Below, piece after piece: positions 1 to 60,550 of a stretch of DNA of 60,550 nt. The notes beneath the pieces were generated by a model that saw nothing but the letters and a program-made list of their open reading frames with translations, did not search any database and was not told the origin of the DNA. Each line of letters begins with the position of its first letter. The stretch's first letter is position 1. This DNA is from Geminicoccaceae bacterium (GTDB taxonomy: Bacteria; Pseudomonadota; Alphaproteobacteria; Geminicoccales; Geminicoccaceae): positions 53,016-113,565 of the forward strand of contig JANXAZ010000006.1 in NCBI GenBank assembly GCA_025062095.1, given 5' to 3'. The position numbers and the translations under genes were made by a program.

Positions 1-133
1 GACGCTCGTTGGGCTCGAGGGCGTGCGCGACCGCCGCCCCCGCCAACATCCCCACTCCGGCGAGGATCACTTCGCGCCGGCGCGCGTGCGCGCAAAGGCA
101 CCCCGCCGGCAGTCGGCCGTCCTCCTGCCCCAT
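1..133 (-). CDS. N-terminus of an exported protein, truncated by the window edge
   Basis: Only the first 44 codons are inside the window. The start is an ATG at 131-133 with purine-rich GGAGG-type sequence just upstream on the minus strand. The peptide has an arginine cluster (RRREVI) about 20 residues in, then a hydrophobic stretch ending in AVAHA, which looks like a signal peptide. The paired arginines followed by hydrophobic residues suggest Tat export, but Sec export is also possible. What the mature protein does cannot be told from this fragment. Confidence 0.55.
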   Translation of the reverse strand, partial: MGQEDGRLPAGCLCAHARRREVILAGVGMLAGAAVAHALEPNER

Positions 134-391
134 ACCTCCCCTCGCCTCCCTGGTTCTTTTCAATCTATCTTATAATCGGACTTAGGTCGCCGCGCAACCG
201 TGCTTTTCGGTGCCAGAAAGCCGACCGTCGACGCGGCGCGGGAGAGGTCCGCCCCCTCCGGACAGCGGGCTCGGCGACGGGGGCGTGTCTCGGGGGCAGG
301 AATGTTTGATCCGTGCGCACGAAATGGACCGTCCGGCTCTCCGCGTTCCACCGGTCGTCCGCGCGACGCCTCGATCCGTCAGGGGATTTCC

Positions 392-467
<76 letters not shown>

Positions 468-479
468 CGCCCGATTGGG

Positions 480-508
480 CATCTAGGCCCCGGGGATGCG
501 AGCGTCAA
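480..508 (-). promoter_or_regulatory. Putative sigma-70 promoter of tRNA-Lys
   Basis: On the minus strand TTGACG (503-508) lies 17 bases before TAGATG (480-485). This places transcription start a few bases ahead of the tRNA 5' end at 467. The -35 box is close to consensus and the -10 box matches at only three positions, so the call rests mainly on spacing and position. Confidence 0.45.
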
Positions 509-589
509 GGCGGCCGGAGCCCGACGTTGCCGCCACGCCTACTCGGGGTTAAACGAACCTCGCGTACCGAGCCGGGAGGTTGCACCCGC

Positions 590-2341
590 GTGCCTTCGGC
601 CGAGATCGAACGCACCGCCGCGGTCCTGCACGCCGACCTCGAGAACTACACCGGGCGCATGGCCCGCGACCCGCGCGGGACGATGCTCGCGCTGCGGCGC
701 TGCCGTAATCTCTTCCGCTCCCGCGTCGCCGCTGCCGGCGGACGCGTCGTCGACCTCGCCGCCGACAGCGTGCTGGCCGAATTCCCCGATGCCAAAGCCG
801 GCGTCCTGTGCGCGCTCGCCATCCAGAGCCGGCTCGCCGAGCCGATGGCCCACACCTGCGAGGTCGAACCCTTGCGCTATCGGGTCGGCATGGACTTCGG
901 GCAGCTGATCGTCGCCCGCGACGGGCTTTACGGTCTCGCCGTCAACCGCGCCGCCCGCATCCAGGAGATCGCCGAACCCGGCGAGGTGTTGGTCTCGGAC
1001 GCCGTCCAGGCGGCCGTGGGTCCCACGAACGAGATCGTCTTCGCCGCACAGGGCATCTTGCGCCTCAAGAACCTGCCCGATCCCGTCGCCGTCTTCCGTG
1101 CCCGCCGCCCGGACGAGCCCTCCGATGTCGCCGGCCGGCGGCGGCCGTTGGGGAATCTCGCGCTCCCGCCTCTGCCTTCCCTCGTCGTGTTGCCCATTCG
1201 CCCGCTCGGCTCGGATCCGCGCGGCTCCGTCCTCGCCGAAGGTCTCACCGAGGATCTGATCACCGATCTCTCGCGCTTCCGCGACCTCTTCGTCATCGGC
1301 CGAGCCAGCGCCTTCGCCTACCGCGACCTGGATCTCCCTGCGAGCCGGATCGGCCGCGAACTCGGCGTCCGCTGGGTTCTCGACGCCGGTCTCCGGGTCG
1401 ACGACGATCGGTTGATCCTTCACGCGCATCTGGTCGATGCCGCATCCGGCAAAGTCGCGTGGAGCGAGCGGCTCGAGCGCGACGGGGCGGATCTCTTCGT
1501 GCTCGAGCGCGACCTCGCCCGCAACCTCGCAGCGATGCTCGCGGGACGCGTGGAGGACCAAGAACAACGTCGGCTGCATCGCGCCGGCCCGCCTCAACTC
1601 GAAGCTTACGGCCAGCTCTTGTTGGGACTCGGACACCTCTACCGCTACACCGCGGCCGGCAACGCCGCCGCTCGGGCGGCTTTCGAACGCGCGCTCGAGC
1701 TCGACCCGGGCTATGCCCGCGCGCTCGCGATGCTCTCGCGCACGCACAACTACGACTGGCGTTATCGGTGGTCCCGCGAGCCCGAGATCTCGCTCGCGCT
1801 TTCGCTCGAACTCGCTCGCGAAGCCGTCGCCCTCGATCCCGCCGATGCCCGCGGCTATGCCGAACTCGGCTTCGCCCGCCTCTATTCCAAAGACGTCGCG
1901 GGTGCTCTCGAAGCCTACGAGACGGCCCATCGGCTCAATCCCAACGATCCCGACGTGCTCGCCTTCATGGCCGATGCCCTGGTCTACGCCGGCCGCGCGC
2001 GCGAGGCGCTCGAACTCGTGGCCAAGGCCAAGCGTCTCAACCCGCATTACCCCGACGTGTACCTGTGGAGCGAAGCGGATGCCCTGTTCTCGCTCGGCCT
2101 TTACGACGAGGTCGTCGCCGCGATCGGGAAGATGCGCGATCCCGCCGAGGGTTGCCGGCTCTTGGCGGCGAGCCACGCGCTCGCCGGCCGTCCGGCCGAA
2201 GCCCGTCGATACGCCGAGCTCGTCTTGCGTCGTCAACCCAACTTCACGGTCTCGGACTGGATCGCCACCCAACCCGATACCGATCCGGAGGAACGGGAGC
2301 GCTTCCGCCGGGGCCTGCTCCTCGCCGGTCTGCCCCCTTGA
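590..2341 (+). CDS. Class III adenylate/guanylate cyclase-like domain with C-terminal TPR repeats
   Basis: The 583-residue protein has an N-terminal cyclase homology domain (about 1-165), a middle segment of the type found in CyaB-like cyclases (about 210-330) and TPR-like helices to the end (about 345-560). Putative metal aspartates are D16 and D59, and the transition-state pair N119/R123 is present in VNRAAR. The two positions that usually contact the purine are changed: D55 where Lys is usual, and L116 in YGLAVN where Asp is usual. Substrate and activity are therefore uncertain. The GTG at 590 was chosen because GGGAGG lies nine bases upstream. An upstream ATG at 527 is in frame but has no such site. 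No transmembrane segment is evident. Confidence 0.8.
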   Translation: MPSAEIERTAAVLHADLENYTGRMARDPRGTMLALRRCRNLFRSRVAAAGGRVVDLAADSVLAEFPDAKAGVLCALAIQSRLAEPMAHTCEVEPLRYRVGMDFGQLIVARDGLYGLAVNRAARIQEIAEPGEVLVSDAVQAAVGPTNEIVFAAQGILRLKNLPDPVAVFRARRPDEPSDVAGRRRPLGNLALPPLPSLVVLPIRPLGSDPRGSVLAEGLTEDLITDLSRFRDLFVIGRASAFAYRDLDLPASRIGRELGVRWVLDAGLRVDDDRLILHAHLVDAASGKVAWSERLERDGADLFVLERDLARNLAAMLAGRVEDQEQRRLHRAGPPQLEAYGQLLLGLGHLYRYTAAGNAAARAAFERALELDPGYARALAMLSRTHNYDWRYRWSREPEISLALSLELAREAVALDPADARGYAELGFARLYSKDVAGALEAYETAHRLNPNDPDVLAFMADALVYAGRAREALELVAKAKRLNPHYPDVYLWSEADALFSLGLYDEVVAAIGKMRDPAEGCRLLAASHALAGRPAEARRYAELVLRRQPNFTVSDWIATQPDTDPEERERFRRGLLLAGLPP

Positions 2342-2365
2342 CCTCCCGATCGCGGCGCGGGCGCG

Positions 2366-2932
2366 ATGAGTGCCGCCGATCGCGAACGATGGGAACCGCG
2401 TTGGCGGGCGCGGCCCGAGGATCCCGGGCCGCCCGAGCCCTGGCTCGTCGAGCGACTTTCCGAACTCCCGCGCGGGCCGCTTCTCGACGTCGCGAGCGGC
2501 GACGGCCGCAACGCGTTGTGGCTCGCGGAGCAGGGTTTCGCGGTCACCGCCGTCGATATCGCCCCCACCGCGATCGCGCGCCTGAACACCTCAGCCGCGG
2601 CGCGCGGCCTGAGGATCGCCACCCGGGTGGCCGATCTCGACGAGCCGGGGGCGCTCGAAGGTCTCGAGGGGTTCGCGAGCCTGCTCGTCGTTCGCTACAA
2701 GCCTTCCGCGCAGCAATGGGATCGACTGATCGCCGTGTTGCGACCCGAAGGCCGGGTTTTCCTCTGCTCTTTCGGTCGCGAGCGGGCGAGAGAGGGCTTC
2801 GATCCCGCCTTTTGCATCGCCGAAGACGAGCTCCGGGCGCTGTTGGAGCCGCGGCTGCGTTGTCTTCGTTACGAGCGGCTGGGTGCCGCCGCCGATTGGC
2901 TCGAGGGCTCGATCTGGGAGAAGCGGCCCTAG
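2366..2932 (+). CDS. Class I SAM-dependent methyltransferase
   Basis: This is a 188-residue single-domain methyltransferase. SAM motif I is LLDVASGDGRNALWLAEQG at about residues 38-56, followed by an acidic strand end, VDIAPTAI, and a VADLDEPGA segment. The length and the order of motifs resemble the small TehB/thiopurine-type methyltransferases, but the substrate cannot be inferred. It lies 24 bases after the cyclase-like gene on the same strand and may be co-transcribed with it. Its TAG stop overlaps the stop of the convergent dehydrogenase gene inside one CTAG at 2929-2932. Confidence 0.8.
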   Translation: MSAADRERWEPRWRARPEDPGPPEPWLVERLSELPRGPLLDVASGDGRNALWLAEQGFAVTAVDIAPTAIARLNTSAAARGLRIATRVADLDEPGALEGLEGFASLLVVRYKPSAQQWDRLIAVLRPEGRVFLCSFGRERAREGFDPAFCIAEDELRALLEPRLRCLRYERLGAAADWLEGSIWEKRP

Positions 2933-4128
2933 CTCGCGAGCCGTAGCCGCACGCTCGCCGCCGCGCCCTTCGGCCCGATGGCGAGGAGCCGACGATCGAT
3001 CTCGGCGAGGCGCGCGCAACCGGCGAGGGCCATCGCGCGTTCGAGCTCGCGACGGAAGATGTCCAGAACCAGCGCCACGCCCGCTTCGCCCGCGACCGCC
3101 AGTCCCCACCAGTGCGGCCGACCGACGAGGACCGCTCGGGCGCCGAGAGCGAGCGCGCGCAGGACGTCGACGCCGCGTCGGATACCGCCGTCGACGAGCA
3201 CGACCATTCTGTCCCCCACCGCCTCCGCCACCGCCGGCAACGCGCGGATCGAGGAGACCGCGCCATCGAGTTGGCGTCCGCCGTGGTTCGACACGATCAC
3301 CCCGTCCACCCCGTGCTCGGCCGCGATGCGGGCGTCCTCCGGATGCAAAATCCCCTTGAGGATCAGTGGCTTGCGCCAAATCGAGCGCAGCCAGGCGACG
3401 TCCCGCCAGGAGAGCTCGGGATCGAGCATCCGAGCGACGTAAGCGGCGAGCGAGACGATGTTCTCGTTTCCGCCCACGGCTCCCCGATAATTCGCGAAGC
3501 CGATCCGCCGCGCTCCCCGCATCCGCACCAGCCAGGGAAGATGCAGAGCCATGTCGAGGACGGCCCGAACCCCGAGCCGGGGCGGCACGGCGAAACCGTT
3601 GGCGAGATCGCGCTCGCGTTGCCCGAGAACCTGATTGTCGACGGTGAGCACGAGCGCCTCGCAGCCCGCCCGCTCGGCGCGTTCGGCGAGGCTCTGCGTG
3701 AGCCCGCGGTCGCGGTAGACGAAGAGCTGGAACCAACGCGGCCCGGGTGCCGCCTGCGCGAGCTCTTCGATCGTGCAAGTCGAACCGTGGCTCTGACAAT
3801 AAATCGTACCCGCCGCCTGCGCGGCCCGCGCCGCCGCGATTTCGCCTCGCGGCCAGACGATCCCGGAAAGCCCGGTCGGGCCGATCAAGACCGGAACGCG
3901 CAGCTCGCGGCCGAAGAGGTTCGTGGTGAGATCGGGAATACCCGCCCCGGTGCACATGCGCGGGAGGATTTCGAGCGCATCGAAATCGCGCTCGTTGCGC
4001 GCGAGAGTGATCTCGTCTTCGGCTCCGCCGTCGGCGAAGTCGAAGACGACCTTGGGGAGAACGCGGCGCGCGGCGCGGCGCAGCTTCTCGATGTTGTAAT
4101 AGCGGCGCGCCAGCCTCTCCGGATCCAT
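2929..4128 (-). CDS. FMN-dependent alpha-hydroxy-acid dehydrogenase (L-lactate dehydrogenase/mandelate dehydrogenase family)
   Basis: The 399-residue protein belongs to the LldD/glycolate oxidase family, which oxidises L-2-hydroxy acids with FMN. Characteristic segments are VLIGPTGLSGIVWPRGEIA near the N-terminal third, the LTVDNQVLGQRERD region, LILKGILHPEDA carrying the FMN-binding lysine, and IVSNHGGRQLDGA carrying the catalytic histidine and substrate arginine. VDGGIRRGVDVLRALALGA binds the FMN phosphate. The ATG at 4126-4128 has GGGAGGGG eight bases upstream, so the 16 in-frame codons before it are left out. Whether lactate, mandelate or another acid is used cannot be decided here. Confidence 0.9.
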   Translation of the reverse strand: MDPERLARRYYNIEKLRRAARRVLPKVVFDFADGGAEDEITLARNERDFDALEILPRMCTGAGIPDLTTNLFGRELRVPVLIGPTGLSGIVWPRGEIAAARAAQAAGTIYCQSHGSTCTIEELAQAAPGPRWFQLFVYRDRGLTQSLAERAERAGCEALVLTVDNQVLGQRERDLANGFAVPPRLGVRAVLDMALHLPWLVRMRGARRIGFANYRGAVGGNENIVSLAAYVARMLDPELSWRDVAWLRSIWRKPLILKGILHPEDARIAAEHGVDGVIVSNHGGRQLDGAVSSIRALPAVAEAVGDRMVVLVDGGIRRGVDVLRALALGARAVLVGRPHWWGLAVAGEAGVALVLDIFRRELERAMALAGCARLAEIDRRLLAIGPKGAAASVRLRLAS

Positions 4129-4244
4129 CGCCACCCCTCCCGATCCCCGCTTCCCCGACCGACACGAGCGTGGCATGCGCGCTCTTCGGGGACAAGTGCG
4201 CCGGGGAGAACCGGGCTCGCGCGCGCCAACGAGGGGAGCCGCCG

Positions 4245-5654
4245 ATGAACCGAGCCGAGCGGGTCGGACTCCTGGGTCTCGGGGTGATGGGGCGCAACCT
4301 CGCGCTCAATCTCCGCGACCACGGGTTCGACGTCCTCGCCTTCGATCCGAGCCCCACGGCACGCGCAGCCGCCGCGGCGCTCGGCTTCGCGCTCGCGGAT
4401 CGGCCGGAGGACCTCGCGCCGCAGCTCCCGCCGCCGCGCACGCTCGTGCTGCTCGTCCCGGCCGGAGCGGCCGTGGATGAGGCTCTCGAGGATCTCGCGC
4501 CGCATCTTCGGCCGGGCGACGTCGTGCTCGACGGAGGCAACAGCCACTGGCGCGATACCGCCCGACGCGCCCGGCGCCTCGGCGAAAGGGGCATCGAGCT
4601 CGTCGGCCTCGGGGTCTCGGGGGGAGAGGAGGGAGCCCGCTTCGGCCCCTCGCTCATGGTCGGAGCTTCGGAGCCCGCCTGGCGCCTCGTCCGCCCCCTC
4701 TTGGAAGCGATCGCCGCGCGCAGCGAAGACGGCTCGCCATGCTGTGCCCGTCTCGGCCCGCCACCGGCCGGCCATCTCGTCAAAACCGTTCACAACGGCA
4801 TCGAGTACGCGCTCATGGAGCTCCTCGCCGAGGCCTTCGATCTCGCCAGGCGCAGCCGGGGCTCGGATCACGAAACGATCGCCGAACTTTTCGAAACCTG
4901 GCGCCGCGGCCTCCTCGACGGCTTTCTTTTGAGAGCGGCGGTGCGGGTTCTGCGGACGCCCGATCCCGAGACCCGGGGACCGCTTCTGGCCTCGCTGCGC
5001 GACGTCGCGGAACACAAAGGCACCGGGAGCTGGGCCGCGATCGAGGCGCTCGAGCGCGGGGTGAGCGCTCCTACGCTCCACGCAGCGGTCGATGCGCGCC
5101 TTCTTTCCTCGGCGGTCGAGCTCCGCCGCGAACTGTCGCCTCTCTTCCCGTCTCCCGTGGCGCGAGCCGAAACGCGTCGTGCCGAGCTCGAATCGGCTCT
5201 GGTCGCCGCCGCTGTAGCCGCCTTCGCGCAAGGCTTCGCGCTTCTCCGTGCCGCCTTCGCCGCAGAGGGCTGGCCTTTCGCTCCGCTGCTCGTGGCTCGC
5301 GTCTGGCGCGCCGGCAGCATTCTGCGCGGCCGTCTTCTCGAGCCGATCGCGCGTGCGTTCGAGCGCGATCCCGACCTGCCCTGCCTTCTCCTCGACGACG
5401 AGCTCCTCGCGTCGGTGCTCGCCGGCTTGTCCGACCTCCGCGCGGCCGTGAGCGAGGGAGCGGCGAGCGGCGTTCCGGTGCCCGCGCTGGCGGCGAGCCT
5501 CGCCTATCTCGACGGCCTCGCGAGCGCGCGTTTGCCCGCCGATCTGATCCAGGGCATGCGCGATCTCTTCGGCGGGCACGGCTTCGAACGCGTCGACCGG
5601 CCGGGTCGCTTCCACGACCTCTGGCGCGGGCGGCCCTCGAAAGGCTCTCCGTGA
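4245..5654 (+). CDS. gnd: 6-phosphogluconate dehydrogenase, decarboxylating
   Basis: This enzyme oxidises and decarboxylates 6-phosphogluconate to ribulose 5-phosphate in the pentose phosphate pathway. At 469 residues it has the usual length of the long form. It shows the N-terminal dinucleotide site GLGVMGRNLALNL, the substrate motifs GGNSHWRDT and GVSGGEEGARFGPS, and VKTVHNGIEYALME with the catalytic Lys and Glu region. The C-terminus has the LIQGMRDLFGGHGFERVDRPG tail of the dimeric enzymes. The ATG at 4245 follows GAGGGGAG by six bases. It overlaps the gluconokinase gene by four bases, so the two probably feed gluconate into the pentose phosphate route. Confidence 0.94.
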   Translation: MNRAERVGLLGLGVMGRNLALNLRDHGFDVLAFDPSPTARAAAAALGFALADRPEDLAPQLPPPRTLVLLVPAGAAVDEALEDLAPHLRPGDVVLDGGNSHWRDTARRARRLGERGIELVGLGVSGGEEGARFGPSLMVGASEPAWRLVRPLLEAIAARSEDGSPCCARLGPPPAGHLVKTVHNGIEYALMELLAEAFDLARRSRGSDHETIAELFETWRRGLLDGFLLRAAVRVLRTPDPETRGPLLASLRDVAEHKGTGSWAAIEALERGVSAPTLHAAVDARLLSSAVELRRELSPLFPSPVARAETRRAELESALVAAAVAAFAQGFALLRAAFAAEGWPFAPLLVARVWRAGSILRGRLLEPIARAFERDPDLPCLLLDDELLASVLAGLSDLRAAVSEGAASGVPVPALAASLAYLDGLASARLPADLIQGMRDLFGGHGFERVDRPGRFHDLWRGRPSKGSP

Positions 5655-6172
5655 GCGCACGGGCGATCGTCCTCATGGGGGTCACGGGGGCGGGCAAGAC
5701 GACCGTCGGCCGCCTCCTCGCCCGCCGCTTGGGCGTGCGCTTCCTCGAAGGCGACGCCTATCATCCGCCCGCGAACATCGCCAAAATGCGCGCCGGCGTC
5801 CCGCTCGACGACGCCGATCGATGGCCCTGGCTCGAGGCGATCCTCCGAGATCTCCGATGTGCGCTCGACCGGGGCGAGACCGTGGTGCTCGCCTGTTCGG
5901 CGCTCAAGCGCGCCTATCGCGATTTCTTGCGGCGGGCCGGAGCGGGTGTGGTGTTCGTCCATCTCGCCGGACCGGAGCCGGTGATCGCCGAGCGGCTCGC
6001 GCGCCGACGACACGAATACATGCCGCCCTCGCTTCTGCCTTCCCAATTCGCCGCGCTCGAAGACCCCTCGGGCGAGCCGGACGTGATCACCGTCGCGATC
6101 ACCCTTCCCCCCGAGGCGATCGTCGAGGAGATCGCCTCCCGCTTCGGCGGCTCACCCGCGCGCACCGGCTGA
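5651..6172 (+). CDS. gntK: Gluconokinase
   Basis: Gluconokinase phosphorylates D-gluconate with ATP to give 6-phosphogluconate, the substrate of the preceding gene. The 173-residue protein starts with a P-loop, GVTGAGKTTVG, and carries the family segments EGDAYHPPANIAKM and CSALKRAYRD, plus the C-terminal SLLPSQFAALEDP stretch. The GTG start overlaps the gnd stop as GTGA, indicating translational coupling. The 3' end overlaps the convergent amidase gene by 21 bases. Confidence 0.94.
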   Translation: MSARAIVLMGVTGAGKTTVGRLLARRLGVRFLEGDAYHPPANIAKMRAGVPLDDADRWPWLEAILRDLRCALDRGETVVLACSALKRAYRDFLRRAGAGVVFVHLAGPEPVIAERLARRRHEYMPPSLLPSQFAALEDPSGEPDVITVAITLPPEAIVEEIASRFGGSPARTG

Positions 6173-7606
6173 GGTCGCCGGTGGCCGGGGATCGATCGGT
6201 AGGCGGGGAGCGACGCCCAGGCGATCTTCGAGCCAGGCCGCGGCGCACAGGAGCGCGGCCTCGCCGCGCGGCCGACCCACCATCTGCAGCCCGACGGGAA
6301 GCCCGCTCCTGGTGAAGCCACAGGGCAAGGACAAGGCGGGAAGCCCGGTGAGGGTGACAGCGTAGGTGATCGCCACCCAATCGATGTAAGTCGCGAAGCG
6401 ATGGCCTCCCAGCTCCTCGAGATACCGCTGTTCGACCGGGAACGGTGCTGTGATCGCAGCCGGGCACAAAAGCAAATCGAAATGTTCCATGAACGCGGCC
6501 GCCGAACGTTGCATTTCCGCCCGCAGCCGCTCGGCCCAACCGATCTCCTCGGCCGTGAGGCGCAAGCCGGCTTCGATGTTCCAGATCACTTCGGGTTTGA
6601 GCCGGTCGCGGTGCTTCTCGAGCAGCGGCCCTCGCGTCGTGACGAAATGCGCGGCCCGGAGCACGCGGAACACCTCTTCCGCGGCCGAAAGATCCGGGCA
6701 CGCGTCGAAGACGACCTCGCAACCGAGTTCCGCGAAGCGCTCGGCCGCGCGGCGGCAGATCCGCGCGATCTCGGGATCGACCGGCGTGATCCCCCCGAGA
6801 TCGGTCGAAAAGGCGACCCGCCGAAGATCGGGCTCGCGCGCGACGGCGAGGACGAAAGGCTCGGCCGGCGGATCGAAGGTCAGAGGGTCGCGCGGATCGA
6901 AACCCGCTTGAGCGTCGAGCATGAGGGCGAGGTCGCGCACGTCGCGGGCCATCGGTCCCTCGACCGCGAGGGTCTGGAACGGCGCGGCGGAAGGCCCGTG
7001 CGGAACGCGCCCGGGCGAGGGTCTGAGCCCGACGACCGCGCAGAAGGCCGCGGGCGTCCTGAGCGAGCCTCCGAGATCCGAGCCGTTGGCGAGCCAACAT
7101 TCCCCGGTCGCGAGCGCCACCGCCGAGCCTCCGGAGGAACCGCCGCAGGTGAGGGCCGTGTTCCAGGGATTGCGGGTGACGCCGAAAACTTCGTTGAAGG
7201 TCTGGGCCCCGGCCCCGAATTCCGGCGTATTCGACTTGCCCAGGATCACCGCGCCGCGGCGCTCGAGCCGCTCGACTTCGTAGCCGGAGCGCTCGGGCAC
7301 GTGCTCGGCGAAGATCGGCGAACCGTAGGTCGTGCGCACCCCGGCGACGTCGTTGAGGTCCTTGATCACGATCGGCAGGCCCGCGAGCCAGCCGCGCCCG
7401 TCCTCGGGCGGGGCGATCTCTCCTTTCATGATCCGCCGCGCCTGCTCGCGTGCGCGTTCGGGACAGAGGGTCGGCACCGCGTTGACCGCGGGTTCGACCG
7501 CGGCGATTCGCTCGAGCGCCAGCTCGACCAGCTCGAGCGGGCTCACTTCTTCGGCACGCAGCAATCGGACGACTTCGCGTGCGCTCGACCGCAACAGCTC
7601 GTGCAT
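6152..7606 (-). CDS. Amidase-signature hydrolase
   Basis: This 484-residue protein has the amidase-signature fold, which hydrolyses amides through a Ser-cisSer-Lys triad. The lysine is in PIVIKDLNDVAGVRTT, the cis-serine in CGGSSGGSAVALA, and the nucleophilic serine in NGSDLGGSLRTPAAF. It is related to GatA, but no gatB or gatC lies nearby. A stand-alone amidase acting on small amides is therefore more likely than the tRNA amidotransferase subunit. The ATG at 7604-7606 begins the conserved HELLRSSAREVV segment. An earlier in-frame start would add 44 arginine-rich residues with no family character. Confidence 0.88.
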   Translation of the reverse strand: MHELLRSSAREVVRLLRAEEVSPLELVELALERIAAVEPAVNAVPTLCPERAREQARRIMKGEIAPPEDGRGWLAGLPIVIKDLNDVAGVRTTYGSPIFAEHVPERSGYEVERLERRGAVILGKSNTPEFGAGAQTFNEVFGVTRNPWNTALTCGGSSGGSAVALATGECWLANGSDLGGSLRTPAAFCAVVGLRPSPGRVPHGPSAAPFQTLAVEGPMARDVRDLALMLDAQAGFDPRDPLTFDPPAEPFVLAVAREPDLRRVAFSTDLGGITPVDPEIARICRRAAERFAELGCEVVFDACPDLSAAEEVFRVLRAAHFVTTRGPLLEKHRDRLKPEVIWNIEAGLRLTAEEIGWAERLRAEMQRSAAAFMEHFDLLLCPAAITAPFPVEQRYLEELGGHRFATYIDWVAITYAVTLTGLPALSLPCGFTRSGLPVGLQMVGRPRGEAALLCAAAWLEDRLGVAPRLPIDPRPPATSAGARG

Positions 7607-7788
7607 GACCCGCTTTCCCTCGCCCCGCGCAAGGGGGTAGACGCGTCGCGCCCGAAACGTCCAGCCCCGCCGCATTGCGGAGCGGGCGGGGTCGGACAGA
7701 AATCCGAAAAGCTTGACCGTCGGCCGTGCGCACGGCACCTCGGCATCGGTCGTCGCGCCAGCGAACGCGCGAGAATCGGAGCCGTCTC

Positions 7789-8334
7789 ATGTCCGCCGCC
7801 CGCCGCGTTCCGAGCGCGCGCCTGTTCGTCTTGCTGGGCGGGCTCGCGAGCTGCACCGGCGCGGGAACGGGCGAGGTTCCGACCGCCGCGGTCGAAGACG
7901 CGACCGCGACGATCGGCGAGGCGATCCCCCCGGCACCTGCGGACGGCTATTCTTCGCAACTCTGGCGCGATCAGACTCGCGGGGTTTTCGTCCTGCTCGA
8001 CCGCGATCGGAACGGGCGGCTGGATTTTCCCGAGATCCGCGCCGGCTTCGCGGCCCTCGACGTCGACCGCGACGGCTGGCTTTCCCGCTTCGAGGCACGA
8101 TCGCTCGTCGCCATCGGCGACCGCGATCGCGACGGCCGGCTTTCCCCTCGCGAACTCGAGAGTTTGCCGGAATTCGCCCTCGCCGCCGATCACGACGAGG
8201 ACGGAACGATCGGCGCGATCGAATTCGCCCTCGTGCGCATCCGCGAGTTCGTCCGCGCCGACTTCGACCGCGACGGCCGCCTCGCGCCGGAGGAGCTCGC
8301 GCGGGTCCCCGACTTCACCCTCTTCCCGTTCTGA
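7789..8334 (+). CDS. EF-hand calcium-binding lipoprotein
   Basis: The 181-residue protein begins with a basic, hydrophobic signal ending in LASC, a reasonable lipobox, so it should be lipidated and exported. The mature part contains five EF-hand-like 12-residue loops rich in Asp: DRDRNGRLDFPE, DVDRDGWLSRFE, DRDRDGRLSPRE, DHDEDGTIGAIE and DFDRDGRLAPEE. These are expected to bind calcium in the envelope. The partner or process is unknown. The ATG at 7789 was preferred to an in-frame start at 7726 because only the shorter form gives a proper signal peptide. Confidence 0.8.
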   Translation: MSAARRVPSARLFVLLGGLASCTGAGTGEVPTAAVEDATATIGEAIPPAPADGYSSQLWRDQTRGVFVLLDRDRNGRLDFPEIRAGFAALDVDRDGWLSRFEARSLVAIGDRDRDGRLSPRELESLPEFALAADHDEDGTIGAIEFALVRIREFVRADFDRDGRLAPEELARVPDFTLFPF

Positions 8335-8451
8335 GCCACGGGTGGCCGGCCCCCGCGTCCGCAAGCCTTCGTTGCTGCGCCGCGTCGAGCCGGCTACGAT
8401 CCGGTCGCGCTCCTCGCGCCGACGAGGAGGGTCTCGAGTCGGACCACGGCG

Positions 8452-9447
8452 GTGATACGTCCTCCTTATCTGCTGTTCCTGGGCGACGTCCAGGATCAGC
8501 TCGCGGCCAAGACGGCCCACGGTCTCAAAGATTGGCGGCCCGAGCGCTGCCTGGCCCAGCTCAGGCTGCCGGGATGCAAAGCCGACGTCGGGCTGCCCGA
8601 GATGTCCGTCGAAGAGGCGGCGCGCGCCGGATGCCGGACGATGATCGTCGCGGTCGCCAACTCCGGGGGCTGGCTCGCCGAGCACTGGGTGCCGACGATC
8701 GTGGCGGCGCTCGAAGCCGGGATGGACGTCGCATCCGGCCTGCACCAGCGACTGGTGGACATCCCGATCGTCGCGGAGACGGCGCGTCGGCTGGGACGGC
8801 AGCTCTTCGACGTCCGCCATCCCACGCAGCGCTTCAAGACGGCGACCGGCATCAAGCGCAGCGGCAAGCGGCTCTTGACCGTCGGCACGGACTGCTCCTG
8901 CGGGAAGAAATACACGGCTCTGGCGATCGAGCGCGAACTCCTCGGGCGCGGGCGCAAGGCCACTTTCCGCGGCACGGGGCAGACCGGGATCATGATCGCC
9001 GGCAGCGGTGTGGCGATCGACGCCGTCGTCGCCGATTTCATCGCCGGGGCGGCGGAATGGTTGAGCCCGGACAACGATCCGGATCACTGGGACGTGATCG
9101 AAGGTCAGGGCTCGCTGTTCCACCCGGCGTTCGCCGGCGTCACGCTCGGCCTCATCCACGGCAGCCAGCCCGATGCGATCGTGCTCTGCCACGAGCCCAC
9201 CCGCCGGCACATGCGCGGCCTGCCCCACCGGCCGTTACCCGGCTTGAAGGAGTGTCTCGAGGCCAATCTCGCGGCCGCGCGGCTCACCAATCCCGCCGTG
9301 CGCGCGGTGGGCGTCTCGATCGATACCCATCTCTTGGAACCGAGCCGACGCGCCGCCTATCTCGCCGAGGTCGAAGAGGAGCTCGGTCTGCCCGCGGTCG
9401 ATCCGCTCGTGACCGGGGTCGGCCGCATCGTGGACGCCCTGCCTTGA
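8452..9447 (+). CDS. dgcN: DUF1611 family protein, DgcN-like D-glutamate N-acetyltransferase
   Basis: This 331-residue protein belongs to the DUF1611 family. It has a P-loop-like GTDCSCGKK motif at residues 145-153 and the family segments GQTGIMIAGSG and DVIEGQGSLFHPA. From memory of published work, the DgcN-DgcA route N-acetylates D-glutamate and then epimerises it to N-acetyl-L-glutamate. The next gene is the matching enolase-superfamily epimerase, overlapping by four bases, so the pair supports this role. The start is GTG, and a clear Shine-Dalgarno sequence lies rather far upstream. The substrate is inferred from family and pairing, not seen. Confidence 0.75.
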   Translation: MIRPPYLLFLGDVQDQLAAKTAHGLKDWRPERCLAQLRLPGCKADVGLPEMSVEEAARAGCRTMIVAVANSGGWLAEHWVPTIVAALEAGMDVASGLHQRLVDIPIVAETARRLGRQLFDVRHPTQRFKTATGIKRSGKRLLTVGTDCSCGKKYTALAIERELLGRGRKATFRGTGQTGIMIAGSGVAIDAVVADFIAGAAEWLSPDNDPDHWDVIEGQGSLFHPAFAGVTLGLIHGSQPDAIVLCHEPTRRHMRGLPHRPLPGLKECLEANLAAARLTNPAVRAVGVSIDTHLLEPSRRAAYLAEVEEELGLPAVDPLVTGVGRIVDALP

Positions 9448-10430
9448 CCCGGCGCCGGCTCGAGGTCCGCCACGAGCGGTTCAAGGTCCGCGGCGTCTTC
9501 ACGATCGCCCGCGGCGCGCGCACGCACGCGGACGTCGTGCTCGTCGAGATCTTCGAAGGCGAGCTGTGCGGGCGCGGCGAAGGCGTGCCCTATGCGCGCG
9601 GCGGTGAAACGGTCGAAAGCGTGCTCGCTCAGATCCGATCCCAGCGCGAGCTCGTCGAAAACGGAGGCGGGCGCGGCGAGCTCCTCAAAGCCCTTCCCCC
9701 CGGTGCCGCGCGCAACGCGCTCGACTGCGCGCTCTGGGACCTCGAGGCCAAGCTCGCCAAGAAGCCCGTTTGGCGCTTGGCCGGGATCCAAGCCCCCAAG
9801 CCGGTGACCACCGCCTTCACGATCTCGCTCGGGACGCCGCAGGCGATGGCCGAGGCAGCGCGTCAAGCCGCCGACCGTCCGATCCTCAAGGTCAAGCTCG
9901 GAGGGGAGGGCGACCCGGCGCGGATCCGCGCGGTGCGGGCGGCGGCGCCCAAGGCTCGGTTGATCGTCGACGCCAACGAATCCTGGCACCCGGATCGGGT
10001 CGCCTCGTGGCTCGACGTGATGGCGGAATGCGGTGTCGAGCTGGTCGAGCAGCCCCTGCCCGCGGGCCAGGACGCCATGCTCGCCGACATTCCGCATCCC
10101 GTGCCGGTGGGTGCCGACGAGAGCGTGCTCGCGACCGACAGCTTGGACCGCCTCGTCGGTCGTTACGAGTTCGTCAACCTCAAGCTCGACAAGGCGGGCG
10201 GATTCACCGAGGGGCTCGCTTTCGTCCGCCGCGCCCAAGAACTCGGCTTCGGCCTCATGGTCGGCTGCATGCTCGGCACGTCGCTGGCCATAGCGCCCGC
10301 CGTTCTGCTGGCCCAGCGGGCCACCTTCGTCGACCTCGACGGACCGCTCCTGCTCGCCGAAGACCGATCCCCGGGCCTTCGCTACCAGGGCAGCGTGGTC
10401 TATCCCCCCTCGCCCGAACTCTGGGGGTGA
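9444..10430 (+). CDS. dgcA: Enolase-superfamily epimerase, DgcA-like (dipeptide epimerase family)
   Basis: This 328-residue enzyme belongs to the muconate-lactonizing/dipeptide epimerase branch. The expected active-site set is visible: K149 and K151 in LKVKLGG, metal ligands D176 (VDANES), E202 (VEQPLP) and D225 (GADES), and the opposite-face lysine K247 in NLKLDK. In the proposed D-glutamate route it would racemise N-acetyl-glutamate. The family also contains L-Ala-D/L-Glu epimerases of murein recycling. The start is a TTG overlapping the dgcN stop as TTGA, and no ATG or GTG exists nearby in frame. The 3' end overlaps the convergent methyltransferase by 31 bases. Confidence 0.82.
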   Translation: MTRRRLEVRHERFKVRGVFTIARGARTHADVVLVEIFEGELCGRGEGVPYARGGETVESVLAQIRSQRELVENGGGRGELLKALPPGAARNALDCALWDLEAKLAKKPVWRLAGIQAPKPVTTAFTISLGTPQAMAEAARQAADRPILKVKLGGEGDPARIRAVRAAAPKARLIVDANESWHPDRVASWLDVMAECGVELVEQPLPAGQDAMLADIPHPVPVGADESVLATDSLDRLVGRYEFVNLKLDKAGGFTEGLAFVRRAQELGFGLMVGCMLGTSLAIAPAVLLAQRATFVDLDGPLLLAEDRSPGLRYQGSVVYPPSPELWG

Positions 10431-11416
10431 GCGCCCGACCACAGCCGTTTTACGAGCCGGCGCAGGCGCTTGGGCACGAGGTGGGCGAGCCTTTCGGCCA
10501 CAACGAAGGTCGTGCGCTGCTTGCGCGAGGGACGCCGCCGCTCGCGAAAAGGAAGCCGCGCGTCCCACACCGCCTCGCTCGCCTTCGGCATCGCCCGCAC
10601 GCGTCGGCGCTCGCCCCTGACGGCCACGAGGGTGAGGCGATCGCTCGGCTTGGCCGGCTCGAAGGGAAACTCGCACACGAACACCGAGCTGAAGCCGGCA
10701 TCGGCGAGGAGGTTGAGAAGAGAGGGCTTCGCCATCCACACGCTCCAAACGTTGTCGAGGGAAGCCCAGAGATCGGCGAGGCGCCGTTCGGGGGGATCGT
10801 CCGGATCGTGCTCGCGCACGCGTCGGCCCCAGTAGGTCCGCCCCCGATAGGCGAAAGGCTCGAGGGCACCGATCCCGACGTAAGTGTCGATGACGACCAG
10901 CCTGGTCGCGACCTCGGCCATGGCGTGGACGAGGGCGAAACAATCCGGCGCGTCGAGGTGATAGAGAAGCCCGAGACAGAGCACGACGTCGAACCGGCCC
11001 CAGCGCTCGGGGGCGAGTTCGCGCACGTCCGCGAGCACGAGTTCGAGCCGGTCGAGACCGAGAACCTCTTTCGCGAAGCGAGCCTTCTCGAAGTTGGCGA
11101 GGCGTCCCTCGATCGCCACGACGCGCGCGCCGCGGCGGGCGAACTCGACCGCGTATCCGCCCTCGAGACAGCCCAGGTCCAAAATTCGCAAGTCCTCGAA
11201 GGCCTTGCCCGAGAGATCGGCGACGATCTGGACGATGCGGGTCAACTTGTCCGCCTCGAAATCGCGCCCGAGGGTCGAGATACCGCCGCCCAGATCGATC
11301 TCGTGCGCGGTCCAGGAACCGTAACGCGCGACGATCTCGCTTTTGCGGCGAACGACGTCTTCCTTGTCCACCTGCCTTCGCCCGAAAATACCGGACTGCG
11401 GCACATAAAGTCGCAT
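10400..11416 (-). CDS. Class I SAM-dependent methyltransferase of unknown substrate
   Basis: The 338-residue protein has a methyltransferase core starting near residue 75: LRILDLGCLEGGYAVEFARRG (SAM motif I), VVAIEGRLAN, then FDVVLCLGLLYHLDAP. The downstream GRTYWGRRVREHDPDDPPE and DNVWSVWMAKPSLLNLLADAGF segments recall the CmoB/DUF1698-type methyltransferases that act on tRNA or glycans. The basic C-terminal tail could hold RNA or membrane. The ATG at 11414-11416 opens MRLYVPQSGIF, and a GTG 14 codons upstream is a possible alternative. The substrate is not inferable. Confidence 0.75.
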   Translation of the reverse strand: MRLYVPQSGIFGRRQVDKEDVVRRKSEIVARYGSWTAHEIDLGGGISTLGRDFEADKLTRIVQIVADLSGKAFEDLRILDLGCLEGGYAVEFARRGARVVAIEGRLANFEKARFAKEVLGLDRLELVLADVRELAPERWGRFDVVLCLGLLYHLDAPDCFALVHAMAEVATRLVVIDTYVGIGALEPFAYRGRTYWGRRVREHDPDDPPERRLADLWASLDNVWSVWMAKPSLLNLLADAGFSSVFVCEFPFEPAKPSDRLTLVAVRGERRRVRAMPKASEAVWDARLPFRERRRPSRKQRTTFVVAERLAHLVPKRLRRLVKRLWSGAHPQSSGEGG

Positions 11417-11454
11417 CGAGCCGTCGACAAGCGCCGGGCGGAGGGCTCCCACGC

Positions 11455-12111
11455 TCAGGCGGCCCGGATCGGGTCGGGACAGCGCACGCCGGTGCCCCGC
11501 AGCCCGCAATAGCCCCAAGGGCGTTTGTGCAAATACTGCTGATGGTCCTCTTCGGCGTACCAGAAAGGTCCGGCTTCGCGGATCTCGGTGGTGATCGGAC
11601 CGAACCCGGCTCGAGCGAGCGCCGCGGCGTAAGCGTCGCGCAAGTTCTCGGCCACCCTTCGCTGCACCTCCTCGGTCCAATAGATCGCGCTGCGGTACTG
11701 CGTTCCGATGTCGTTGCCCTGCCGCATGCCTTGGGTCGGATCGTGGGACTCGAAGAACAGGCGGAGAAGCGCGACCTCGTCGAGGATGCCGGGATCGTAG
11801 ACCACGAGCACGACTTCGGCGTGACCGGTGAGGCCGGTGCACACCTCTTCGTAAGTCGGGTTCGGGGTGAAGCCGCCGGCATAGCCCACGGCCGTCACCC
11901 AGACCCCGGGTCGTTGCCAGAAGAGTCGCTCCGCGCCCCAAAAACAGCCCATCCCCAGCTGGATCTGCCGCAGCCCCGCGGGAAAAGGCGGGAAGATCGA
12001 GCGCTCGGTCACGGCGTGCCGACCGGAGAGCGCGAAAGGGCGCTCCGCGCGGCCGGGCAACGCCTCTTCCGGAGACGGCAAGTGCAAGGATTTGCGCAGG
12101 AACCAGGCCAT
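11455..12111 (-). CDS. msrA: Peptide-methionine (S)-S-oxide reductase MsrA
   Basis: MsrA repairs oxidised methionine by reducing methionine-S-sulfoxide. The catalytic GCFWGAE motif has its nucleophilic cysteine at residue 56. The substrate region includes GYAGG, GHAEVV and YDP. The C-terminal [12 protein letters not shown] supplies candidate recycling cysteines. An N-terminal extension of about 45 residues before the core is like that of the long E. coli type (about 212 residues); this one is 218. The ATG overlaps the stop of the upstream small gene by one base, and a GTG one codon earlier is also possible. Confidence 0.93.
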
Positions 12112-12464
12112 CACGCCTCCCTCTCGGTCGCGTCGAGATCAATGTCGAGCCGACGGGCGAGAAGCGGAGCGAGGTCGCGGTGTGGGACGATAACGAAGTG
12201 ATCGAGTCCGGGGCGAACGATGTAGAACCAATCGCCGTCGGGCCTGCGCACCCACAGCTCCGCCGTGTACACGTCTTCGAGCTTCGGATCGGTGCGGCTG
12301 ACGTACCGGATCCAGTGGTATTCGATCCGCACCGGTCGACCGGCGGCATCGAAACCGATGTCCAGCTGCCCCTCGGCGCGGCCGATCCGGCACCAGTGGT
12401 AGCGTGCGAAGCGGACCGGGCGAACGCCGCCCAGCGGCTCCGGCAATTCGATCCGTTCTTTCAT
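12111..12464 (-). CDS. Conserved-looking small protein of unknown function
   Basis: I do not recognise this 117-residue protein. It is cytoplasmic by appearance, with no signal or membrane segment, and contains many aromatic residues in alternating patterns ([33 protein letters not shown]) that suggest a small beta-rich fold. It directly precedes msrA, with which it overlaps by one base, so the two are probably co-translated. A perfect 10-base inverted repeat (12473-12502) lies just upstream of its start. Confidence 0.7.
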
Positions 12465-12472
12465 CGCGCCAC

Positions 12473-12502
12473 CCGCCCCCGACGCCCCTTCCTCGGGGGC
12501 GG
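12473..12502. repeat. Perfect inverted repeat upstream of the 117-residue gene
   Basis: CCGCCCCCGA at 12473-12482 is exactly repeated in inverse at 12493-12502 with a 10-base loop. No T-run follows on either strand, so it is not a classical intrinsic terminator. On the minus-strand transcript it would fold in the leader a few bases ahead of the start codon at 12464 and could mask ribosome binding. A role is inferred only. Confidence 0.5.
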
Positions 12503-12567
12503 ATCTGAGATCGGCGCAGCTCCGGTCAACGGGGTCGGCCGTCCGCCCGACGCTCCGCGCCTCTTTT

Positions 12568-13761
12568 TTACTGGAACAGGCGCGCGATCAGCTCGCTGCC
12601 GAGCGAACCCGCCTGGGGAACGCTCTCGGGCGGGACGTAGTCCGGATCGAACAGACGCTTGACCGCCGCCACGGCCCGCTCGAGGTCGCGCAGGGGTCCG
12701 GGCGGGCGCACGGGCGGCGGCCAGGGGTCGCCGAGCCAGACCGCGCGGCCCGCCGCGACCTGTTGGCGGTGGATGATCCCGACGTCGCGCGTCAGCCGCT
12801 CGGGACCGAAGCGCATGCCGAGCCGATAGACGATCGGCTGCAAGCGAAAATCGAGGATGCGCTCCAGAAGCGAACGCCGCGCGATATGGGAGGGAAGAGG
12901 TGGTCGGTGGGAGCCCGGGCCGCGCGCGAGATCGAAGATGAACACGGGCTTGCCGGTGGCGATCGCTTCGGCGAGCATCGACATGCTGTCGCAGGTGACG
13001 ATCAGCCGGTCGGCCGAAGCCAGGATCTCGAAATAGGGATTGTCCGGATCCCCGCGTTGGAAACGATAGAGAAAGGCGGGAACGGACAGTTCGGCTTCGA
13101 AGGCGTCGATCGCTTTGGCGGGCGTGCGCGCGCTCGAGGTCGCGAGCACGGATCCCCCGAGTTCGCGCGCCATGCGGCTCGCGCAGAAGGCCAAAAGCGC
13201 TCCGTTTTCGCGATCGAAGCTGTAAGGCCCGGCGTTGCCGCCCATGATCACGGCGACGTGCGGCCGCGGCAGATGCCCGAAGCGCCGACGCGCGCCCTCG
13301 GCGGCCTGCGCGAGCCGCTGCGCCGTCACGCGGTGCAGCGGCGCCTCGTTGTGCAGGATGTTCGGCTTGCGCGGCAGCCGATATTGCGGCGTGGTGACGA
13401 TGAGATCGAAGCACTCGTGCCGCGCCCAGGGACGGCCGACGTGGACCAGGCGCACTTTGCCCGGGCCGCCGGCCTCGCGCTGAATCCACCGCACCAGGGG
13501 CTCGTTGCGCCGACCGGCGGAGATCACGAGTTCGGGCCAGGGCGGCTCCAAGGGGCTCGAGCGCTCGCGCACCAGCCCCTTGAGCGTGGGACCGGCGAGG
13601 AGATTGGTGAGGAGCTCGGTCTTGCGGTAGACGAGATGTTTGATCTCGTAGGGCCAACCGAGCGCCTCGGCCAGGGCGAGGATCTGACCGTTGTCGCCCA
13701 CCTTGTGGCCGAGCATGAGCCAGGTGCGCGGCGGCCGGTCGATGCCCGGACGATCGCTCAC
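12568..13761 (-). CDS. Mitochondrial-fission ELM1 family protein (COG3660/DUF1022), glycosyltransferase-like
   Basis: The 397-residue protein matches the bacterial family named after plant ELM1. It opens with WLMLGHKVGDNGQILALAEALGWP, then has LVISAGRRNEPLVRW, RLVHVGRPW, DLIVTTPQYRLP, VAVIMGGNAGPYSF and CDSMSMLAEAIATGKPVFIFDL. The layout of two Rossmann-like halves recalls GT-B glycosyltransferases. In bacteria it is often found near lipid A or surface glycan genes, as here beside an LpxL-like gene with a GTGA overlap. The GTG at 13761 is the coupled start. The reaction is unknown. Confidence 0.82.
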   Translation of the reverse strand: MSDRPGIDRPPRTWLMLGHKVGDNGQILALAEALGWPYEIKHLVYRKTELLTNLLAGPTLKGLVRERSSPLEPPWPELVISAGRRNEPLVRWIQREAGGPGKVRLVHVGRPWARHECFDLIVTTPQYRLPRKPNILHNEAPLHRVTAQRLAQAAEGARRRFGHLPRPHVAVIMGGNAGPYSFDRENGALLAFCASRMARELGGSVLATSSARTPAKAIDAFEAELSVPAFLYRFQRGDPDNPYFEILASADRLIVTCDSMSMLAEAIATGKPVFIFDLARGPGSHRPPLPSHIARRSLLERILDFRLQPIVYRLGMRFGPERLTRDVGIIHRQQVAAGRAVWLGDPWPPPVRPPGPLRDLERAVAAVKRLFDPDYVPPESVPQAGSLGSELIARLFQ

Positions 13762-14720
13762 GGCCGGAGCTCCGCGCGCAGAACCGTCCCCTCGCGGGCT
13801 TCCCGCGGCCAACGGCGCTTGGCGCACAGCCATTCGCCCGGGCGCTCGCGGATCCAACGTTCGAAGAGCCGATTGAGGGCGAGGGTGAGCGCGAAAGCGC
13901 GCGCTCTGGGATCGCCGATCGAGGGGTCCGGCTCGAGCGGGGGATGGATCTCGATGCGGAAACGACAGCCCGCCTCGCGCACGACGCGACCGGGCACGAA
14001 GGGCAGACCGAGTTTGAGGGCGATGCGCGCCGGAGCGGTGGGCGTGGGCGCCGGTCGGCCGAAGAAAGGCACGAGCTCGCCGCCTTCGAAGCGCTGATCG
14101 GGCAGAAGGCCCACGCTGCGTCCTCCTTCGAGCTCGCGGATCATCCCGCGCGCGGCTTCCTCGACCTCGAGATGCCGCCAGGGAAGATCTCGTCTCGCGC
14201 GCTGGAAGAGCGCCTCCAGCCGCGGATTGGTCTGCTTGCGATAGATCACCGTGAGCGGGAGGCCCAGGCGCGCCACGGCGACGGGCGCCAGATTCCAATT
14301 CCCGAGATGCGCGGTGACGAAGATCGCCGGCCGCAGGCCCAACCGCTGCGCGATCCCGGCAGGATCCTCGATCCGCACCCGCTCGCAGTCGCGCGCGAGT
14401 TCCCCGAGATGGGGCAGTTCGGCGATCATCCGGCCGAGATTGGCCCAGCTCTCCGCGGCGGTCTCTTCCACCTTCGCACGCGGCCAGTCGGGAAACGCGA
14501 TGCGCAGATTGGCGAGCACGTGCGCGTGCTTGCGCGAGCGCGGGCCGAAGAGGCGCCCGAGCCGGGCACCGAGCTCGGAAGCGCGCTCGAGCGGCAGCGC
14601 CGCGGTCGTCCGCCAAACGAGGCCCGCGAGGCCGCCTTCGATCGCCCACAAGCCGCGCTCGAGCGCGCCCTCCGGGGCGATGCGCTCGGCCCAATTGCCG
14701 AACAAGAAGTGTCGTGCCAC
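13758..14720 (-). CDS. LpxL/HtrB-family lysophospholipid acyltransferase homologue with altered catalytic motif
   Basis: The 320-residue protein has the plan of lipid A late acyltransferases, which add secondary acyl chains to Kdo2-lipid IVA at the inner membrane. An N-terminal hydrophobic region is followed by the active-site block and then by LLPDQRFEGGELVPFFGRPA, which matches the family substrate loop. The usual HX4D/E dyad reads H138-LGNW-N143, so the acid is Asn. The codon is AAT in the given sequence. The protein may use a different residue, have another activity or be inactive. It is translationally coupled to the ELM1-family gene. Confidence 0.82.
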   Translation of the reverse strand: MARHFLFGNWAERIAPEGALERGLWAIEGGLAGLVWRTTAALPLERASELGARLGRLFGPRSRKHAHVLANLRIAFPDWPRAKVEETAAESWANLGRMIAELPHLGELARDCERVRIEDPAGIAQRLGLRPAIFVTAHLGNWNLAPVAVARLGLPLTVIYRKQTNPRLEALFQRARRDLPWRHLEVEEAARGMIRELEGGRSVGLLPDQRFEGGELVPFFGRPAPTPTAPARIALKLGLPFVPGRVVREAGCRFRIEIHPPLEPDPSIGDPRARAFALTLALNRLFERWIRERPGEWLCAKRRWPREAREGTVLRAELRP

Positions 14721-14893
14721 GGGCTCTTCCGAAGCGATGCGGCGCGCTCTTTAGCGTCCCGACGGCGCGGTGGCCAGATTCCGCACCCGAGCGCGCTTCG
14801 TGTCCGGCCGCGTTCTTCGGGTCCGAGGCGAAGAGCCGAGCGAGCGAGGCGCGGCGCGACCGCGCCGTGTCGAGAACGGCCGGCGCGCTCGCC

Positions 14894-16066
14894 CTAGCGG
14901 TTCGGGGAGCGGCGGCGGATCGCGGCTTCGTTGACCTCGCAGCCCCAGCCCGGGGCGTCCGGGAGCAGGAGATGGCCGTTCTCGATCCGGGGCGGGCTCA
15001 CGATTTCGTCTTTCCAGGGCACATCGTCGATATCGATTTCCATGATGCGGAAATTCGGAATGGCAGCACAGAAATGTGCGCTCATCATGGTCGAAAGGTT
15101 GCCGTAGAAGTTGTGCGGCGCGCAATTGACCTCGAAACAGTCGCACAAGCTCGCGATCTTCATAGCCTCGAGAATCCCGTTCCAAGGAACGTCGACGATC
15201 GCGACATCGACCGCGCGCGCTTCGAGAAACGGGCGAAACTGCCGACGGTGGAACAGCGACTCGCACGAGGCGATGGGCGTGCGCGCCTGGGCGCGTATCC
15301 AAGAGAGCGCCTGCGGGTCGAAGCTGTCGATCTCGAGCCACATGAGGTCGAAAGGCTCGACCGCGCGCAGGACCTCCAGATAACCTTCGGTTTTGAAGTT
15401 GAAGTTGAGATCGAGGAGAAGATCGACCTCCTCGCCGGCCCCCTCGCGGAACGCGGCCATCTGCCGCTCGATCCGACGCAGGACGGCGCGATCGACGTTG
15501 AGCTCGGGCCAGCCCGGCTGATGGGCGAAGCCGGGCTGCCACATCGCGGGCGGATCCCGATCGAAAAGAAAGACGTTGGTCTTCATGGCGGAAAAACCGC
15601 GGGCGCGGATCTCGGCGGCGAGAGCCTTGCAGCCTTCGAGATCGCGCAACGGAGGGGTGCCCAACAGTTCGTGGAAGCGCAGCCGATACGACCCGGCGTG
15701 GCTCCAATAAAGCCGCAGCCGGTCGCGTACGGGCCCGCCCAAGAGCGAGGCCACCGGTACGCCCAGCGCTTTCGCCTTGAGGTCGACGAGCGCGTTCTCG
15801 ATCGCCGCGATCGCCATCTGGGCGATGCCGCCCGGGTTGGGGCGCGCGAGCGCGTGCATGTAAGCGGTGAGCCGTTCGACCGGGCGCGGGTCGAGACCGA
15901 CAAGCCGCTCGGCGAGGCCGCGAATGGCCGCGGTGAGGCCGAAAGCGCCGTAGCTCTCGTTGTACTCCGACCAGCCGACCGTACCGTCGTCGGCGGTGAT
16001 CTTGAGAAACGACCACACGCGCCAGCCTGCGTCGCAGTGCAGGTCCTCGATCCGCTCGATCTTCAC
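14894..16066 (-). CDS. Mandelate racemase/muconate lactonizing family enzyme (enolase superfamily)
   Basis: The 390-residue protein has the N-terminal capping domain and C-terminal barrel of acid-sugar dehydratases. Visible active-site candidates are K162 in AMKTN, D219 in LLDLNFNF, E245 in WLEIDSF, E269 in ASCESL and H318 in NCAPHNFYGN. The histidine on the last strands puts it closer to the mandelate racemase or galactonate dehydratase groups than to dipeptide epimerases. The second lysine of the usual KxK is Asn here. The GTG start at 16066 follows AAGGA by eight bases. The substrate is unknown; a sugar acid is the best guess. Confidence 0.82.
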   Translation of the reverse strand: MKIERIEDLHCDAGWRVWSFLKITADDGTVGWSEYNESYGAFGLTAAIRGLAERLVGLDPRPVERLTAYMHALARPNPGGIAQMAIAAIENALVDLKAKALGVPVASLLGGPVRDRLRLYWSHAGSYRLRFHELLGTPPLRDLEGCKALAAEIRARGFSAMKTNVFLFDRDPPAMWQPGFAHQPGWPELNVDRAVLRRIERQMAAFREGAGEEVDLLLDLNFNFKTEGYLEVLRAVEPFDLMWLEIDSFDPQALSWIRAQARTPIASCESLFHRRQFRPFLEARAVDVAIVDVPWNGILEAMKIASLCDCFEVNCAPHNFYGNLSTMMSAHFCAAIPNFRIMEIDIDDVPWKDEIVSPPRIENGHLLLPDAPGWGCEVNEAAIRRRSPNR

Positions 16067-16175
16067 GCGCCGATCCTTCTGTTCGACGTCGCGGCGAGGA
16101 TCCCCGGGCGGCCGCGCTCCCGCCAGCCGGGGCCGTGCACAGGAGCCATGAACGTGGGCGTTCCCCGCTTCGGGC

Positions 16176-16631
16176 TCAGGCCTCGCGTGCCCTGACCCAG
16201 CGTCCGCGCTCGTCCTGCTGCCAATAGACGAGGCGGTGCCCCTGCGCCCGCCACCGCCGCCAACGTTCGCGCGCCCGCGCGACCGCGGATTCGTCCGCGC
16301 CCTCGAAGGGAACGATGACCCGCTCGTACGCTTCCAGCCCCTCTTCTGCGGCATCGCCCACGAGCACGAGCACTCGCGCCCCGTTCGGGCGATCGATGCC
16401 GGTGGTGAGCCAGATCGGCTGCTGGTCGGCGAAGCCGTCCGCCGCCGTGCCGTGCGGCAAGAAGCTGCCCTGCTCGTAGGTCCAGAGGGCACGGTCGAGG
16501 GCTTCGAGTCGCGCCTCGTCGGCCACGCGCACGACCGCCCGCTGGCCGCTCTCGAGCACTTTTTCGAGCAACCTGGCGAGCGCTTGCTCGAGCGAGCTGC
16601 GGGTCAGGTGATAAAAGCCGATCTCGCTCAC
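16176..16631 (-). CDS. holC: DNA polymerase III chi subunit
   Basis: HolC links the clamp-loader complex to single-strand binding protein during replication. The 151-residue protein carries the family N-terminus IGFYHLTRSSLEQALARLLEK, then VVRVADEARLEALDRALWTY, GSFLPHGTAADG and QPIWLTT, the usual landmarks of chi. It starts with a GTG overlapping the pepA stop as GTGA, the normal pepA-holC arrangement in many proteobacteria. The C-terminal tail is rich in Arg and Trp. Confidence 0.92.
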   Translation of the reverse strand: MSEIGFYHLTRSSLEQALARLLEKVLESGQRAVVRVADEARLEALDRALWTYEQGSFLPHGTAADGFADQQPIWLTTGIDRPNGARVLVLVGDAAEEGLEAYERVIVPFEGADESAVARARERWRRWRAQGHRLVYWQQDERGRWVRAREA

Positions 16632-18139
16632 CGTTCTTCCGCGGGCGCCTCGTAAGATTCGCGCACCAGGCGGTCGAGGAGCCTGACGCCGAAGCCTGTC
16701 GCTCCCTTGGCGGCGAGGGCCGTATCGCGGTTCGTCCACGCGGTACCCGCGATGTCGAGATGGGCCCAGGGGATCCCACCCGTGAACTGTTGAATGAACA
16801 CCGCCCCGGCGATCGCGCCAGCTTCGCGATTGCGACCGACGTTCTTGATGTCGGCGACCTCGGATTTGATGTGTTGCTCGTAGGCCTTGCCGAGCGGCAA
16901 CCGCCACAAGAGCTCGCCGGTCGCCTCGCCCGCAGCGAGGAGGCGCTGCGCGAGCGTATCGTCGCTCGCGAAGAGCCCGGCGCGCTCGCGCCCGAGAGCG
17001 ACGATGCACGCCCCGGTGAGCGTCGCGAGATCGATCATCGCCGCGGGCTTGAACCGCTCCTGGGTGTACCAGCAGCAATCGGCGAGCACGAGCCGACCTT
17101 CGGCATCGGTGTTGACGACCTCGATCGTCTTCCCGGACATCGCGCGCACGACGTCCCCGGGGCGCTGTGCCGTCCCCGAGGGCATGTTCTCGACGAGCCC
17201 GATCACGCCCACGGCATCCACTCGCGCCTTGCGGGCGGCCAGGGCTTGGATCGTACCGAACACGGCCGCGGCACCGGCCATGTCGAACTTCATCTCTTCC
17301 ATGCCCTGGGCTGGCTTGAGCGAAATGCCGCCGGTATCGAAGCACACGCCTTTGCCCACGAAGGCGAGCGGTCGTTCCTGCTCGGCCCCGCGCCAGCGCA
17401 TGACGACGACGAAGGGCGGTCGCGCGCTGCCCTGGGCGACCCCGAGAAGCGCGCGCATGCCCAACGCTTCCAGCCGTTCCTTGTCCAAGACCTCGACCGC
17501 GACGCCGAACCGCTCCAACTGCCGACAGGCCTGAGCGAACTCGGCCGGCCCCAGGACGTTGGCGGGTTCGCTCACGAGCTCGCGGGCCCGCAGCACGCCT
17601 CCGATCACCGCTTCCTCGCGCACCAGAAGCGAGCGCGCGGCTTCGGCCTCTTCCGATCCGAGATGCAGCGCGAGCTCTTCCAGCCTGGGCTGAGGTTCTT
17701 CGGGCTTCTCGTGCTGGTATTTGGTGAAACGCCAGGCGCGCAGCCGACAACCGGTGGCGAGCGCGATCGCGGCCTCGCTCGGCGAACAGCCGAGCTCGAG
17801 CCCCGCGGTCGAGGCCAGGCTCGCGCGGCTCGCCTTGGCGCTGCCGAGTTTGGCCGCGAGCCGGCCGCCCGCCTCCTCGAGGTCGAGCCGCCGCGTGCCC
17901 TCGGGTTTGCCGAGCACGAGCAGCACCAGCCGCTCCTGCGGCAGGCCCGCGGGCAGCAGGAGTTCGATCGCCTGGCCGTGCTCGAGCGGGCCGCCCGCTG
18001 CCGCGAGCGCGCGGCGCAAGAGGCCGCGTGCGCTCTCGTCGAGGGTGCGCGCCGCTACCGAAAGCGCGCCGTCGCGGCCCACCGGCACGACGACCGTGCC
18101 GGTTTCGGGGAGCGGCTCGGAGGTCACGGTGATGCGCAT
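16628..18139 (-). CDS. pepA: Leucyl aminopeptidase (M17 family)
   Basis: This cytosolic dinuclear-metal aminopeptidase removes N-terminal residues from peptides. The 503-residue protein has the expected two-domain plan. Metal and catalytic segments are VGKGVCFDTGGISLKP, MKFDMAGAAAV, GLVENMPSG and the family signature NTDAEGRL near residue 345. The M17 hexamers of proteobacteria are about 500 residues, so it is full length. It diverges from lptD across 138 bases. In relatives lptF and lptG often lie beside this locus, but they are absent here. Confidence 0.95.
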   Translation of the reverse strand: MRITVTSEPLPETGTVVVPVGRDGALSVAARTLDESARGLLRRALAAAGGPLEHGQAIELLLPAGLPQERLVLLVLGKPEGTRRLDLEEAGGRLAAKLGSAKASRASLASTAGLELGCSPSEAAIALATGCRLRAWRFTKYQHEKPEEPQPRLEELALHLGSEEAEAARSLLVREEAVIGGVLRARELVSEPANVLGPAEFAQACRQLERFGVAVEVLDKERLEALGMRALLGVAQGSARPPFVVVMRWRGAEQERPLAFVGKGVCFDTGGISLKPAQGMEEMKFDMAGAAAVFGTIQALAARKARVDAVGVIGLVENMPSGTAQRPGDVVRAMSGKTIEVVNTDAEGRLVLADCCWYTQERFKPAAMIDLATLTGACIVALGRERAGLFASDDTLAQRLLAAGEATGELLWRLPLGKAYEQHIKSEVADIKNVGRNREAGAIAGAVFIQQFTGGIPWAHLDIAGTAWTNRDTALAAKGATGFGVRLLDRLVRESYEAPAEER

Positions 18140-18277
18140 GGCGGACTCCCGCGTCCTTGGTCGATCGCTCCGTGAGCTGCCGAGGAGGAACGGGGGTTGT
18201 CAACCGCACCGCGTGGACGCTCGCACGACCTGCCGCTAGAAGGCGGCGGTCCGGAAGCCGGCAGACGAGCCCGCAGC

Positions 18278-20473
18278 ATGCGCACACCCGCCCCGCCCCC
18301 CTGCGGACGTCGGGGCCGCCTCGCAGCGAGCCTTTTCCTTTTCGCGGCCGTCGCCGCGGCCGCCCCCGCCGGCCCGACCGCGGGCTCGGAAGGGCGAGGC
18401 GCGGAGGAGCCTTTCGTGCTCACCGCGCGCGAGCTCCTGTGGGACCCCGGCCGACGGGTCGCCATCGCCCGGGGCGAGGTGGAGATCAGCCGCGGCGGGC
18501 GGGTGCTCCTGGCCGACGAGGTGAGCTGGAGCGAAACGGAGAACAAGCTCCGGGCGCAGGGCAACGTCGTCCTGCTCGAACCCACGGGCGACGCGTTTTT
18601 CGGCGACTCCCTAGAAGTCTCGGGCGATCTGGCGACCGGTGTGGTCGAGCGCTTCCGCGTCCTGTTGCGTGGCGGCGCACGGATCGCGGCCGCGCGCGGC
18701 ACGCGCAGCGAGGGCGCGCTCAGCGTTCTCGAGGATGCGGTCTACAGCCCCTGTCCTCTCTGTCCCGACGGCAAGAGCCCGCCTTTGTGGCAGATCCGAG
18801 CGAGCCGCGTTACCCACGATCGGCGGACCCGCGACGTTACTTACGAGAACGCGCGCTTGGAGGTCGGGGGTGTGCCGGTCCTCTGGGTGCCCTGGTTTAG
18901 GCATCCCGATCCCACGGTGGAGCGCCGCACCGGCTTTCTCGTCCCCTCCGTCGGCTCGAGCTCGAGCCTCGGATTGACGCTCGAGATCCCCTACCATTGG
19001 GTCCTCGGCCCCGACCGCGACCTCACCCTCGCTCCCATCTTCACCACCCGCGAAGGGATCGTACTCTCGGGCGAGTATCGGGAGCTGCGCGAGCTCGGCG
19101 AGAGCCGGATCGCGGGCAGTATCACCTACGCCGACGAATACGCGCGCGCCGGTCGCGAACCGCGCGGCAAGGCCCTGCGCGGTCATCTCGACGCGCGCGG
19201 GCGCTATCGTCCTTTCCCGGGCTGGGCGGCGGGGTTCGATCTCGCCCTCTCTTCCGACAACACCTACCGCAAGCGCTACGGTTTCGGCTCCGAGGACGTT
19301 CTCGAAAATCGCACGTACATCGAGAAAGTCGTCGGTCGCGATCGCTTGTCGCTGGAAGCCTGGGCCTTCCAGGGTCTGCGAGAAGACGACGAGCAGGGCA
19401 AGATCCCGATCGTCTTGCCGCTCGCCCAGGCACGGCTGACGAGCTCGCCTCTCGTATTCGGCTCGCGTCTGACGCTCGATACCGACCTCGTCGCGCTCAC
19501 GCGCACCGACGGCCTCGACACCCGTCGCTTGTCCACGACCCTGGGCTGGGAATGGCCGTCGATCGGCCCGATCGGCGACCTGCGGCGGTTGCGCTTCGAT
19601 ATCCGAGGGGATCTTTATCATTACAACGGCGATCCGCAGACGTTTTCCGCCCGAGGCCGAAACGAATTCGAAAAACGCCTGTTGCCGCGCGTGTCGGCCG
19701 AGTGGCGATGGCCGCTTTTAGCCACCACCGGGAGCTGGAGCCACGTCCTCGAGCCCACGCTCGCCTTCAAGGCCATGCCCGAGGTCGGGCGCGAGGAGCG
19801 GATCCCCAACGAAGACAGCCAGGTCTTCGAATTCGACGAGACCAATCTATTCGAGCCGTCGCGCTTTCCCGGTCTCGATCGCGTCGACGGCGGAACGCGC
19901 CTCGCTTACGGTTTGCGCTTCGATTCGCGCAGCCCCGGAGGCATCGAGTTCAGCGGCGTGTTCGGCCAGAGCTTTCAGTTCAACCGCAACGAGACCGTCC
20001 CGGCCGACTCCGGTGTAGACAAGAATTTTTCCGACTACGTCGGTCGCATCGACTTCCGCCCCGGCGAGCTCTTGGACCTTTCGTACCGTTTTCGTCTCGA
20101 TCGCGAAGAGCTCGTCTTTCGCCGCTCCGATCTGTTCGCGAGCTTCGGGCCGGATCGGCTGCGCTTCGATGTCGGATGGCTCAGGCTGTCCGACGAACCC
20201 ACGGGTCTTGGCCCGCGCGCGCGCGAGGAGCTGCGGGCGGGGGTGCGGCTGCAGCTCCTCGACGATCTCGCGCTCGCCGCCCGCACGCGGCGCGACCTCA
20301 ACGAGGACCGGACCGTGTCCAACATGTTCGGCCTCCTCTATACCCATCCCTGCTTCGTGCTGGTCGCCGGGGTCGAGCAGCGGTTCACCCGCACCGGCGA
20401 TCTCGAACGCGAGACGAGCTTCAAGATCCGCGTAGCGCTCGCCGATCTCGGGTGGGCAGCGGATCGAGAGTGA
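18278..20473 (+). CDS. lptD: LPS-assembly protein LptD
   Basis: LptD is the outer-membrane barrel that inserts lipopolysaccharide, working with LptE and the periplasmic bridge. The 731-residue protein has a signal peptide (AASLFLFAAVAAAAPA), an N-terminal OstA-like jelly-roll domain (about 35-150) and a long beta-barrel domain. The YSPCPLCPDGKSPPLWQI segment and the late THPCFVLVAGVEQRF supply cysteines positioned as in alphaproteobacterial LptD. The ATG at 18278 gives a normal signal peptide, whereas the in-frame start at 18197 adds 27 extra residues. It forms the first gene of lptD-surA-rsmA. Confidence 0.93.
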   Translation: MRTPAPPPCGRRGRLAASLFLFAAVAAAAPAGPTAGSEGRGAEEPFVLTARELLWDPGRRVAIARGEVEISRGGRVLLADEVSWSETENKLRAQGNVVLLEPTGDAFFGDSLEVSGDLATGVVERFRVLLRGGARIAAARGTRSEGALSVLEDAVYSPCPLCPDGKSPPLWQIRASRVTHDRRTRDVTYENARLEVGGVPVLWVPWFRHPDPTVERRTGFLVPSVGSSSSLGLTLEIPYHWVLGPDRDLTLAPIFTTREGIVLSGEYRELRELGESRIAGSITYADEYARAGREPRGKALRGHLDARGRYRPFPGWAAGFDLALSSDNTYRKRYGFGSEDVLENRTYIEKVVGRDRLSLEAWAFQGLREDDEQGKIPIVLPLAQARLTSSPLVFGSRLTLDTDLVALTRTDGLDTRRLSTTLGWEWPSIGPIGDLRRLRFDIRGDLYHYNGDPQTFSARGRNEFEKRLLPRVSAEWRWPLLATTGSWSHVLEPTLAFKAMPEVGREERIPNEDSQVFEFDETNLFEPSRFPGLDRVDGGTRLAYGLRFDSRSPGGIEFSGVFGQSFQFNRNETVPADSGVDKNFSDYVGRIDFRPGELLDLSYRFRLDREELVFRRSDLFASFGPDRLRFDVGWLRLSDEPTGLGPRAREELRAGVRLQLLDDLALAARTRRDLNEDRTVSNMFGLLYTHPCFVLVAGVEQRFTRTGDLERETSFKIRVALADLGWAADRE

Positions 20474-20487
20474 GGAGAACGACGCGC

Positions 20488-21447
20488 GTGCCGTCCCCGC
20501 GCTGTTCCCGCTTCCGGCTCTTGCTCGGAGTCGCGCTCGTGCTCCTCGGCGCGCCGATCCGGCCTCTTTTCGCCCAGGTGCCGACCGAAGCGACGCGGAT
20601 CGTGGCGGTGGTCAACAACGAGCCGATCACGAGCCGCGACCTCGCCGAGCGCATCCGGCTGTCGATCGTCGCCGCCGGGCTCTCGGACGACGCCGAGACC
20701 CGACGTCGGCTCGCTCCCCAGGTCCTGCGCGGGCTCATCGACGAACGCCTGCAGTTGCAAGAAGCCCGCCGTCTCCGCCTCGCGGCGAGCGAGGCGGAGA
20801 TCGACCGTGCCTTCGCCGCCGTGGCTCAGCGCAACAACCTCACGCCGGAGGCCCTCGCCCAGACCCTGCGGCGGATGGGCGTCGACCCGCAGACCTACCG
20901 CCAACAGATCGCCGCCCAGATCGCTTGGGGCAAAGTCGTCGAACGCGACCTCCGACCGCGCGTCGCCGTGAGCCGCGAGCAGATCGAGCAAGTGCTCGCA
21001 GGAGGAAGCGGAGAGGAGCTACTCTTGAGCGAGATCGTCTTGCCGGTCTACGCCGCCGACCAAGAGGCCGAGGTGCTCGCGCAAGCCGAGGGTCTCGCGC
21101 GTTCGTTGCGGCGCGAGGGGGACTTCGCGGCGCTCGCCCGACAGATCTCGGCCGCCCCTTCGGCCGCCGAGGGCGGCGATCTCGGTTGGGTCCGACCGGA
21201 GCTCCTGCGTCCCGAATTCCGTGCCGTCCTCGAGGCTCTGCCCAAAGGCGGCGTCTCGGCGCCGGTGCGCGGACCCGAAGGGGTGCATCTGTTCTTGGTG
21301 CGCGACCGCCGTCCGGTCGCCGTCACCAACAACGCCGAACGCGAAGCCCAGGTGCGCCGTCGCCTCGAGATCGAGCAGCTCCAGCGTCTCGCCGATCGGC
21401 GGCTGCGCGAGCTGCGCCGGAGGGCCTACATCGATATCCGGAGCTGA
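20488..21447 (+). CDS. surA: Periplasmic chaperone/peptidyl-prolyl isomerase SurA
   Basis: SurA escorts outer-membrane proteins such as LptD through the periplasm. The 319-residue precursor has a signal peptide ending near LFAQVP, an N-terminal chaperone domain (IVAVVNNEPITSRDL... to about residue 170) and one parvulin-type domain (LSEIVLPVYA, GGDLGWVRP, PVRGPEGVHLFLV). E. coli SurA is longer and has two parvulin domains; shorter versions are common in alphaproteobacteria. The GTG at 20488 has GAGGAGA about ten bases upstream. Another in-frame GTG at 20470 overlaps the lptD stop. Confidence 0.9.
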   Translation: MPSPRCSRFRLLLGVALVLLGAPIRPLFAQVPTEATRIVAVVNNEPITSRDLAERIRLSIVAAGLSDDAETRRRLAPQVLRGLIDERLQLQEARRLRLAASEAEIDRAFAAVAQRNNLTPEALAQTLRRMGVDPQTYRQQIAAQIAWGKVVERDLRPRVAVSREQIEQVLAGGSGEELLLSEIVLPVYAADQEAEVLAQAEGLARSLRREGDFAALARQISAAPSAAEGGDLGWVRPELLRPEFRAVLEALPKGGVSAPVRGPEGVHLFLVRDRRPVAVTNNAEREAQVRRRLEIEQLQRLADRRLRELRRRAYIDIRS

Positions 21448-21526
21448 ACCCGAAAAAGGACTCGATCGAGCCGGCGAAGGATCGCTCGCCCGACGGCTCG
21501 CCGCGCTGCCGCCGCTGGCCGAGCTC

Positions 21527-22399
21527 GTGCGCCGACACGGCCTGCGCCCGGACAAGCGGCTCGGGCAGCATTTCCTCTTCGATCCCCGGATCCTCGCCCG
21601 CATCGCGCGCGCCGCCGGGCCGCTCGAGGGCCGCACCGTGCTCGAGGTCGGCCCCGGACCGGGCGGTCTTACACGCGCCTTGCTCGCCGCGGGAGCGGCC
21701 GAGGTCGTAGCGGTCGAGCGCGATCCCCGATGCCTCGAAGCCCTGGCCGAGCTCGCCGCGGCCGCGGGCCCGCGTCTTCGGCTCGTGGCCGGCGACGCTC
21801 TCGCCTTCGACGTCACCGGCCTCGCCCCGCCGGGCGAGCTCGTGATCGTCGCCAATCTTCCTTACAACATCGGCACCGAGCTGTTGCTGCGCTGGCTCGA
21901 GCGGATCGACGCGATCGCGCTCATGGTGCTCTTGTTCCAGAAAGAAGTGGCCCAACGCCTGGTGGCGACAGCGGGTACGCGCGATTACGGTCGCCTTTCC
22001 ATCCTCGCTCAATCGGTGTGCCGGATCGAGCGGCTCTTCGATTTGCCGCCTGCGGTGTTCACGCCTCCGCCCAAGGTGACCTCGACCCTCGTTCGCCTCG
22101 TGCCGCGCCCCGACCGCCCCTGTCCCGAGCTGCTCGCCCGGTTGAGCCGCATCACCGCGGCGGCCTTCGGCCAGCGCCGGAAGATGCTGCGCCAGAGCCT
22201 GCGGTCGTTGTGTCCGGATCCCGAGAAGCCGTTGGCGGAGCTCGGGATCGCTCCCACGGCGCGCGCCGAGACCCTGCCGCCCGAGACCTTCCTCGCCCTC
22301 GCTGCGCGCCTCAGCCCGCCTCGCTCCGCGGCGGTTCCGCCAGCGGAACCCGGAACTGCTGAACGAATTCCGAAAGATAAGGCTGACGGCGACGCTTGA
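21527..22399 (+). CDS. rsmA: 16S rRNA (adenine(1518)-N(6)/adenine(1519)-N(6))-dimethyltransferase
   Basis: RsmA (KsgA) dimethylates two adjacent adenines near the 3' end of 16S rRNA. Motif I is VLEVGPGPGGLTRAL, motif IV is NLPYNIGTE, and the target-binding VFTPPPKVTSTLVRL is present. The first usable codon is the GTG at 21527. However, the conserved LPPLAELVRRHGL segment begins upstream of it, where only CTG codons (21506, 21515) are available, so the true start may be noncanonical. The C-terminus carries about 28 extra residues that overlap gmk by 89 bases. pdxA, which often sits between surA and rsmA, is missing. Confidence 0.92.
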   Translation: MRRHGLRPDKRLGQHFLFDPRILARIARAAGPLEGRTVLEVGPGPGGLTRALLAAGAAEVVAVERDPRCLEALAELAAAAGPRLRLVAGDALAFDVTGLAPPGELVIVANLPYNIGTELLLRWLERIDAIALMVLLFQKEVAQRLVATAGTRDYGRLSILAQSVCRIERLFDLPPAVFTPPPKVTSTLVRLVPRPDRPCPELLARLSRITAAAFGQRRKMLRQSLRSLCPDPEKPLAELGIAPTARAETLPPETFLALAARLSPPRSAAVPPAEPGTAERIPKDKADGDA

Positions 22400-22997
22400 G
22401 CCGCTCCGCGGCGAGGATCGCGCGCACCGCGGCGACGCTCGCCTCGAGTTCGGCGTTGACGATCACGTATTCGTACTCGGCCCAATGGGTGACGTCGGCG
22501 GCGACTTGGGCGAGCCGATAGCGGACCACGTCCTCGCTGTCCTGCGCGCGGCGCCGCAAGCGCTCCTCGAGCACGGCGAGCGAGGGGGCGAGGATGAACA
22601 CGGTGACCACGTCGTCGGCCGCCGCCTCGCGCAGCTGTTGGGCGCCTTGCCAATCGATATCGAAGAGTACGTCGCGCCCGGCCGCCAGGGCCTGCTCGAC
22701 CGCCTTGCGCGGGGTGCCGTAGCGATGGCCGTAGACCACGGCGTGTTCCAAGAACTCTCTTTGCTCGACCATACGATCGAAGGTCGCCCCGTCGACGAAA
22801 AAATAATCGACGCCGTCCACTTCTCCCGGACGCGGCGGCCGAGTAGTGACGGATACCGACATCACGAGTTCGGGTTCGAGCTCGAGCAAGCGGCGCGAGA
22901 TCGTCGTCTTGCCGGCACCGGAAGGCGAGGACAAGACGAGCATCAGGCCGCGGCGCTGGAAGCGGACCCCCGCGGTGGCTCCAGTCGAAAACAGCAC
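22311..22997 (-). CDS. gmk: Guanylate kinase
   Basis: Guanylate kinase converts GMP to GDP with ATP. The 228-residue protein has a P-loop, SSPSGAGKTT, at about residues 23-32, the GMP-binding TTRPPRPGEVDGVDYFFV and GHRYGTPR segments, and the catalytic DIDWQGAQQL region. The GTG start at 22995-22997 is preceded by GGGAG. The conserved C-terminal helix, YLSEFVQQFR, lies within the part overlapped by the rsmA tail, so both frames are used there. It sits downstream of mltG with two small hairpins between them. Confidence 0.94.
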   Translation of the reverse strand: MLFSTGATAGVRFQRRGLMLVLSSPSGAGKTTISRRLLELEPELVMSVSVTTRPPRPGEVDGVDYFFVDGATFDRMVEQREFLEHAVVYGHRYGTPRKAVEQALAAGRDVLFDIDWQGAQQLREAAADDVVTVFILAPSLAVLEERLRRRAQDSEDVVRYRLAQVAADVTHWAEYEYVIVNAELEASVAAVRAILAAERLKRRRQPYLSEFVQQFRVPLAEPPRSEAG

Positions 22998-23037
22998 GAG
23001 CGCGATCTCCCGGCGCGCGACCCCGGCGCTTGGTAGC

Positions 23038-23070
23038 GCCGAAGCGCTCGGCGATGAAGGCGCTTCATCG
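23038..23070. repeat. Two tandem small inverted repeats between mltG and gmk
   Basis: GCCGA/TCGGC (23038-23042 and 23048-23052) and CGATGAAG/CTTCATCG (23052-23059 and 23063-23070, three-base loop) stand side by side in the 82-base mltG-gmk gap. Neither is followed by a T-run on the minus strand, so they may be mRNA processing or attenuation hairpins rather than an intrinsic terminator. Confidence 0.45.
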
Positions 23071-23079
23071 GGGCGCCGT

Positions 23080-24081
23080 TCACCCGTCGTCGCCGCGCTC
23101 GGCCGCTTCGCGCATCTGCCGCCAGCGCGCGACGTTGCGATTGTGCTCGGCGAGGTCGCGCGCGAACAGATGGCCTCCTCGGCCGTCGGCGACGAAATAG
23201 AGGTAGTCGACCTCGGCCGGCCGCAGAGCGGCGGCGAGCGCGCCGCGTCCGGGATTGGCGATGGGTTCGGGAGGCAGTCCCGCGATCCGATAGGTGTTGA
23301 AGGGATGGTCGATTTCGAGATCCTTGCGCGAAAGGGGCCGCCCGAGCTCGTTGCGCCCGCCCGTGAGCGCGAAGATGACGGTGGGATCGCTCTGAAGCCG
23401 CATCCCGAGCTTGAGGCGGTTGACGAACACCGCGGCGACCAGGGGCCGTTCTTCCTCTTTGGGCGTTTCGCGTTCCACGAGCGAAGCGAGGATCACCGCC
23501 TCTTCCGGTCGCGCATAAGGCAGGCCCGGGGCGCGGCCGGCCCAGAGCTCTTCGAGGGTCGCGCGCATCGCTTCCTGCATCCGCTCGAGCACCCGGATGC
23601 GCAGTTCGCCCCGCGGCACGAGCCAGGTCTCGGGCAGGAGCGTGCCGTTGCGTCCGGGAGGCGGAAGCGGCCCCTCCAAGACCTCGGCCGCCTCGAGGAG
23701 CGCGTGCACCTCGCGCGTGGTCAGGCCTTCGGGGATGGTGATCCGGTGCAACACGACCCGGCCGCTTTCGAGCAATTCGAGCACCGCGCGCGGCGTCGTC
23801 CCGGCGGCGAAGCGGTATTCGCCGGCCTTGAGCGCCCGCTCGCGCCCCGAAAGGCGCGCCGCGAGCTCGAACGCCCAGGCGCGATCGACGATCCCGTTCT
23901 CTTCCAGAAAGGCGGAAAGAGCGCCGAGTCCGGAGCGCGGGACGACGAGGATGCGCTCTTCGGCGAGCGGGCCGGGCGCATCGAGCCAGCGCTCGAGCCA
24001 GCGCAGCCCGAGAAAACCGGCGACGCCGAAGAAGAGCGCGACCGAGACGAGCGCGCCGACGAGCCGGACGACAAGTCGCAT
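23080..24081 (-). CDS. mltG: Endolytic murein transglycosylase MltG
   Basis: MltG cleaves nascent peptidoglycan strands at the inner membrane. The 333-residue protein has one N-terminal membrane segment (about 8-27), a LysM-like region and the YceG catalytic domain. The catalytic glutamate is in LASLVERETP near residue 203, followed by NRLKLGMRLQSDPTVIFAL and NTYRIAGLPPEPIANPG. Length and layout match the family. It follows fabF by four bases, as in many alphaproteobacteria. The YicC gene, usually next before gmk, is absent. Confidence 0.93.
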   Translation of the reverse strand: MRLVVRLVGALVSVALFFGVAGFLGLRWLERWLDAPGPLAEERILVVPRSGLGALSAFLEENGIVDRAWAFELAARLSGRERALKAGEYRFAAGTTPRAVLELLESGRVVLHRITIPEGLTTREVHALLEAAEVLEGPLPPPGRNGTLLPETWLVPRGELRIRVLERMQEAMRATLEELWAGRAPGLPYARPEEAVILASLVERETPKEEERPLVAAVFVNRLKLGMRLQSDPTVIFALTGGRNELGRPLSRKDLEIDHPFNTYRIAGLPPEPIANPGRGALAAALRPAEVDYLYFVADGRGGHLFARDLAEHNRNVARWRQMREAAERGDDG

Positions 24082-24085
24082 GGGC

Positions 24086-25357
24086 TCAGCCCAGATCGGG
24101 CCGGGTGACGATCAGGGTCGCGTTGGTACCGCCGAAGCCGAAGGAGTTGGAGAGCGCGGCCCGCACCTCGCGCTTTTTCGCCCGGTGGGGAACGAGATCC
24201 ATGCCCTCTGCGCCCTCGCAAGGGTTGTCGAGGTTGAGAGTCGGCGGGACGATCTGGTCGCGGATGGCGAGGATCGAGAAGATCAGCTCGACCGCGCCGG
24301 CGGCGCCCAACAGATGGCCGATCGCGGATTTGGTCGAGGACATCGAGAGCCGATAGGCGGCTTCCCCGAACAGACGTTTGACCGCGCCGAGCTCGATCTC
24401 GTCGCCCAGAGGCGTGCTCGTCCCGTGGGCGTTGATGTAGTCGATGTCTTCCGGGGCCAGTCCGGCGTTGCGGAGCGCCGCGCGCATCGAGCGGAAGCCG
24501 CCGTCGCCGTCGGGCGGCGGCGCGGTGACGTGATAAGCGTCGCCCGAAAGACCGTATCCTTTGAGCTCGGCGTAGATCTTGGCGCCGCGTCGGCGGGCGT
24601 GCTCGAGCTCCTCGAGCACCACCACGCCCGCCCCTTCCGCCATCACGAAGCCGTCGCGATCGCGGTCCCAGGGCCGCGAGGCTTTCTCGGGCGTATCGTT
24701 GAAGTTCGTCGAAAGCGCCCGTGCCGCGGCGAAACCGGCGATGCCCAGCCGGCAGACGGCGGCTTCCGACCCCCCGGCGACCATGAGGTCGGCATCGCCC
24801 ACGGCGATCAACCGCGCGGCGTCGCCGATGGCGTGCGCGCCGGTCGAGCAAGCGGTGACCACCGCATGGTTCGGCCCCTTGAGGCCGAAGCGGATCGACA
24901 CTTGTCCCGAGAGCAGGTTGATGAGGGACGCCGGGATGAAGAAGGGGCTCACCCGGCGGGGCCCCTTGGTCTCGAGCTCGACCGCGGTCTCGGCGATGGT
25001 CTTGAGCCCGCCGATCCCCGAGCCGAGCAACACCCCGGCGCGCTCGCGCTCGGCCTCGTCGCTCGGACGCCAACCCGAATCGGCGAGCGCCTCGGTGGCG
25101 GCGGCGATCCCGTACACGATGAACAAATCGTTCTTGCGCAGGTCCTTGGGTTCGACGAAGTCGGTGGCCCGGAAAGCCCCCGGTCCGTCGCCGGTGGGGA
25201 CGAGCCCGGCGATCTTGGAGGGCAGATCCGAGGTGTCGAAATGTTCGATCCTGCGGATCCCGCTCTCGCCGGCGAGCAGCCGTCGCCAGCTGATCTCGAC
25301 CCCGCAGCCCAAGGGTGTCACGAGGCCGAGGCCGGTGACCACAACCCTGCGCAGCAC
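24086..25357 (-). CDS. fabF: Beta-ketoacyl-ACP synthase II
   Basis: FabF condenses malonyl-ACP with acyl-ACP in fatty-acid elongation. The 423-residue protein starts RRVVVTGLGLVTPLG. It contains the active-site cysteine in TACSTGAHAIGDA, the first histidine in INAHGTSTPLGD and the second in SSTKSAIGHLLGAAG, plus the glycine-rich SNSFGFGGTNATLI end. Full length. It lies between acpP and mltG in the fatty-acid operon and would use the ACP encoded next to it. Confidence 0.96.
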   Translation of the reverse strand: MLRRVVVTGLGLVTPLGCGVEISWRRLLAGESGIRRIEHFDTSDLPSKIAGLVPTGDGPGAFRATDFVEPKDLRKNDLFIVYGIAAATEALADSGWRPSDEAERERAGVLLGSGIGGLKTIAETAVELETKGPRRVSPFFIPASLINLLSGQVSIRFGLKGPNHAVVTACSTGAHAIGDAARLIAVGDADLMVAGGSEAAVCRLGIAGFAAARALSTNFNDTPEKASRPWDRDRDGFVMAEGAGVVVLEELEHARRRGAKIYAELKGYGLSGDAYHVTAPPPDGDGGFRSMRAALRNAGLAPEDIDYINAHGTSTPLGDEIELGAVKRLFGEAAYRLSMSSTKSAIGHLLGAAGAVELIFSILAIRDQIVPPTLNLDNPCEGAEGMDLVPHRAKKREVRAALSNSFGFGGTNATLIVTRPDLG

Positions 25358-25394
25358 GCTGCTGTTCCCCCTCGGCTCGCGCGATCGGGTCCGA

Positions 25395-25631
25395 TCAGGC
25401 GCTGTGTTCTTGGATATAGGTGATCGCGTCCTTGACGGTCTGGATCTTTTCGGCGGCGTCGTCGGGAATCTCGATGTTGAACTCTTCCTCGAAGGCCATC
25501 ACGAGCTCGACCGTGTCCAGGCTGTCCGCGCCGAGATCGTCGACGAAGCGAGCGTTCTCCGTCACCTTGGCCTCGTCGACACCCAGATGTTCGACGACGA
25601 TTTTCTTGACGCGTTCGGCGATGTCACTCAT
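25395..25631 (-). CDS. acpP: Acyl carrier protein
   Basis: The 78-residue acidic protein carries growing acyl chains on a 4'-phosphopantetheine. The attachment serine is S37 in [15 protein letters not shown], the canonical motif. The ATG at 25629-25631 begins [16 protein letters not shown], the expected ACP start, so 26 in-frame codons upstream are rejected. It sits between fabG and fabF, the standard order. Confidence 0.97.
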
Positions 25632-25742
25632 GGGATGCAACACTCCGTCCACAAGCGTTTCCGCGTTCCTCGGGACTCGCCCGCCGTCGAGATCGGCGCG
25701 CTTGTACACGAGGGTCCGAGCCTTGGCCAGCGTACGCCGGCC

Positions 25743-26477
25743 TCAGATCATGGCCATCCCACCGTTGACGTGGAGGGTCTGTCCCGTCACCCATCCCGCC
25801 TCGTCCGAGGCCAGATAGAGGACCGCGGCGGCCACGTCTTCCGGGGTCCCGAGACGACCGAGAGGGATCCTCTCGAGGAGCGCCTGGCGCTGCTTCTCGT
25901 CGAGGGCGTCGGTCATCGGGGTGACGACGAAGCCGGGCGCGACGCAGTTCACCGTGATGCCGCGGCTCGCGACCTCCGCCGCGAGCGCCTTGGTCAAGCC
26001 CACGAGACCGGCCTTGGCGGCGGCGTAGTTGACCTGACCCGGATTGCCCGTGGCTCCCACGATCGAGCCGATGTTCACGATCCGCCCGTACCGACGCCGC
26101 ATCATGCCGCGCAAGGCGGCGCGCGCGAGACGGAAGCACGCGGTCAGATTGGTGTCGATGACCGCCTGCCAGTCCTCGTCCTTCATCCGCACCGCGAGTT
26201 GATCGCGGGTGATCCCGGCGTTGTTGACCAGGATGTCGAGCGCCCCCGCGGCCTCGGCCGCCGCGACCAGCTCCTCCGCCGCTCCCGCTCGGGTGAGGTC
26301 GCCCACGGCGAGCGCCACGCGCTCGCCGAGCTCGCCCGCGAGCGCTTCGAGCGCCTCGCGCCGCCGTCCGGCGAGCACCACCCGCGCTCCCGCCCGGTGC
26401 AGGACGCGCGCCACCGCGCTCCCGATGCCGCCCGAGGCACCGGTGACCAACGCCGTGCGTCCGGTGAGCGCGAACAC
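25743..26477 (-). CDS. fabG: 3-oxoacyl-ACP reductase
   Basis: FabG reduces 3-ketoacyl-ACP with NADPH. The 244-residue short-chain dehydrogenase has TGASGGIG at residues 12-19, NNAG at 85-88 and the catalytic S138, Y151 and K155 in NIGSIVGATG and NYAAAKAG. It ends in VTGQTLHVNGGMAMI, typical of true FabG. The GTG at 26475-26477 gives the standard family length and lies eight bases after the fabD stop. Confidence 0.95.
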   Translation of the reverse strand: MFALTGRTALVTGASGGIGSAVARVLHRAGARVVLAGRRREALEALAGELGERVALAVGDLTRAGAAEELVAAAEAAGALDILVNNAGITRDQLAVRMKDEDWQAVIDTNLTACFRLARAALRGMMRRRYGRIVNIGSIVGATGNPGQVNYAAAKAGLVGLTKALAAEVASRGITVNCVAPGFVVTPMTDALDEKQRQALLERIPLGRLGTPEDVAAAVLYLASDEAGWVTGQTLHVNGGMAMI

Positions 26478-26484
26478 GGCCCGC

Positions 26485-27435
26485 TCAGCCGACAAGCGCC
26501 GCCGCGGCGGCGTCGAGTTCGGCGGCCTCGCCGAGGGCGAGGACCCGGACGCCGGGCATCGCACGCTTGGCCAGGCCCGAGAGCACCTTCCCCGGCCCGA
26601 GCTCGAGAACGAGGTCGACCCCCATCCGCACCATCGTCGCCATGCTCTCTCGCCAGCGCACCCGCCCGGTGACCTGACGGTAGAGCAGCTCCGCGAACAG
26701 CTCGGGATCACGCACCGGTTCGGCGGTGACGTTGGCGATCAGGGGCACCGCGGGCGGTGCGAAGCGCGTGCGCGCGAGCACGGGCGCGAGCTCTTCGGCG
26801 GCGGGAGCCATGAGCGCACAATGGAACGGGGCGGAAACCTGGAGCATGACGGCGCGCTTGGCTCCGCGTTCCTTGGCCAGGGCGACCGCCCGCTCGACCG
26901 CCTCCTTGTGGCCGCTGACCACCGCTTGGCCGTCGGCGTTGTCGTTGGCGAGCTGGCAGACCTGGTCGCCCGCCGCTTCGGCGGCGATCGTCACCACCAC
27001 CGCCGCCTCCAGCCCCAGGATCGCGGCCATCGCGCCCGCTCCCGGGGGGACGGCGCGCTGCATCGCCGCTCCGCGCAAGCGGAGCAGGCGCGCGGCATCG
27101 GAAAGCGCGAGCGAGCCCGCGGCGACCAGGGCCGAATACTCGCCGAGGGAATGGCCGGCGACGCAACAGACCACGGCGCCGAGGGGAAGGCCGAGCCGCT
27201 CCTCGAGCGCCCGCTGGGCCGCGATCGAGGTCGCGAGAAGAGCCGGCTGGGCGTTCTCGGTCGCGGTCAGGAGCTCGGCCGGCCCCTCGAAGATGACCCG
27301 CGACAGCCGCTCGCCGAGCGCCTCGTCGACCTCCTCGAAGACCGCGCGCGCGGCCGGCGAGGCCGAGGCCAGAGTTCGCCCCATGCCGACCACTTGCGAG
27401 CCCTGGCCGGGGAAGACGGCGGCGGGTCTGCTCAC
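26485..27435 (-). CDS. fabD: Malonyl-CoA:ACP transacylase
   Basis: FabD moves malonyl from CoA to ACP. The 316-residue protein has the N-terminal FPGQGSQ motif, the nucleophile S96 in AGHSLGEYS, the substrate arginine in GAAMQRAVPPGAGAM, and the second active-site histidine in SAPFHCALM. It starts with a GTG at 27433-27435 and is the first gene of fabD-fabG-acpP-fabF-mltG-gmk, with a good promoter directly upstream. Confidence 0.95.
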   Translation of the reverse strand: MSRPAAVFPGQGSQVVGMGRTLASASPAARAVFEEVDEALGERLSRVIFEGPAELLTATENAQPALLATSIAAQRALEERLGLPLGAVVCCVAGHSLGEYSALVAAGSLALSDAARLLRLRGAAMQRAVPPGAGAMAAILGLEAAVVVTIAAEAAGDQVCQLANDNADGQAVVSGHKEAVERAVALAKERGAKRAVMLQVSAPFHCALMAPAAEELAPVLARTRFAPPAVPLIANVTAEPVRDPELFAELLYRQVTGRVRWRESMATMVRMGVDLVLELGPGKVLSGLAKRAMPGVRVLALGEAAELDAAAAALVG

Positions 27436-27467
27436 GCGACGATCCAGGCGCAGCGGGAACGGGCCCG

Positions 27468-27495
27468 CTCATACGGGACGGCGGCGCCCTGTCAA
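27468..27495 (-). promoter_or_regulatory. Putative sigma-70 promoter of the fabD operon
   Basis: On the minus strand a consensus TTGACA (27490-27495) is followed after 16 bases by TATGAG (27468-27473). Transcription would begin about 25 bases before the fabD start codon. It is back to back with the rpsF promoter, the two -35 boxes being about 20 bases apart. Confidence 0.6.
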
Positions 27496-27515
27496 GCGGC
27501 CGTCGCCGCGACGCC

Positions 27516-27543
27516 TTGCGCCGGCCGAGAACGTCCTTATAGT
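27516..27543 (+). promoter_or_regulatory. Putative sigma-70 promoter of the rpsF-rpsR operon
   Basis: TTGCGC (27516-27521) lies 16 bases before TATAGT (27538-27543), about 120 bases upstream of rpsF. Both boxes are near consensus, and the AT-rich -10 stands out in this GC-rich region. The long leader could hold ribosomal-protein feedback control, but I cannot identify a specific structure. Confidence 0.55.
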
Positions 27544-27664
27544 ACCGGGGCCACCGCGCGGGGCGGGACGACCTGCCACGGCCTCGAGGCGCGGTGCTCC
27601 GATCGGACGGGGCGGCGACGACCTCGGCGCTCCGTTCGTGCTTTTCGAGACCAACGGAGCTCTC

Positions 27665-28072
27665 ATGCCTTTCTACGAGCACACGCTGATCGCACGGCCG
27701 GATCTCACGGCCCAACAAGCACAAACTCTCGGCGAGACGCTCGCTCAGCTGATCGCGGAACACGGCGGCAAGGTCACCAAAACCGAATATTGGGGACTGC
27801 GCAACCTGGCCTACCGGATCAAGAAGAACCGCAAAGGCCATTACCTTCATTTCAATATCGATGCGCCCGCAGCCGCCATCGCGGAACTCGAGCGGACCGA
27901 GCGTATCAACGAGGACGTGCTCCGCTACCTCACGGTTCGGGTCGACAAACTCGACCCCGGCCCCTCGCCCATCATGCTCGCCAAGGCGAGCCGCGACGAG
28001 CGGGCCAAGCGCGAGCGCGAACTCCGGGGCGAGGCGCGGCCCGAACGCGAGGGCACGACCGAGACGGTCTGA
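27665..28072 (+). CDS. rpsF: 30S ribosomal protein S6
   Basis: S6 binds S18 and 16S rRNA in the platform of the small subunit. The 135-residue protein starts MPFYEHTLIARPDL and contains the conserved GGKVTKTEYWGLRNLAYRI and GHYLHFNIDAPA segments. A charged C-terminal tail (residues 105-135) follows, as in other alphaproteobacteria. The ATG at 27665 has GGAG six bases upstream. It heads rpsF-rpsR. Confidence 0.97.
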   Translation: MPFYEHTLIARPDLTAQQAQTLGETLAQLIAEHGGKVTKTEYWGLRNLAYRIKKNRKGHYLHFNIDAPAAAIAELERTERINEDVLRYLTVRVDKLDPGPSPIMLAKASRDERAKRERELRGEARPEREGTTETV

Positions 28073-28122
28073 CACGCGACGCCTCGGAACGTTGAGGAGC
28101 GGAGCCAGGAGAAGCCCCGACG

Positions 28123-28404
28123 ATGAGCGAGATCAACGACAGCACCGAACAGCGGCCGGTCGAGCCGCCCACCATCACGATCCGACGCCCCTTCTTCCGC
28201 CGGAAGAAGGCGAGTCCGTTCGCCCACCCCGAAGCCCCGAAGATCGACTACAAGGACGTCAAGCTCTTGCAGCGGTTCATCTCCGAGTCCGGAAAGATCG
28301 TACCGCGCCGGATCACCGCAGTCACCGCGAAGGAACAGCGCGCGCTCGCGCTCGCCATCAAGCGCGCCCGCGTGCTCGCCCTCCTGCCCTTCGTGGCTCG
28401 GTGA
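28123..28404 (+). CDS. rpsR: 30S ribosomal protein S18
   Basis: The 93-residue protein carries the S18 core [23 protein letters not shown] followed by [25 protein letters not shown]. It pairs with S6 on the platform. It follows rpsF by 50 bases with a clear GGAG-containing leader. The next ribosomal gene, rplI, lies unusually far downstream at 29113. Confidence 0.97.
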
Positions 28405-29112
28405 GGGCGCGTTCGACACCGTGCGTCGCGAAGCCCTGCGCACCACGATGCTCGCGGGCTTCTCCGTGCCCCCGGCGATCCCGCCCCGCGGGCCGAGGAG
28501 CGTCGCGTCGGCGCGCCGGGCCGAGGCTTCCCCGGCGGGAACCCCGGACGACCTCTTCCCGAGGGGCTCGGCCGCGCCGCGGGCCCGCCGTTCGACCGCC
28601 GTGCTCGCTTCCGGCGCGGCTTCGGGAACGACGGCCGACGGTCCTGGCTCGCGCGTGCGACCGGAGCCACGGCTGCGGCTGCGGGGCCCGCGAGGCGAGC
28701 GGAGGACGTCCCCGGCTCGGGACGGAAGGAGCCGGGCGCGCCCGGCGTGGGCGAGCACGCGCCTCTTCTCGCTCGCCTCGGTTCCCGGATCGCGGGCGTC
28801 CTCTGCCTTTTCCGGTTCCGCGCGACCGGGGGCGCGTTCGCCCGCATCGGGGCCACGCGGGGCCGGGCCGAGCCGGGACGCGATTTTCTTTCGCCGCTTT
28901 GCGGACGCGCGTTTCCACAGCGGTCCGCTCGGGGCGCGCTCGCCGGGGCCCCGGGACTGGGCTCGCCCCTTTCCGTTTTCGACTCCCTCGTCCGATCCCC
29001 TCGTCGCGCCGTCGCGTCGGCCGCTCCTCCTCGCGTCGCGGCGGTCCCGGGCGTCTACGAGGAGCTCCTCGGGCCGCGACGGCGCCTCGCGTGAAACGGA
29101 GGAACGACATCC
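28405..29112. other. 708-base spacer between rpsR and rplI with no convincing gene
   Basis: Relatives often have a gene for a DUF2232 membrane protein here, but none of the six frames encodes a hydrophobic protein. The plus frame continuing from the rpsR stop stays open to about 29094. Its product is dominated by Gly, Arg, Ala and Pro, its only starts are GTG codons such as 28747, and it resembles no family I know. Long stop-free frames are expected by chance at this GC level. The stretch may be a decayed gene or untranslated DNA. Confidence 0.5.
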
Positions 29113-29622
29113 ATGGAGATCATCCTTCTCGAGCGCGTCCCCAAGCTCGGCCAGATGGGCGACGTCGTGAAGGTCAAGGACGGTTACGCGCGCAACTACC
29201 TCATCCCGCGCGGCAAGGCGCTGCGCGCGACCAAGGAAACGCTGGCCGAATTCGCCAAGCGGCGACTCGAGCTCGAGGCCCGCAATCTCGAGCGCAAACA
29301 AGAAGCGCAAGCGCTCGCGGTCAAAGTCGACGGGCAGAGCGTGACCATGCTGCGGCAGGCGAGCGAGAGCGGGCAGCTCTACGGCTCGGTGAACGCGCGC
29401 GACATCGCGGAAGCTCTGAGCGCGAGCGGCATCCGCATCGACCGCAACCAGGTCCGCCTCGACCATCCGATCAAGACCTTGGGCCTGCACAAGGTCGTGG
29501 TCGCGCTGCATCCCGAGGTGGAGGTCACGATCACCGTCAACGTCGCCCGCTCCGCCGAAGAGGCGGATATCCAGGCGGGCAAGGCCGCTCCGGCTCCCAC
29601 CGAAGCGGTCGAGGAAGCGTAG
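29113..29622 (+). CDS. rplI: 50S ribosomal protein L9
   Basis: L9 binds 23S rRNA near the L1 stalk. The 169-residue protein starts with the signature [22 protein letters not shown], then [15 protein letters not shown], the long connecting helix (residues 40-70), and a C-terminal domain with [12 protein letters not shown] and [19 protein letters not shown]. An acidic Ala-rich tail follows. GGAGG lies a few bases before the ATG. Confidence 0.97.
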
Positions 29623-29660
29623 GGCTGAGTCGGAGCGCGGACCGGAGCGGGGGAACAGCG

Positions 29661-30302
29661 ATGGCCAAGGCGCGGCCCGCGGAAGACGACGCGACCAAGC
29701 CGGTAGCAGTTGTCAAGAAATACGCGAATCGGCGGCTCTACAACACCGCAACGAGCTCCTACGTTACGCTCGAAGAACTGGCTCAGATGATCCGCTCCGG
29801 CCGCGACTTCGTGGTCTACGACGCGAAAACGGGAGAGGACATCACGCGATCGGTCCTCACTCAGATCATTCTTGAAGAAGACTCCAAGGGCAGGAATTTG
29901 CTCCCGATCAGCTTTTTGCGCCAGCTCATCAGCTTTTACGACGATCAGCTGCACGCCATTTTGCCGCGATACCTCGAGCTCAGCATGGAGAATTTCGCAC
30001 GACACCAGGATCAGATCCGAGCGTACGTCGAACAGACGTTCGGTCGCTTCTTTCCGCTCGCCCAGTTCGAAGACATGGCGCGGCAGAACATCGCCATGTT
30101 CCAGCGGGCCGCATCCGTCTTCAGCCCCTTCGCGAGCCGTACCGAACCCCAGACACCGAGCGCGGAACAGGCCCCGCCCGCGGCCACGCCCGATCCCACG
30201 GCCGAGAAGATGCGCGAACTCGAAGCCAAGCTCGAGGCGGTCCAGCGTCAACTCGAACAGCTCGTCAAAGCGACGACCGGTCGCGAGCGCGAAGAGCGCT
30301 GA
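29661..30302 (+). CDS. phaR: Polyhydroxyalkanoate synthesis repressor PhaR
   Basis: PhaR binds DNA and polyhydroxyalkanoate granules and represses phasin and synthesis genes. The 213-residue protein has the N-terminal PHB accumulation regulatory domain (about 15-75): VKKYANRRLYNTATSSYVTL and DFVVYDAKTGEDITRSVLTQII. Repeated PHB_acc segments follow (FLRQLISFYDDQL, LPRYLELSMENFARHQDQ). The C-terminal helix (about 180-205) looks like a coiled coil. It follows rplI by 38 bases. The storage genes it would control are not in this window. Confidence 0.92.
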   Translation: MAKARPAEDDATKPVAVVKKYANRRLYNTATSSYVTLEELAQMIRSGRDFVVYDAKTGEDITRSVLTQIILEEDSKGRNLLPISFLRQLISFYDDQLHAILPRYLELSMENFARHQDQIRAYVEQTFGRFFPLAQFEDMARQNIAMFQRAASVFSPFASRTEPQTPSAEQAPPAATPDPTAEKMRELEAKLEAVQRQLEQLVKATTGREREER

Positions 30303-30351
30303 CCCCCGAGCCGCCGCGCCTGCTCTTGCGAGTCTTCCGCCGATCCGATCG

Positions 30352-30804
30352 TCAGGGCGGGAAGCTCACGAGACTCGACCAGTAGCGCTCGAGCGCCACG
30401 AGCGTCTGGTTGATCTGCTTGAGCTGCTCGGCGGTGGCGACCTTGCCCTCGATCTCCGCCGCGTTGCGGGCGTAGAGCTGATCGATCTTGGCGGTCAGCT
30501 CGAGCCCTTTGGGCGACAATCGGACGCGCGTCATGCGCCGGTCGTGGGTCGAGCGCTCCTGCAAGAGATAGCCGTTTTCGACCAGTTTCTTGACGTTGTA
30601 GGAGACGTTCGATCCGAGATAATAGCCGCGCGCGGTGAGCTCGCCCACGGTGAGCTGATCGACGTTGATGTTGAACAAGATCAACGTCTGCACGTTGTTT
30701 ATGTCCTGGATGCCCAGGCGGTCGAGTTCGGCCTTGATCACGTCCAGGAAGCGGCGGTGCAGCCGCTCGATCAGGCGCGTGGTTTGGATGTAATGCTCTT
30801 TCAC
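30352..30804 (-). CDS. MarR-family winged-helix regulator, LdtR-like
   Basis: The 150-residue protein has a MarR fold with the recognition region TARGYYLGSNVSYNVKKLVENGYL and the wing RSTHDRRMTRVRLSPKGLEL. This sequence is typical of the alphaproteobacterial LdtR/PetP regulators, which control an L,D-transpeptidase and stress tolerance in Rhizobiales. No L,D-transpeptidase gene is adjacent, so the target here is open. It is transcribed alone, convergent with phaR. Confidence 0.85.
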   Translation of the reverse strand: MKEHYIQTTRLIERLHRRFLDVIKAELDRLGIQDINNVQTLILFNINVDQLTVGELTARGYYLGSNVSYNVKKLVENGYLLQERSTHDRRMTRVRLSPKGLELTAKIDQLYARNAAEIEGKVATAEQLKQINQTLVALERYWSSLVSFPP

Positions 30805-30876
30805 CTCGCCCTCGACGCGGGGAACGACCGGCCCCTCCCTGCGCGCGCCGAGGGGGCGCCGGCCTGACCTTCTGGT

Positions 30877-31770
30877 TTAATGACTCTGGCCAGAGATCAT
30901 CGTCATGATTGCAGAAAAATCCAGTCCCTCCGTCGCTTCCGAGGCGAACAAGTTGTAGAGTTGATACGCCTGCGCCCCCAGCGGCGTGCGCGCCCCGGTG
31001 GCGAGTGCCGCCTCGACGGCGAGCTTGAGGTCCTTGCGCATCATCGCCACCGTGAAACCGGGCTGGTAGCCGCGGTTGGCAGGAGAGGTCGGAACCGGGC
31101 CGGGCACCGGACAATAGTTGGTCAAAGACCAGCACTGACCGGAACTCTTCGAGCTGATGTCGAAGAGCGTCTGGTGCGACAAGCCGAGCTTCTCGGCGAG
31201 CGCCATCGCCTCGCACACCGAGATCATCTGGATCCCGAGCATGAGATTGTTGCAGATCTTGGCCGCCTGGCCGTTACCCGAGGGACCGGCGTGGATCACC
31301 GCTCTGCCCATCGCCTCCAGGATGGGCTTGGCGCGCGCGAAGGCCTCGGGCTCCCCGCCCACCATGAAGGTGAGCGTGCCCGCGGTGGCGCCCGCCACGC
31401 CGCCCGAAACCGGCGCGTCCACCATGGCGAGCCCCCGCTCCTTCGCCGCTCCGGCGACCGCGCGGGCGGTGGCGACGTCGATCGTCGAGCAGTCGATCAG
31501 GAGCGCCCCCGCCGGCGCCAGCTCGAGCACGCCACCCGGCTCGAGGTAGGCGGCGCGCACGTGCCGCCCCTCGGGCAGCATGGAGATCACCACCTCCGCC
31601 GTGCGCACGGCTTCCGCGGCGCTCTCGACCGCCGTCCCTCCCGCGGCCGCGAACCGCTCGCGCGCCGCCGGCACGGGATCGAAGCCGCGCACCTCGTGGC
31701 CCGCCTTGAGCAGATTGGCGGCCATCGGACCGCCCATGTTGCCGAGCCCTAGAAAGCCGATCCGGGCCAT
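30877..31770 (-). CDS. mmsB: 3-hydroxyisobutyrate dehydrogenase
   Basis: This NAD-dependent enzyme oxidises 3-hydroxyisobutyrate to methylmalonate semialdehyde in valine breakdown. The 297-residue protein has the N-terminal GFLGLGNMGGPMAANLLKAG dinucleotide site, DAPVSGGVAGATAGTL as the substrate motif, the catalytic lysine in NGQAAKICNNLMLG, and a C-terminal FTVAMMRKDLKLA. The ATG follows GGAGG. It lies 11 bases after the hydrolase gene that makes its substrate, which supports the assignment over other beta-hydroxyacid dehydrogenases. Confidence 0.92.
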   Translation of the reverse strand: MARIGFLGLGNMGGPMAANLLKAGHEVRGFDPVPAARERFAAAGGTAVESAAEAVRTAEVVISMLPEGRHVRAAYLEPGGVLELAPAGALLIDCSTIDVATARAVAGAAKERGLAMVDAPVSGGVAGATAGTLTFMVGGEPEAFARAKPILEAMGRAVIHAGPSGNGQAAKICNNLMLGIQMISVCEAMALAEKLGLSHQTLFDISSKSSGQCWSLTNYCPVPGPVPTSPANRGYQPGFTVAMMRKDLKLAVEAALATGARTPLGAQAYQLYNLFASEATEGLDFSAIMTMISGQSH

Positions 31771-31781
31771 CGCGGCCTCCT

Positions 31782-32851
31782 TCAGATACCCTCCCAGTCG
31801 AGCGGCAGGTCGCCTTCCGGAATCGGAGCGAAGAAACCTTCGACCTCGGCCTCGTCGACCTCTTCGAAGTCGCGGTGGCGCCAGCGCGGCGACCGGTCCT
31901 TGTCGACGAGCAGGGCGCGCACCCCTTCGGCGAACTCGCCCGTCTCCAACGCGTGGCGCACCATGCGGTATTCGAGCCTCAGGCACTCCTCGAGGCTCGC
32001 TTCCGCGGTCCGGCGCAGCTGCGCGAAGACGAGGCGCAGGGCCAGAGGCGACTTCTCGCGCAACAGCGCGAGCTGCTCGCGTCCCCAGCCGCTCGGCTCG
32101 GATTCGAGCCGCGCCACGAGTTCGCGGAACGATTCGGCCGTGAAGCAGGCGCGGATCGCGGGCAACCGGGGCTCGAGCCGGCTCGCGGGCGGTGGCTCGC
32201 CCAACGTGCGCAGAGCCTCTTCGAGACGCGCCGCCACTTCTCCTTTCTCGGCGGACACCAGCCGCGCCTCGAGCTCGAGCAGGCGTGCGGCGGGGACGAA
32301 ATGAGTCGCGAGGCCGCACAGAAGCGCATCCGCCGCCTCGAGGCGGGCGCCCGTGAGTCCGAGATAAAGGCCCACCCCGGCCGGGCAGCGGTTCAGGAAA
32401 TAAGACGCGCCGATATCCGGGAAAAAGCCGATCCCGGTTTCCGGCATCGCGAGAAGCGCGTGCTCGGTGACGATGCGGTGGCTGCCGTGGATCGAGATCC
32501 CGCACCCCCCGCCCATGGTGATCCCGTTCAACAGCGCGACATAGGGCTTGGGGAACCGCGCGATGCGCCAGTTCATGCGATATTCGTCGCGGAAGAAAGG
32601 CAAGGCGGCGCCCACTCCTTCGCGCTTGACCGTGTCGACCACCGCGCGCACGTCGCCGCCGGCGCAGAAGGCGCGCCCGGGCACGGCCTTGACGAGCACG
32701 GCTTCGACTTCGGGATCGTCTTTCCAGCGCCGCAAATGGTCGGAGAGCTCCCGCACCATCGCGCGGGTGAGAGCGTTGAGCGCCGCTTGTCGGTCGAGGA
32801 CGACGACACCGAGCCGTCCCTCGCGCAAAAAACGGATCGGCTCGTGCGCGC

Positions 32852-32855
<4 letters not shown>
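31782..32855 (-). CDS. 3-hydroxyisobutyryl-CoA hydrolase (enoyl-CoA hydratase/isomerase family)
   Basis: This enzyme releases 3-hydroxyisobutyrate from its CoA ester in valine catabolism. The 357-residue length is that of HIBCH rather than the shorter hydratases. Diagnostic segments are [32 protein letters not shown] and [20 protein letters not shown], the last carrying the acidic active-site residues. The GTG start overlaps the stop of the upstream acyl-CoA dehydrogenase as GTGA. Its position between IBD-like and HIBADH genes matches consecutive valine steps. Confidence 0.9.
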
Positions 32856-35169
<2,314 letters not shown>

Positions 35170-35206
35170 TCGCGAGCGGCCGTGCCTACTCGCCGCCACG
35201 CGCGGC

Positions 35207-35518
35207 TCAGCGAACGCCCTCCACCGCCTCGAAGGTCTCGAGTTGCGGCGGGCCGAGGTAGAGGTCTCGGAACTCGCCCGCGTGGCGATGCGCCGCCCGG
35301 AAGGCCTCCGAGCGCGTCCAGGCTTCGAAGGCCGCCCGCGACTGCCATACCGAATGGGACGCGTAGAGCGTGTATTCCTCGCTCGACGGGCCGCGCAGGA
35401 GATGGAACGAAACGAAACCGGGGACGCGGTCGAGATGGCTCTCCCGCTGCCGCCAGACCTCTTCGAACGCCGCTTCCCGTCCGCGCCGAATCCTGAAACG
35501 GTTCATCGCGACGAACAT
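35207..35518 (-). CDS. IsdG/HmoA-like heme-degrading monooxygenase (ABM family)
   Basis: The 103-residue protein has the antibiotic-biosynthesis-monooxygenase ferredoxin-like fold: MFVAMNRFRIRRG, VPGFVSFHLLRGP, YTLYASHSVWQS and FEAWTRSEAFRAAH. The IsdG catalytic set Asn, Trp, His appears at N6, W67 and H77, almost exactly the spacing of staphylococcal IsdG. It is therefore likely to bind and open heme. It is convergent with hemB, an interesting but possibly chance neighbourhood. The ATG at 35516-35518 has a purine-rich site upstream. Some ABM proteins act on other substrates. Confidence 0.8.
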   Translation of the reverse strand: MFVAMNRFRIRRGREAAFEEVWRQRESHLDRVPGFVSFHLLRGPSSEEYTLYASHSVWQSRAAFEAWTRSEAFRAAHRHAGEFRDLYLGPPQLETFEAVEGVR

Positions 35519-35656
35519 GACCTGCCGCTCCCGCGCGAAGATTTCCTCGGCCCCATCTAGGGCTCTCGGCCGCGCGGGACCAGCCTCTCCGTCCGGCTCG
35601 GAAGCTGCGGTGCCCGTGCGCGGCGCCCCGCCCCGTGCCTCGGACGGTGCGCGGCG

Positions 35657-36499
35657 TTGAGCCTCTGGGTCTTCGTCGTCGTTCTGGCCGCGGCGGCACT
35701 GCACGCCGGGTGGAACGCCCTCGTCAAACAGGGTGGCGATCCGTTCCTGCGTCTGGCCGTGGTCGTCCTCACGGGCTCGATCCTCTGCCTGCCGCTGTTG
35801 CCTTGGATACCGCCGCCCGCGGCCCGAGCGTGGCCCTGGCTGTTCGCCTCGGTGGCGATCCACATCGCCTACGACACGCTTTTGTGCCTGGCGTACCGCC
35901 GCGGCGATCTGAGTCTCACCTATCCGGTGGCGCGCGGCCTCGCTCCGCCGCTGGTCGCCGGGCTCGCGGCCTTGTTCGCCGGAGAAAGCCTCTCCCTTCC
36001 CGCCCTTCTCGCCATCGCCTCGGTGTCCGCCGGGACGATCGCGCTCGTGGGCCCGGGGCGCGTCCTTCGCGCGCAAGGGCGCGGCTTGCTCTGGGCGGCG
36101 CTGTGCGGGGTGACGATCGCGCTCTACACGCTGTGCGACGCCCGCGGCGTGCGCGCCGCGGGCGATCCCTGGAGCTACATCCTCTGGCTCTTCGCCCTCG
36201 ACGGCTTGCCCTTCGGCCTCGCGGTCCTGTGGCGCGAGCGCCGGCGACTGGCGGGGCTCGCGACCCCGGGGCTCGGCCCCGCGATCGTGGGCGGCCTTTT
36301 CTCCTTCGCCGCGTACGCGCTCGTCGTCTGGGCGATGGCGCAGGCGCCCGTGGCGCTCGTCTCCGCCCTTCGCGAAACCTCGGTCGTGCTCGCCGCCTGG
36401 ATCGGCACTCGTCGTCTCGGGGAGCCCTCGGGGAGACGACGACTCGCCGGCGCGGCGCTCGTCGTCCTCGGGATCCTGCTGTTGAAGCTCGCCGGTTGA
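35657..36499 (+). CDS. EamA-family (DMT superfamily) transporter
   Basis: The 280-residue inner-membrane protein has ten hydrophobic segments in two repeats of five, the plan of EamA exporters: LWVFVVVLAAAALHAGWNALVK at the start and GRRRLAGAALVVLGILLLKLAG at the end. The substrate is not predictable; relatives export amino acids or metabolites. The start is TTG at 35657, since no ATG or GTG in frame would give the first membrane segment. It overlaps the next gene by four bases. Confidence 0.87.
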   Translation: MSLWVFVVVLAAAALHAGWNALVKQGGDPFLRLAVVVLTGSILCLPLLPWIPPPAARAWPWLFASVAIHIAYDTLLCLAYRRGDLSLTYPVARGLAPPLVAGLAALFAGESLSLPALLAIASVSAGTIALVGPGRVLRAQGRGLLWAALCGVTIALYTLCDARGVRAAGDPWSYILWLFALDGLPFGLAVLWRERRRLAGLATPGLGPAIVGGLFSFAAYALVVWAMAQAPVALVSALRETSVVLAAWIGTRRLGEPSGRRRLAGAALVVLGILLLKLAG

Positions 36500-37344
36500 G
36501 ACCATCTCTAAGGGGTCTTCTGCGATCGCACCTTCGGTGGAGTTCTCCCCTGTCCGAGCCTCTCCGTTGGCCCCCGCGGGTCGATCCCGAGACTTCCGGG
36601 CTGCCGCCGGCTCTGTGGCCGGAGCCGCTCGAGCTCGAGCGGCGTGTGCTGCATCGCGACGGCCTCGTGCTCGTCATCGACAAACCCGCGGGTCTCCCGG
36701 TGCACGCGGGCCCCAAGGGCGGCCCCAATCTCGAACAGTTCCTCGACGCCCTGCGCTACGGCTATCCGCGCAAGCCCGCTCTCGCCCACCGGCTCGATCG
36801 CGACACCTCGGGCTGCCTCGTGCTCGGCCGCCATCCCGCGGCCTTGCGCCGTCTGGGGCGCCTGTTCGCCGAAGGCAAGGTGGAAAAGACCTACTGGGCG
36901 GTGGTCGTCGGTGGTCCGCGGGACGACGAAGGGCGCATCGATCTGCCGCTCAAGAAGCGCTCCGAACTGCGCGGCTGGTGGATGAAGGTCGATCCCGAAG
37001 GCCAGCCGGCCGTCACGTTTTGGCGCGTGCTCGGGCGCGGGGAAGGGTTGAGCTGGATCGAGTTCCGCCCCCTCACCGGGCGCACGCACCAGCTGCGCGT
37101 GCACGCCGAGGCGATGGGATGGCCGATCCTCGGCGATCCGGTCTACGGCCGCGACCGCCAGCCGCGCCCGCTGCCGCCGCTGCACCTGCACGCCCGCGCG
37201 ATCGTCCTGCCGCTGCGCGAGGGCAAGCCGCCGATCCGCGTCGAGGCTCCGCCCCCGCCCCACATGCTCGCCGCGCTCGCGGCGTGCGGCTTTCGCCCCG
37301 AACCCGAGACGCCCCCGAGCCGAGCGGCGCAGCCTCGCGCGTGA
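36496..37344 (+). CDS. RluA-family pseudouridine synthase
   Basis: The enzyme isomerises uridine to pseudouridine in rRNA or tRNA. The catalytic aspartate lies in AHRLDRDTSGCLVLG, with VLVIDKPAGLPVHAGPKGG before it and FRPLTGRTHQLRVHAEAMGWPILGDPVYG after it, the three RluA landmarks. There is no ATG or GTG near the expected N-terminus. The TTG at 36496 overlaps the EamA stop as TTGA and is the first usable start. The target site cannot be told from sequence. Confidence 0.86.
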   Translation: MRPSLRGLLRSHLRWSSPLSEPLRWPPRVDPETSGLPPALWPEPLELERRVLHRDGLVLVIDKPAGLPVHAGPKGGPNLEQFLDALRYGYPRKPALAHRLDRDTSGCLVLGRHPAALRRLGRLFAEGKVEKTYWAVVVGGPRDDEGRIDLPLKKRSELRGWWMKVDPEGQPAVTFWRVLGRGEGLSWIEFRPLTGRTHQLRVHAEAMGWPILGDPVYGRDRQPRPLPPLHLHARAIVLPLREGKPPIRVEAPPPPHMLAALAACGFRPEPETPPSRAAQPRA

Positions 37345-37374
37345 CCGCGGATCGCCCGCGTCGCGGTCGCCCCT

Positions 37375-38127
37375 TCAGCCGCGCCCGACGAAGGGCATCT
37401 TGGTCGCCATGATGGTCATGAAGAGCACGTTGCAGTCGAGCGGCAGGCTCGCCATGAAGGCGATCGCGCGGCCGACCTGCTCGACCGGCATCAGAGGCTC
37501 GGGCCGGATCGAGCCGTCGGCCTGGAGCACGCCGTCCTTCATGCGCGCCGCCATCGGCGTTTCGGCGTTGCCGATGTCGATCTGGCCCACCGCGATGTCG
37601 TATTTGCGGCCGTCGAGCGCGGCTTGCCGGGTGAGCCCCGTCACGCTGTGCTTGGTGGCCGTATAAGCGACGGCGTTGGGACGCGGCGCGTAGGCCGAAA
37701 TCGAGCCGTTGTTGATGATCCGCCCCCCGCGCGGATCCTGGTCCTTCATGATCCGGAAGGCCTGCTGCAGGCACAGAAACATCCCGGTCAAATTCGTATC
37801 GACCACCCGCTTCCACTCCGAGAAGGGAAGATCCTCGAGCGGGACCGCGGGAGCGCCGACCCCGGCGTTGTTGAAGAGGAGATCGAGCCGACCGAAACGA
37901 GCCTTGGTCGCCGTGAACAGCGCCTCGACCTGGGCGGGATCGGTGACATCGGTGGGATGCACGAGCGCGACGCTGCCCGCGGGCAGAAGCGCTCGGGTTT
38001 CCTCGAGCTGCTCCCGCCGGCGGCCGGCGAGCACCACGGCCCAGCCTTCGTTCGCCAAGGCGAGCGCCGCTGCCCGTCCGATCCCGCTTCCGGCGCCCGT
38101 CACGAGCGCGACTTTGTGCACCGTCAC
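37375..38127 (-). CDS. SDR-family oxidoreductase
   Basis: The 250-residue NAD(P)-dependent short-chain dehydrogenase has [14 protein letters not shown], a catalytic serine in [12 protein letters not shown] and the YxxxK pair in AYTATKHSV. The GTG at 38125-38127 has a run of six Gs six bases upstream. The substrate is unknown. It diverges from the cytochrome c gene across 211 bases, and its neighbours give no clear pathway. Confidence 0.87.
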
Positions 38128-38338
38128 GATCGTCCCCCCTTCTGCGAGCCTTCCCGTCCGCGCTTGTAGCCGCATCCCCCGAACCGACCCAAGAGCGCGC
38201 CCTCGCGACGGCCCTGCGCGAAGCGGTGGCCTCCGGCCGCGGCCCGTTGCCGCGGCGGGGATCTGCCGTTGGCGGACGAGCGCACAGACGCTAAGTGGCC
38301 ATCCACGGGGGACGGAGTCCCGGCTGGAGGCTGATCGA

Positions 38339-38734
38339 ATGAGGAAAGTCGTCCTTGCCACCGCGTTGTTGCTCGCGGGCGGCGCTTTTGCGGAACTGTC
38401 GGCTCAAGAGCGGGGCAAAGGCGGCGACCCCGAGCGCGGCAAGACGGTGGCCCGCCAGTGCGTCGCCTGTCACCATCTCGACAAGCCCGACGCCAAGCCC
38501 ACGGGGCCGAGCTTGCTCGGCGTCTGGGGCCGCGCGGCCGGCACCGATCCGCAGTACGCCGCCAAATACGGTCCCGGCATCAAGGAATCGGGCGTCGTCT
38601 GGGACAACGAGGAGATTCTCGACAAGTACCTCGAAAACCCGCAGAGCGTGATCAAGGGTTCGCGCATGGCCTTCCGCCTCGCCGATCCCCAGAAGCGGGC
38701 CGACGTGATCGCCTATCTCAAGACCCTCAAGTGA
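38339..38734 (+). CDS. Class I c-type cytochrome
   Basis: The 131-residue precursor has a signal peptide ([19 protein letters not shown]) and a single CVACH heme-binding motif near residue 40. The later methionine in KGSRMAF is the likely sixth ligand. [14 protein letters not shown] and YAAKYGPGI match the cytochrome c2 or c550 type used in periplasmic electron transfer. GGAGG lies eight bases before the ATG. A strong intrinsic terminator follows at 38763, so it is probably a single-gene transcript. Confidence 0.92.
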
Positions 38735-38762
38735 TCGGCTGAAGACCGATCCGGAAAGGAAG

Positions 38763-38795
38763 CGGCCGGGGGCCCCAGGGCGCCCGGCCGTTTTC
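38763..38795 (+). terminator. Intrinsic terminator after the cytochrome c gene
   Basis: CGGCCGGG (38763-38770) pairs with CCCGGCCG (38783-38790) around a GC-rich 12-base loop, followed at once by TTTTC. The stem and T-run lie 28 bases past the cytochrome stop codon. It is the clearest rho-independent terminator in the window. Confidence 0.75.
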
Positions 38796-38874
38796 GTTCG
38801 TGCCGGCTTGCGGGGTCGACCGCGCGTGCTACAGACGAACCGATAAGCACGATCGTTGGCAGGGAGGCCGCCCC

Positions 38875-39843
38875 ATGCAGCTCAGCCGCGAGGAGTTGTT
38901 GCACGCCTACCGACAGATGCGCACGATCCGCGCTTTCGAGGATCGCGTCCACGAGGAATTCCAAGCCGGCAACATCCCGGGCTTCGTCCATCTCTACGCC
39001 GGCGAGGAGGCCTGTGCGGTGGGCTTTTGCATCCACCTCAAGGAAGGCGATTACATCGCCTCGACGCATCGCGGTCACGGTCATTGCATCGCCAAGGGAT
39101 GCGACGTACGCGCCATGATGGCCGAGATCTTCGGCAAGAAGTCCGGTCTGTGCGGCGGCAAGGGCGGCTCGATGCACATCGCCGACCTCGAGAGAGGGAT
39201 GATGGGCGCCAACGGTATCGTGGGCGGTGGACCGCCTCTCGTCTGCGGAGCGGCGCTGACCGCCAAGACCCTCAAGACCGGCGGGGTGGCGATCGCCTTC
39301 GTGGGCGACGGCGGCTCCAACCAAGGGACCACGCTCGAATCCTACAATCTCGCCAAGGTCTGGAATCTCCCGGCCATCTTCGTCATCGAGGACAACGGTT
39401 ACGCCGAGTCCACCGCATCCTCTTGGGCCGTGGCGGGAAGCCAGGTGGGAAGGGCGGCGGGCTTCGGCATGCCCGGTTACGAGGTCGACGGCCACGACTT
39501 CTTCGCGGTGTACGCGATCGCGCGCGAGGTCGTCGAGCGCGCCCGCATGGGCGGCGGGCCCTCGCTCGTCCACGTCCGCTTCGCGCGCTATTACGGGCAC
39601 TTCGAGGGCGACGCGATGACGTACCGCGGCAAAGACGAAGTGCCGCGGCTGATGGCCGAGCGCGACTGTCTCAAATTGTTCCGCGAGCGCGTGCTCGAGG
39701 CGGCACTTCTCGATGCCGCCGAACTCGATCGCATCGATCACGAGGTGGCCGAGCTCATCGATCGGGCGACGGCCGAGGCCAAGGCGGCACCGATGCCGAC
39801 CGAGGCCGATCTGCTCACCGACGTCTACGTTTCCTACTCCTGA
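38875..39843 (+). CDS. Thiamine-diphosphate dehydrogenase E1 alpha subunit (acetoin/pyruvate type)
   Basis: The 322-residue protein is an E1 alpha of the AcoA/PdhA group. The thiamine diphosphate motif begins at GDGGSNQGTTLE and ends near EDN. FVHLYAGEEACAVG, STHRGHGHCIAKG and GKKSGLCGGKGGSMHI are the other family blocks. With the next two genes it forms an acetoin- or pyruvate-cleaving complex. The GGG in the last block is common in acetoin dehydrogenases, which favours AcoA. AGGGAGG lies seven bases before the ATG. Confidence 0.88.
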   Translation: MQLSREELLHAYRQMRTIRAFEDRVHEEFQAGNIPGFVHLYAGEEACAVGFCIHLKEGDYIASTHRGHGHCIAKGCDVRAMMAEIFGKKSGLCGGKGGSMHIADLERGMMGANGIVGGGPPLVCGAALTAKTLKTGGVAIAFVGDGGSNQGTTLESYNLAKVWNLPAIFVIEDNGYAESTASSWAVAGSQVGRAAGFGMPGYEVDGHDFFAVYAIAREVVERARMGGGPSLVHVRFARYYGHFEGDAMTYRGKDEVPRLMAERDCLKLFRERVLEAALLDAAELDRIDHEVAELIDRATAEAKAAPMPTEADLLTDVYVSYS

Positions 39844-39878
39844 TCGTACCCGCGACGGCCGAGACCGGGGAGGCGAGC

Positions 39879-40892
39879 ATGCCCAAGAAGACCTATCGCC
39901 AGGCCATCAACGAGGCGCTGCGGCAAGAGATGGAGCGCGATCCGCGCGTCATTCTCATGGGCGAAGACGTCGCCGGCGGGATGGGCTCGCCGGGCGAGGA
40001 CGACGCCTGGGGCGGCCCGCTCGGCGTGACCAAGGGTCTCATGCCGCGCTTCGGCCGCGAGCGGGTGCTCGATACACCGATCACCGAGAGCGCGTTCATC
40101 GGCGCCGCGGTCGGAGCGGCGGTGACCGGCTTGCGGCCGGTGGCCGAGCTCATGTTCGTCGACTTCTTCGGCGTCTGCTTCGACCAGATCTTCAATCAAG
40201 CCGCCAAGTTTCGCTACATGTTCGGCGGCAAGGCCCGAACCCCGCTCGTCATCCGCACGATGTACGGCGCCGGCTTCCGCGCGGCGAGCCAGCACAGTCA
40301 GTGCCTTTATTCGATCTTCACCCACATCCCGGGCCTCAAGGTCGTCCTTCCCTCCAACGCTTACGAGGCCAAAGGTCTTCTCATCCAAGCGATCCGCGAC
40401 GACGATCCTGTCATATTCTTCGAACACAAGGCGATGTACGACGAAGAAGCGGAGGTCCCCGACGAGCCCTACACCATCCCCTTCGGCGAGGCCAACGTCA
40501 CGCGGGAAGGCGGTGACGCGACGATCATCGCCATGGGTCGGATGGTCAACTTCGCCAACCAGGTCGCCGACGAGCTCGCCAAAGAGAACATCGGCGTCAC
40601 CGTGGTCGACATCCGAACGACCTCGCCCCTCGACAAGGAGACCATCCTCGAGACCGCGGCCGAGACCGGACGGGTCGTCGTCGTCGACGAGTCGCACCCG
40701 CGCTGCAGCGTGGCTACCGACATCGCCGCGCTCGTCGCGCAAGAAGCGTTCGAGCATCTCGAGGCGCCCGTGAAGATGGTCACTGCGCCGCACGCACCGG
40801 TTCCCTTCTCGCCGGCGCTCGAGGATCTCTACATCCCCTCGCCGGCGCGCATCCGGCGAGCCGTGCAGGAAGTGCTGGCCTTCGGGCGCTGA
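39879..40892 (+). CDS. Thiamine-diphosphate dehydrogenase E1 beta subunit (acetoin/pyruvate type)
   Basis: The 337-residue partner of the preceding subunit starts KKTYRQAINEALRQEM and has ILMGEDVAGG, TPITESAFIGAAVGAA, ASQHSQCLYSIFTHIPGLKVVLPSN and VVDIRTTSPLDKETI. The GEDV and TPITE segments surround the cofactor and the histidine pair. It starts 36 bases after the alpha gene with GGGGAGG upstream. The subunits together decarboxylate the oxo substrate and pass the acyl group to the lipoyl domain encoded next. Confidence 0.9.
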   Translation: MPKKTYRQAINEALRQEMERDPRVILMGEDVAGGMGSPGEDDAWGGPLGVTKGLMPRFGRERVLDTPITESAFIGAAVGAAVTGLRPVAELMFVDFFGVCFDQIFNQAAKFRYMFGGKARTPLVIRTMYGAGFRAASQHSQCLYSIFTHIPGLKVVLPSNAYEAKGLLIQAIRDDDPVIFFEHKAMYDEEAEVPDEPYTIPFGEANVTREGGDATIIAMGRMVNFANQVADELAKENIGVTVVDIRTTSPLDKETILETAAETGRVVVVDESHPRCSVATDIAALVAQEAFEHLEAPVKMVTAPHAPVPFSPALEDLYIPSPARIRRAVQEVLAFGR

Positions 40893-40932
40893 GGGCGCTG
40901 CGAGGTCGCAGGCGGAACCCGGGAGAACGACG

Positions 40933-42126
40933 GTGGCCGAGATCACAGCCGTCGTCATGCCGAAATGGGGCCTCTCCATGCAGGAGGGACTCCTCGCCGC
41001 CTGGTACGTGGCCGAGGGCGAGCGGGTCGAGAAGGGGCGCGAGCTGTGCGATATCGAGACCTCCAAGATCGCCAACGTCCTCGAGAGCCCGGCCTCGGGA
41101 GTGGTGCGGCGCATCCTCGTGCCGGCCGGGAGCACGGTCCCCGTGGGCGCGCTCCTCGCCGTGCTCGCCGCCCCCGAGGTCGAGGACCCGGCGATCGACG
41201 CCTTCGTCGCGGAGTTCCGCGCGCGGAGCGCGGAGACGACCGTGCGCGCAGGGGAAGAGCCGCGTCCTCGCTTCGTCGAGGTGGAGGGAGGGCGGATCCG
41301 CCTTCTCGAGCTCGGCACGGGCGAGCCTCCGGTTCTCTTCCTGCACGGCTTCGGCGGCGATCTCGAAAATTGGATGTTCAACCAACCCGAGCTCGCGTGC
41401 GCGCGGCGGACGTTCGCCCTCGACCTTCCGGGACACGGCGGCTCGAGCAAGGTCGTGAGCGACGGATCGATCCCGGGGCTCGCGCGCGCGGTGCTGGCCG
41501 CGATGGACGCGCTCGCGATCGCGCGCGCCCATCTCGTGGGCCATTCGCTGGGTGGGGCGATCGCGCTCGCCATCGCCCTCGATCGGCCCGAGCGGGTCGC
41601 CTCGCTCGCCCTTCTCGCCCCGGTCGGTCTCGGGCCCGAGATCGCGAAAGAGTACATCGAAGGGTTCCTCGCCGCGACGCGCGCACGACGCCTGCGCCCG
41701 GTCCTCGAGATGCTCGTTCACGACCCGAAGCTCGTGACCGCGGAGATGGTCGAGAACGTGCTGCGGGCGAAGCGACTGGACGGCGCTCGGAGCGCCCTCG
41801 AGACGATCGCCGCCGCCTGTTTCGAAGGCGATCGCCAACGCTGGCAGGTGCGCGCTCGGCTCGCCGAGCTGCGCTGTCCGACGACGATCGTCTGGGGCGA
41901 AGACGACCGCATCCTGCCGGTCGCACACAGCCGGGATCTGCCGGGATCGATCGCCGTCCATCGGCTGCCCGGCGCCGGGCATCTCGTGCACATGGAAAAG
42001 GCGGCCGAGGTCAACGCGCTCCTGGAGGACTTTCTCGGCGGGCCCGGCCGAGCCGCCACTGAGCTCGGGATCGGCGAAGCGACGATCGACCCTAGCGCAG
42101 CGCCGCGGGTCGACCGAGACCGGTGA
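40933..42126 (+). CDS. acoC: Lipoyl domain fused to an alpha/beta hydrolase (AcoC-like)
   Basis: The N-terminal 80 residues are a biotinyl/lipoyl domain with the modified lysine K45 in DIETSKIAN. Residues from about 115 form an alpha/beta hydrolase with LFLHGFGG, nucleophile S205 in VGHSLGGA, an acid in WGEDDRILP and a histidine in GAGHLVHMEK. There is no peripheral-subunit-binding or HxxxD acyltransferase domain. This fusion is the E2-like component of acetoin dehydrogenase operons. No E3 (lipoamide dehydrogenase) gene follows, so one must be shared from elsewhere. GTG start; the 3' end overlaps the convergent gene by 35 bases. Confidence 0.85.
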   Translation: MAEITAVVMPKWGLSMQEGLLAAWYVAEGERVEKGRELCDIETSKIANVLESPASGVVRRILVPAGSTVPVGALLAVLAAPEVEDPAIDAFVAEFRARSAETTVRAGEEPRPRFVEVEGGRIRLLELGTGEPPVLFLHGFGGDLENWMFNQPELACARRTFALDLPGHGGSSKVVSDGSIPGLARAVLAAMDALAIARAHLVGHSLGGAIALAIALDRPERVASLALLAPVGLGPEIAKEYIEGFLAATRARRLRPVLEMLVHDPKLVTAEMVENVLRAKRLDGARSALETIAAACFEGDRQRWQVRARLAELRCPTTIVWGEDDRILPVAHSRDLPGSIAVHRLPGAGHLVHMEKAAEVNALLEDFLGGPGRAATELGIGEATIDPSAAPRVDRDR

Positions 42127-42952
42127 GCTCGGCTGCGGGCAGGGCGCTCACCACGGCATACGAGAATTCGCGGTCCTGCCACGCCAGGCGCGCGCCGCCC
42201 GCGAGCCGGGTCAAGAGATCGTTGCCCGGGTCCTCGCTGTGCGCGTCGCGTCGCGGCATGAAATACAGGGACACGGTCTCGCCGCCGCGCCGAAAGAGGA
42301 CGACCCCCGCGGTCTTTCCGTCGAGCGTCTCGAGCCGCGCCCCCACGAGCTCGAACTCCGAAGGAGCGGGGAGCTCCGGCACCGCACCGCCGAGGCCGGC
42401 GGTGAGCCAATCGCGCACCGCCGCGCGGTCGCCGCTGCGCAACTCCCGGGTGGCTTCTCCCGACGAACGCCCGACCGCCACCGAGGGGGCGGAGGCGCCG
42501 CCGGATCGCTCGAGGAGCCAAAAGCCGAGCTGAAAGGTCAAACCGGCGCTCGCCGCGAAGAGCGCGAGCCCGACGAGGCGGCCGGTGCGGCGCTGGCGGG
42601 GGTTCGCGGCTTCGGCCGGCCGCGGCGGGGCGGCGCTCGATCCGGCCGGAGGAAGAGCGGCGAGAGACGGCGGGCTCGGCGGAGGCAGAGAGCGCACCGC
42701 CGCCACGGGATCGGGCAGGGCGCCTTCGCCGCTTTTCACGAGATCGAGTTCGAGCGCGGCCCAGACGGATTCGCACCGCTGCAGCGTCCGCAACCGCAGG
42801 GCGAGATCACGCTCGAACTGGCGCAGCCGCTCGAACCGTGCCCGGCACACGAGACACCCCGCGAGATGACGGCGGAGGATCGCCGTTCGGCCGCGCCCGA
42901 GCCTCCCGTCCAAAAAGGCCTCGAGATAGCGTTCGAGGTCCGAGCACTGCAT
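42092..42952 (-). CDS. Anti-sigma-factor-like transmembrane zinc-finger protein
   Basis: The 286-residue protein has an N-terminal zf-HC2-type motif (HLAGCLVC at about residues 28-35), a proline-rich linker, one membrane segment (about 127-150, LVGLALFAASAGLTFQLGFWLL) and a periplasmic domain. This is the plan of membrane anti-sigma factors. No ECF sigma gene is adjacent; the bases upstream are noncoding and an EF-G paralogue follows. The ATG at 42950-42952 has AGGGGG upstream. Function is inferred from architecture only. Confidence 0.75.
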   Translation of the reverse strand: MQCSDLERYLEAFLDGRLGRGRTAILRRHLAGCLVCRARFERLRQFERDLALRLRTLQRCESVWAALELDLVKSGEGALPDPVAAVRSLPPPSPPSLAALPPAGSSAAPPRPAEAANPRQRRTGRLVGLALFAASAGLTFQLGFWLLERSGGASAPSVAVGRSSGEATRELRSGDRAAVRDWLTAGLGGAVPELPAPSEFELVGARLETLDGKTAGVVLFRRGGETVSLYFMPRRDAHSEDPGNDLLTRLAGGARLAWQDREFSYAVVSALPAAELTGLGRPAALR

Positions 42953-43232
42953 GTCCGACCCCCTGCGCCCGATGCGCCCGCGTCGATCCACGCGAATCCC
43001 GATCGACGTCCGTCGCGGTCGCTCGAGCGGGTGACCTCCCAAACCTAGTGTCTCGCGAATCGTCGCCGGGTGCAATCGCTCTCGCGCGGCCGGGACCGCC
43101 CTTCCGCCGCATCGCCGCGTTCGCGGTGGACAAGGACCCGGGCGCGCACGAACATGTCACCGAACCGTCTGCGAACCGTCGCGGCGAGCGCGGCGGGCGC
43201 GCCGGGCGAACAGACGTTGCGGAGGCGAGCGC

Positions 43233-45266
43233 ATGGACGCGGGCGACACCAAGCGGAACGTAGCCCTGGTCGGTCCCAACGGGGCCGGCAAGACCACCTT
43301 GTTCGAGAGTCTCCTGTTCGTGAGCGGAGCGATCTCGCGCAAGGGACGGGTCATGGACCGCAACACGGTCGGTGACGCGAGCCCGGAAGCGCGCGAGCGG
43401 CAGATGAGCACCGAAGTCAGCGCGGCGACGTTGCGCAGCCACGGGCTCGAGATCACCTTGCTCGACTGCCCGGGCTCGGTCGAATTCGCCCAAGAAGCCC
43501 GCGCGGCGCTCATGGGCGTCGATCTCGCTCTGGTCGTGGTCGAACCGCTGCTCGAGCGAATGATCGGAGTGGCGCCGCTTCTCCACTTTCTGGACACTCA
43601 CGCCATCCCCCACATGGTCTTCATCAACAAGATGGACCGTTCGGAGGTCCGCTACCGCGATCTCTTGGATGCGCTGCGCAAGCTCAGCGCACGTCCGATC
43701 GTCCCGCACCAGTACGCGATCGGCCGGGGCGAATCGCTCGTCGGCTACGTCGACCTCGTCACCGAGCAGGCCTACGCCTACAAAAAAGGCGGTCCTTCCG
43801 ATCGCATTCCGCTGCCCGAAGAGTATCGCGAGCGCGAGCAGGCCGCGCGCCGAGCGATGCTCGAAACACTCGCCGATTTCGACGACGATCTGTTGGAAAA
43901 GCTCCTGGAGGACGCCGAGCCGCCCGCCGAGCAGATCCTCGAGGATCTGCGCAAGACGCTCAAGGCCGATCAAGTCGTGCCGGTCTTCATGGGCGTCGCG
44001 GAGCACGACATGGGCTCGCGTCGTCTCCTCGAGGCCCTCGCCGCCGAAACACCGCCGCCCTCGGCGCGCGCCGCCGCGCTCGGGATCGCCGCCGAAGGTC
44101 CCGCTCTCGCCCAAGTCCTCAAGAACTGGTACCTGCCGCACACGGGCAAGCTGTCGCTGGTGCGCGTCTGGCGCGGCACGATCGAAGAGGGCATGCAGCT
44201 CGGCGGCATGCGCGTGGGCGGGGTCTATCGCCTCCTCGGCCAGCAGTTGGAACCGATCGGCAAGGCCTCGGCCGGGAGCATCGTAGCGCTCGCGCGGATG
44301 GAGGAAGCGCGCACGGGGCAGGTATTGACCAACGGTGCTCAGCCCGAGCCGCGCTTGCCGACCGCGGCCCCTCTTCCGCCTCTGTTCGCTTATGCCATCG
44401 CCGCCGCCAATCGCAACGACGAGGTCAAACTGTCGGCCGCGCTCGCCAAGCTCACCGACGAAGATCCCTCGCTGCGGGTCGAACAGGACCCGGAGATGCA
44501 CCAGACCCTCTTGTGGGGCCAGGGCGAGATGCACCTCAAGGTCGCCCTCGACCGCATGCGCAACAAGTACAAGATCGAAGTCGAATCGCGGGTGCCGCGT
44601 ACGCCTTACCGCGAGACCATTCGCAAGTCGACCCACGCTCACGGACGGCACAAGAAACAGACCGGCGGCCACGGACAGTTCGGTGACGTCAAGATCCAGA
44701 TCGAACCCCTGCCGCGCGGCGCCGGCTTCCGTTTCGAGAACAAGGTCGTCGGTGGCGCCGTCCCCAAACAGTTCATCCCCGCTGTCGAAGAAGGAGCCAA
44801 AGAATATCTGCACAAAGGACCGCTGGGCTTTCCGGTCGTCGACGTGGCGATCACGCTCTACGACGGTCAGTACCACAGCGTCGACAGCAACGAACTGAGC
44901 TTCAAGCTGGCCACCGCCCTCGCACTCAAAGAAGGGCTGCCGAAATGTCAGCCGATTCTGCTCGAGCCGATCTTGGCAGTGACGATCTCGGTGCCCTCGG
45001 ATTACACCTCCAAAGCCCTACAACTGGTGACCCAGAAGCGCGGTCAGATCTTGGGCTACGAGGCCAAGGAGGGCTGGCCCGGTTGGGACGCGATCCGGGC
45101 CCACATCCCTCAGGGCGAGATGCACGATCTCATCGTCCAGCTCCGCTCGCTCTCCCAGGGTACCGGCTTCTTCGAGTGGACCTTCGACCATCTCCAAGAG
45201 GTGCCCGAGCGGCTCGCCCAGACGATCGTCGAAAAGTACCGCGAGGAGGCGGCCACCGCCCATTGA
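43233..45266 (+). CDS. Elongation factor G-like translational GTPase
   Basis: The 677-residue protein has the five-domain EF-G layout but differs from canonical FusA. The P-loop is GPNGAGKTT (14-22), the G3 motif is DCPG and the G4 motif is NKMD. Domain IV contains HGRHKKQTGGHGQFGDV and the tail has the usual EF-G domain V. It matches the EF-G-like paralogue (fusA2-type) common in alphaproteobacteria, with an unclear role in translation, stress or recycling. No ribosomal-protein or tuf genes are nearby, so it is unlikely to be the housekeeping EF-G. Confidence 0.87.
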   Translation: MDAGDTKRNVALVGPNGAGKTTLFESLLFVSGAISRKGRVMDRNTVGDASPEARERQMSTEVSAATLRSHGLEITLLDCPGSVEFAQEARAALMGVDLALVVVEPLLERMIGVAPLLHFLDTHAIPHMVFINKMDRSEVRYRDLLDALRKLSARPIVPHQYAIGRGESLVGYVDLVTEQAYAYKKGGPSDRIPLPEEYREREQAARRAMLETLADFDDDLLEKLLEDAEPPAEQILEDLRKTLKADQVVPVFMGVAEHDMGSRRLLEALAAETPPPSARAAALGIAAEGPALAQVLKNWYLPHTGKLSLVRVWRGTIEEGMQLGGMRVGGVYRLLGQQLEPIGKASAGSIVALARMEEARTGQVLTNGAQPEPRLPTAAPLPPLFAYAIAAANRNDEVKLSAALAKLTDEDPSLRVEQDPEMHQTLLWGQGEMHLKVALDRMRNKYKIEVESRVPRTPYRETIRKSTHAHGRHKKQTGGHGQFGDVKIQIEPLPRGAGFRFENKVVGGAVPKQFIPAVEEGAKEYLHKGPLGFPVVDVAITLYDGQYHSVDSNELSFKLATALALKEGLPKCQPILLEPILAVTISVPSDYTSKALQLVTQKRGQILGYEAKEGWPGWDAIRAHIPQGEMHDLIVQLRSLSQGTGFFEWTFDHLQEVPERLAQTIVEKYREEAATAH

Positions 45267-45314
45267 GCGCGGAGCCGCGTAGCAAAACTTCCGCGCCCGT
45301 GCCGAAAGCAGAGC

Positions 45315-46520
45315 TCAAGGAGCTTTCGCGTCGGCTCTCGTTCCCCTCACGGTCGCGATCGCGAGCAGGCTCGCCCCCGCGACCAGCAGGAAGACGAGCT
45401 CCGCCCGGCCGGCATCGACGAGAAAGCCGTACAGCGGAGGAGCGAAGAGCCCGCCCAGGTTGAAGCCGATCATCACGAAGCCGAAGACCCGGCCGGTGGC
45501 ACCGGCCGGGGTCACGGCCGCGACCAACATGTCGCGGGCGGGCGCGATCGTCCCGGCGGCGAAGCCGCTCGACAGGAAAAGGCCGAGAAGAAGCGGATAA
45601 GGCAGGGCGAGAAAGGCGACGGCGAGAGCCTGGGCGGCGACGAGGAGCGCGCAGACCCCGACGATGGTCGCGTGTCGGCGCGCGCGATCGGCGAGCCAGC
45701 CTCCGAACAGCACCCCGGCCGCGCTCGCGAAAAGAAAGACCGAGAGCGGAAAACTCGCCGCGAGGAGGTCGAGGCCGCGCAGACGTTCGAGCACGACGAC
45801 GGTGAAGCCGGTGATGCCGGCGTTGCTCGCAGCCAGAAGGAAGAAGAACCCGAGGGCGAGCAGGATCGGCCGGCTCGCGAGCAGCCGCGAATCGACCGCC
45901 GTGCGCGCGCGCCCGGGCCCGGCCTCGGCGGGAGCCGAGGCGCGCAGCGCCCGTGCGCCCGCGAGCACGAGGCCGAGCAGAAGGCCGAGACCGGCCGCGA
46001 TCGCCAGAGCCCAGCGCCAGCCGCAAGCCGTCGCGAGCGGCACGATCGCCGCAGGTGCTGCGGCGAAGCCGAGAAAGCCGCCGAAGGTGTGAACCGCGAA
46101 GGCGCGCGCCCGCCGTTCCCGGCCGACCCCGGCGGCGAGAAGCGCGTAGTCGGCGGGGTGGTAGACGGCGTTCCCGAGCCCCGCGAGGAGCACGCAGAGC
46201 AAAAGCGCGGGATAACTCGAGACGAGCGCGATCGCCCCGATGCCCGCGGCCATCGCGCAATGGCCGAGCACGAGGATCGGGCCCGCGCCCAGGCGATCGA
46301 CCAGGAACCCGAGCGGCGGCTGCGCCAGGATCGTGACCAGGTTCATGAGGGCGAGCGCGAAGCCGAGGGCCGCGACCCCCGCACCGAGCTCCGCCGCCAA
46401 CACCGGGAACAGCGGAGGCAAGATCAGGATGTAGAGGTGCGAAAAGAAATGCGCCGCTGAGACGAGCACGATCAGCGCGGTCTCTCGTCCGCGCGAGGCG
46501 GTCAGCGCGAGCGTCGCCAT
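45315..46520 (-). CDS. MFS transporter, fosmidomycin-resistance (Fsr) type
   Basis: The 401-residue inner-membrane protein has twelve predicted membrane segments. LVSAAHFFSHLYILILPPLFPVL opens the first, FLVDRLGAGPILVLG carries the major-facilitator loop, and GNAVYHPADYALLAAG is characteristic of Fsr-like exporters. The ligand is not known; relatives export fosmidomycin and other small molecules. It is read in the same direction as ald, 48 bases downstream of it, and could be the second gene of that unit. Confidence 0.88.
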   Translation of the reverse strand: MATLALTASRGRETALIVLVSAAHFFSHLYILILPPLFPVLAAELGAGVAALGFALALMNLVTILAQPPLGFLVDRLGAGPILVLGHCAMAAGIGAIALVSSYPALLLCVLLAGLGNAVYHPADYALLAAGVGRERRARAFAVHTFGGFLGFAAAPAAIVPLATACGWRWALAIAAGLGLLLGLVLAGARALRASAPAEAGPGRARTAVDSRLLASRPILLALGFFFLLAASNAGITGFTVVVLERLRGLDLLAASFPLSVFLFASAAGVLFGGWLADRARRHATIVGVCALLVAAQALAVAFLALPYPLLLGLFLSSGFAAGTIAPARDMLVAAVTPAGATGRVFGFVMIGFNLGGLFAPPLYGFLVDAGRAELVFLLVAGASLLAIATVRGTRADAKAP

Positions 46521-46568
46521 TCTGGCGTCCTTCGGGGTCGAGGCGACGCGCGCGCTCGAAGGGCGAAG

Positions 46569-47687
46569 TCAGGTCGGCAGGAAACGGGTACGCGGGGTGA
46601 AAGGCAATCCGAGATCGCGGGCCACCGCTTCGTACACCAGATGACCGGCGACGACGTTGAGGCCGTCGGCCAGGTGCGCGTCTTCTGCGCAAGCACGTTG
46701 CCAGCCCTTTTCGGCGAGCGCGAGCACGAAGGGCAAGGTGGCGTTGTTGAGGGCGGAGGTCGAGGTCCGCGGCACGGCACCGGGCATGTTCGTGACGCAA
46801 TAGTGGATCACGCCCTCCTCGACGTAGACGGGATCGGCGTGCGTGGTCGGGCGCGAGGTCTCCGCGCAGCCTCCCTGATCGATCGAGATGTCGACGAAGA
46901 CCGAGCCGCGACGCATGGCCCGGATCATCGACCGGGAGACGAGCTTGGGTGCCGCCGCACCGGGGATGAGAACCGCGCCGATGACCAGGTCCGCGGTGGT
47001 CACGTGGCGCTCGATCGCATCGACCGTCGAATATTCGGTATTGAGCATGGGCCCGAATTGCAGGTCGAGTTCGTAGAGGCGATCGAGCGAACGCTCGATC
47101 ACGTACACTTGCGCTTCGAGTCCCATGGCCATGCGGATCGCGTTCGTGCCCGCCACACCGCCGCCCAACACCACGACCTTGGCGGCGTGCACGCCGGGAA
47201 CGCCGCCCAAGAGGATCCCCGCTCCGCCCTGCATTTTTTCGAGATAATGCGCGCCCACTTGGACGCTCATCCGGCCCGCGACCTCGGACATAGGCGCGAG
47301 GAGCGGCAAGCGCCCGCGACGATCGGTGACGGTCTCGTAAGCGATCGCCACGCAGCCGGTGGCGAGAAGCGCTTCGGTGAGCCCCTTGTCGGCCGCCAGG
47401 TGCAGATAGGTGAAGAGCACCTGGCCCGAGCGCAGGAGCTTCCATTCTCGCGGTTGCGGCTCTTTGACCTTCACGATCAAATCCGCCCGTGCATAGACCT
47501 CTTCGGCCGTATCGACGACTTCCGCGCCCGCCCGGCGGTAAGCGGCGTCGTCCCAACCCGATCCCTCGCCCGCGCCGCTCTCCACCAGAACCCGGTGACC
47601 GTGGTGGACGAGCTCGCGCACACTCGACGGTACGAGACCGACCCGGTACTCGTGCGTCTTGATCTCCTTGGGCACGCCCACGAGCAT
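46569..47687 (-). CDS. ald: Alanine dehydrogenase
   Basis: Ald reversibly converts L-alanine to pyruvate and ammonium with NAD. The 372-residue protein starts [18 protein letters not shown]. It has the pyruvate-binding lysine in LIVKVKEPQ, a catalytic histidine in [10 protein letters not shown], the nucleotide-binding [13 protein letters not shown], and [20 protein letters not shown] near the end, all standard. The ATG at 47685-47687 has AGGGGG upstream. Its pyruvate could feed the dehydrogenase complex at 38875. Confidence 0.95.
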
Positions 47688-47825
47688 CTCGACCCCCTGT
47701 CCGATCCGTCCGAAGAGGCAAGCTAACGGCCGCGCGCGATCGCGACCAGGGCGGCCCGGTTGCCGCCGCGCCCGCCGGAGCGATATCCTGCGGCGAGGGC
47801 TTCCCGATCCGGCCGTCGGGCTCCG

Positions 47826-48317
47826 ATGATCGCGCTGCGCGCCTCGTTCCTCGCATCCGCGCTCGCCGTGTCGGCGGCCGGCCCGGCGCACGCCGGACCG
47901 GCGGATGTCGCCGGTCGCTGGACGAGCTCCGGAAAAGAACCGATCGCCTTCGCCCTTCTCGTGCGCGGCTCGGGATTCGAGGTCCGGCTGGATCGCGCCG
48001 GTCGGCCCCTGTTCGCCGGCAGCTTCGTCCCCACCGATCGGCCCGGCGTGTTCGAGGCGGGGGCGAGCGGGCTCTTCGCCGTCCTCGGGCGCAAGCGCAA
48101 AGCGGCGAATCCCCTCGAAGGAGAAGAGCTCGTCTGGGGCCGCGCGATCCCCGCCGGCCTCGTCCTCTCGCGCCTGAGCATCGCGGACGGTCGACCGACG
48201 ATCCATCGGGCGCTCGTCGAGCGTCGGGGAGAACGCCTCGCGCTGCGCCTGGAACGATTGGAGGGCGAGAGCTTGCGAGCCGAAGCCGAAGTGTTGCTCG
48301 AACCGGTGCGGCCGTAA
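47826..48317 (+). CDS. Secreted protein of unknown function
   Basis: I do not recognise this 163-residue protein. It begins with a clear signal peptide (SFLASALAVSAAGPAHA) and is otherwise short beta-like segments without cysteines: GRWTSSGKEPIAFALLV, FEVRLDRAGRPLFAGSFVP. It could be a small lipocalin-like or chaperone-type periplasmic protein. It starts a run of closely spaced genes (one-base gap to the next), so it probably works with the following secreted protein and the TAXI-type receptor. The ATG at 47826 gives the signal peptide at the N-terminus. Confidence 0.65.
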   Translation: MIALRASFLASALAVSAAGPAHAGPADVAGRWTSSGKEPIAFALLVRGSGFEVRLDRAGRPLFAGSFVPTDRPGVFEAGASGLFAVLGRKRKAANPLEGEELVWGRAIPAGLVLSRLSIADGRPTIHRALVERRGERLALRLERLEGESLRAEAEVLLEPVRP

Positions 48318-48318
48318 C

Positions 48319-48879
48319 GTGCGAAGGCGGACCTGCCTCGCGCTCGTCGCGCTTCCGATCGTCGCTTTCGCCTCGGCGCGCGCGGCCGAAAGCCCTCTGC
48401 AGCGTGTGTTCGGAACCTGGGTCGGTAGCGCCGAGCTCTTCGACGAGACCGGTGCGCTCCTCGAACAGCGCGATCTCGATCTCCTCGTCGAACCCTTCCG
48501 GCGCTCGGGGTTCCGGTTGCGCACGATCAGCGTCACGCTGGTCGGCGGTCGGCGCGACCGACCGGGCGTGGTGCGCCGCGAGACCGAGGTCGCCTTCGTG
48601 CCGGCGGGCGACCGCCCTTATTTCGTCGAGGAACGGGGCTCGAATCCTTTTCGCGAACGCGAGGAGCTCCAGGCCATGGCCGGCGATCCGGTCCGTTGGG
48701 CGGTCGTGGACGACCAAGGACTGCACCTTTACGCTTTCGTCCTGCTTGAGGACGGTCGCTTCGAACTGCAGGTCACGCATCGACGTCCGACCCCCGAGGG
48801 GCTTGAGCTCGACTTCGTCCGCATCCGCGACGGACGCGTGGTCCGTCGCGCGCGCGGTCGACTGATCCGGGTCGACTGA
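48319..48879 (+). CDS. Secreted protein of unknown function
   Basis: This 186-residue precursor has a signal peptide (LALVALPIVAFASARAA) and a mature part with regular alternating strands: GTWVGSAELFDETGALL, GFRLRTISVTLVGG, GLHLYAFVLLEDGRFELQV. The pattern suggests a small beta-barrel such as a lipocalin, but no family is recognised. GTG start one base after the previous stop; its TGA shares an A with the ATG of the TAXI gene, so these are coupled. Confidence 0.65.
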   Translation: MRRRTCLALVALPIVAFASARAAESPLQRVFGTWVGSAELFDETGALLEQRDLDLLVEPFRRSGFRLRTISVTLVGGRRDRPGVVRRETEVAFVPAGDRPYFVEERGSNPFREREELQAMAGDPVRWAVVDDQGLHLYAFVLLEDGRFELQVTHRRPTPEGLELDFVRIRDGRVVRRARGRLIRVD

Positions 48880-49910
48880 TGCCCGCTGCGCTCGGCCCCA
48901 CACGGCGCCTGCTCGTCGAAGGAGCCTTCGCCGCGCTCGCGTCGTTGCCACTGGCGATCCCGGCGCGAGCCCGGGACAGCCGTTTCTTCCGCATCGCGAC
49001 CGGGCCTGTGGGTTCGAGCACCTTCGCGCTCGGCACCCTTCTCGCCGAAGCCGTCTCCCGGCCTCCGGGGTCCCCGCCGTGCGAGCTCGGCGGTCCCTGC
49101 GGCGTCCCGGGCCTGGTCGCGCTCGCTCAATCCTCCGCCGGCTCGCTCGCCAACCTCGAGCTCTTGGGAAGCGGTCGTGTCGAAAGCGCGCTCGTGCTCG
49201 CGGACCACGCGCGAAACGCCCAGCTCGGTGTCTTCGAGAACGCTCTTCCGGCTCTGCGCGGACGACTGCGCGCGATCGCGGTGCTTCTGCCCGCCGCGCT
49301 GCACCTCGTCGTTCGCGCCGACCTTCCGATCGACGACCTCGCCGGTCTCCTCGGGCGTCGGCTCGGCCTCGAGGAAGCCGGTGCGGGCACGCTCGGTCTC
49401 GCGCGGCTGCTCTTCGAAGCCCGTGATCTCGACGACGAGGGCTTCGAGTTCGCCTTCGTGCCCCGGGCCGCAGCGGTGGACGGCATCGCCGAAGGCCGCC
49501 TCGATGCGCTTTTGCTCGTCGGTCCCTGGCCGGTCCCGGCGGTCGAAGAGCTCGTCGCGAGCGGCCGCGGCCGCCTGCTTCCGCTTTCCGGCGAATGGTC
49601 GGAGCGCCTGCTCGCGCGCCATTCCTGGCTCGTGCGGCAGGAGATCCCCGCCGAGACCTATTCCGGCCAGCCGGCGATCGAGACCCTGGGTGTTCCGCTC
49701 GTCTGGATCGTCGTCGAGGATCTCGACGAGGAGCTCGCCTACGGTCTGACCGCGGCGCTGTGGCGCCGCGAGAGCCTCGCGCGACTGCGGACCGGCTTCG
49801 CGGGAGGAGAAACGCTCGGGCCCGAACGTGCGCTCGAGGGTCTGTCGGTTCCGCTCCACCCGGGAGCCGAGCGCTGGTACCGCGAACAGGGGCTGTTCCG
49901 TGATCCCTGA
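48879..49910 (+). CDS. TAXI-family TRAP-type periplasmic solute-binding protein
   Basis: The 343-residue precursor has a signal sequence (AFAALASLPLAIPARA) and then FFRIATGPVGSSTFALGTLLAEAVSRPPG, the recognisable start of TAXI receptors. Later segments LAQSSAGSLANLELL, LLGRRLGLEEAGAGTL and LDALLLVGPWPVPAVEELV fit the family. TAXI proteins normally deliver ligands to a fused TRAP permease, and none is in this window. Instead it overlaps an ABC ATPase by 11 bases. A receptor for an unusual partner, or an orphan, is possible. Confidence 0.8.
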   Translation: MPAALGPTRRLLVEGAFAALASLPLAIPARARDSRFFRIATGPVGSSTFALGTLLAEAVSRPPGSPPCELGGPCGVPGLVALAQSSAGSLANLELLGSGRVESALVLADHARNAQLGVFENALPALRGRLRAIAVLLPAALHLVVRADLPIDDLAGLLGRRLGLEEAGAGTLGLARLLFEARDLDDEGFEFAFVPRAAAVDGIAEGRLDALLLVGPWPVPAVEELVASGRGRLLPLSGEWSERLLARHSWLVRQEIPAETYSGQPAIETLGVPLVWIVVEDLDEELAYGLTAALWRRESLARLRTGFAGGETLGPERALEGLSVPLHPGAERWYREQGLFRDP

Positions 49911-50685
49911 GCTCGCCCGGCCGCCGCGTTCCGAGCCGGCGTTCGCTTCGCCGCTCGCGATCGAAGTGTCCGGCCTCGAGAAGCGATTCGGCGGGGTCGT
50001 CGCCGTGGGCGGTCTCGATTTCGCCGTCCCGGCCGGGCGCACGGTGGCGCTGTTGGGTCCCAACGGGGCGGGCAAGACGACGACGATCGCCATGCTCTTG
50101 GGCCTGCTCGAGCCCGATGCCGGCACCATTCGCTTGCTCGGTGCGGAGATGCCGCGTGCGCGCTACGCCGTGCTGCCGCGCATGAACTTCTCGAGCCCCT
50201 ACCTCGATCTGCCCTTGCGGCTCACGGTGCGCCAGAACCTTCTCGTCTACGCCGACCTCTACGGTCTCGACGATCCGCGCGGTCGGATCGCGGAGCTCGC
50301 GGCCATGCTCGACCTCCGAGACCTCCTCGACCGGCCCACGGGCAAGCTCTCCGCCGGGCAGAAGACCCGGGTCCATCTCGCCAAAGCGCTCATCAACGAG
50401 CCCGAGCTCCTGCTCCTCGACGAGCCCACGGCCTCGCTCGACCCGGACAGCGCCGATCGCCTCCGCGGCCATCTCGAGCGCTGGCAGACCGCGCGCAAAG
50501 CGACGATCCTCCTCGCCTCGCACAACATGGGCGAAGTCGAGCGCCTCGCGGACGAGGTGCTGCTGATGAAAAACGGTCGCCTCGTCGACCGCGGCTCGCC
50601 GCACGAGCTCCTCGCCCGCTACGGCCGGCGCACGCTCGAAGAGGTCTTCCTCGACGTCGCGCGCGACCGCCACGGAGCGCGCTAG
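49900..50685 (+). CDS. ABC transporter ATP-binding protein
   Basis: The 261-residue ATPase shows Walker A (GPNGAGKTTT), a Q-loop region, the signature LSAGQKTRVHLAKAL, Walker B (LLLLDEPTASLDPDS) and the H-loop (LLASHNMGEVE). The sequence is of the ABC-2 drug, polysaccharide or Nod-factor exporter type, and the C-terminal YGRRTLEEVFLDVAR is typical of it. The likely membrane partner is the permease at 55432, which lies beyond an RND adaptor and pump. The GTG at 49900 overlaps the preceding gene by 11 bases. Confidence 0.88.
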   Translation: MIPELARPPRSEPAFASPLAIEVSGLEKRFGGVVAVGGLDFAVPAGRTVALLGPNGAGKTTTIAMLLGLLEPDAGTIRLLGAEMPRARYAVLPRMNFSSPYLDLPLRLTVRQNLLVYADLYGLDDPRGRIAELAAMLDLRDLLDRPTGKLSAGQKTRVHLAKALINEPELLLLDEPTASLDPDSADRLRGHLERWQTARKATILLASHNMGEVERLADEVLLMKNGRLVDRGSPHELLARYGRRTLEEVFLDVARDRHGAR

Positions 50686-51152
50686 CGCCGACCCCGCCCG
50701 CGCACGGGATCGACACCGGCGCTGCGCCGCGGAAAGGGCGAACCTCGATCGAGTCCGTTGTCGGCGGGACCGGGCCGCGCCCTTTCCCCGCCGCGACCGA
50801 GGCATCCGCGCCGCGGGAGCGTCTCGCCGGTCGGAGCGGCGAGCGAACGCTCGGCGAGCTCGGTGACCGACCTCGCTCCGTCACCCGACGCGCGCCTCGA
50901 GACTCACCGTGTTCGCCACTCGGGTGCCTCGCGGCGTTCACGGCTCGTGCCGTTCGCGCGTTCTCCCTTCGGGCTCGACCGCTCCGGTCTCGGTCCGCCG
51001 CGGTCGAGGAAGCTCGGGCCCGACCGAGCCGAGAGGGCGCGCGCCTCCGGGGCGGTGCGTTTTTCGAACTCATATTCTCGCTGCGTCCGGGTGGTCGATC
51101 CGGTCCGCCGCCGCGTACAATGTGCGGGGTCGTCGGACCCTTCGGAAAAGGG
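50686..51152. other. 467-base gap between the ABC ATPase and the RND adaptor
   Basis: No frame here has protein-like composition. The one possible signal is a TACAAT at 51116-51121, a good -10 box, with only a weak -35 (TGGTCG, 51092-51097) at 18 bases. It would start transcription some 25 bases before the adaptor ATG at 51153. If real, the RND genes have their own promoter and are not simply co-transcribed with the ATPase. Confidence 0.35.
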
Positions 51153-52262
51153 ATGCGCCGTTCGCTTCTCGTCGCTTTCGCGCTTTCCGCGGCGCTCGCT
51201 TCGTGGTTCGCCTCGCGGCCGCTTTCCGAGCTGCTCGGCCTCGAGCGCCGCGACGTTTCGCCGCCCGACGCGCTCGTCGAACCCCCGCGCGCGCGTCCGC
51301 TCACGCCCGTGCGGGTGACCGAGAGCCTCGCCCGGCCGACGGCTCCGGAGCTGCTGTTGTCGGGCGTGACCGAACCGGCGCGGACGGTGATCCTCCGGGC
51401 CGAACTCTCCGGTCGCGTCCTCGAGACCCCGGTCGCGCAAGGTGCGCGCGTCGAAGCCGGTGCTCCGATCGTCCGTCTCGATCCGCGCGAGCGGCCCGAG
51501 CGGGTGCGCGAGCTCGAGGCCCGCTTGGCCCAACGCGAGCTCGAGTTCGAGGCGGCGAGCCGGCTGGGCGCGCGCGGCTTCCAGGCGGAAACGCGGGTCG
51601 CCGAGGCGCGCGCGGCGCTCGAGGAAGCCCGAGCCCGGCTGAAGGAAGCCCGCGCCGAACTCGAGCGCAGCGTCGTCCGCGCGCCCTTCGCCGGCCGGCT
51701 CGAGCGGCGCCTGGTGGAGGTCGGTGACTTCGTCGAGGTCGGGCGGGAGGTCGCGGTGCTCGTCGAGCCGCGACCGTTCCTGATCGTGGCCCGCGCTCCG
51801 GAGAGCCGGGTGCACGAGCTCGCCGCTGGCCTTTCGGGCTCCGCGAGGCTGGCCGACGGGCGCGTGCTCGAAGGGCGGCTGCGCTTCGTGGCGCGCCGGG
51901 CCGAAGACGCCACCCGCACCTTCCGCGTCGAGCTCGAGATCCCCGATCCGCCCGAGGACCTCGCCGCCGGCGTGACCGCACGCTTGGCGATCCGGCTGCC
52001 GGAGGTGCCGGCGCATCGCTTGCCGGCGAGCGCGCTCGTGCTCGACGATGCCGGACGTATCGGGGTGCGGCTCGTCGACGAGGAAGACCGGGTGCGCTTC
52101 GCTCCGGTCGTCGTCCTGCGTGCCGAAGGCGGGATGTTGTGGCTATCGGGCCTGCCCGAGCGGGCGCGCGTCATCACCACGGGCCAGGGCTTCGTGGGCG
52201 AGGGCGAGCGCGTGCTCGTGCGCCCCGAACCTCCCGCGCGCACGGACGGATCGGCGGCGTGA
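51153..52262 (+). CDS. RND efflux periplasmic adaptor subunit (membrane fusion protein)
   Basis: The 369-residue adaptor links an RND pump to an outer-membrane channel. It has an N-terminal membrane anchor (LLVAFALSAALASWFA), a lipoyl-like half (ILRAELSGRVLETPVAQGARVEAG), an alpha-helical hairpin rich in Arg and Glu (about residues 108-170), and the returning half VVRAPFAGRLERRLVEVGDFVEVG. A beta-barrel domain follows. The ATG at 51153 is preferred over one at 51120, which would overlap the putative -10 box. It overlaps the pump gene by four bases. Confidence 0.87.
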   Translation: MRRSLLVAFALSAALASWFASRPLSELLGLERRDVSPPDALVEPPRARPLTPVRVTESLARPTAPELLLSGVTEPARTVILRAELSGRVLETPVAQGARVEAGAPIVRLDPRERPERVRELEARLAQRELEFEAASRLGARGFQAETRVAEARAALEEARARLKEARAELERSVVRAPFAGRLERRLVEVGDFVEVGREVAVLVEPRPFLIVARAPESRVHELAAGLSGSARLADGRVLEGRLRFVARRAEDATRTFRVELEIPDPPEDLAAGVTARLAIRLPEVPAHRLPASALVLDDAGRIGVRLVDEEDRVRFAPVVVLRAEGGMLWLSGLPERARVITTGQGFVGEGERVLVRPEPPARTDGSAA

Positions 52263-55200
52263 AGCGGATCATCGAAGCGGCTTTCGCCCGCCCGCGCACG
52301 GTGGTGGCGGCGCTGCTGCTGCTCGTCCTGTGGGGCGCGATGGTCGCGATCGAGATCCCCAAAGAGGCGGAACCCGACGTTCAGCTGCCCATCGTCTACG
52401 TCTCGGTGCGTCTCGAGGGCATCGCGCCCGAAGACGCCGAGCGCTTGCTCGTCAAACCTCTCGAGCGCGAGTTCAAGAGCCTCGAGGGACTCGAGCGGAT
52501 GCGCGCGATCGCCGCCGAAGGTCACGCCTCGCTCGTTCTCACCTTCGAAGCCGAGGTCGACATCGAGCGGGCGCTGCGCGAGGTGCGCGAGCGCACCGAT
52601 CGGGCCAAGGCCGAACTGCCGCCCGAGGCCGAGGAGCCCGAGGTCGACGAGGTCAACCTCTCGCTCTTCCCGGTGCTCGTGGTGACGCTCTCGGGAGACG
52701 TGCCCGAGCGCACGCTGTTGCGCCTCGCCCGCGAACTCGAAGACCGCATCGAGCAGTTGCCCGAAGTGCTCGACGTGGTGATCGCCGGCGAGCGCGAAGA
52801 ACGCGTCGAGATCCTGATCCATCCCGAAAAAATCGAGGGCTACGGGTTGCGCGTCGACGAGGTCCTCTCGCTCGTGCGCCGCAACAATCAGCTCATCGCC
52901 GCCGGATCGTGGGACGTCGGCAAAGGCCGCTTCGCCGTCGAGGTCCCGGGTCTCGTGGAAGATCTCGCCGACCTCCGCGCGATGCCGATCAAGGTCGAAG
53001 CCGGAACCGTGGTGGCGTTGGGCGACATCGCCACCATCCGACGCACCTTCACCGATCCCGAGGGGTTCGCCCGGGTCGACGGCAAGCCCGCGATCGCGCT
53101 CGAGGTGAAAAAGCGGATCGGCCGCAACATCCTCGCCACCACCGAGGCGGTGCGCGCGGTGGTCGAAGCGCAGAGGAAGTCTTGGCCTCCCGGCATCGAA
53201 GTCGGTTATTCGCAGGACAAGTCGCGCGTCATCGCGACGATGCTCGACGATCTCGGCAACAACGTGATCACCGCGGTGATCCTGACGATGATCGTCACCG
53301 TCGCGGCGCTCGGCGTGCGCTCCTCGATGCTCGTGGGGCTCGCCGTCCCGGTGGCCTTCCTCGCGAGCTTCGTCGTGCTCCAGGCGATGGGGCTCACGCT
53401 CAACATCGTGGTCCTGTTCTCGTTGATCCTCGCGGTGGGCATGCTCGTCGACGGGGCCACGGTCGTCGTCGAATACGCGGATCGCAAGATGGCCGAGGGG
53501 CTTTCGCCCCGAGAAGCCTTTCGTCGGGCGGCGCAGCGTATGGCTTGGCCGGTGATCTCCTCCACCGCCACCGTCCTCGCGGCGTTCCTCCCCCTTCTCT
53601 TCTGGCCGGGGATCATCGGCGAGTTCATGCGCTATCTACCGATCACGCTCGTCGCCACCCTCGGCGCCGCGCTTCTCATGGCGCTCGTCTTCGTGCCCGT
53701 GATCGGCTCGTTTCTCGGCCGACCGCCCGGAGAAGATCTCGCCGCCAAGCGCAACGTCGCCGCCACCGAGAGCGGAGACCTCGACAGCGTGGGCGGCGTG
53801 ATCGGGCTCTACGTGCGGCTGATGCGCTTCGCGCTCGCCCGACCGCTCGCTCTCGTCGGGCTCGCCGCGCTCGTTCTCGTCGCGAGCTGGTGGGCCTACG
53901 CGAGCTTCGGCCGCGGGGTCGAGCTCTTTCCCGAGGTCGAACCCGACCGGGCGCAGATCATGGTGCACGCGCGCGGCGATCTCTCGATCTTCGAGCGCGA
54001 CCGTCTCGTCCGCGAGGTGGAGGCGCGCGTCCTCGGGACCCCGGGGGTCGAACGGGTCTACGCGCGCACGGCGCTCGATTGGCGCGGGGGCGAACAGGTC
54101 GACGAGGACGTGATCGGCATCCTCCTTCTCGAACTCGCCGACTGGCGCAGCCGGCGCCCGGCGCGCGAGATCGTCGCCGAGCTGCGCGAGCGCGTGCGCG
54201 ACCTCGCGGGCATCCGGGTGGAGGTGCGCACCCCGCGCGCCGGCCCGCCCGTGGGCAAGCCCGTGCAGCTCGAGCTCGCGAGCCGCGATCCGGAACGGCT
54301 GGCGGCGGCCACGGCGGCGGCCCGCGCCGCCTTCGAACGGCAAGCCGGCCTGATCGAGATCGGCGACAGCCGGCCGGTGCCGAGCATCCAGTGGCGGATC
54401 GAGGTCGATCGCGAATTGGCGGCGCGGCTCGGCGCGGATGTCGCCACGATCGGCTCGACCGTGCGGCTCGTCACCAACGGGCTCGTCATCGCGACATACC
54501 GCCCCGACGACACCGACCGCGAGGTCGACATCGTGGCCCGCTATCCCGCGGAGATGCGCGGGCTCGACGAGCTCGACCGGCTCGTCGTCGTGACACCGGC
54601 GGGCCCCGTCCCCATCGGTCACATGGTCAGCCGCGAGCCCGCCCCGCGGGTGGCCGAGATCGAGCGCGTCGACGGCGAGCGCGCCTTCACCGTGGCGGCC
54701 GACGTCCAACCGGGCGTGTTGGCCGATACGGTGGTGGGCGAGCTCGCGCGTTGGCTCGCGCGCGAGGGCGACCCCGCGGTCCGCTACCGCTTCAAAGGCG
54801 AAGAGGAAGAGCAGGCCAAAGCTTCCGCTTTTTTGGGCCGTGCCTTCGTGATCGCGCTCTTTCTGATCGCTATCATTCTCCTCACCCAGTTCGACAGCGT
54901 CTACCAGACGCTTCTCATTTTGTCGGCGGTTCTGTTCTCGACCGTGGGCGTGCTCTTGGGTCTGCTCGTCGTCGATCAGCCGTTCGGGATCATCATGAGC
55001 GGCATCGGCGTGATCGCGCTCGCCGGCATCGTCGTCTCCAACAACATCGTCCTGATCGACACCTACAACGAGCTGCGCGGGCGCGGTCTGCCCGTGGAGG
55101 AGGCGATCCTGCGCACCGGTGCCCAGCGTCTGCGGCCGGTGCTCCTCACGACCTTCAACGGCGTGCTCGGGCTCTTGCCGCTGGTCTTCAAACTCAACGT

Positions 55201-55435
55201 GGACGTCATCGGACGCGAGATCACCATCGGCGGTCCCTCCGCCGACTGGTGGCAGCAGCTCTCGCTCGCCATCGCCTGGGGCCTGACCTTCGCCACCCTG
55301 ATCACCCTCGTGCTCACGCCCTGTCTGTTGCTCTTGGGCGCCCGCGTCGGATCCTGGTGGCGCGGTATCCGGGGCGGCCGCACCGAAGCGGTCCGCGAAG
55401 CCGAGGTGGTACCCCTGCCGAGGGCGGCGGAATGA
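52259..55435 (+). CDS. RND-family efflux pump permease
   Basis: The 1058-residue inner-membrane pump has the RND plan: one N-terminal membrane helix, a large periplasmic loop, six more helices, and the same again. TM4 reads AVGMLVDGATVVVEYADRKM, so the aspartate pair of AcrB (407/408) is Asp-Gly here. TM10 has GIVVSNNIVLIDTYNEL. It belongs to the AcrB/HAE-1-like COG0841 group, and the Asp-Gly variant occurs in some proteobacterial branches as far as I recall. No TolC gene is nearby. GTG start, GTGA overlap with the adaptor; ATGA overlap with the next permease. Confidence 0.9.
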   Translation: MKRIIEAAFARPRTVVAALLLLVLWGAMVAIEIPKEAEPDVQLPIVYVSVRLEGIAPEDAERLLVKPLEREFKSLEGLERMRAIAAEGHASLVLTFEAEVDIERALREVRERTDRAKAELPPEAEEPEVDEVNLSLFPVLVVTLSGDVPERTLLRLARELEDRIEQLPEVLDVVIAGEREERVEILIHPEKIEGYGLRVDEVLSLVRRNNQLIAAGSWDVGKGRFAVEVPGLVEDLADLRAMPIKVEAGTVVALGDIATIRRTFTDPEGFARVDGKPAIALEVKKRIGRNILATTEAVRAVVEAQRKSWPPGIEVGYSQDKSRVIATMLDDLGNNVITAVILTMIVTVAALGVRSSMLVGLAVPVAFLASFVVLQAMGLTLNIVVLFSLILAVGMLVDGATVVVEYADRKMAEGLSPREAFRRAAQRMAWPVISSTATVLAAFLPLLFWPGIIGEFMRYLPITLVATLGAALLMALVFVPVIGSFLGRPPGEDLAAKRNVAATESGDLDSVGGVIGLYVRLMRFALARPLALVGLAALVLVASWWAYASFGRGVELFPEVEPDRAQIMVHARGDLSIFERDRLVREVEARVLGTPGVERVYARTALDWRGGEQVDEDVIGILLLELADWRSRRPAREIVAELRERVRDLAGIRVEVRTPRAGPPVGKPVQLELASRDPERLAAATAAARAAFERQAGLIEIGDSRPVPSIQWRIEVDRELAARLGADVATIGSTVRLVTNGLVIATYRPDDTDREVDIVARYPAEMRGLDELDRLVVVTPAGPVPIGHMVSREPAPRVAEIERVDGERAFTVAADVQPGVLADTVVGELARWLAREGDPAVRYRFKGEEEEQAKASAFLGRAFVIALFLIAIILLTQFDSVYQTLLILSAVLFSTVGVLLGLLVVDQPFGIIMSGIGVIALAGIVVSNNIVLIDTYNELRGRGLPVEEAILRTGAQRLRPVLLTTFNGVLGLLPLVFKLNVDVIGREITIGGPSADWWQQLSLAIAWGLTFATLITLVLTPCLLLLGARVGSWWRGIRGGRTEAVREAEVVPLPRAAE

Positions 55436-56250
55436 GCGATCTGCGCGCGCTCCGCCTCTCCTTGCGCCGCATCCGCGCGGTCTTCCGCCGCCACGCCTAT
55501 CTCTTGCTCGCCTCTTGGCCGCGGCTGTTCGAGCTCGTCTATTGGCCCGCGGTGCAGATGCTGTTGTGGGGATACCTCACCTTGTTCTTGCAAGAGCAGA
55601 GCGGCCTCGTCGCGCGCGCGAGCGGGATTTTCCTCTCGGCGGTACTCTTGTGGGACACGCTTTTCCGCGGCCAGCTCGGAGTGGCGATCTGCTTTCTCGA
55701 AGAGATGTACGCGCGCCATCTCGCCCATCTCTTCGTGAGCCCCTTGCGTCCTTTCGAACTCGTGATCGCGGTCTTCGGCATCAGTTTCTTGCGCGTGGCG
55801 ATCGGAGTGGGTGGTGCGGCGCTTCTCGCCGTGCCGATCTTCGGTTTCGTCCTGCCCCGAGCGCTGGGTTGGGCGCTTCTGCCGTATTTCGCCGTGCTCT
55901 TGATGTTCGGTTGGGCGATCGGCCTCGTGATCGTCGGGCTCGTCTTGCGCCTGGGGCTCGCCGCCGAGAATTTGGCCTGGGGCGCGATCTTCCTCGTGCA
56001 GCCGATCAGCGGCGTCTATTATCCGGTGGCCACGCTGCCCGCCTTTTTGCAGCCGATCGCCTGGTGTCTGCCCTCTTCGGCGATCTTCGAGGGCATGCGC
56101 GCCGTGCTCGTCGAGGGGCGCTTCGATACCGGTCTTCTCGCCTGGGCACTCGTGACACTGACCTTCTGGCTCGCCGGCGGGGCCGTCGCCTTCGTCGCGC
56201 TCTTTCGCTCCGCGCGGCGCCTGGGCCTTCTCCTGCAGGTGGGCGAATAG
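55432..56250 (+). CDS. ABC-2 type transporter permease
   Basis: The 272-residue protein has six hydrophobic segments and the ABC-2 permease pattern: LFELVYWPAVQMLLWGYLTLFL in the first helix and LVQPISGVYYPVATLPAFLQPI near the last pair. It is the natural partner for the ATPase at 49900, because no other ABC permease gene lies close. It is translationally coupled to the RND pump by an ATGA overlap. The substrate is unknown; polysaccharide, lipid or drug export is possible. Confidence 0.87.
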   Translation: MSDLRALRLSLRRIRAVFRRHAYLLLASWPRLFELVYWPAVQMLLWGYLTLFLQEQSGLVARASGIFLSAVLLWDTLFRGQLGVAICFLEEMYARHLAHLFVSPLRPFELVIAVFGISFLRVAIGVGGAALLAVPIFGFVLPRALGWALLPYFAVLLMFGWAIGLVIVGLVLRLGLAAENLAWGAIFLVQPISGVYYPVATLPAFLQPIAWCLPSSAIFEGMRAVLVEGRFDTGLLAWALVTLTFWLAGGAVAFVALFRSARRLGLLLQVGE

Positions 56251-56253
56251 GCC

Positions 56254-57021
56254 TCATCCTTCGAGGCCGATGGCGCTCAGCTGGACCCCGAACGGCCCGC
56301 CTCCCGAGCGCGTCGTGCGGCGATAGGAGAAGAACAGTTCCGGTTCGGCCGCCGTATCGCGGCCCACGGCCTGCACCCGCCCGACCCCGGCGCGGGCCAG
56401 CCGCGCGCAGCAATACCCCTCGAGGTCGAAACGCGGACGGCCGCCCTCGCCCGACTCCAGGAAGAACCGCTCGGAGAGCGGATCCTGCTCGACGAAGCGC
56501 TGCCGGAACTCCACCCCGACTTCGTAGGATCGACGCCCGATGCAGGGGCCGACGACCGCGACGATCGACGCGGGATCGGCTCCGGCCGCGACCATGCCCG
56601 CGACCACCGCCTCGAGCACGCCTGCGAGCGCACCGCGCCAGCCGGCATGAGCGGCTCCCACCACGCCCGCTCGCGGATCCGCCAAGAGCACGGGCGCGCA
56701 GTCGGCCGTGGTCACCCCCAAGAGGAGATCGGCTCGGGTGGTCACGAGGGCGTCCCCCTCGGGCGGGCAATCGGCCGGCCAGGGCGCATCCACGCGCACA
56801 CAGCCGGTCCCGTGGACCTGGCGGGCGATGCACAGGCGGCCGAGGTCCGCACCGAGCGCAGCCGCCGCTCGGCGCCGGTTCTCGAGCACTCGGGCCCGCT
56901 CGTCGCCCGAGCGCAGGCCGACGTTCAGCGAAGCGAACACGCCCTCGCTCACCCCGCCGGGCCGGCCGAAGAAGCCGTGCCGGATCCCCGGAAGGCGCAA
57001 TGCCGCCGCTTCCAGCCTCAC
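56254..57021 (-). CDS. pgeF: Peptidoglycan editing factor PgeF (laccase domain, YfiH family)
   Basis: PgeF homologues form a metal-bound pocket and, in E. coli, remove wrongly incorporated residues from peptidoglycan precursors; older names call them polyphenol oxidases. The 255-residue protein has HGFFGRPGGVSEG, the metal ligands in RQVHGTG, TTADCAPVLL and AAHAGWRGAL, and VGPCIGRRSYEVG. The GTG at 57021 overlaps the midA stop as GTGA. lgt-midA-pgeF is a usual alphaproteobacterial trio. Confidence 0.92.
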   Translation of the reverse strand: MRLEAAALRLPGIRHGFFGRPGGVSEGVFASLNVGLRSGDERARVLENRRRAAAALGADLGRLCIARQVHGTGCVRVDAPWPADCPPEGDALVTTRADLLLGVTTADCAPVLLADPRAGVVGAAHAGWRGALAGVLEAVVAGMVAAGADPASIVAVVGPCIGRRSYEVGVEFRQRFVEQDPLSERFFLESGEGGRPRFDLEGYCCARLARAGVGRVQAVGRDTAAEPELFFSYRRTTRSGGGPFGVQLSAIGLEG

Positions 57022-58109
57022 GGCACGCGCTCCGACGCGAGAAAGCCGGGCGGCACGGGCTCCTCGGCTCCGGTGAGGGCGAGCACGCGGAAGAGCGTTC
57101 CCATGCCTTCGGGATCGAGGAGCCGGTGCACTCCGCTTTCGAGTTCGGCGGCGACCGCCGGCGGCTTGCCCTGCGCGAGGCGCGCGAGCCGGGTGCGGAT
57201 ACCGAGTCGTTCGAGGAAACACTTCTGGGTGACGGGACCGAACACAGCCGCCCCTCGGGCGCGCGCGGCGCGGGCGAGCGCCGCGAAATCGACTTTGGAA
57301 GAGAGATCGACCTCGCCCGGTGTCGCGAAGGGATCGACGAGGCGGTGTCCGCGGACCGCCTGGAGCGTGTCGCCTTCGGCACCCTCCTTCGCGTAATCCA
57401 CGAACAGCGCGAGGCCGCCGCGCGCGGCGATGCGCCGCGCGGCTTCCGCGACGACCGCCTCGCGCGCGGGCGAGAGCTCGATCACCGTGCCTTCGGGCAC
57501 CGCCGCGCCGGGCCCCGGCACGGTCCAGGGCGAGAGCAGGAAGCCGAAGCGTCCTTTGGCATCGGCGCCGACCAGACGCTCGCGCCAGCCCGCGGCCGTC
57601 CGCACGAGCTGCCGGATCGGCAAGACGTCGAGGAACTCGTTGGCCACCAGCAACAGCGGCCGGTCGTCGGCGACGGTTTCGAGCCGCTCGTGGAAGCGGG
57701 GTGCGAAGGCGCCCAGCCGCTCGGCCTGGATCGCGCGCAGCCGAGGGCTTGCCTCCACCAGATCGAGCGCGAGGGCCGCATGGAACCCCGGCACCTTGGC
57801 GGTGGCGCGCAAGAGGTCGAGCAGGAGCGTTCCCCGTCCCGGCCCGAGTTCGACCAGGGTCACCGGTGCGGGCGATCCGCGTTCCAGCCAGGCCTGGGCG
57901 AGCGCTGCCCCGAGGAGCTCCCCGAAGCACTGAGAGATCTCGGGCGCGGTGACGAAATCGCCCCGGGCTCCCAGAGGATCGCGCGTCGCGTAATAGCCTC
58001 GGTCGCGCGCGAACATGGCGAGGGCCATGAAGCGCGAAAGCGGCATGGGTCCTTCGCGCGCGAGGAGCGCGGCCAGCCCCGCGGGCGGTTCGCGCGCGCC
58101 GTCGTTCAC
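57018..58109 (-). CDS. Class I SAM-dependent methyltransferase, NDUFAF7/MidA family
   Basis: The family member NDUFAF7 methylates an arginine of the complex I 49-kDa subunit in mitochondria; bacterial copies are thought to act similarly or on other proteins. The 363-residue protein has the family core DRGYYATRDPLGARGDFVTAPEISQCFGELLG, the SAM site VELGPGRGTLLLDLLR, and VANEFLDVLPIRQ. The GTG at 58109 overlaps the lgt stop. It is full length for the family. Confidence 0.92.
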   Translation of the reverse strand: MNDGAREPPAGLAALLAREGPMPLSRFMALAMFARDRGYYATRDPLGARGDFVTAPEISQCFGELLGAALAQAWLERGSPAPVTLVELGPGRGTLLLDLLRATAKVPGFHAALALDLVEASPRLRAIQAERLGAFAPRFHERLETVADDRPLLLVANEFLDVLPIRQLVRTAAGWRERLVGADAKGRFGFLLSPWTVPGPGAAVPEGTVIELSPAREAVVAEAARRIAARGGLALFVDYAKEGAEGDTLQAVRGHRLVDPFATPGEVDLSSKVDFAALARAARARGAAVFGPVTQKCFLERLGIRTRLARLAQGKPPAVAAELESGVHRLLDPEGMGTLFRVLALTGAEEPVPPGFLASERVP

Positions 58110-58936
58110 CGGCCGCGCACCCGCCACAGCAAAAAGGCTCCCGCGACGATCATGGGTGCGGACAAGAGCTGCCCCATGGTCGCTCCGAAGAGCAGCAATC
58201 CGAGCTGCGGGTCGGGTTCGCGCACGAACTCGACACCGAAGCGCGCGAGCCCGTAGCCCACGAGAAAGACGCCCGCGAGCCGGCCGGCGACCTCGCGCCG
58301 GTAAGGCCGGCGCGCCAAGAAGAGCATGACCGCACCCAACAGCAAGCCCTCGAGGGCGGCTTCGTAGAGCTGGCTCGGATGGCGCGGTAACGGCCCGCCG
58401 CCGGGAAAGATCACCCCCCAGGGCAGATCGGTCGGCCGCCCCCAGAGCTCGGCGTTGACGAAGTTGGCGAGCCGGCCGAGGAAGAGGCCGGGCGGTGCGG
58501 CGACCGCGAGGCCGTCGCCCAGCACGAGCGGCGCGAGCGCGTGCTTGCGGGCGACGAGCAGGAGCGCGGCGAGCACGCCCAAAAGCCCCCCGTGGAACGA
58601 CATGCCGCCCTGCCAGACGGCCGGGATGTCGAGGGGATGGGCGAGATAATGGCCGGGGTTGTAGAAGACGACGTAACCCAGACGGCCGCCGACGATGATC
58701 CCGAGCACCGCATAAAACAAGAGATCGTCGAGGACCGCGGGGGAAAGGCCCCAATCGGGTCGGCGCGCGAGCCGCTTGAGGATGGCGAAGCCGATCAAGA
58801 TGCCGGCGAGATAGGCGAGTGCGTACCAGCGAATGGCGATCGGACCGATGGCGATCGCGACCGGGTCGATCGCGGGAAAGGGAAGCGCGAACAGCGGCAA
58901 GGGACGGCTCGTCGGGGTCTTCGCCGCGCAGGTCAT
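58106..58936 (-). CDS. lgt: Prolipoprotein diacylglyceryl transferase
   Basis: Lgt transfers diacylglycerol to the lipobox cysteine of prolipoproteins at the inner membrane. The 276-residue protein has about seven hydrophobic segments and the landmarks IRWYALAYLAG, GGRLGYVVFYNPG, MSFHGGLLG (essential histidine region) and the signature GRLANFVNAELWGR. It ends with FVREPDPQ and a last membrane segment. The ATG at 58934-58936 is favoured; an in-frame start 28 codons upstream adds only a basic leader. Confidence 0.95.
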   Translation of the reverse strand: MTCAAKTPTSRPLPLFALPFPAIDPVAIAIGPIAIRWYALAYLAGILIGFAILKRLARRPDWGLSPAVLDDLLFYAVLGIIVGGRLGYVVFYNPGHYLAHPLDIPAVWQGGMSFHGGLLGVLAALLLVARKHALAPLVLGDGLAVAAPPGLFLGRLANFVNAELWGRPTDLPWGVIFPGGGPLPRHPSQLYEAALEGLLLGAVMLFLARRPYRREVAGRLAGVFLVGYGLARFGVEFVREPDPQLGLLLFGATMGQLLSAPMIVAGAFLLWRVRGR

Positions 58937-59061
58937 AGGTGCCGGGCGCGGCTGCGGCAAGCGGTCGCCCCGGGCGTGTTGCGGGCGGGGGCGAGCTATG
59001 CTTTGCAACGCGCGGGACACCCCGGGGTGTCCGGCCCGCGCGCGCGGGCAGGAGGGTCGAC

Positions 59062-59403
59062 ATGCAGATGGAGAACCGGTTGTTCGACGATCTCGCCCGG
59101 ATCGCGAGCGGAGCGATCAACACGCTCACCGGCATCAAAGACGAGATCGAGACCCGGATCCGCGAGCGGCTCGAGCGCCTGGCCAACGACATGGACCTCG
59201 TCAACCGCGAGGAGTTCGAGGCGGTGCGGGCGATGGCCGCGAAAGCGCGCGCCGCACAAGAGCGGCTCGAGAGCCGGCTCGCGGAGCTCGAGAACCGGAT
59301 CGAAGAGCTGCAGCGCCGGCTCGCGGCGGCGGAACGCGGCACGACCGCCGAGCCGAGCGGGAACCCGTGCGACGAGGTTCCGCGCGAAGGAGGGGGGAAC
59401 TGA
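59062..59403 (+). CDS. ubiK: Accessory factor UbiK family protein (BMFP domain)
   Basis: UbiK helps assemble the ubiquinone biosynthesis complex. The 113-residue protein has NRLFDDLARIASGAINTLTGIKDE followed by a long helix (about 40-95) with NREEFEAVRAMAAKARAAQERLE and LAELENRIEELQRRL. This gives the membrane-active amphipathic region and coiled coil of the family. GGAGGG lies five bases before the ATG. It runs divergently from lgt, 125 bases away, and ahead of ybjN and proC. Confidence 0.88.
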   Translation: MQMENRLFDDLARIASGAINTLTGIKDEIETRIRERLERLANDMDLVNREEFEAVRAMAAKARAAQERLESRLAELENRIEELQRRLAAAERGTTAEPSGNPCDEVPREGGGN

Positions 59404-59464
59404 CGACGAGAGGGGCGGGCGAGTCTTCCGCCCCGGTCCGATCGCTTCGCGGGAGCTTGGAACC

Positions 59465-59971
59465 GTGACCGACATCCGTCCCGAATTGCAGGGTTCTCCC
59501 TTTTCCGATCCTCTCGAACTCGTCGAGCGCCTGGCCGGCGCCAACGAGTGGGTTTGCCATCGCCACGGGGAAGACGAGCTCTGTCTCGAACTCGAGGGCC
59601 AATGGTGCCGGTACGAGCTGTGGTTCTCCTGGCATCGCGAGCTCGGCGTGTTGCAGATCGTCTGTGCGCTCGACCTGTCCGTCCCCGCCCGACGCAAGGC
59701 GCAGACCCAGGTTCTCTTGGCGCTCGCCAACGAGAAGTTGCTGCTCGGTCATTTCGATCTCGTCGGCGAGGAACGCAGACCGACCTTCCGGTACGCGCTG
59801 TTGTTCCGCGACGGCTCCGGCCCCGGCCCCGAGCTGATCGAGGAGCTGGTCGAGCTCGCGACGAGCGAGTGCGACCGGTTCTTCCCCGCCTTCGCCTTCG
59901 TCGCCCGCGGCCTCAAGAGCCCCGAAGAAGCCCTCGCCGCGGCCATGCTCGAGACCGAAGGCGAAGCGTGA
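59465..59971 (+). CDS. YbjN domain-containing protein
   Basis: The 168-residue protein matches the alphaproteobacterial YbjN family: LELVERLAGANEWVCHRHGEDELCLELEG, YELWFSWHRELGVLQIVCALDL and LLALANEKLLLGHFDL. YbjN-type proteins resemble type III secretion chaperones in fold, and their role is poorly defined. In many alphaproteobacteria it precedes proC, as here (GTGA overlap). The start is GTG at 59465 with GGAG upstream. Confidence 0.87.
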   Translation: MTDIRPELQGSPFSDPLELVERLAGANEWVCHRHGEDELCLELEGQWCRYELWFSWHRELGVLQIVCALDLSVPARRKAQTQVLLALANEKLLLGHFDLVGEERRPTFRYALLFRDGSGPGPELIEELVELATSECDRFFPAFAFVARGLKSPEEALAAAMLETEGEA

Positions 59972-60550
59972 GGATGCTCTCGGGCCCGATCCGGCTCGTG
60001 GGCGGAGGCAAGATGGGCGCCGCCCTCGCCCGCGGCTGGCTCGCCGCCGGCCTTCCCCCGCCGGCCCTCGAGATCGTGGAACCCGATCCCGATCGCCGAG
60101 CCGTACTCGCCGGACTGGGGCCGATCCGCCTCGCTCCTGCGCCCGAGGGCTTCGATGCGGCCGGCCCGCCGCGGGCTCTGGTGCTCGCGGTCAAACCGCA
60201 GACGATGCCCGCGGTGCTCGCGCAATGGCGCGCGCGGACCGGGCGCGAGACGCTGGTGCTCTCGATCGCCGCCGGGATCGCGCTTTCCACGCTCGAAGCG
60301 GCCTTCGCACCGGGCGTCGGGATCGTGCGCGCCATGCCCAACACCCCGGCGGCGATCGGGCGCGGGGCGAGCGTGCTCGTCGCCAACCGAGCGGCGACCG
60401 CCGAGCAACGGGCGCTCGCCCACGAGCTCCTCGCCGCCGTGGGCGAGGTGCACTGGATCGAGGACGAGGAGCTCATGCACCTCGTGACCGCGCTTTCGGG
60501 CAGCGGCCCGGCCTACGTCTTCTACCTCGTCGAGCTCCTCGCCGAGACCG
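59968..60550 (+). CDS. proC: Pyrroline-5-carboxylate reductase, 3' end outside the window
   Basis: ProC reduces 1-pyrroline-5-carboxylate to proline with NAD(P)H. The 194 visible residues include IRLVGGGKMGAALARGWL, AVKPQTMPAVL, VRAMPNTPAAIGRGASVL and LVTALSGSGPAYVFYLVE, all typical. The frame is open to the last base, so the C-terminal part is missing. The GTG at 59968 overlaps the ybjN stop; an ATG two codons later is equally possible. Confidence 0.93.
   Translation, partial: MRMLSGPIRLVGGGKMGAALARGWLAAGLPPPALEIVEPDPDRRAVLAGLGPIRLAPAPEGFDAAGPPRALVLAVKPQTMPAVLAQWRARTGRETLVLSIAAGIALSTLEAAFAPGVGIVRAMPNTPAAIGRGASVLVANRAATAEQRALAHELLAAVGEVHWIEDEELMHLVTALSGSGPAYVFYLVELLAET

Follow-up and report, generated by a model that had tools for sequence, protein, structure and literature searches.

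In the window, the whole stretch of 60,550 nucleotides analysed here, the genes for an RND adaptor and its pump lie between an ABC ATPase gene and an ABC-2 permease gene. We conclude, with a probability of about 0.88, that a stand-alone RND pump, without PadR, was relocated into an older TAXI-ATPase-permease ABC operon in the ancestor of the window's genus of Geminicoccaceae. ATPase and permease are contiguous in nearly all relatives examined, and the pump occurs there at separate sites, usually with PadR; hence it was a stand-alone pump that appears to have entered the ABC operon, leaving PadR behind. The gene orders, the separate existence of both units elsewhere, the swap of overlaps and the absence of a PadR gene can be read directly from the sequences compared, which mark the case as a clear example of operon reshuffling, not of a new pump type. 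A search of the open-access literature at listing level returned nothing on an arrangement of ABC ATPase, RND pair and permease.

The order, coordinates and shared strand given by the first-pass annotation were confirmed for all four ORFs, and their products score above the cut-offs of their families. On the + strand, these are the DrrA/NodI-like ABC ATPase (49900-50685; PF00005 ABC_tran, 102 bits against a cut-off of 25); the RND periplasmic adaptor, or membrane fusion protein (51153-52262; TIGR01730 RND_mfp, 172.3 bits against 94.9, and also HlyD_3); the AcrB-family RND pump (52259-55435; PF00873 ACR_tran, 554 bits against 28); and the ABC-2 permease (55432-56250; PF01061 ABC2_membrane, 30.8 bits against 26.9). 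We take the first and last of these, which together have the domains of an ABC-2 type exporter, to be the original partners, with the adaptor and pump as the probable inserts. The pump is a full-length member of the AcrB/AcrD/AcrF family, with ACR_tran spanning residues 5-1025 of 1058, and none of the 17 NCBIfam models listed for named multidrug subfamilies or equivalogs reaches its cut-off on it (the best, RND_permease_2, gives 473 bits against 1250). Earlier starts giving longer ORFs also exist for the ATPase and the adaptor; the adaptor start at 51153 is the one conserved across the genus. No outer-membrane factor was seen within the operon; three proteins encoded elsewhere in the genome are above the PF02321 cut-off.

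The first-pass annotation listed the set from the ATPase onwards. The ATPase itself, however, closes an upstream run of secreted barrel protein, TAXI binding protein and ATPase. The TAXI-family solute-binding protein (48879-49910, +; TIGR02122, 187.5 bits against a cut-off of 84.35) is encoded by a gene whose last 11 bases are shared with the ATPase gene, if the latter starts at 49900, and which lies upstream of the ATPase in nine of the ten other family genomes with the permease. Ahead of it is the barrel gene (48319-48879, +), conserved across the Geminicoccaceae, whose product has no match in Pfam or NCBIfam. Its AlphaFold2 model (mean pLDDT 84) is a calycin-like beta-barrel, closest among solved folds to BFA1 (Z 16.8) and then to DUF3598, nitrobindins and FABPs (Z 12-15), so that on its predicted fold the protein is a possible carrier of lipophilic ligands. 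Further upstream, a small, secreted-looking protein (47826-48317, +; the ATG at 47826 was picked by eye within an ORF listed from 47760) likewise has no match in Pfam or NCBIfam; its tblastn identity is 54-57% for three loci of the genus and 35% for a single locus elsewhere in the family. The ORF at 46641-47726 (+) was rejected as an operon marker: its translation is His-rich and an alanine dehydrogenase is encoded on the opposite strand, which identifies it as an antisense shadow (the alignment behind this reading excludes L023). As marker g46641 in the locus comparison, it counts for synteny only. On the right, a PgeF-type laccase-domain gene (56254-57020, -; PF02578, ORF start not pinned) faces the operon, as a convergent PgeF neighbour also does in seven of the ten other family genomes with the permease. 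Beyond it lie a Methyltransf_28 gene and lgt.

Within the genus, the arrangement is shared. Adaptor, pump and permease are joined in all six genomes, each of which has a single pump match at E<=1e-100, and wherever the contig extends as far as the ATPase, in five of the six, the RND pair lies between ATPase and permease. The pump is 80-86% identical in the five genus relatives, and dN/dS for adaptor, pump and permease lay at 0.12-0.32 in three comparisons. Given that the order is kept genus-wide under such values, the arrangement is neither chance nor decay. The ATPase is 81-85% identical across four genus loci, with a dN/dS of 0.18 in the single pair tested.

Outside the genus, the ABC pair is found intact. 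The first-pass annotation had assumed that an ABC ATPase and its permease are normally adjacent, and the distance between them is indeed -22 to +47 bp in 52 of the 55 non-genus loci with both genes; at L077 it is 668 bases, a space that was read for ORFs. RND genes between the two were found in none of the 55. The comparison rests on 16 of 31 genomes from the order, the other 15 having given no permease match, together with further loci; L025 and L038 were dropped because a contig end removes the ATPase. At the level of the class, the permease family is present in 140 of 385 sampled genomes, and the same ATPase adjoins it in the loci read. Comparison of gene order across relatives had been proposed as the way to recognize an insertion of the RND pair into an ABC operon, and its outcome supports the insertion, in that relatives keep the ATPase and the same permease side by side without RND genes and have the pump elsewhere.

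The pump has an independent existence as well. Of 25 family genomes outside the genus, 15 have a pump relative with 56-64% identity at another site. A survey of the class, which scored no more than the top two candidates of each genome, found the pump in 135 of 383 sampled non-genus genomes. In four genomes (G003, G017, G018 and G026), the ABC unit and the pump unit are both present, apart from one another. A PadR gene precedes the pump in 25 of the 33 non-genus regions examined (11 of 13 from the family and 14 of 20 from the class, the latter being part of the 135). In the six genus genomes, no PadR match was found at E<=1e-10. A PadR remnant was sought in the spacer by running ten PadR-cluster proteins (tblastn) and a profile built from them over the window and five loci of the genus, and no significant match appeared there; the best tblastn match anywhere (E 0.003) falls within the pump gene of L023, and with the profile there was no match at E<=10. 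However, loss of PadR is not peculiar to the insertion, since the gene is also missing from two family pump regions (G025 and G026) and from 6 of the 20 class regions.

A quick pump tree, built without the G016 pump fragment (L104), places the genus among Geminicoccaceae pumps; its branch support is SH-aLRT only, and the amino-acid composition is flagged as unusual in five of the six genus rows. The tree is compatible with a transfer from another Geminicoccaceae. The neighbours of the pump vary from genus to genus, with an MlaE gene near it in G015, G003, G030 and G028. When this neighbourhood was compared with the six genus genomes, no vacated pump site was found; none is demonstrable because these genomes have only a distant MlaE match (E 6e-40 to 6e-38).

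We therefore propose the following course of events. The donor would have been a stand-alone alphaproteobacterial adaptor and pump unit, of the kind that usually has a PadR regulator gene in front; adaptor and pump would have moved between ATPase and permease, with the regulator left behind. Since the six genomes share one arrangement and their pumps form a tight clade, a single event in the ancestor of the genus would be the most parsimonious history. The ABC exporter would still be assembled from ATPase and permease, and the pump would still act as an ordinary tripartite pump, with its outer-membrane protein encoded elsewhere.

The junctions carry traces of such an event. In the window, adaptor and pump overlap by GTGA, and pump and permease by ATGA, the coupling that had been claimed; the latter is kept as NTGA in all six genus genomes. 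In 37 of the 55 non-genus loci, it is the ATPase that has an NTGA overlap with the permease. On this comparison, the 3' end of the pump gene has taken over the overlap that the ATPase commonly has with the permease, so that translation of the permease is now probably coupled to that of the pump.

The ATPase-adaptor spacer (50686-51152, +) is exactly 467 bases long in the window, as had been reported, but this length is not conserved in the genus: L023 has 71 bases here, and three further loci have 355-368. A candidate promoter, TGGTCG-N18-TACAAT, lies in the spacer at 51092-51121 (+), and the element has equal spacing in all six genus genomes, where it stands 25-31 bases upstream of the adaptor. 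The pattern, which was written after viewing the alignment, has one match in the window and none in 100 shuffles. Its first hexamer is a poor fit to the sigma-70 consensus, a consensus scan of 50600-51200 called no promoter, and the one terminator-like site in that interval (51042-51054) is weak. In view of this conserved element, pump and permease are probably expressed together, as a unit that is in part independent of the ATPase; adaptor, pump and permease would be transcribed from their own spacer promoter and by read-through from upstream. The shared expression that had been deduced from the 3' coupling fits pump and permease, whose overlap is constant, but does not necessarily include the ATPase.

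The alternative raised at the outset was that the two machines are built as one export unit. Here, the ABC exporter would bring a probably lipophilic substrate through the inner membrane, for the RND pump to pick up in the periplasm or outer leaflet and release outside the cell, and selection would have brought the genes into one operon. The constant order and overlaps in six genomes at 80-86% pump identity, the purifying selection on the genes and the secreted barrel with its lipid-carrier-like fold are all in keeping with this. Nevertheless, we regard it as unlikely. The class sample has the pump in 137 genomes, the permease in 140 and both in 52, so each unit is common alone; among those 52, pump and permease are adjacent only in two members of the genus. 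Nine others have both on one contig, separated by 70 kb to 3.4 Mb. In the remaining 41 they are on different contigs, so that a contig break could in principle conceal adjacency. For G153, G172 and G322, with two pump matches each, the better match was used in this count, and the second is never on the contig of the listed permease. Recurrence in unrelated lineages was sought among 55 ABC loci, 33 pump regions (13 from the family and 20 from the class) and the 52 class genomes, and the association was found in the window's genus only. The variable spacer with its own promoter-like element also speaks against a single unit. A joint ABC-RND machine is thus not supported by these comparisons. We also consider improbable a genus-specific relay, in which the barrel and TAXI proteins would bind a lipophilic compound, the ABC pair would move it and the pump would then expel it, translation of the pump governing the amount of permease; if true, it would mean that the operon insertion created a two-stage exporter.

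It is very unlikely that the pump has captured the permease, which would then serve as an accessory of the pump or pair with a different ATPase, the one at 49900 being no longer its partner. In the genus, the permease gene does overlap the pump gene and not the ATPase gene; however, the ATPase stays in the run, with the conservation given above, and the genome has just one other PF01061 match. Least credible is an ancestral joint operon that lost its RND pair in all other lineages: nothing beyond the genus itself favours it, and it would need removal in every other sampled lineage, formation of the ATPase-permease overlap in 37 of 55 loci, and absence of the permease from beside the widespread PadR-adaptor-pump unit in all 13 family and 20 class regions.

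Under the insertion reading, both contributors resemble known systems. The stand-alone PadR-adaptor-RND units of Alphaproteobacteria (AcrB family, with no named equivalog matched) share the gene order, and their adaptor and pump are related to those found here, whereas the window lacks PadR and has an ABC-2 permease joined to the 3' end of the pump gene. The alphaproteobacterial ABC-2 pair of DrrA/NodI-like ATPase and uncharacterised permease has the same permease family, but its genes touch or overlap in 52 of 55 loci where those of the window are 4.7 kb apart, with the pump genes between them. The locus offers a clean example of operon invasion, in which donor unit, recipient operon, missing donor regulator and re-used four-base start/stop overlap are legible in living relatives. 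An ATPase and a permease parted by foreign genes may still be old partners, and neighbourhood alone is hence insufficient to propose a joint machine.

In the published account of TAXI-GltS, a TAXI solute-binding protein is coupled to a non-TRAP transporter (PMC12344293). The likeness is that a TAXI gene overlaps the gene of a transporter other than a TRAP subunit, although the TAXI neighbour in the window is a predicted ABC-2 exporter ATPase and not GltS. Finally, at L040, a locus of another alphaproteobacterium, a GFA-domain gene sits at the ATPase/permease junction and its end forms an ATGA overlap with the permease, as the pump gene does in the window; unlike the RND pair, this insertion is a single small enzyme gene, seen in one case.

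The four + strand genes reported by the first-pass annotation, an ABC ATPase (49900-50685), an RND adaptor (51153-52262), an RND pump (52259-55435) and an ABC-2 permease (55432-56250), were all borne out in identity and order by open reading frames and family profiles, and the ABC-RND gene order in this 3.3 Mb genome is confirmed. Permease relatives at 82-85% identity include Geminicoccaceae records, the complete KatS3mg117 among them. The ATPase, read from a GTG at 49900, shares an 11-base overlap with a TAXI solute-binding gene (the two spanning 48879-50685), which in turn meets the gene of a secreted β-barrel protein at TGATG. Thus, an older run of genes ends with the ATPase. Facing the operon from its right-hand side are a PgeF-type gene, a Methyltransf_28 gene and lgt.

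To place this arrangement among relatives, 62 permease loci were gathered (the window, five others from its genus and 56 more). Almost all of these loci have an alphaproteobacterial title or placement, some are placed only as Pseudomonadota, and three metagenome bins carry beta- or gammaproteobacterial titles; the ATPase is present as well in 60 of the 62. In the five loci of the genus that reach the ATPase, 4.3-4.7 kb separate its stop from the permease start, with adaptor and pump in between; the sixth (L025) begins after the ATPase and retains adaptor, pump and permease. Outside the genus, none of the 55 loci holding both ABC genes has RND genes between them, and the distance is -22 to +47 bases in 52; the three wider spacings are 138 (L072), 534 (L040) and 668 bases (L077). 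The space in L040, from another alphaproteobacterium, holds a GFA-domain gene (4980-5489) with an ATGA overlap with the permease at its end, and is a separate insertion. The surroundings are largely kept: among the ten family genomes outside the genus with the permease, the TAXI gene is kept to the left in nine, and in seven PgeF is found to the right within the sequence that was read. Since relatives show ATPase and permease side by side without RND genes, the proposal that the RND pair was inserted into an ABC operon is supported by comparative gene order. It is a case of an ordinary kind, and the relatives document it well.

The alternative, that the two machines are built as one export unit, is not supported, as in the genomes sampled pump and permease were found adjacent only in members of the genus. 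Among 385 genomes drawn across the class (thresholds E<=1e-250 for the pump and E<=1e-20 for the permease), 137 have the pump, 140 the permease and 52 both, and the two adjoin in only two of the 52, which are the two members of the genus drawn. In nine more they lie 70 kb to 3.4 Mb apart on one contig, and in 41 they are on different contigs. There is a low probability that ABC exporter and RND pump act as a relay specific to the genus.

Within the order sample (31 genomes, all of one family, six from the genus), each genome of the genus has one pump match at E<=1e-100, and 15 of the other 25 have a relative with 56-64% identity, the 64% being over a fragment. The permease occurs without the pump in six family genomes, and the pump without the permease in 11. 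In a quick, midpoint-rooted tree of 47 pumps, in which five rows from the genus were flagged for letter make-up, the genus groups with 13 family pumps, and a branch with 99% SH-aLRT separates this group from 27 class pumps and a family outlier (G025). Of 13 family pump regions, 11 have a PadR gene ahead of the adaptor (the Pfam match was made for one), and tblastn found the gene in 14 of 20 class pump regions drawn from the better-scoring of 135 class genomes. No PadR gene lies next to the pump in G026 or G025; the six genomes of the genus gave no match, and their loci no remnant. Given this separate occurrence, the tree and the PadR-preceded regions, the pump is a unit that stands by itself in other genomes and has moved to this site. 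Judged by identities to family outgroups, nothing indicates that the genus acquired it from outside the family (60-64% to the G017/G018 pumps, versus 65-66% for G003).

It should also be noted that in four family genomes (L105, L106, L109 and G028:C471) an MlaE gene is found close to the pump, with MlaD and ABC_trans_aux genes also present in L109; hence, the pump repeatedly has a lipid transport operon as its neighbour. The pump pair of G026, which lacks PadR, is close to lgt and the methyltransferase gene (region L112, 2953-11372), whereas many other family genomes have these two genes beside the ABC operon.

In all six loci of the genus, adaptor and pump overlap by GTGA, and the pump end overlaps the permease start by NTGA (ATGA for the window, GTGA for the other five). 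In 37 of the 55 loci outside the genus, including family members G003 and G005, it is the ATPase that ends in an NTGA overlap, set in the frame of the permease. Thus, the permease swapped its upstream overlap partner, and the GFA-domain gene of L040 likewise took up this overlap. These two cases suggest that re-formation of the NTGA overlap at the permease start may be favoured. The 5′ junction is untidy, with an ATPase-adaptor spacer of 467 bases in the window, 355-368 in three other loci and 71 in L023, which is next to the window in the pump tree. In three of the six genomes of the genus the spacer holds a 70-residue ORF (L024, 996-1208; L026, 5377-5589; L027, 5382-5594), 80-89% identical pairwise over aligned parts; it has no Pfam match, and none of the remaining 28 of the 31 genomes, including that of the window, gave a hit.

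All six sequences of the genus share TGRTCG-N18-TANNAT, ending 25-31 bases 5′ of the adaptor start, and no locus has a second match on its + strand. The window gives a single match over both strands together, versus none in 100 shuffles, although the pattern was written after the alignment was seen, such that the count measures rarity and is no independent prediction; a sigma-70 scan gave no call at the element. In our preferred reading, the element is a candidate promoter that would drive adaptor, pump and permease; the ATPase would belong to the upstream transcript, and read-through is possible.

Comparing the window with L023, L024 and L026 by the Nei-Gojobori method gave dN/dS values of 0.12-0.20 (pump), 0.14-0.18 (permease) and 0.24-0.32 (adaptor), and of 0.18 for the ATPase in one pair. 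Hence, all four genes appear to be still in use. No outer-membrane partner is seen in the operon; three proteins elsewhere in the genome match PF02321 over cut-off. In the class, the ABC pair is often beside other genes (in L054, PHB depolymerase, YgjP-like, penicillin-binding protein and two-component pair genes), which give no clue to its substrate.

The secreted protein of the older run (48319-48879) has no Pfam match, is conserved in the family and is predicted to form a 10-strand calycin-like barrel. Its predicted fold resembles BFA1, nitrobindins and fatty-acid-binding proteins and hints that the cargo of the ABC side could be lipophilic, although sharing a fold is no proof of a ligand. 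TAXI proteins normally serve TRAP transporters, which are many in this genome (24 DctM matches). A long + strand ORF at 46641-47726 was rejected as a real gene, its conservation being the shadow of the antisense alanine dehydrogenase gene. Finally, in an unaligned comparison, the helix that carries two Asp in AcrB has VDG in this pump, and SNN stands at the place of the AcrB relay Lys; the proton relay of the pump may be a variant one.
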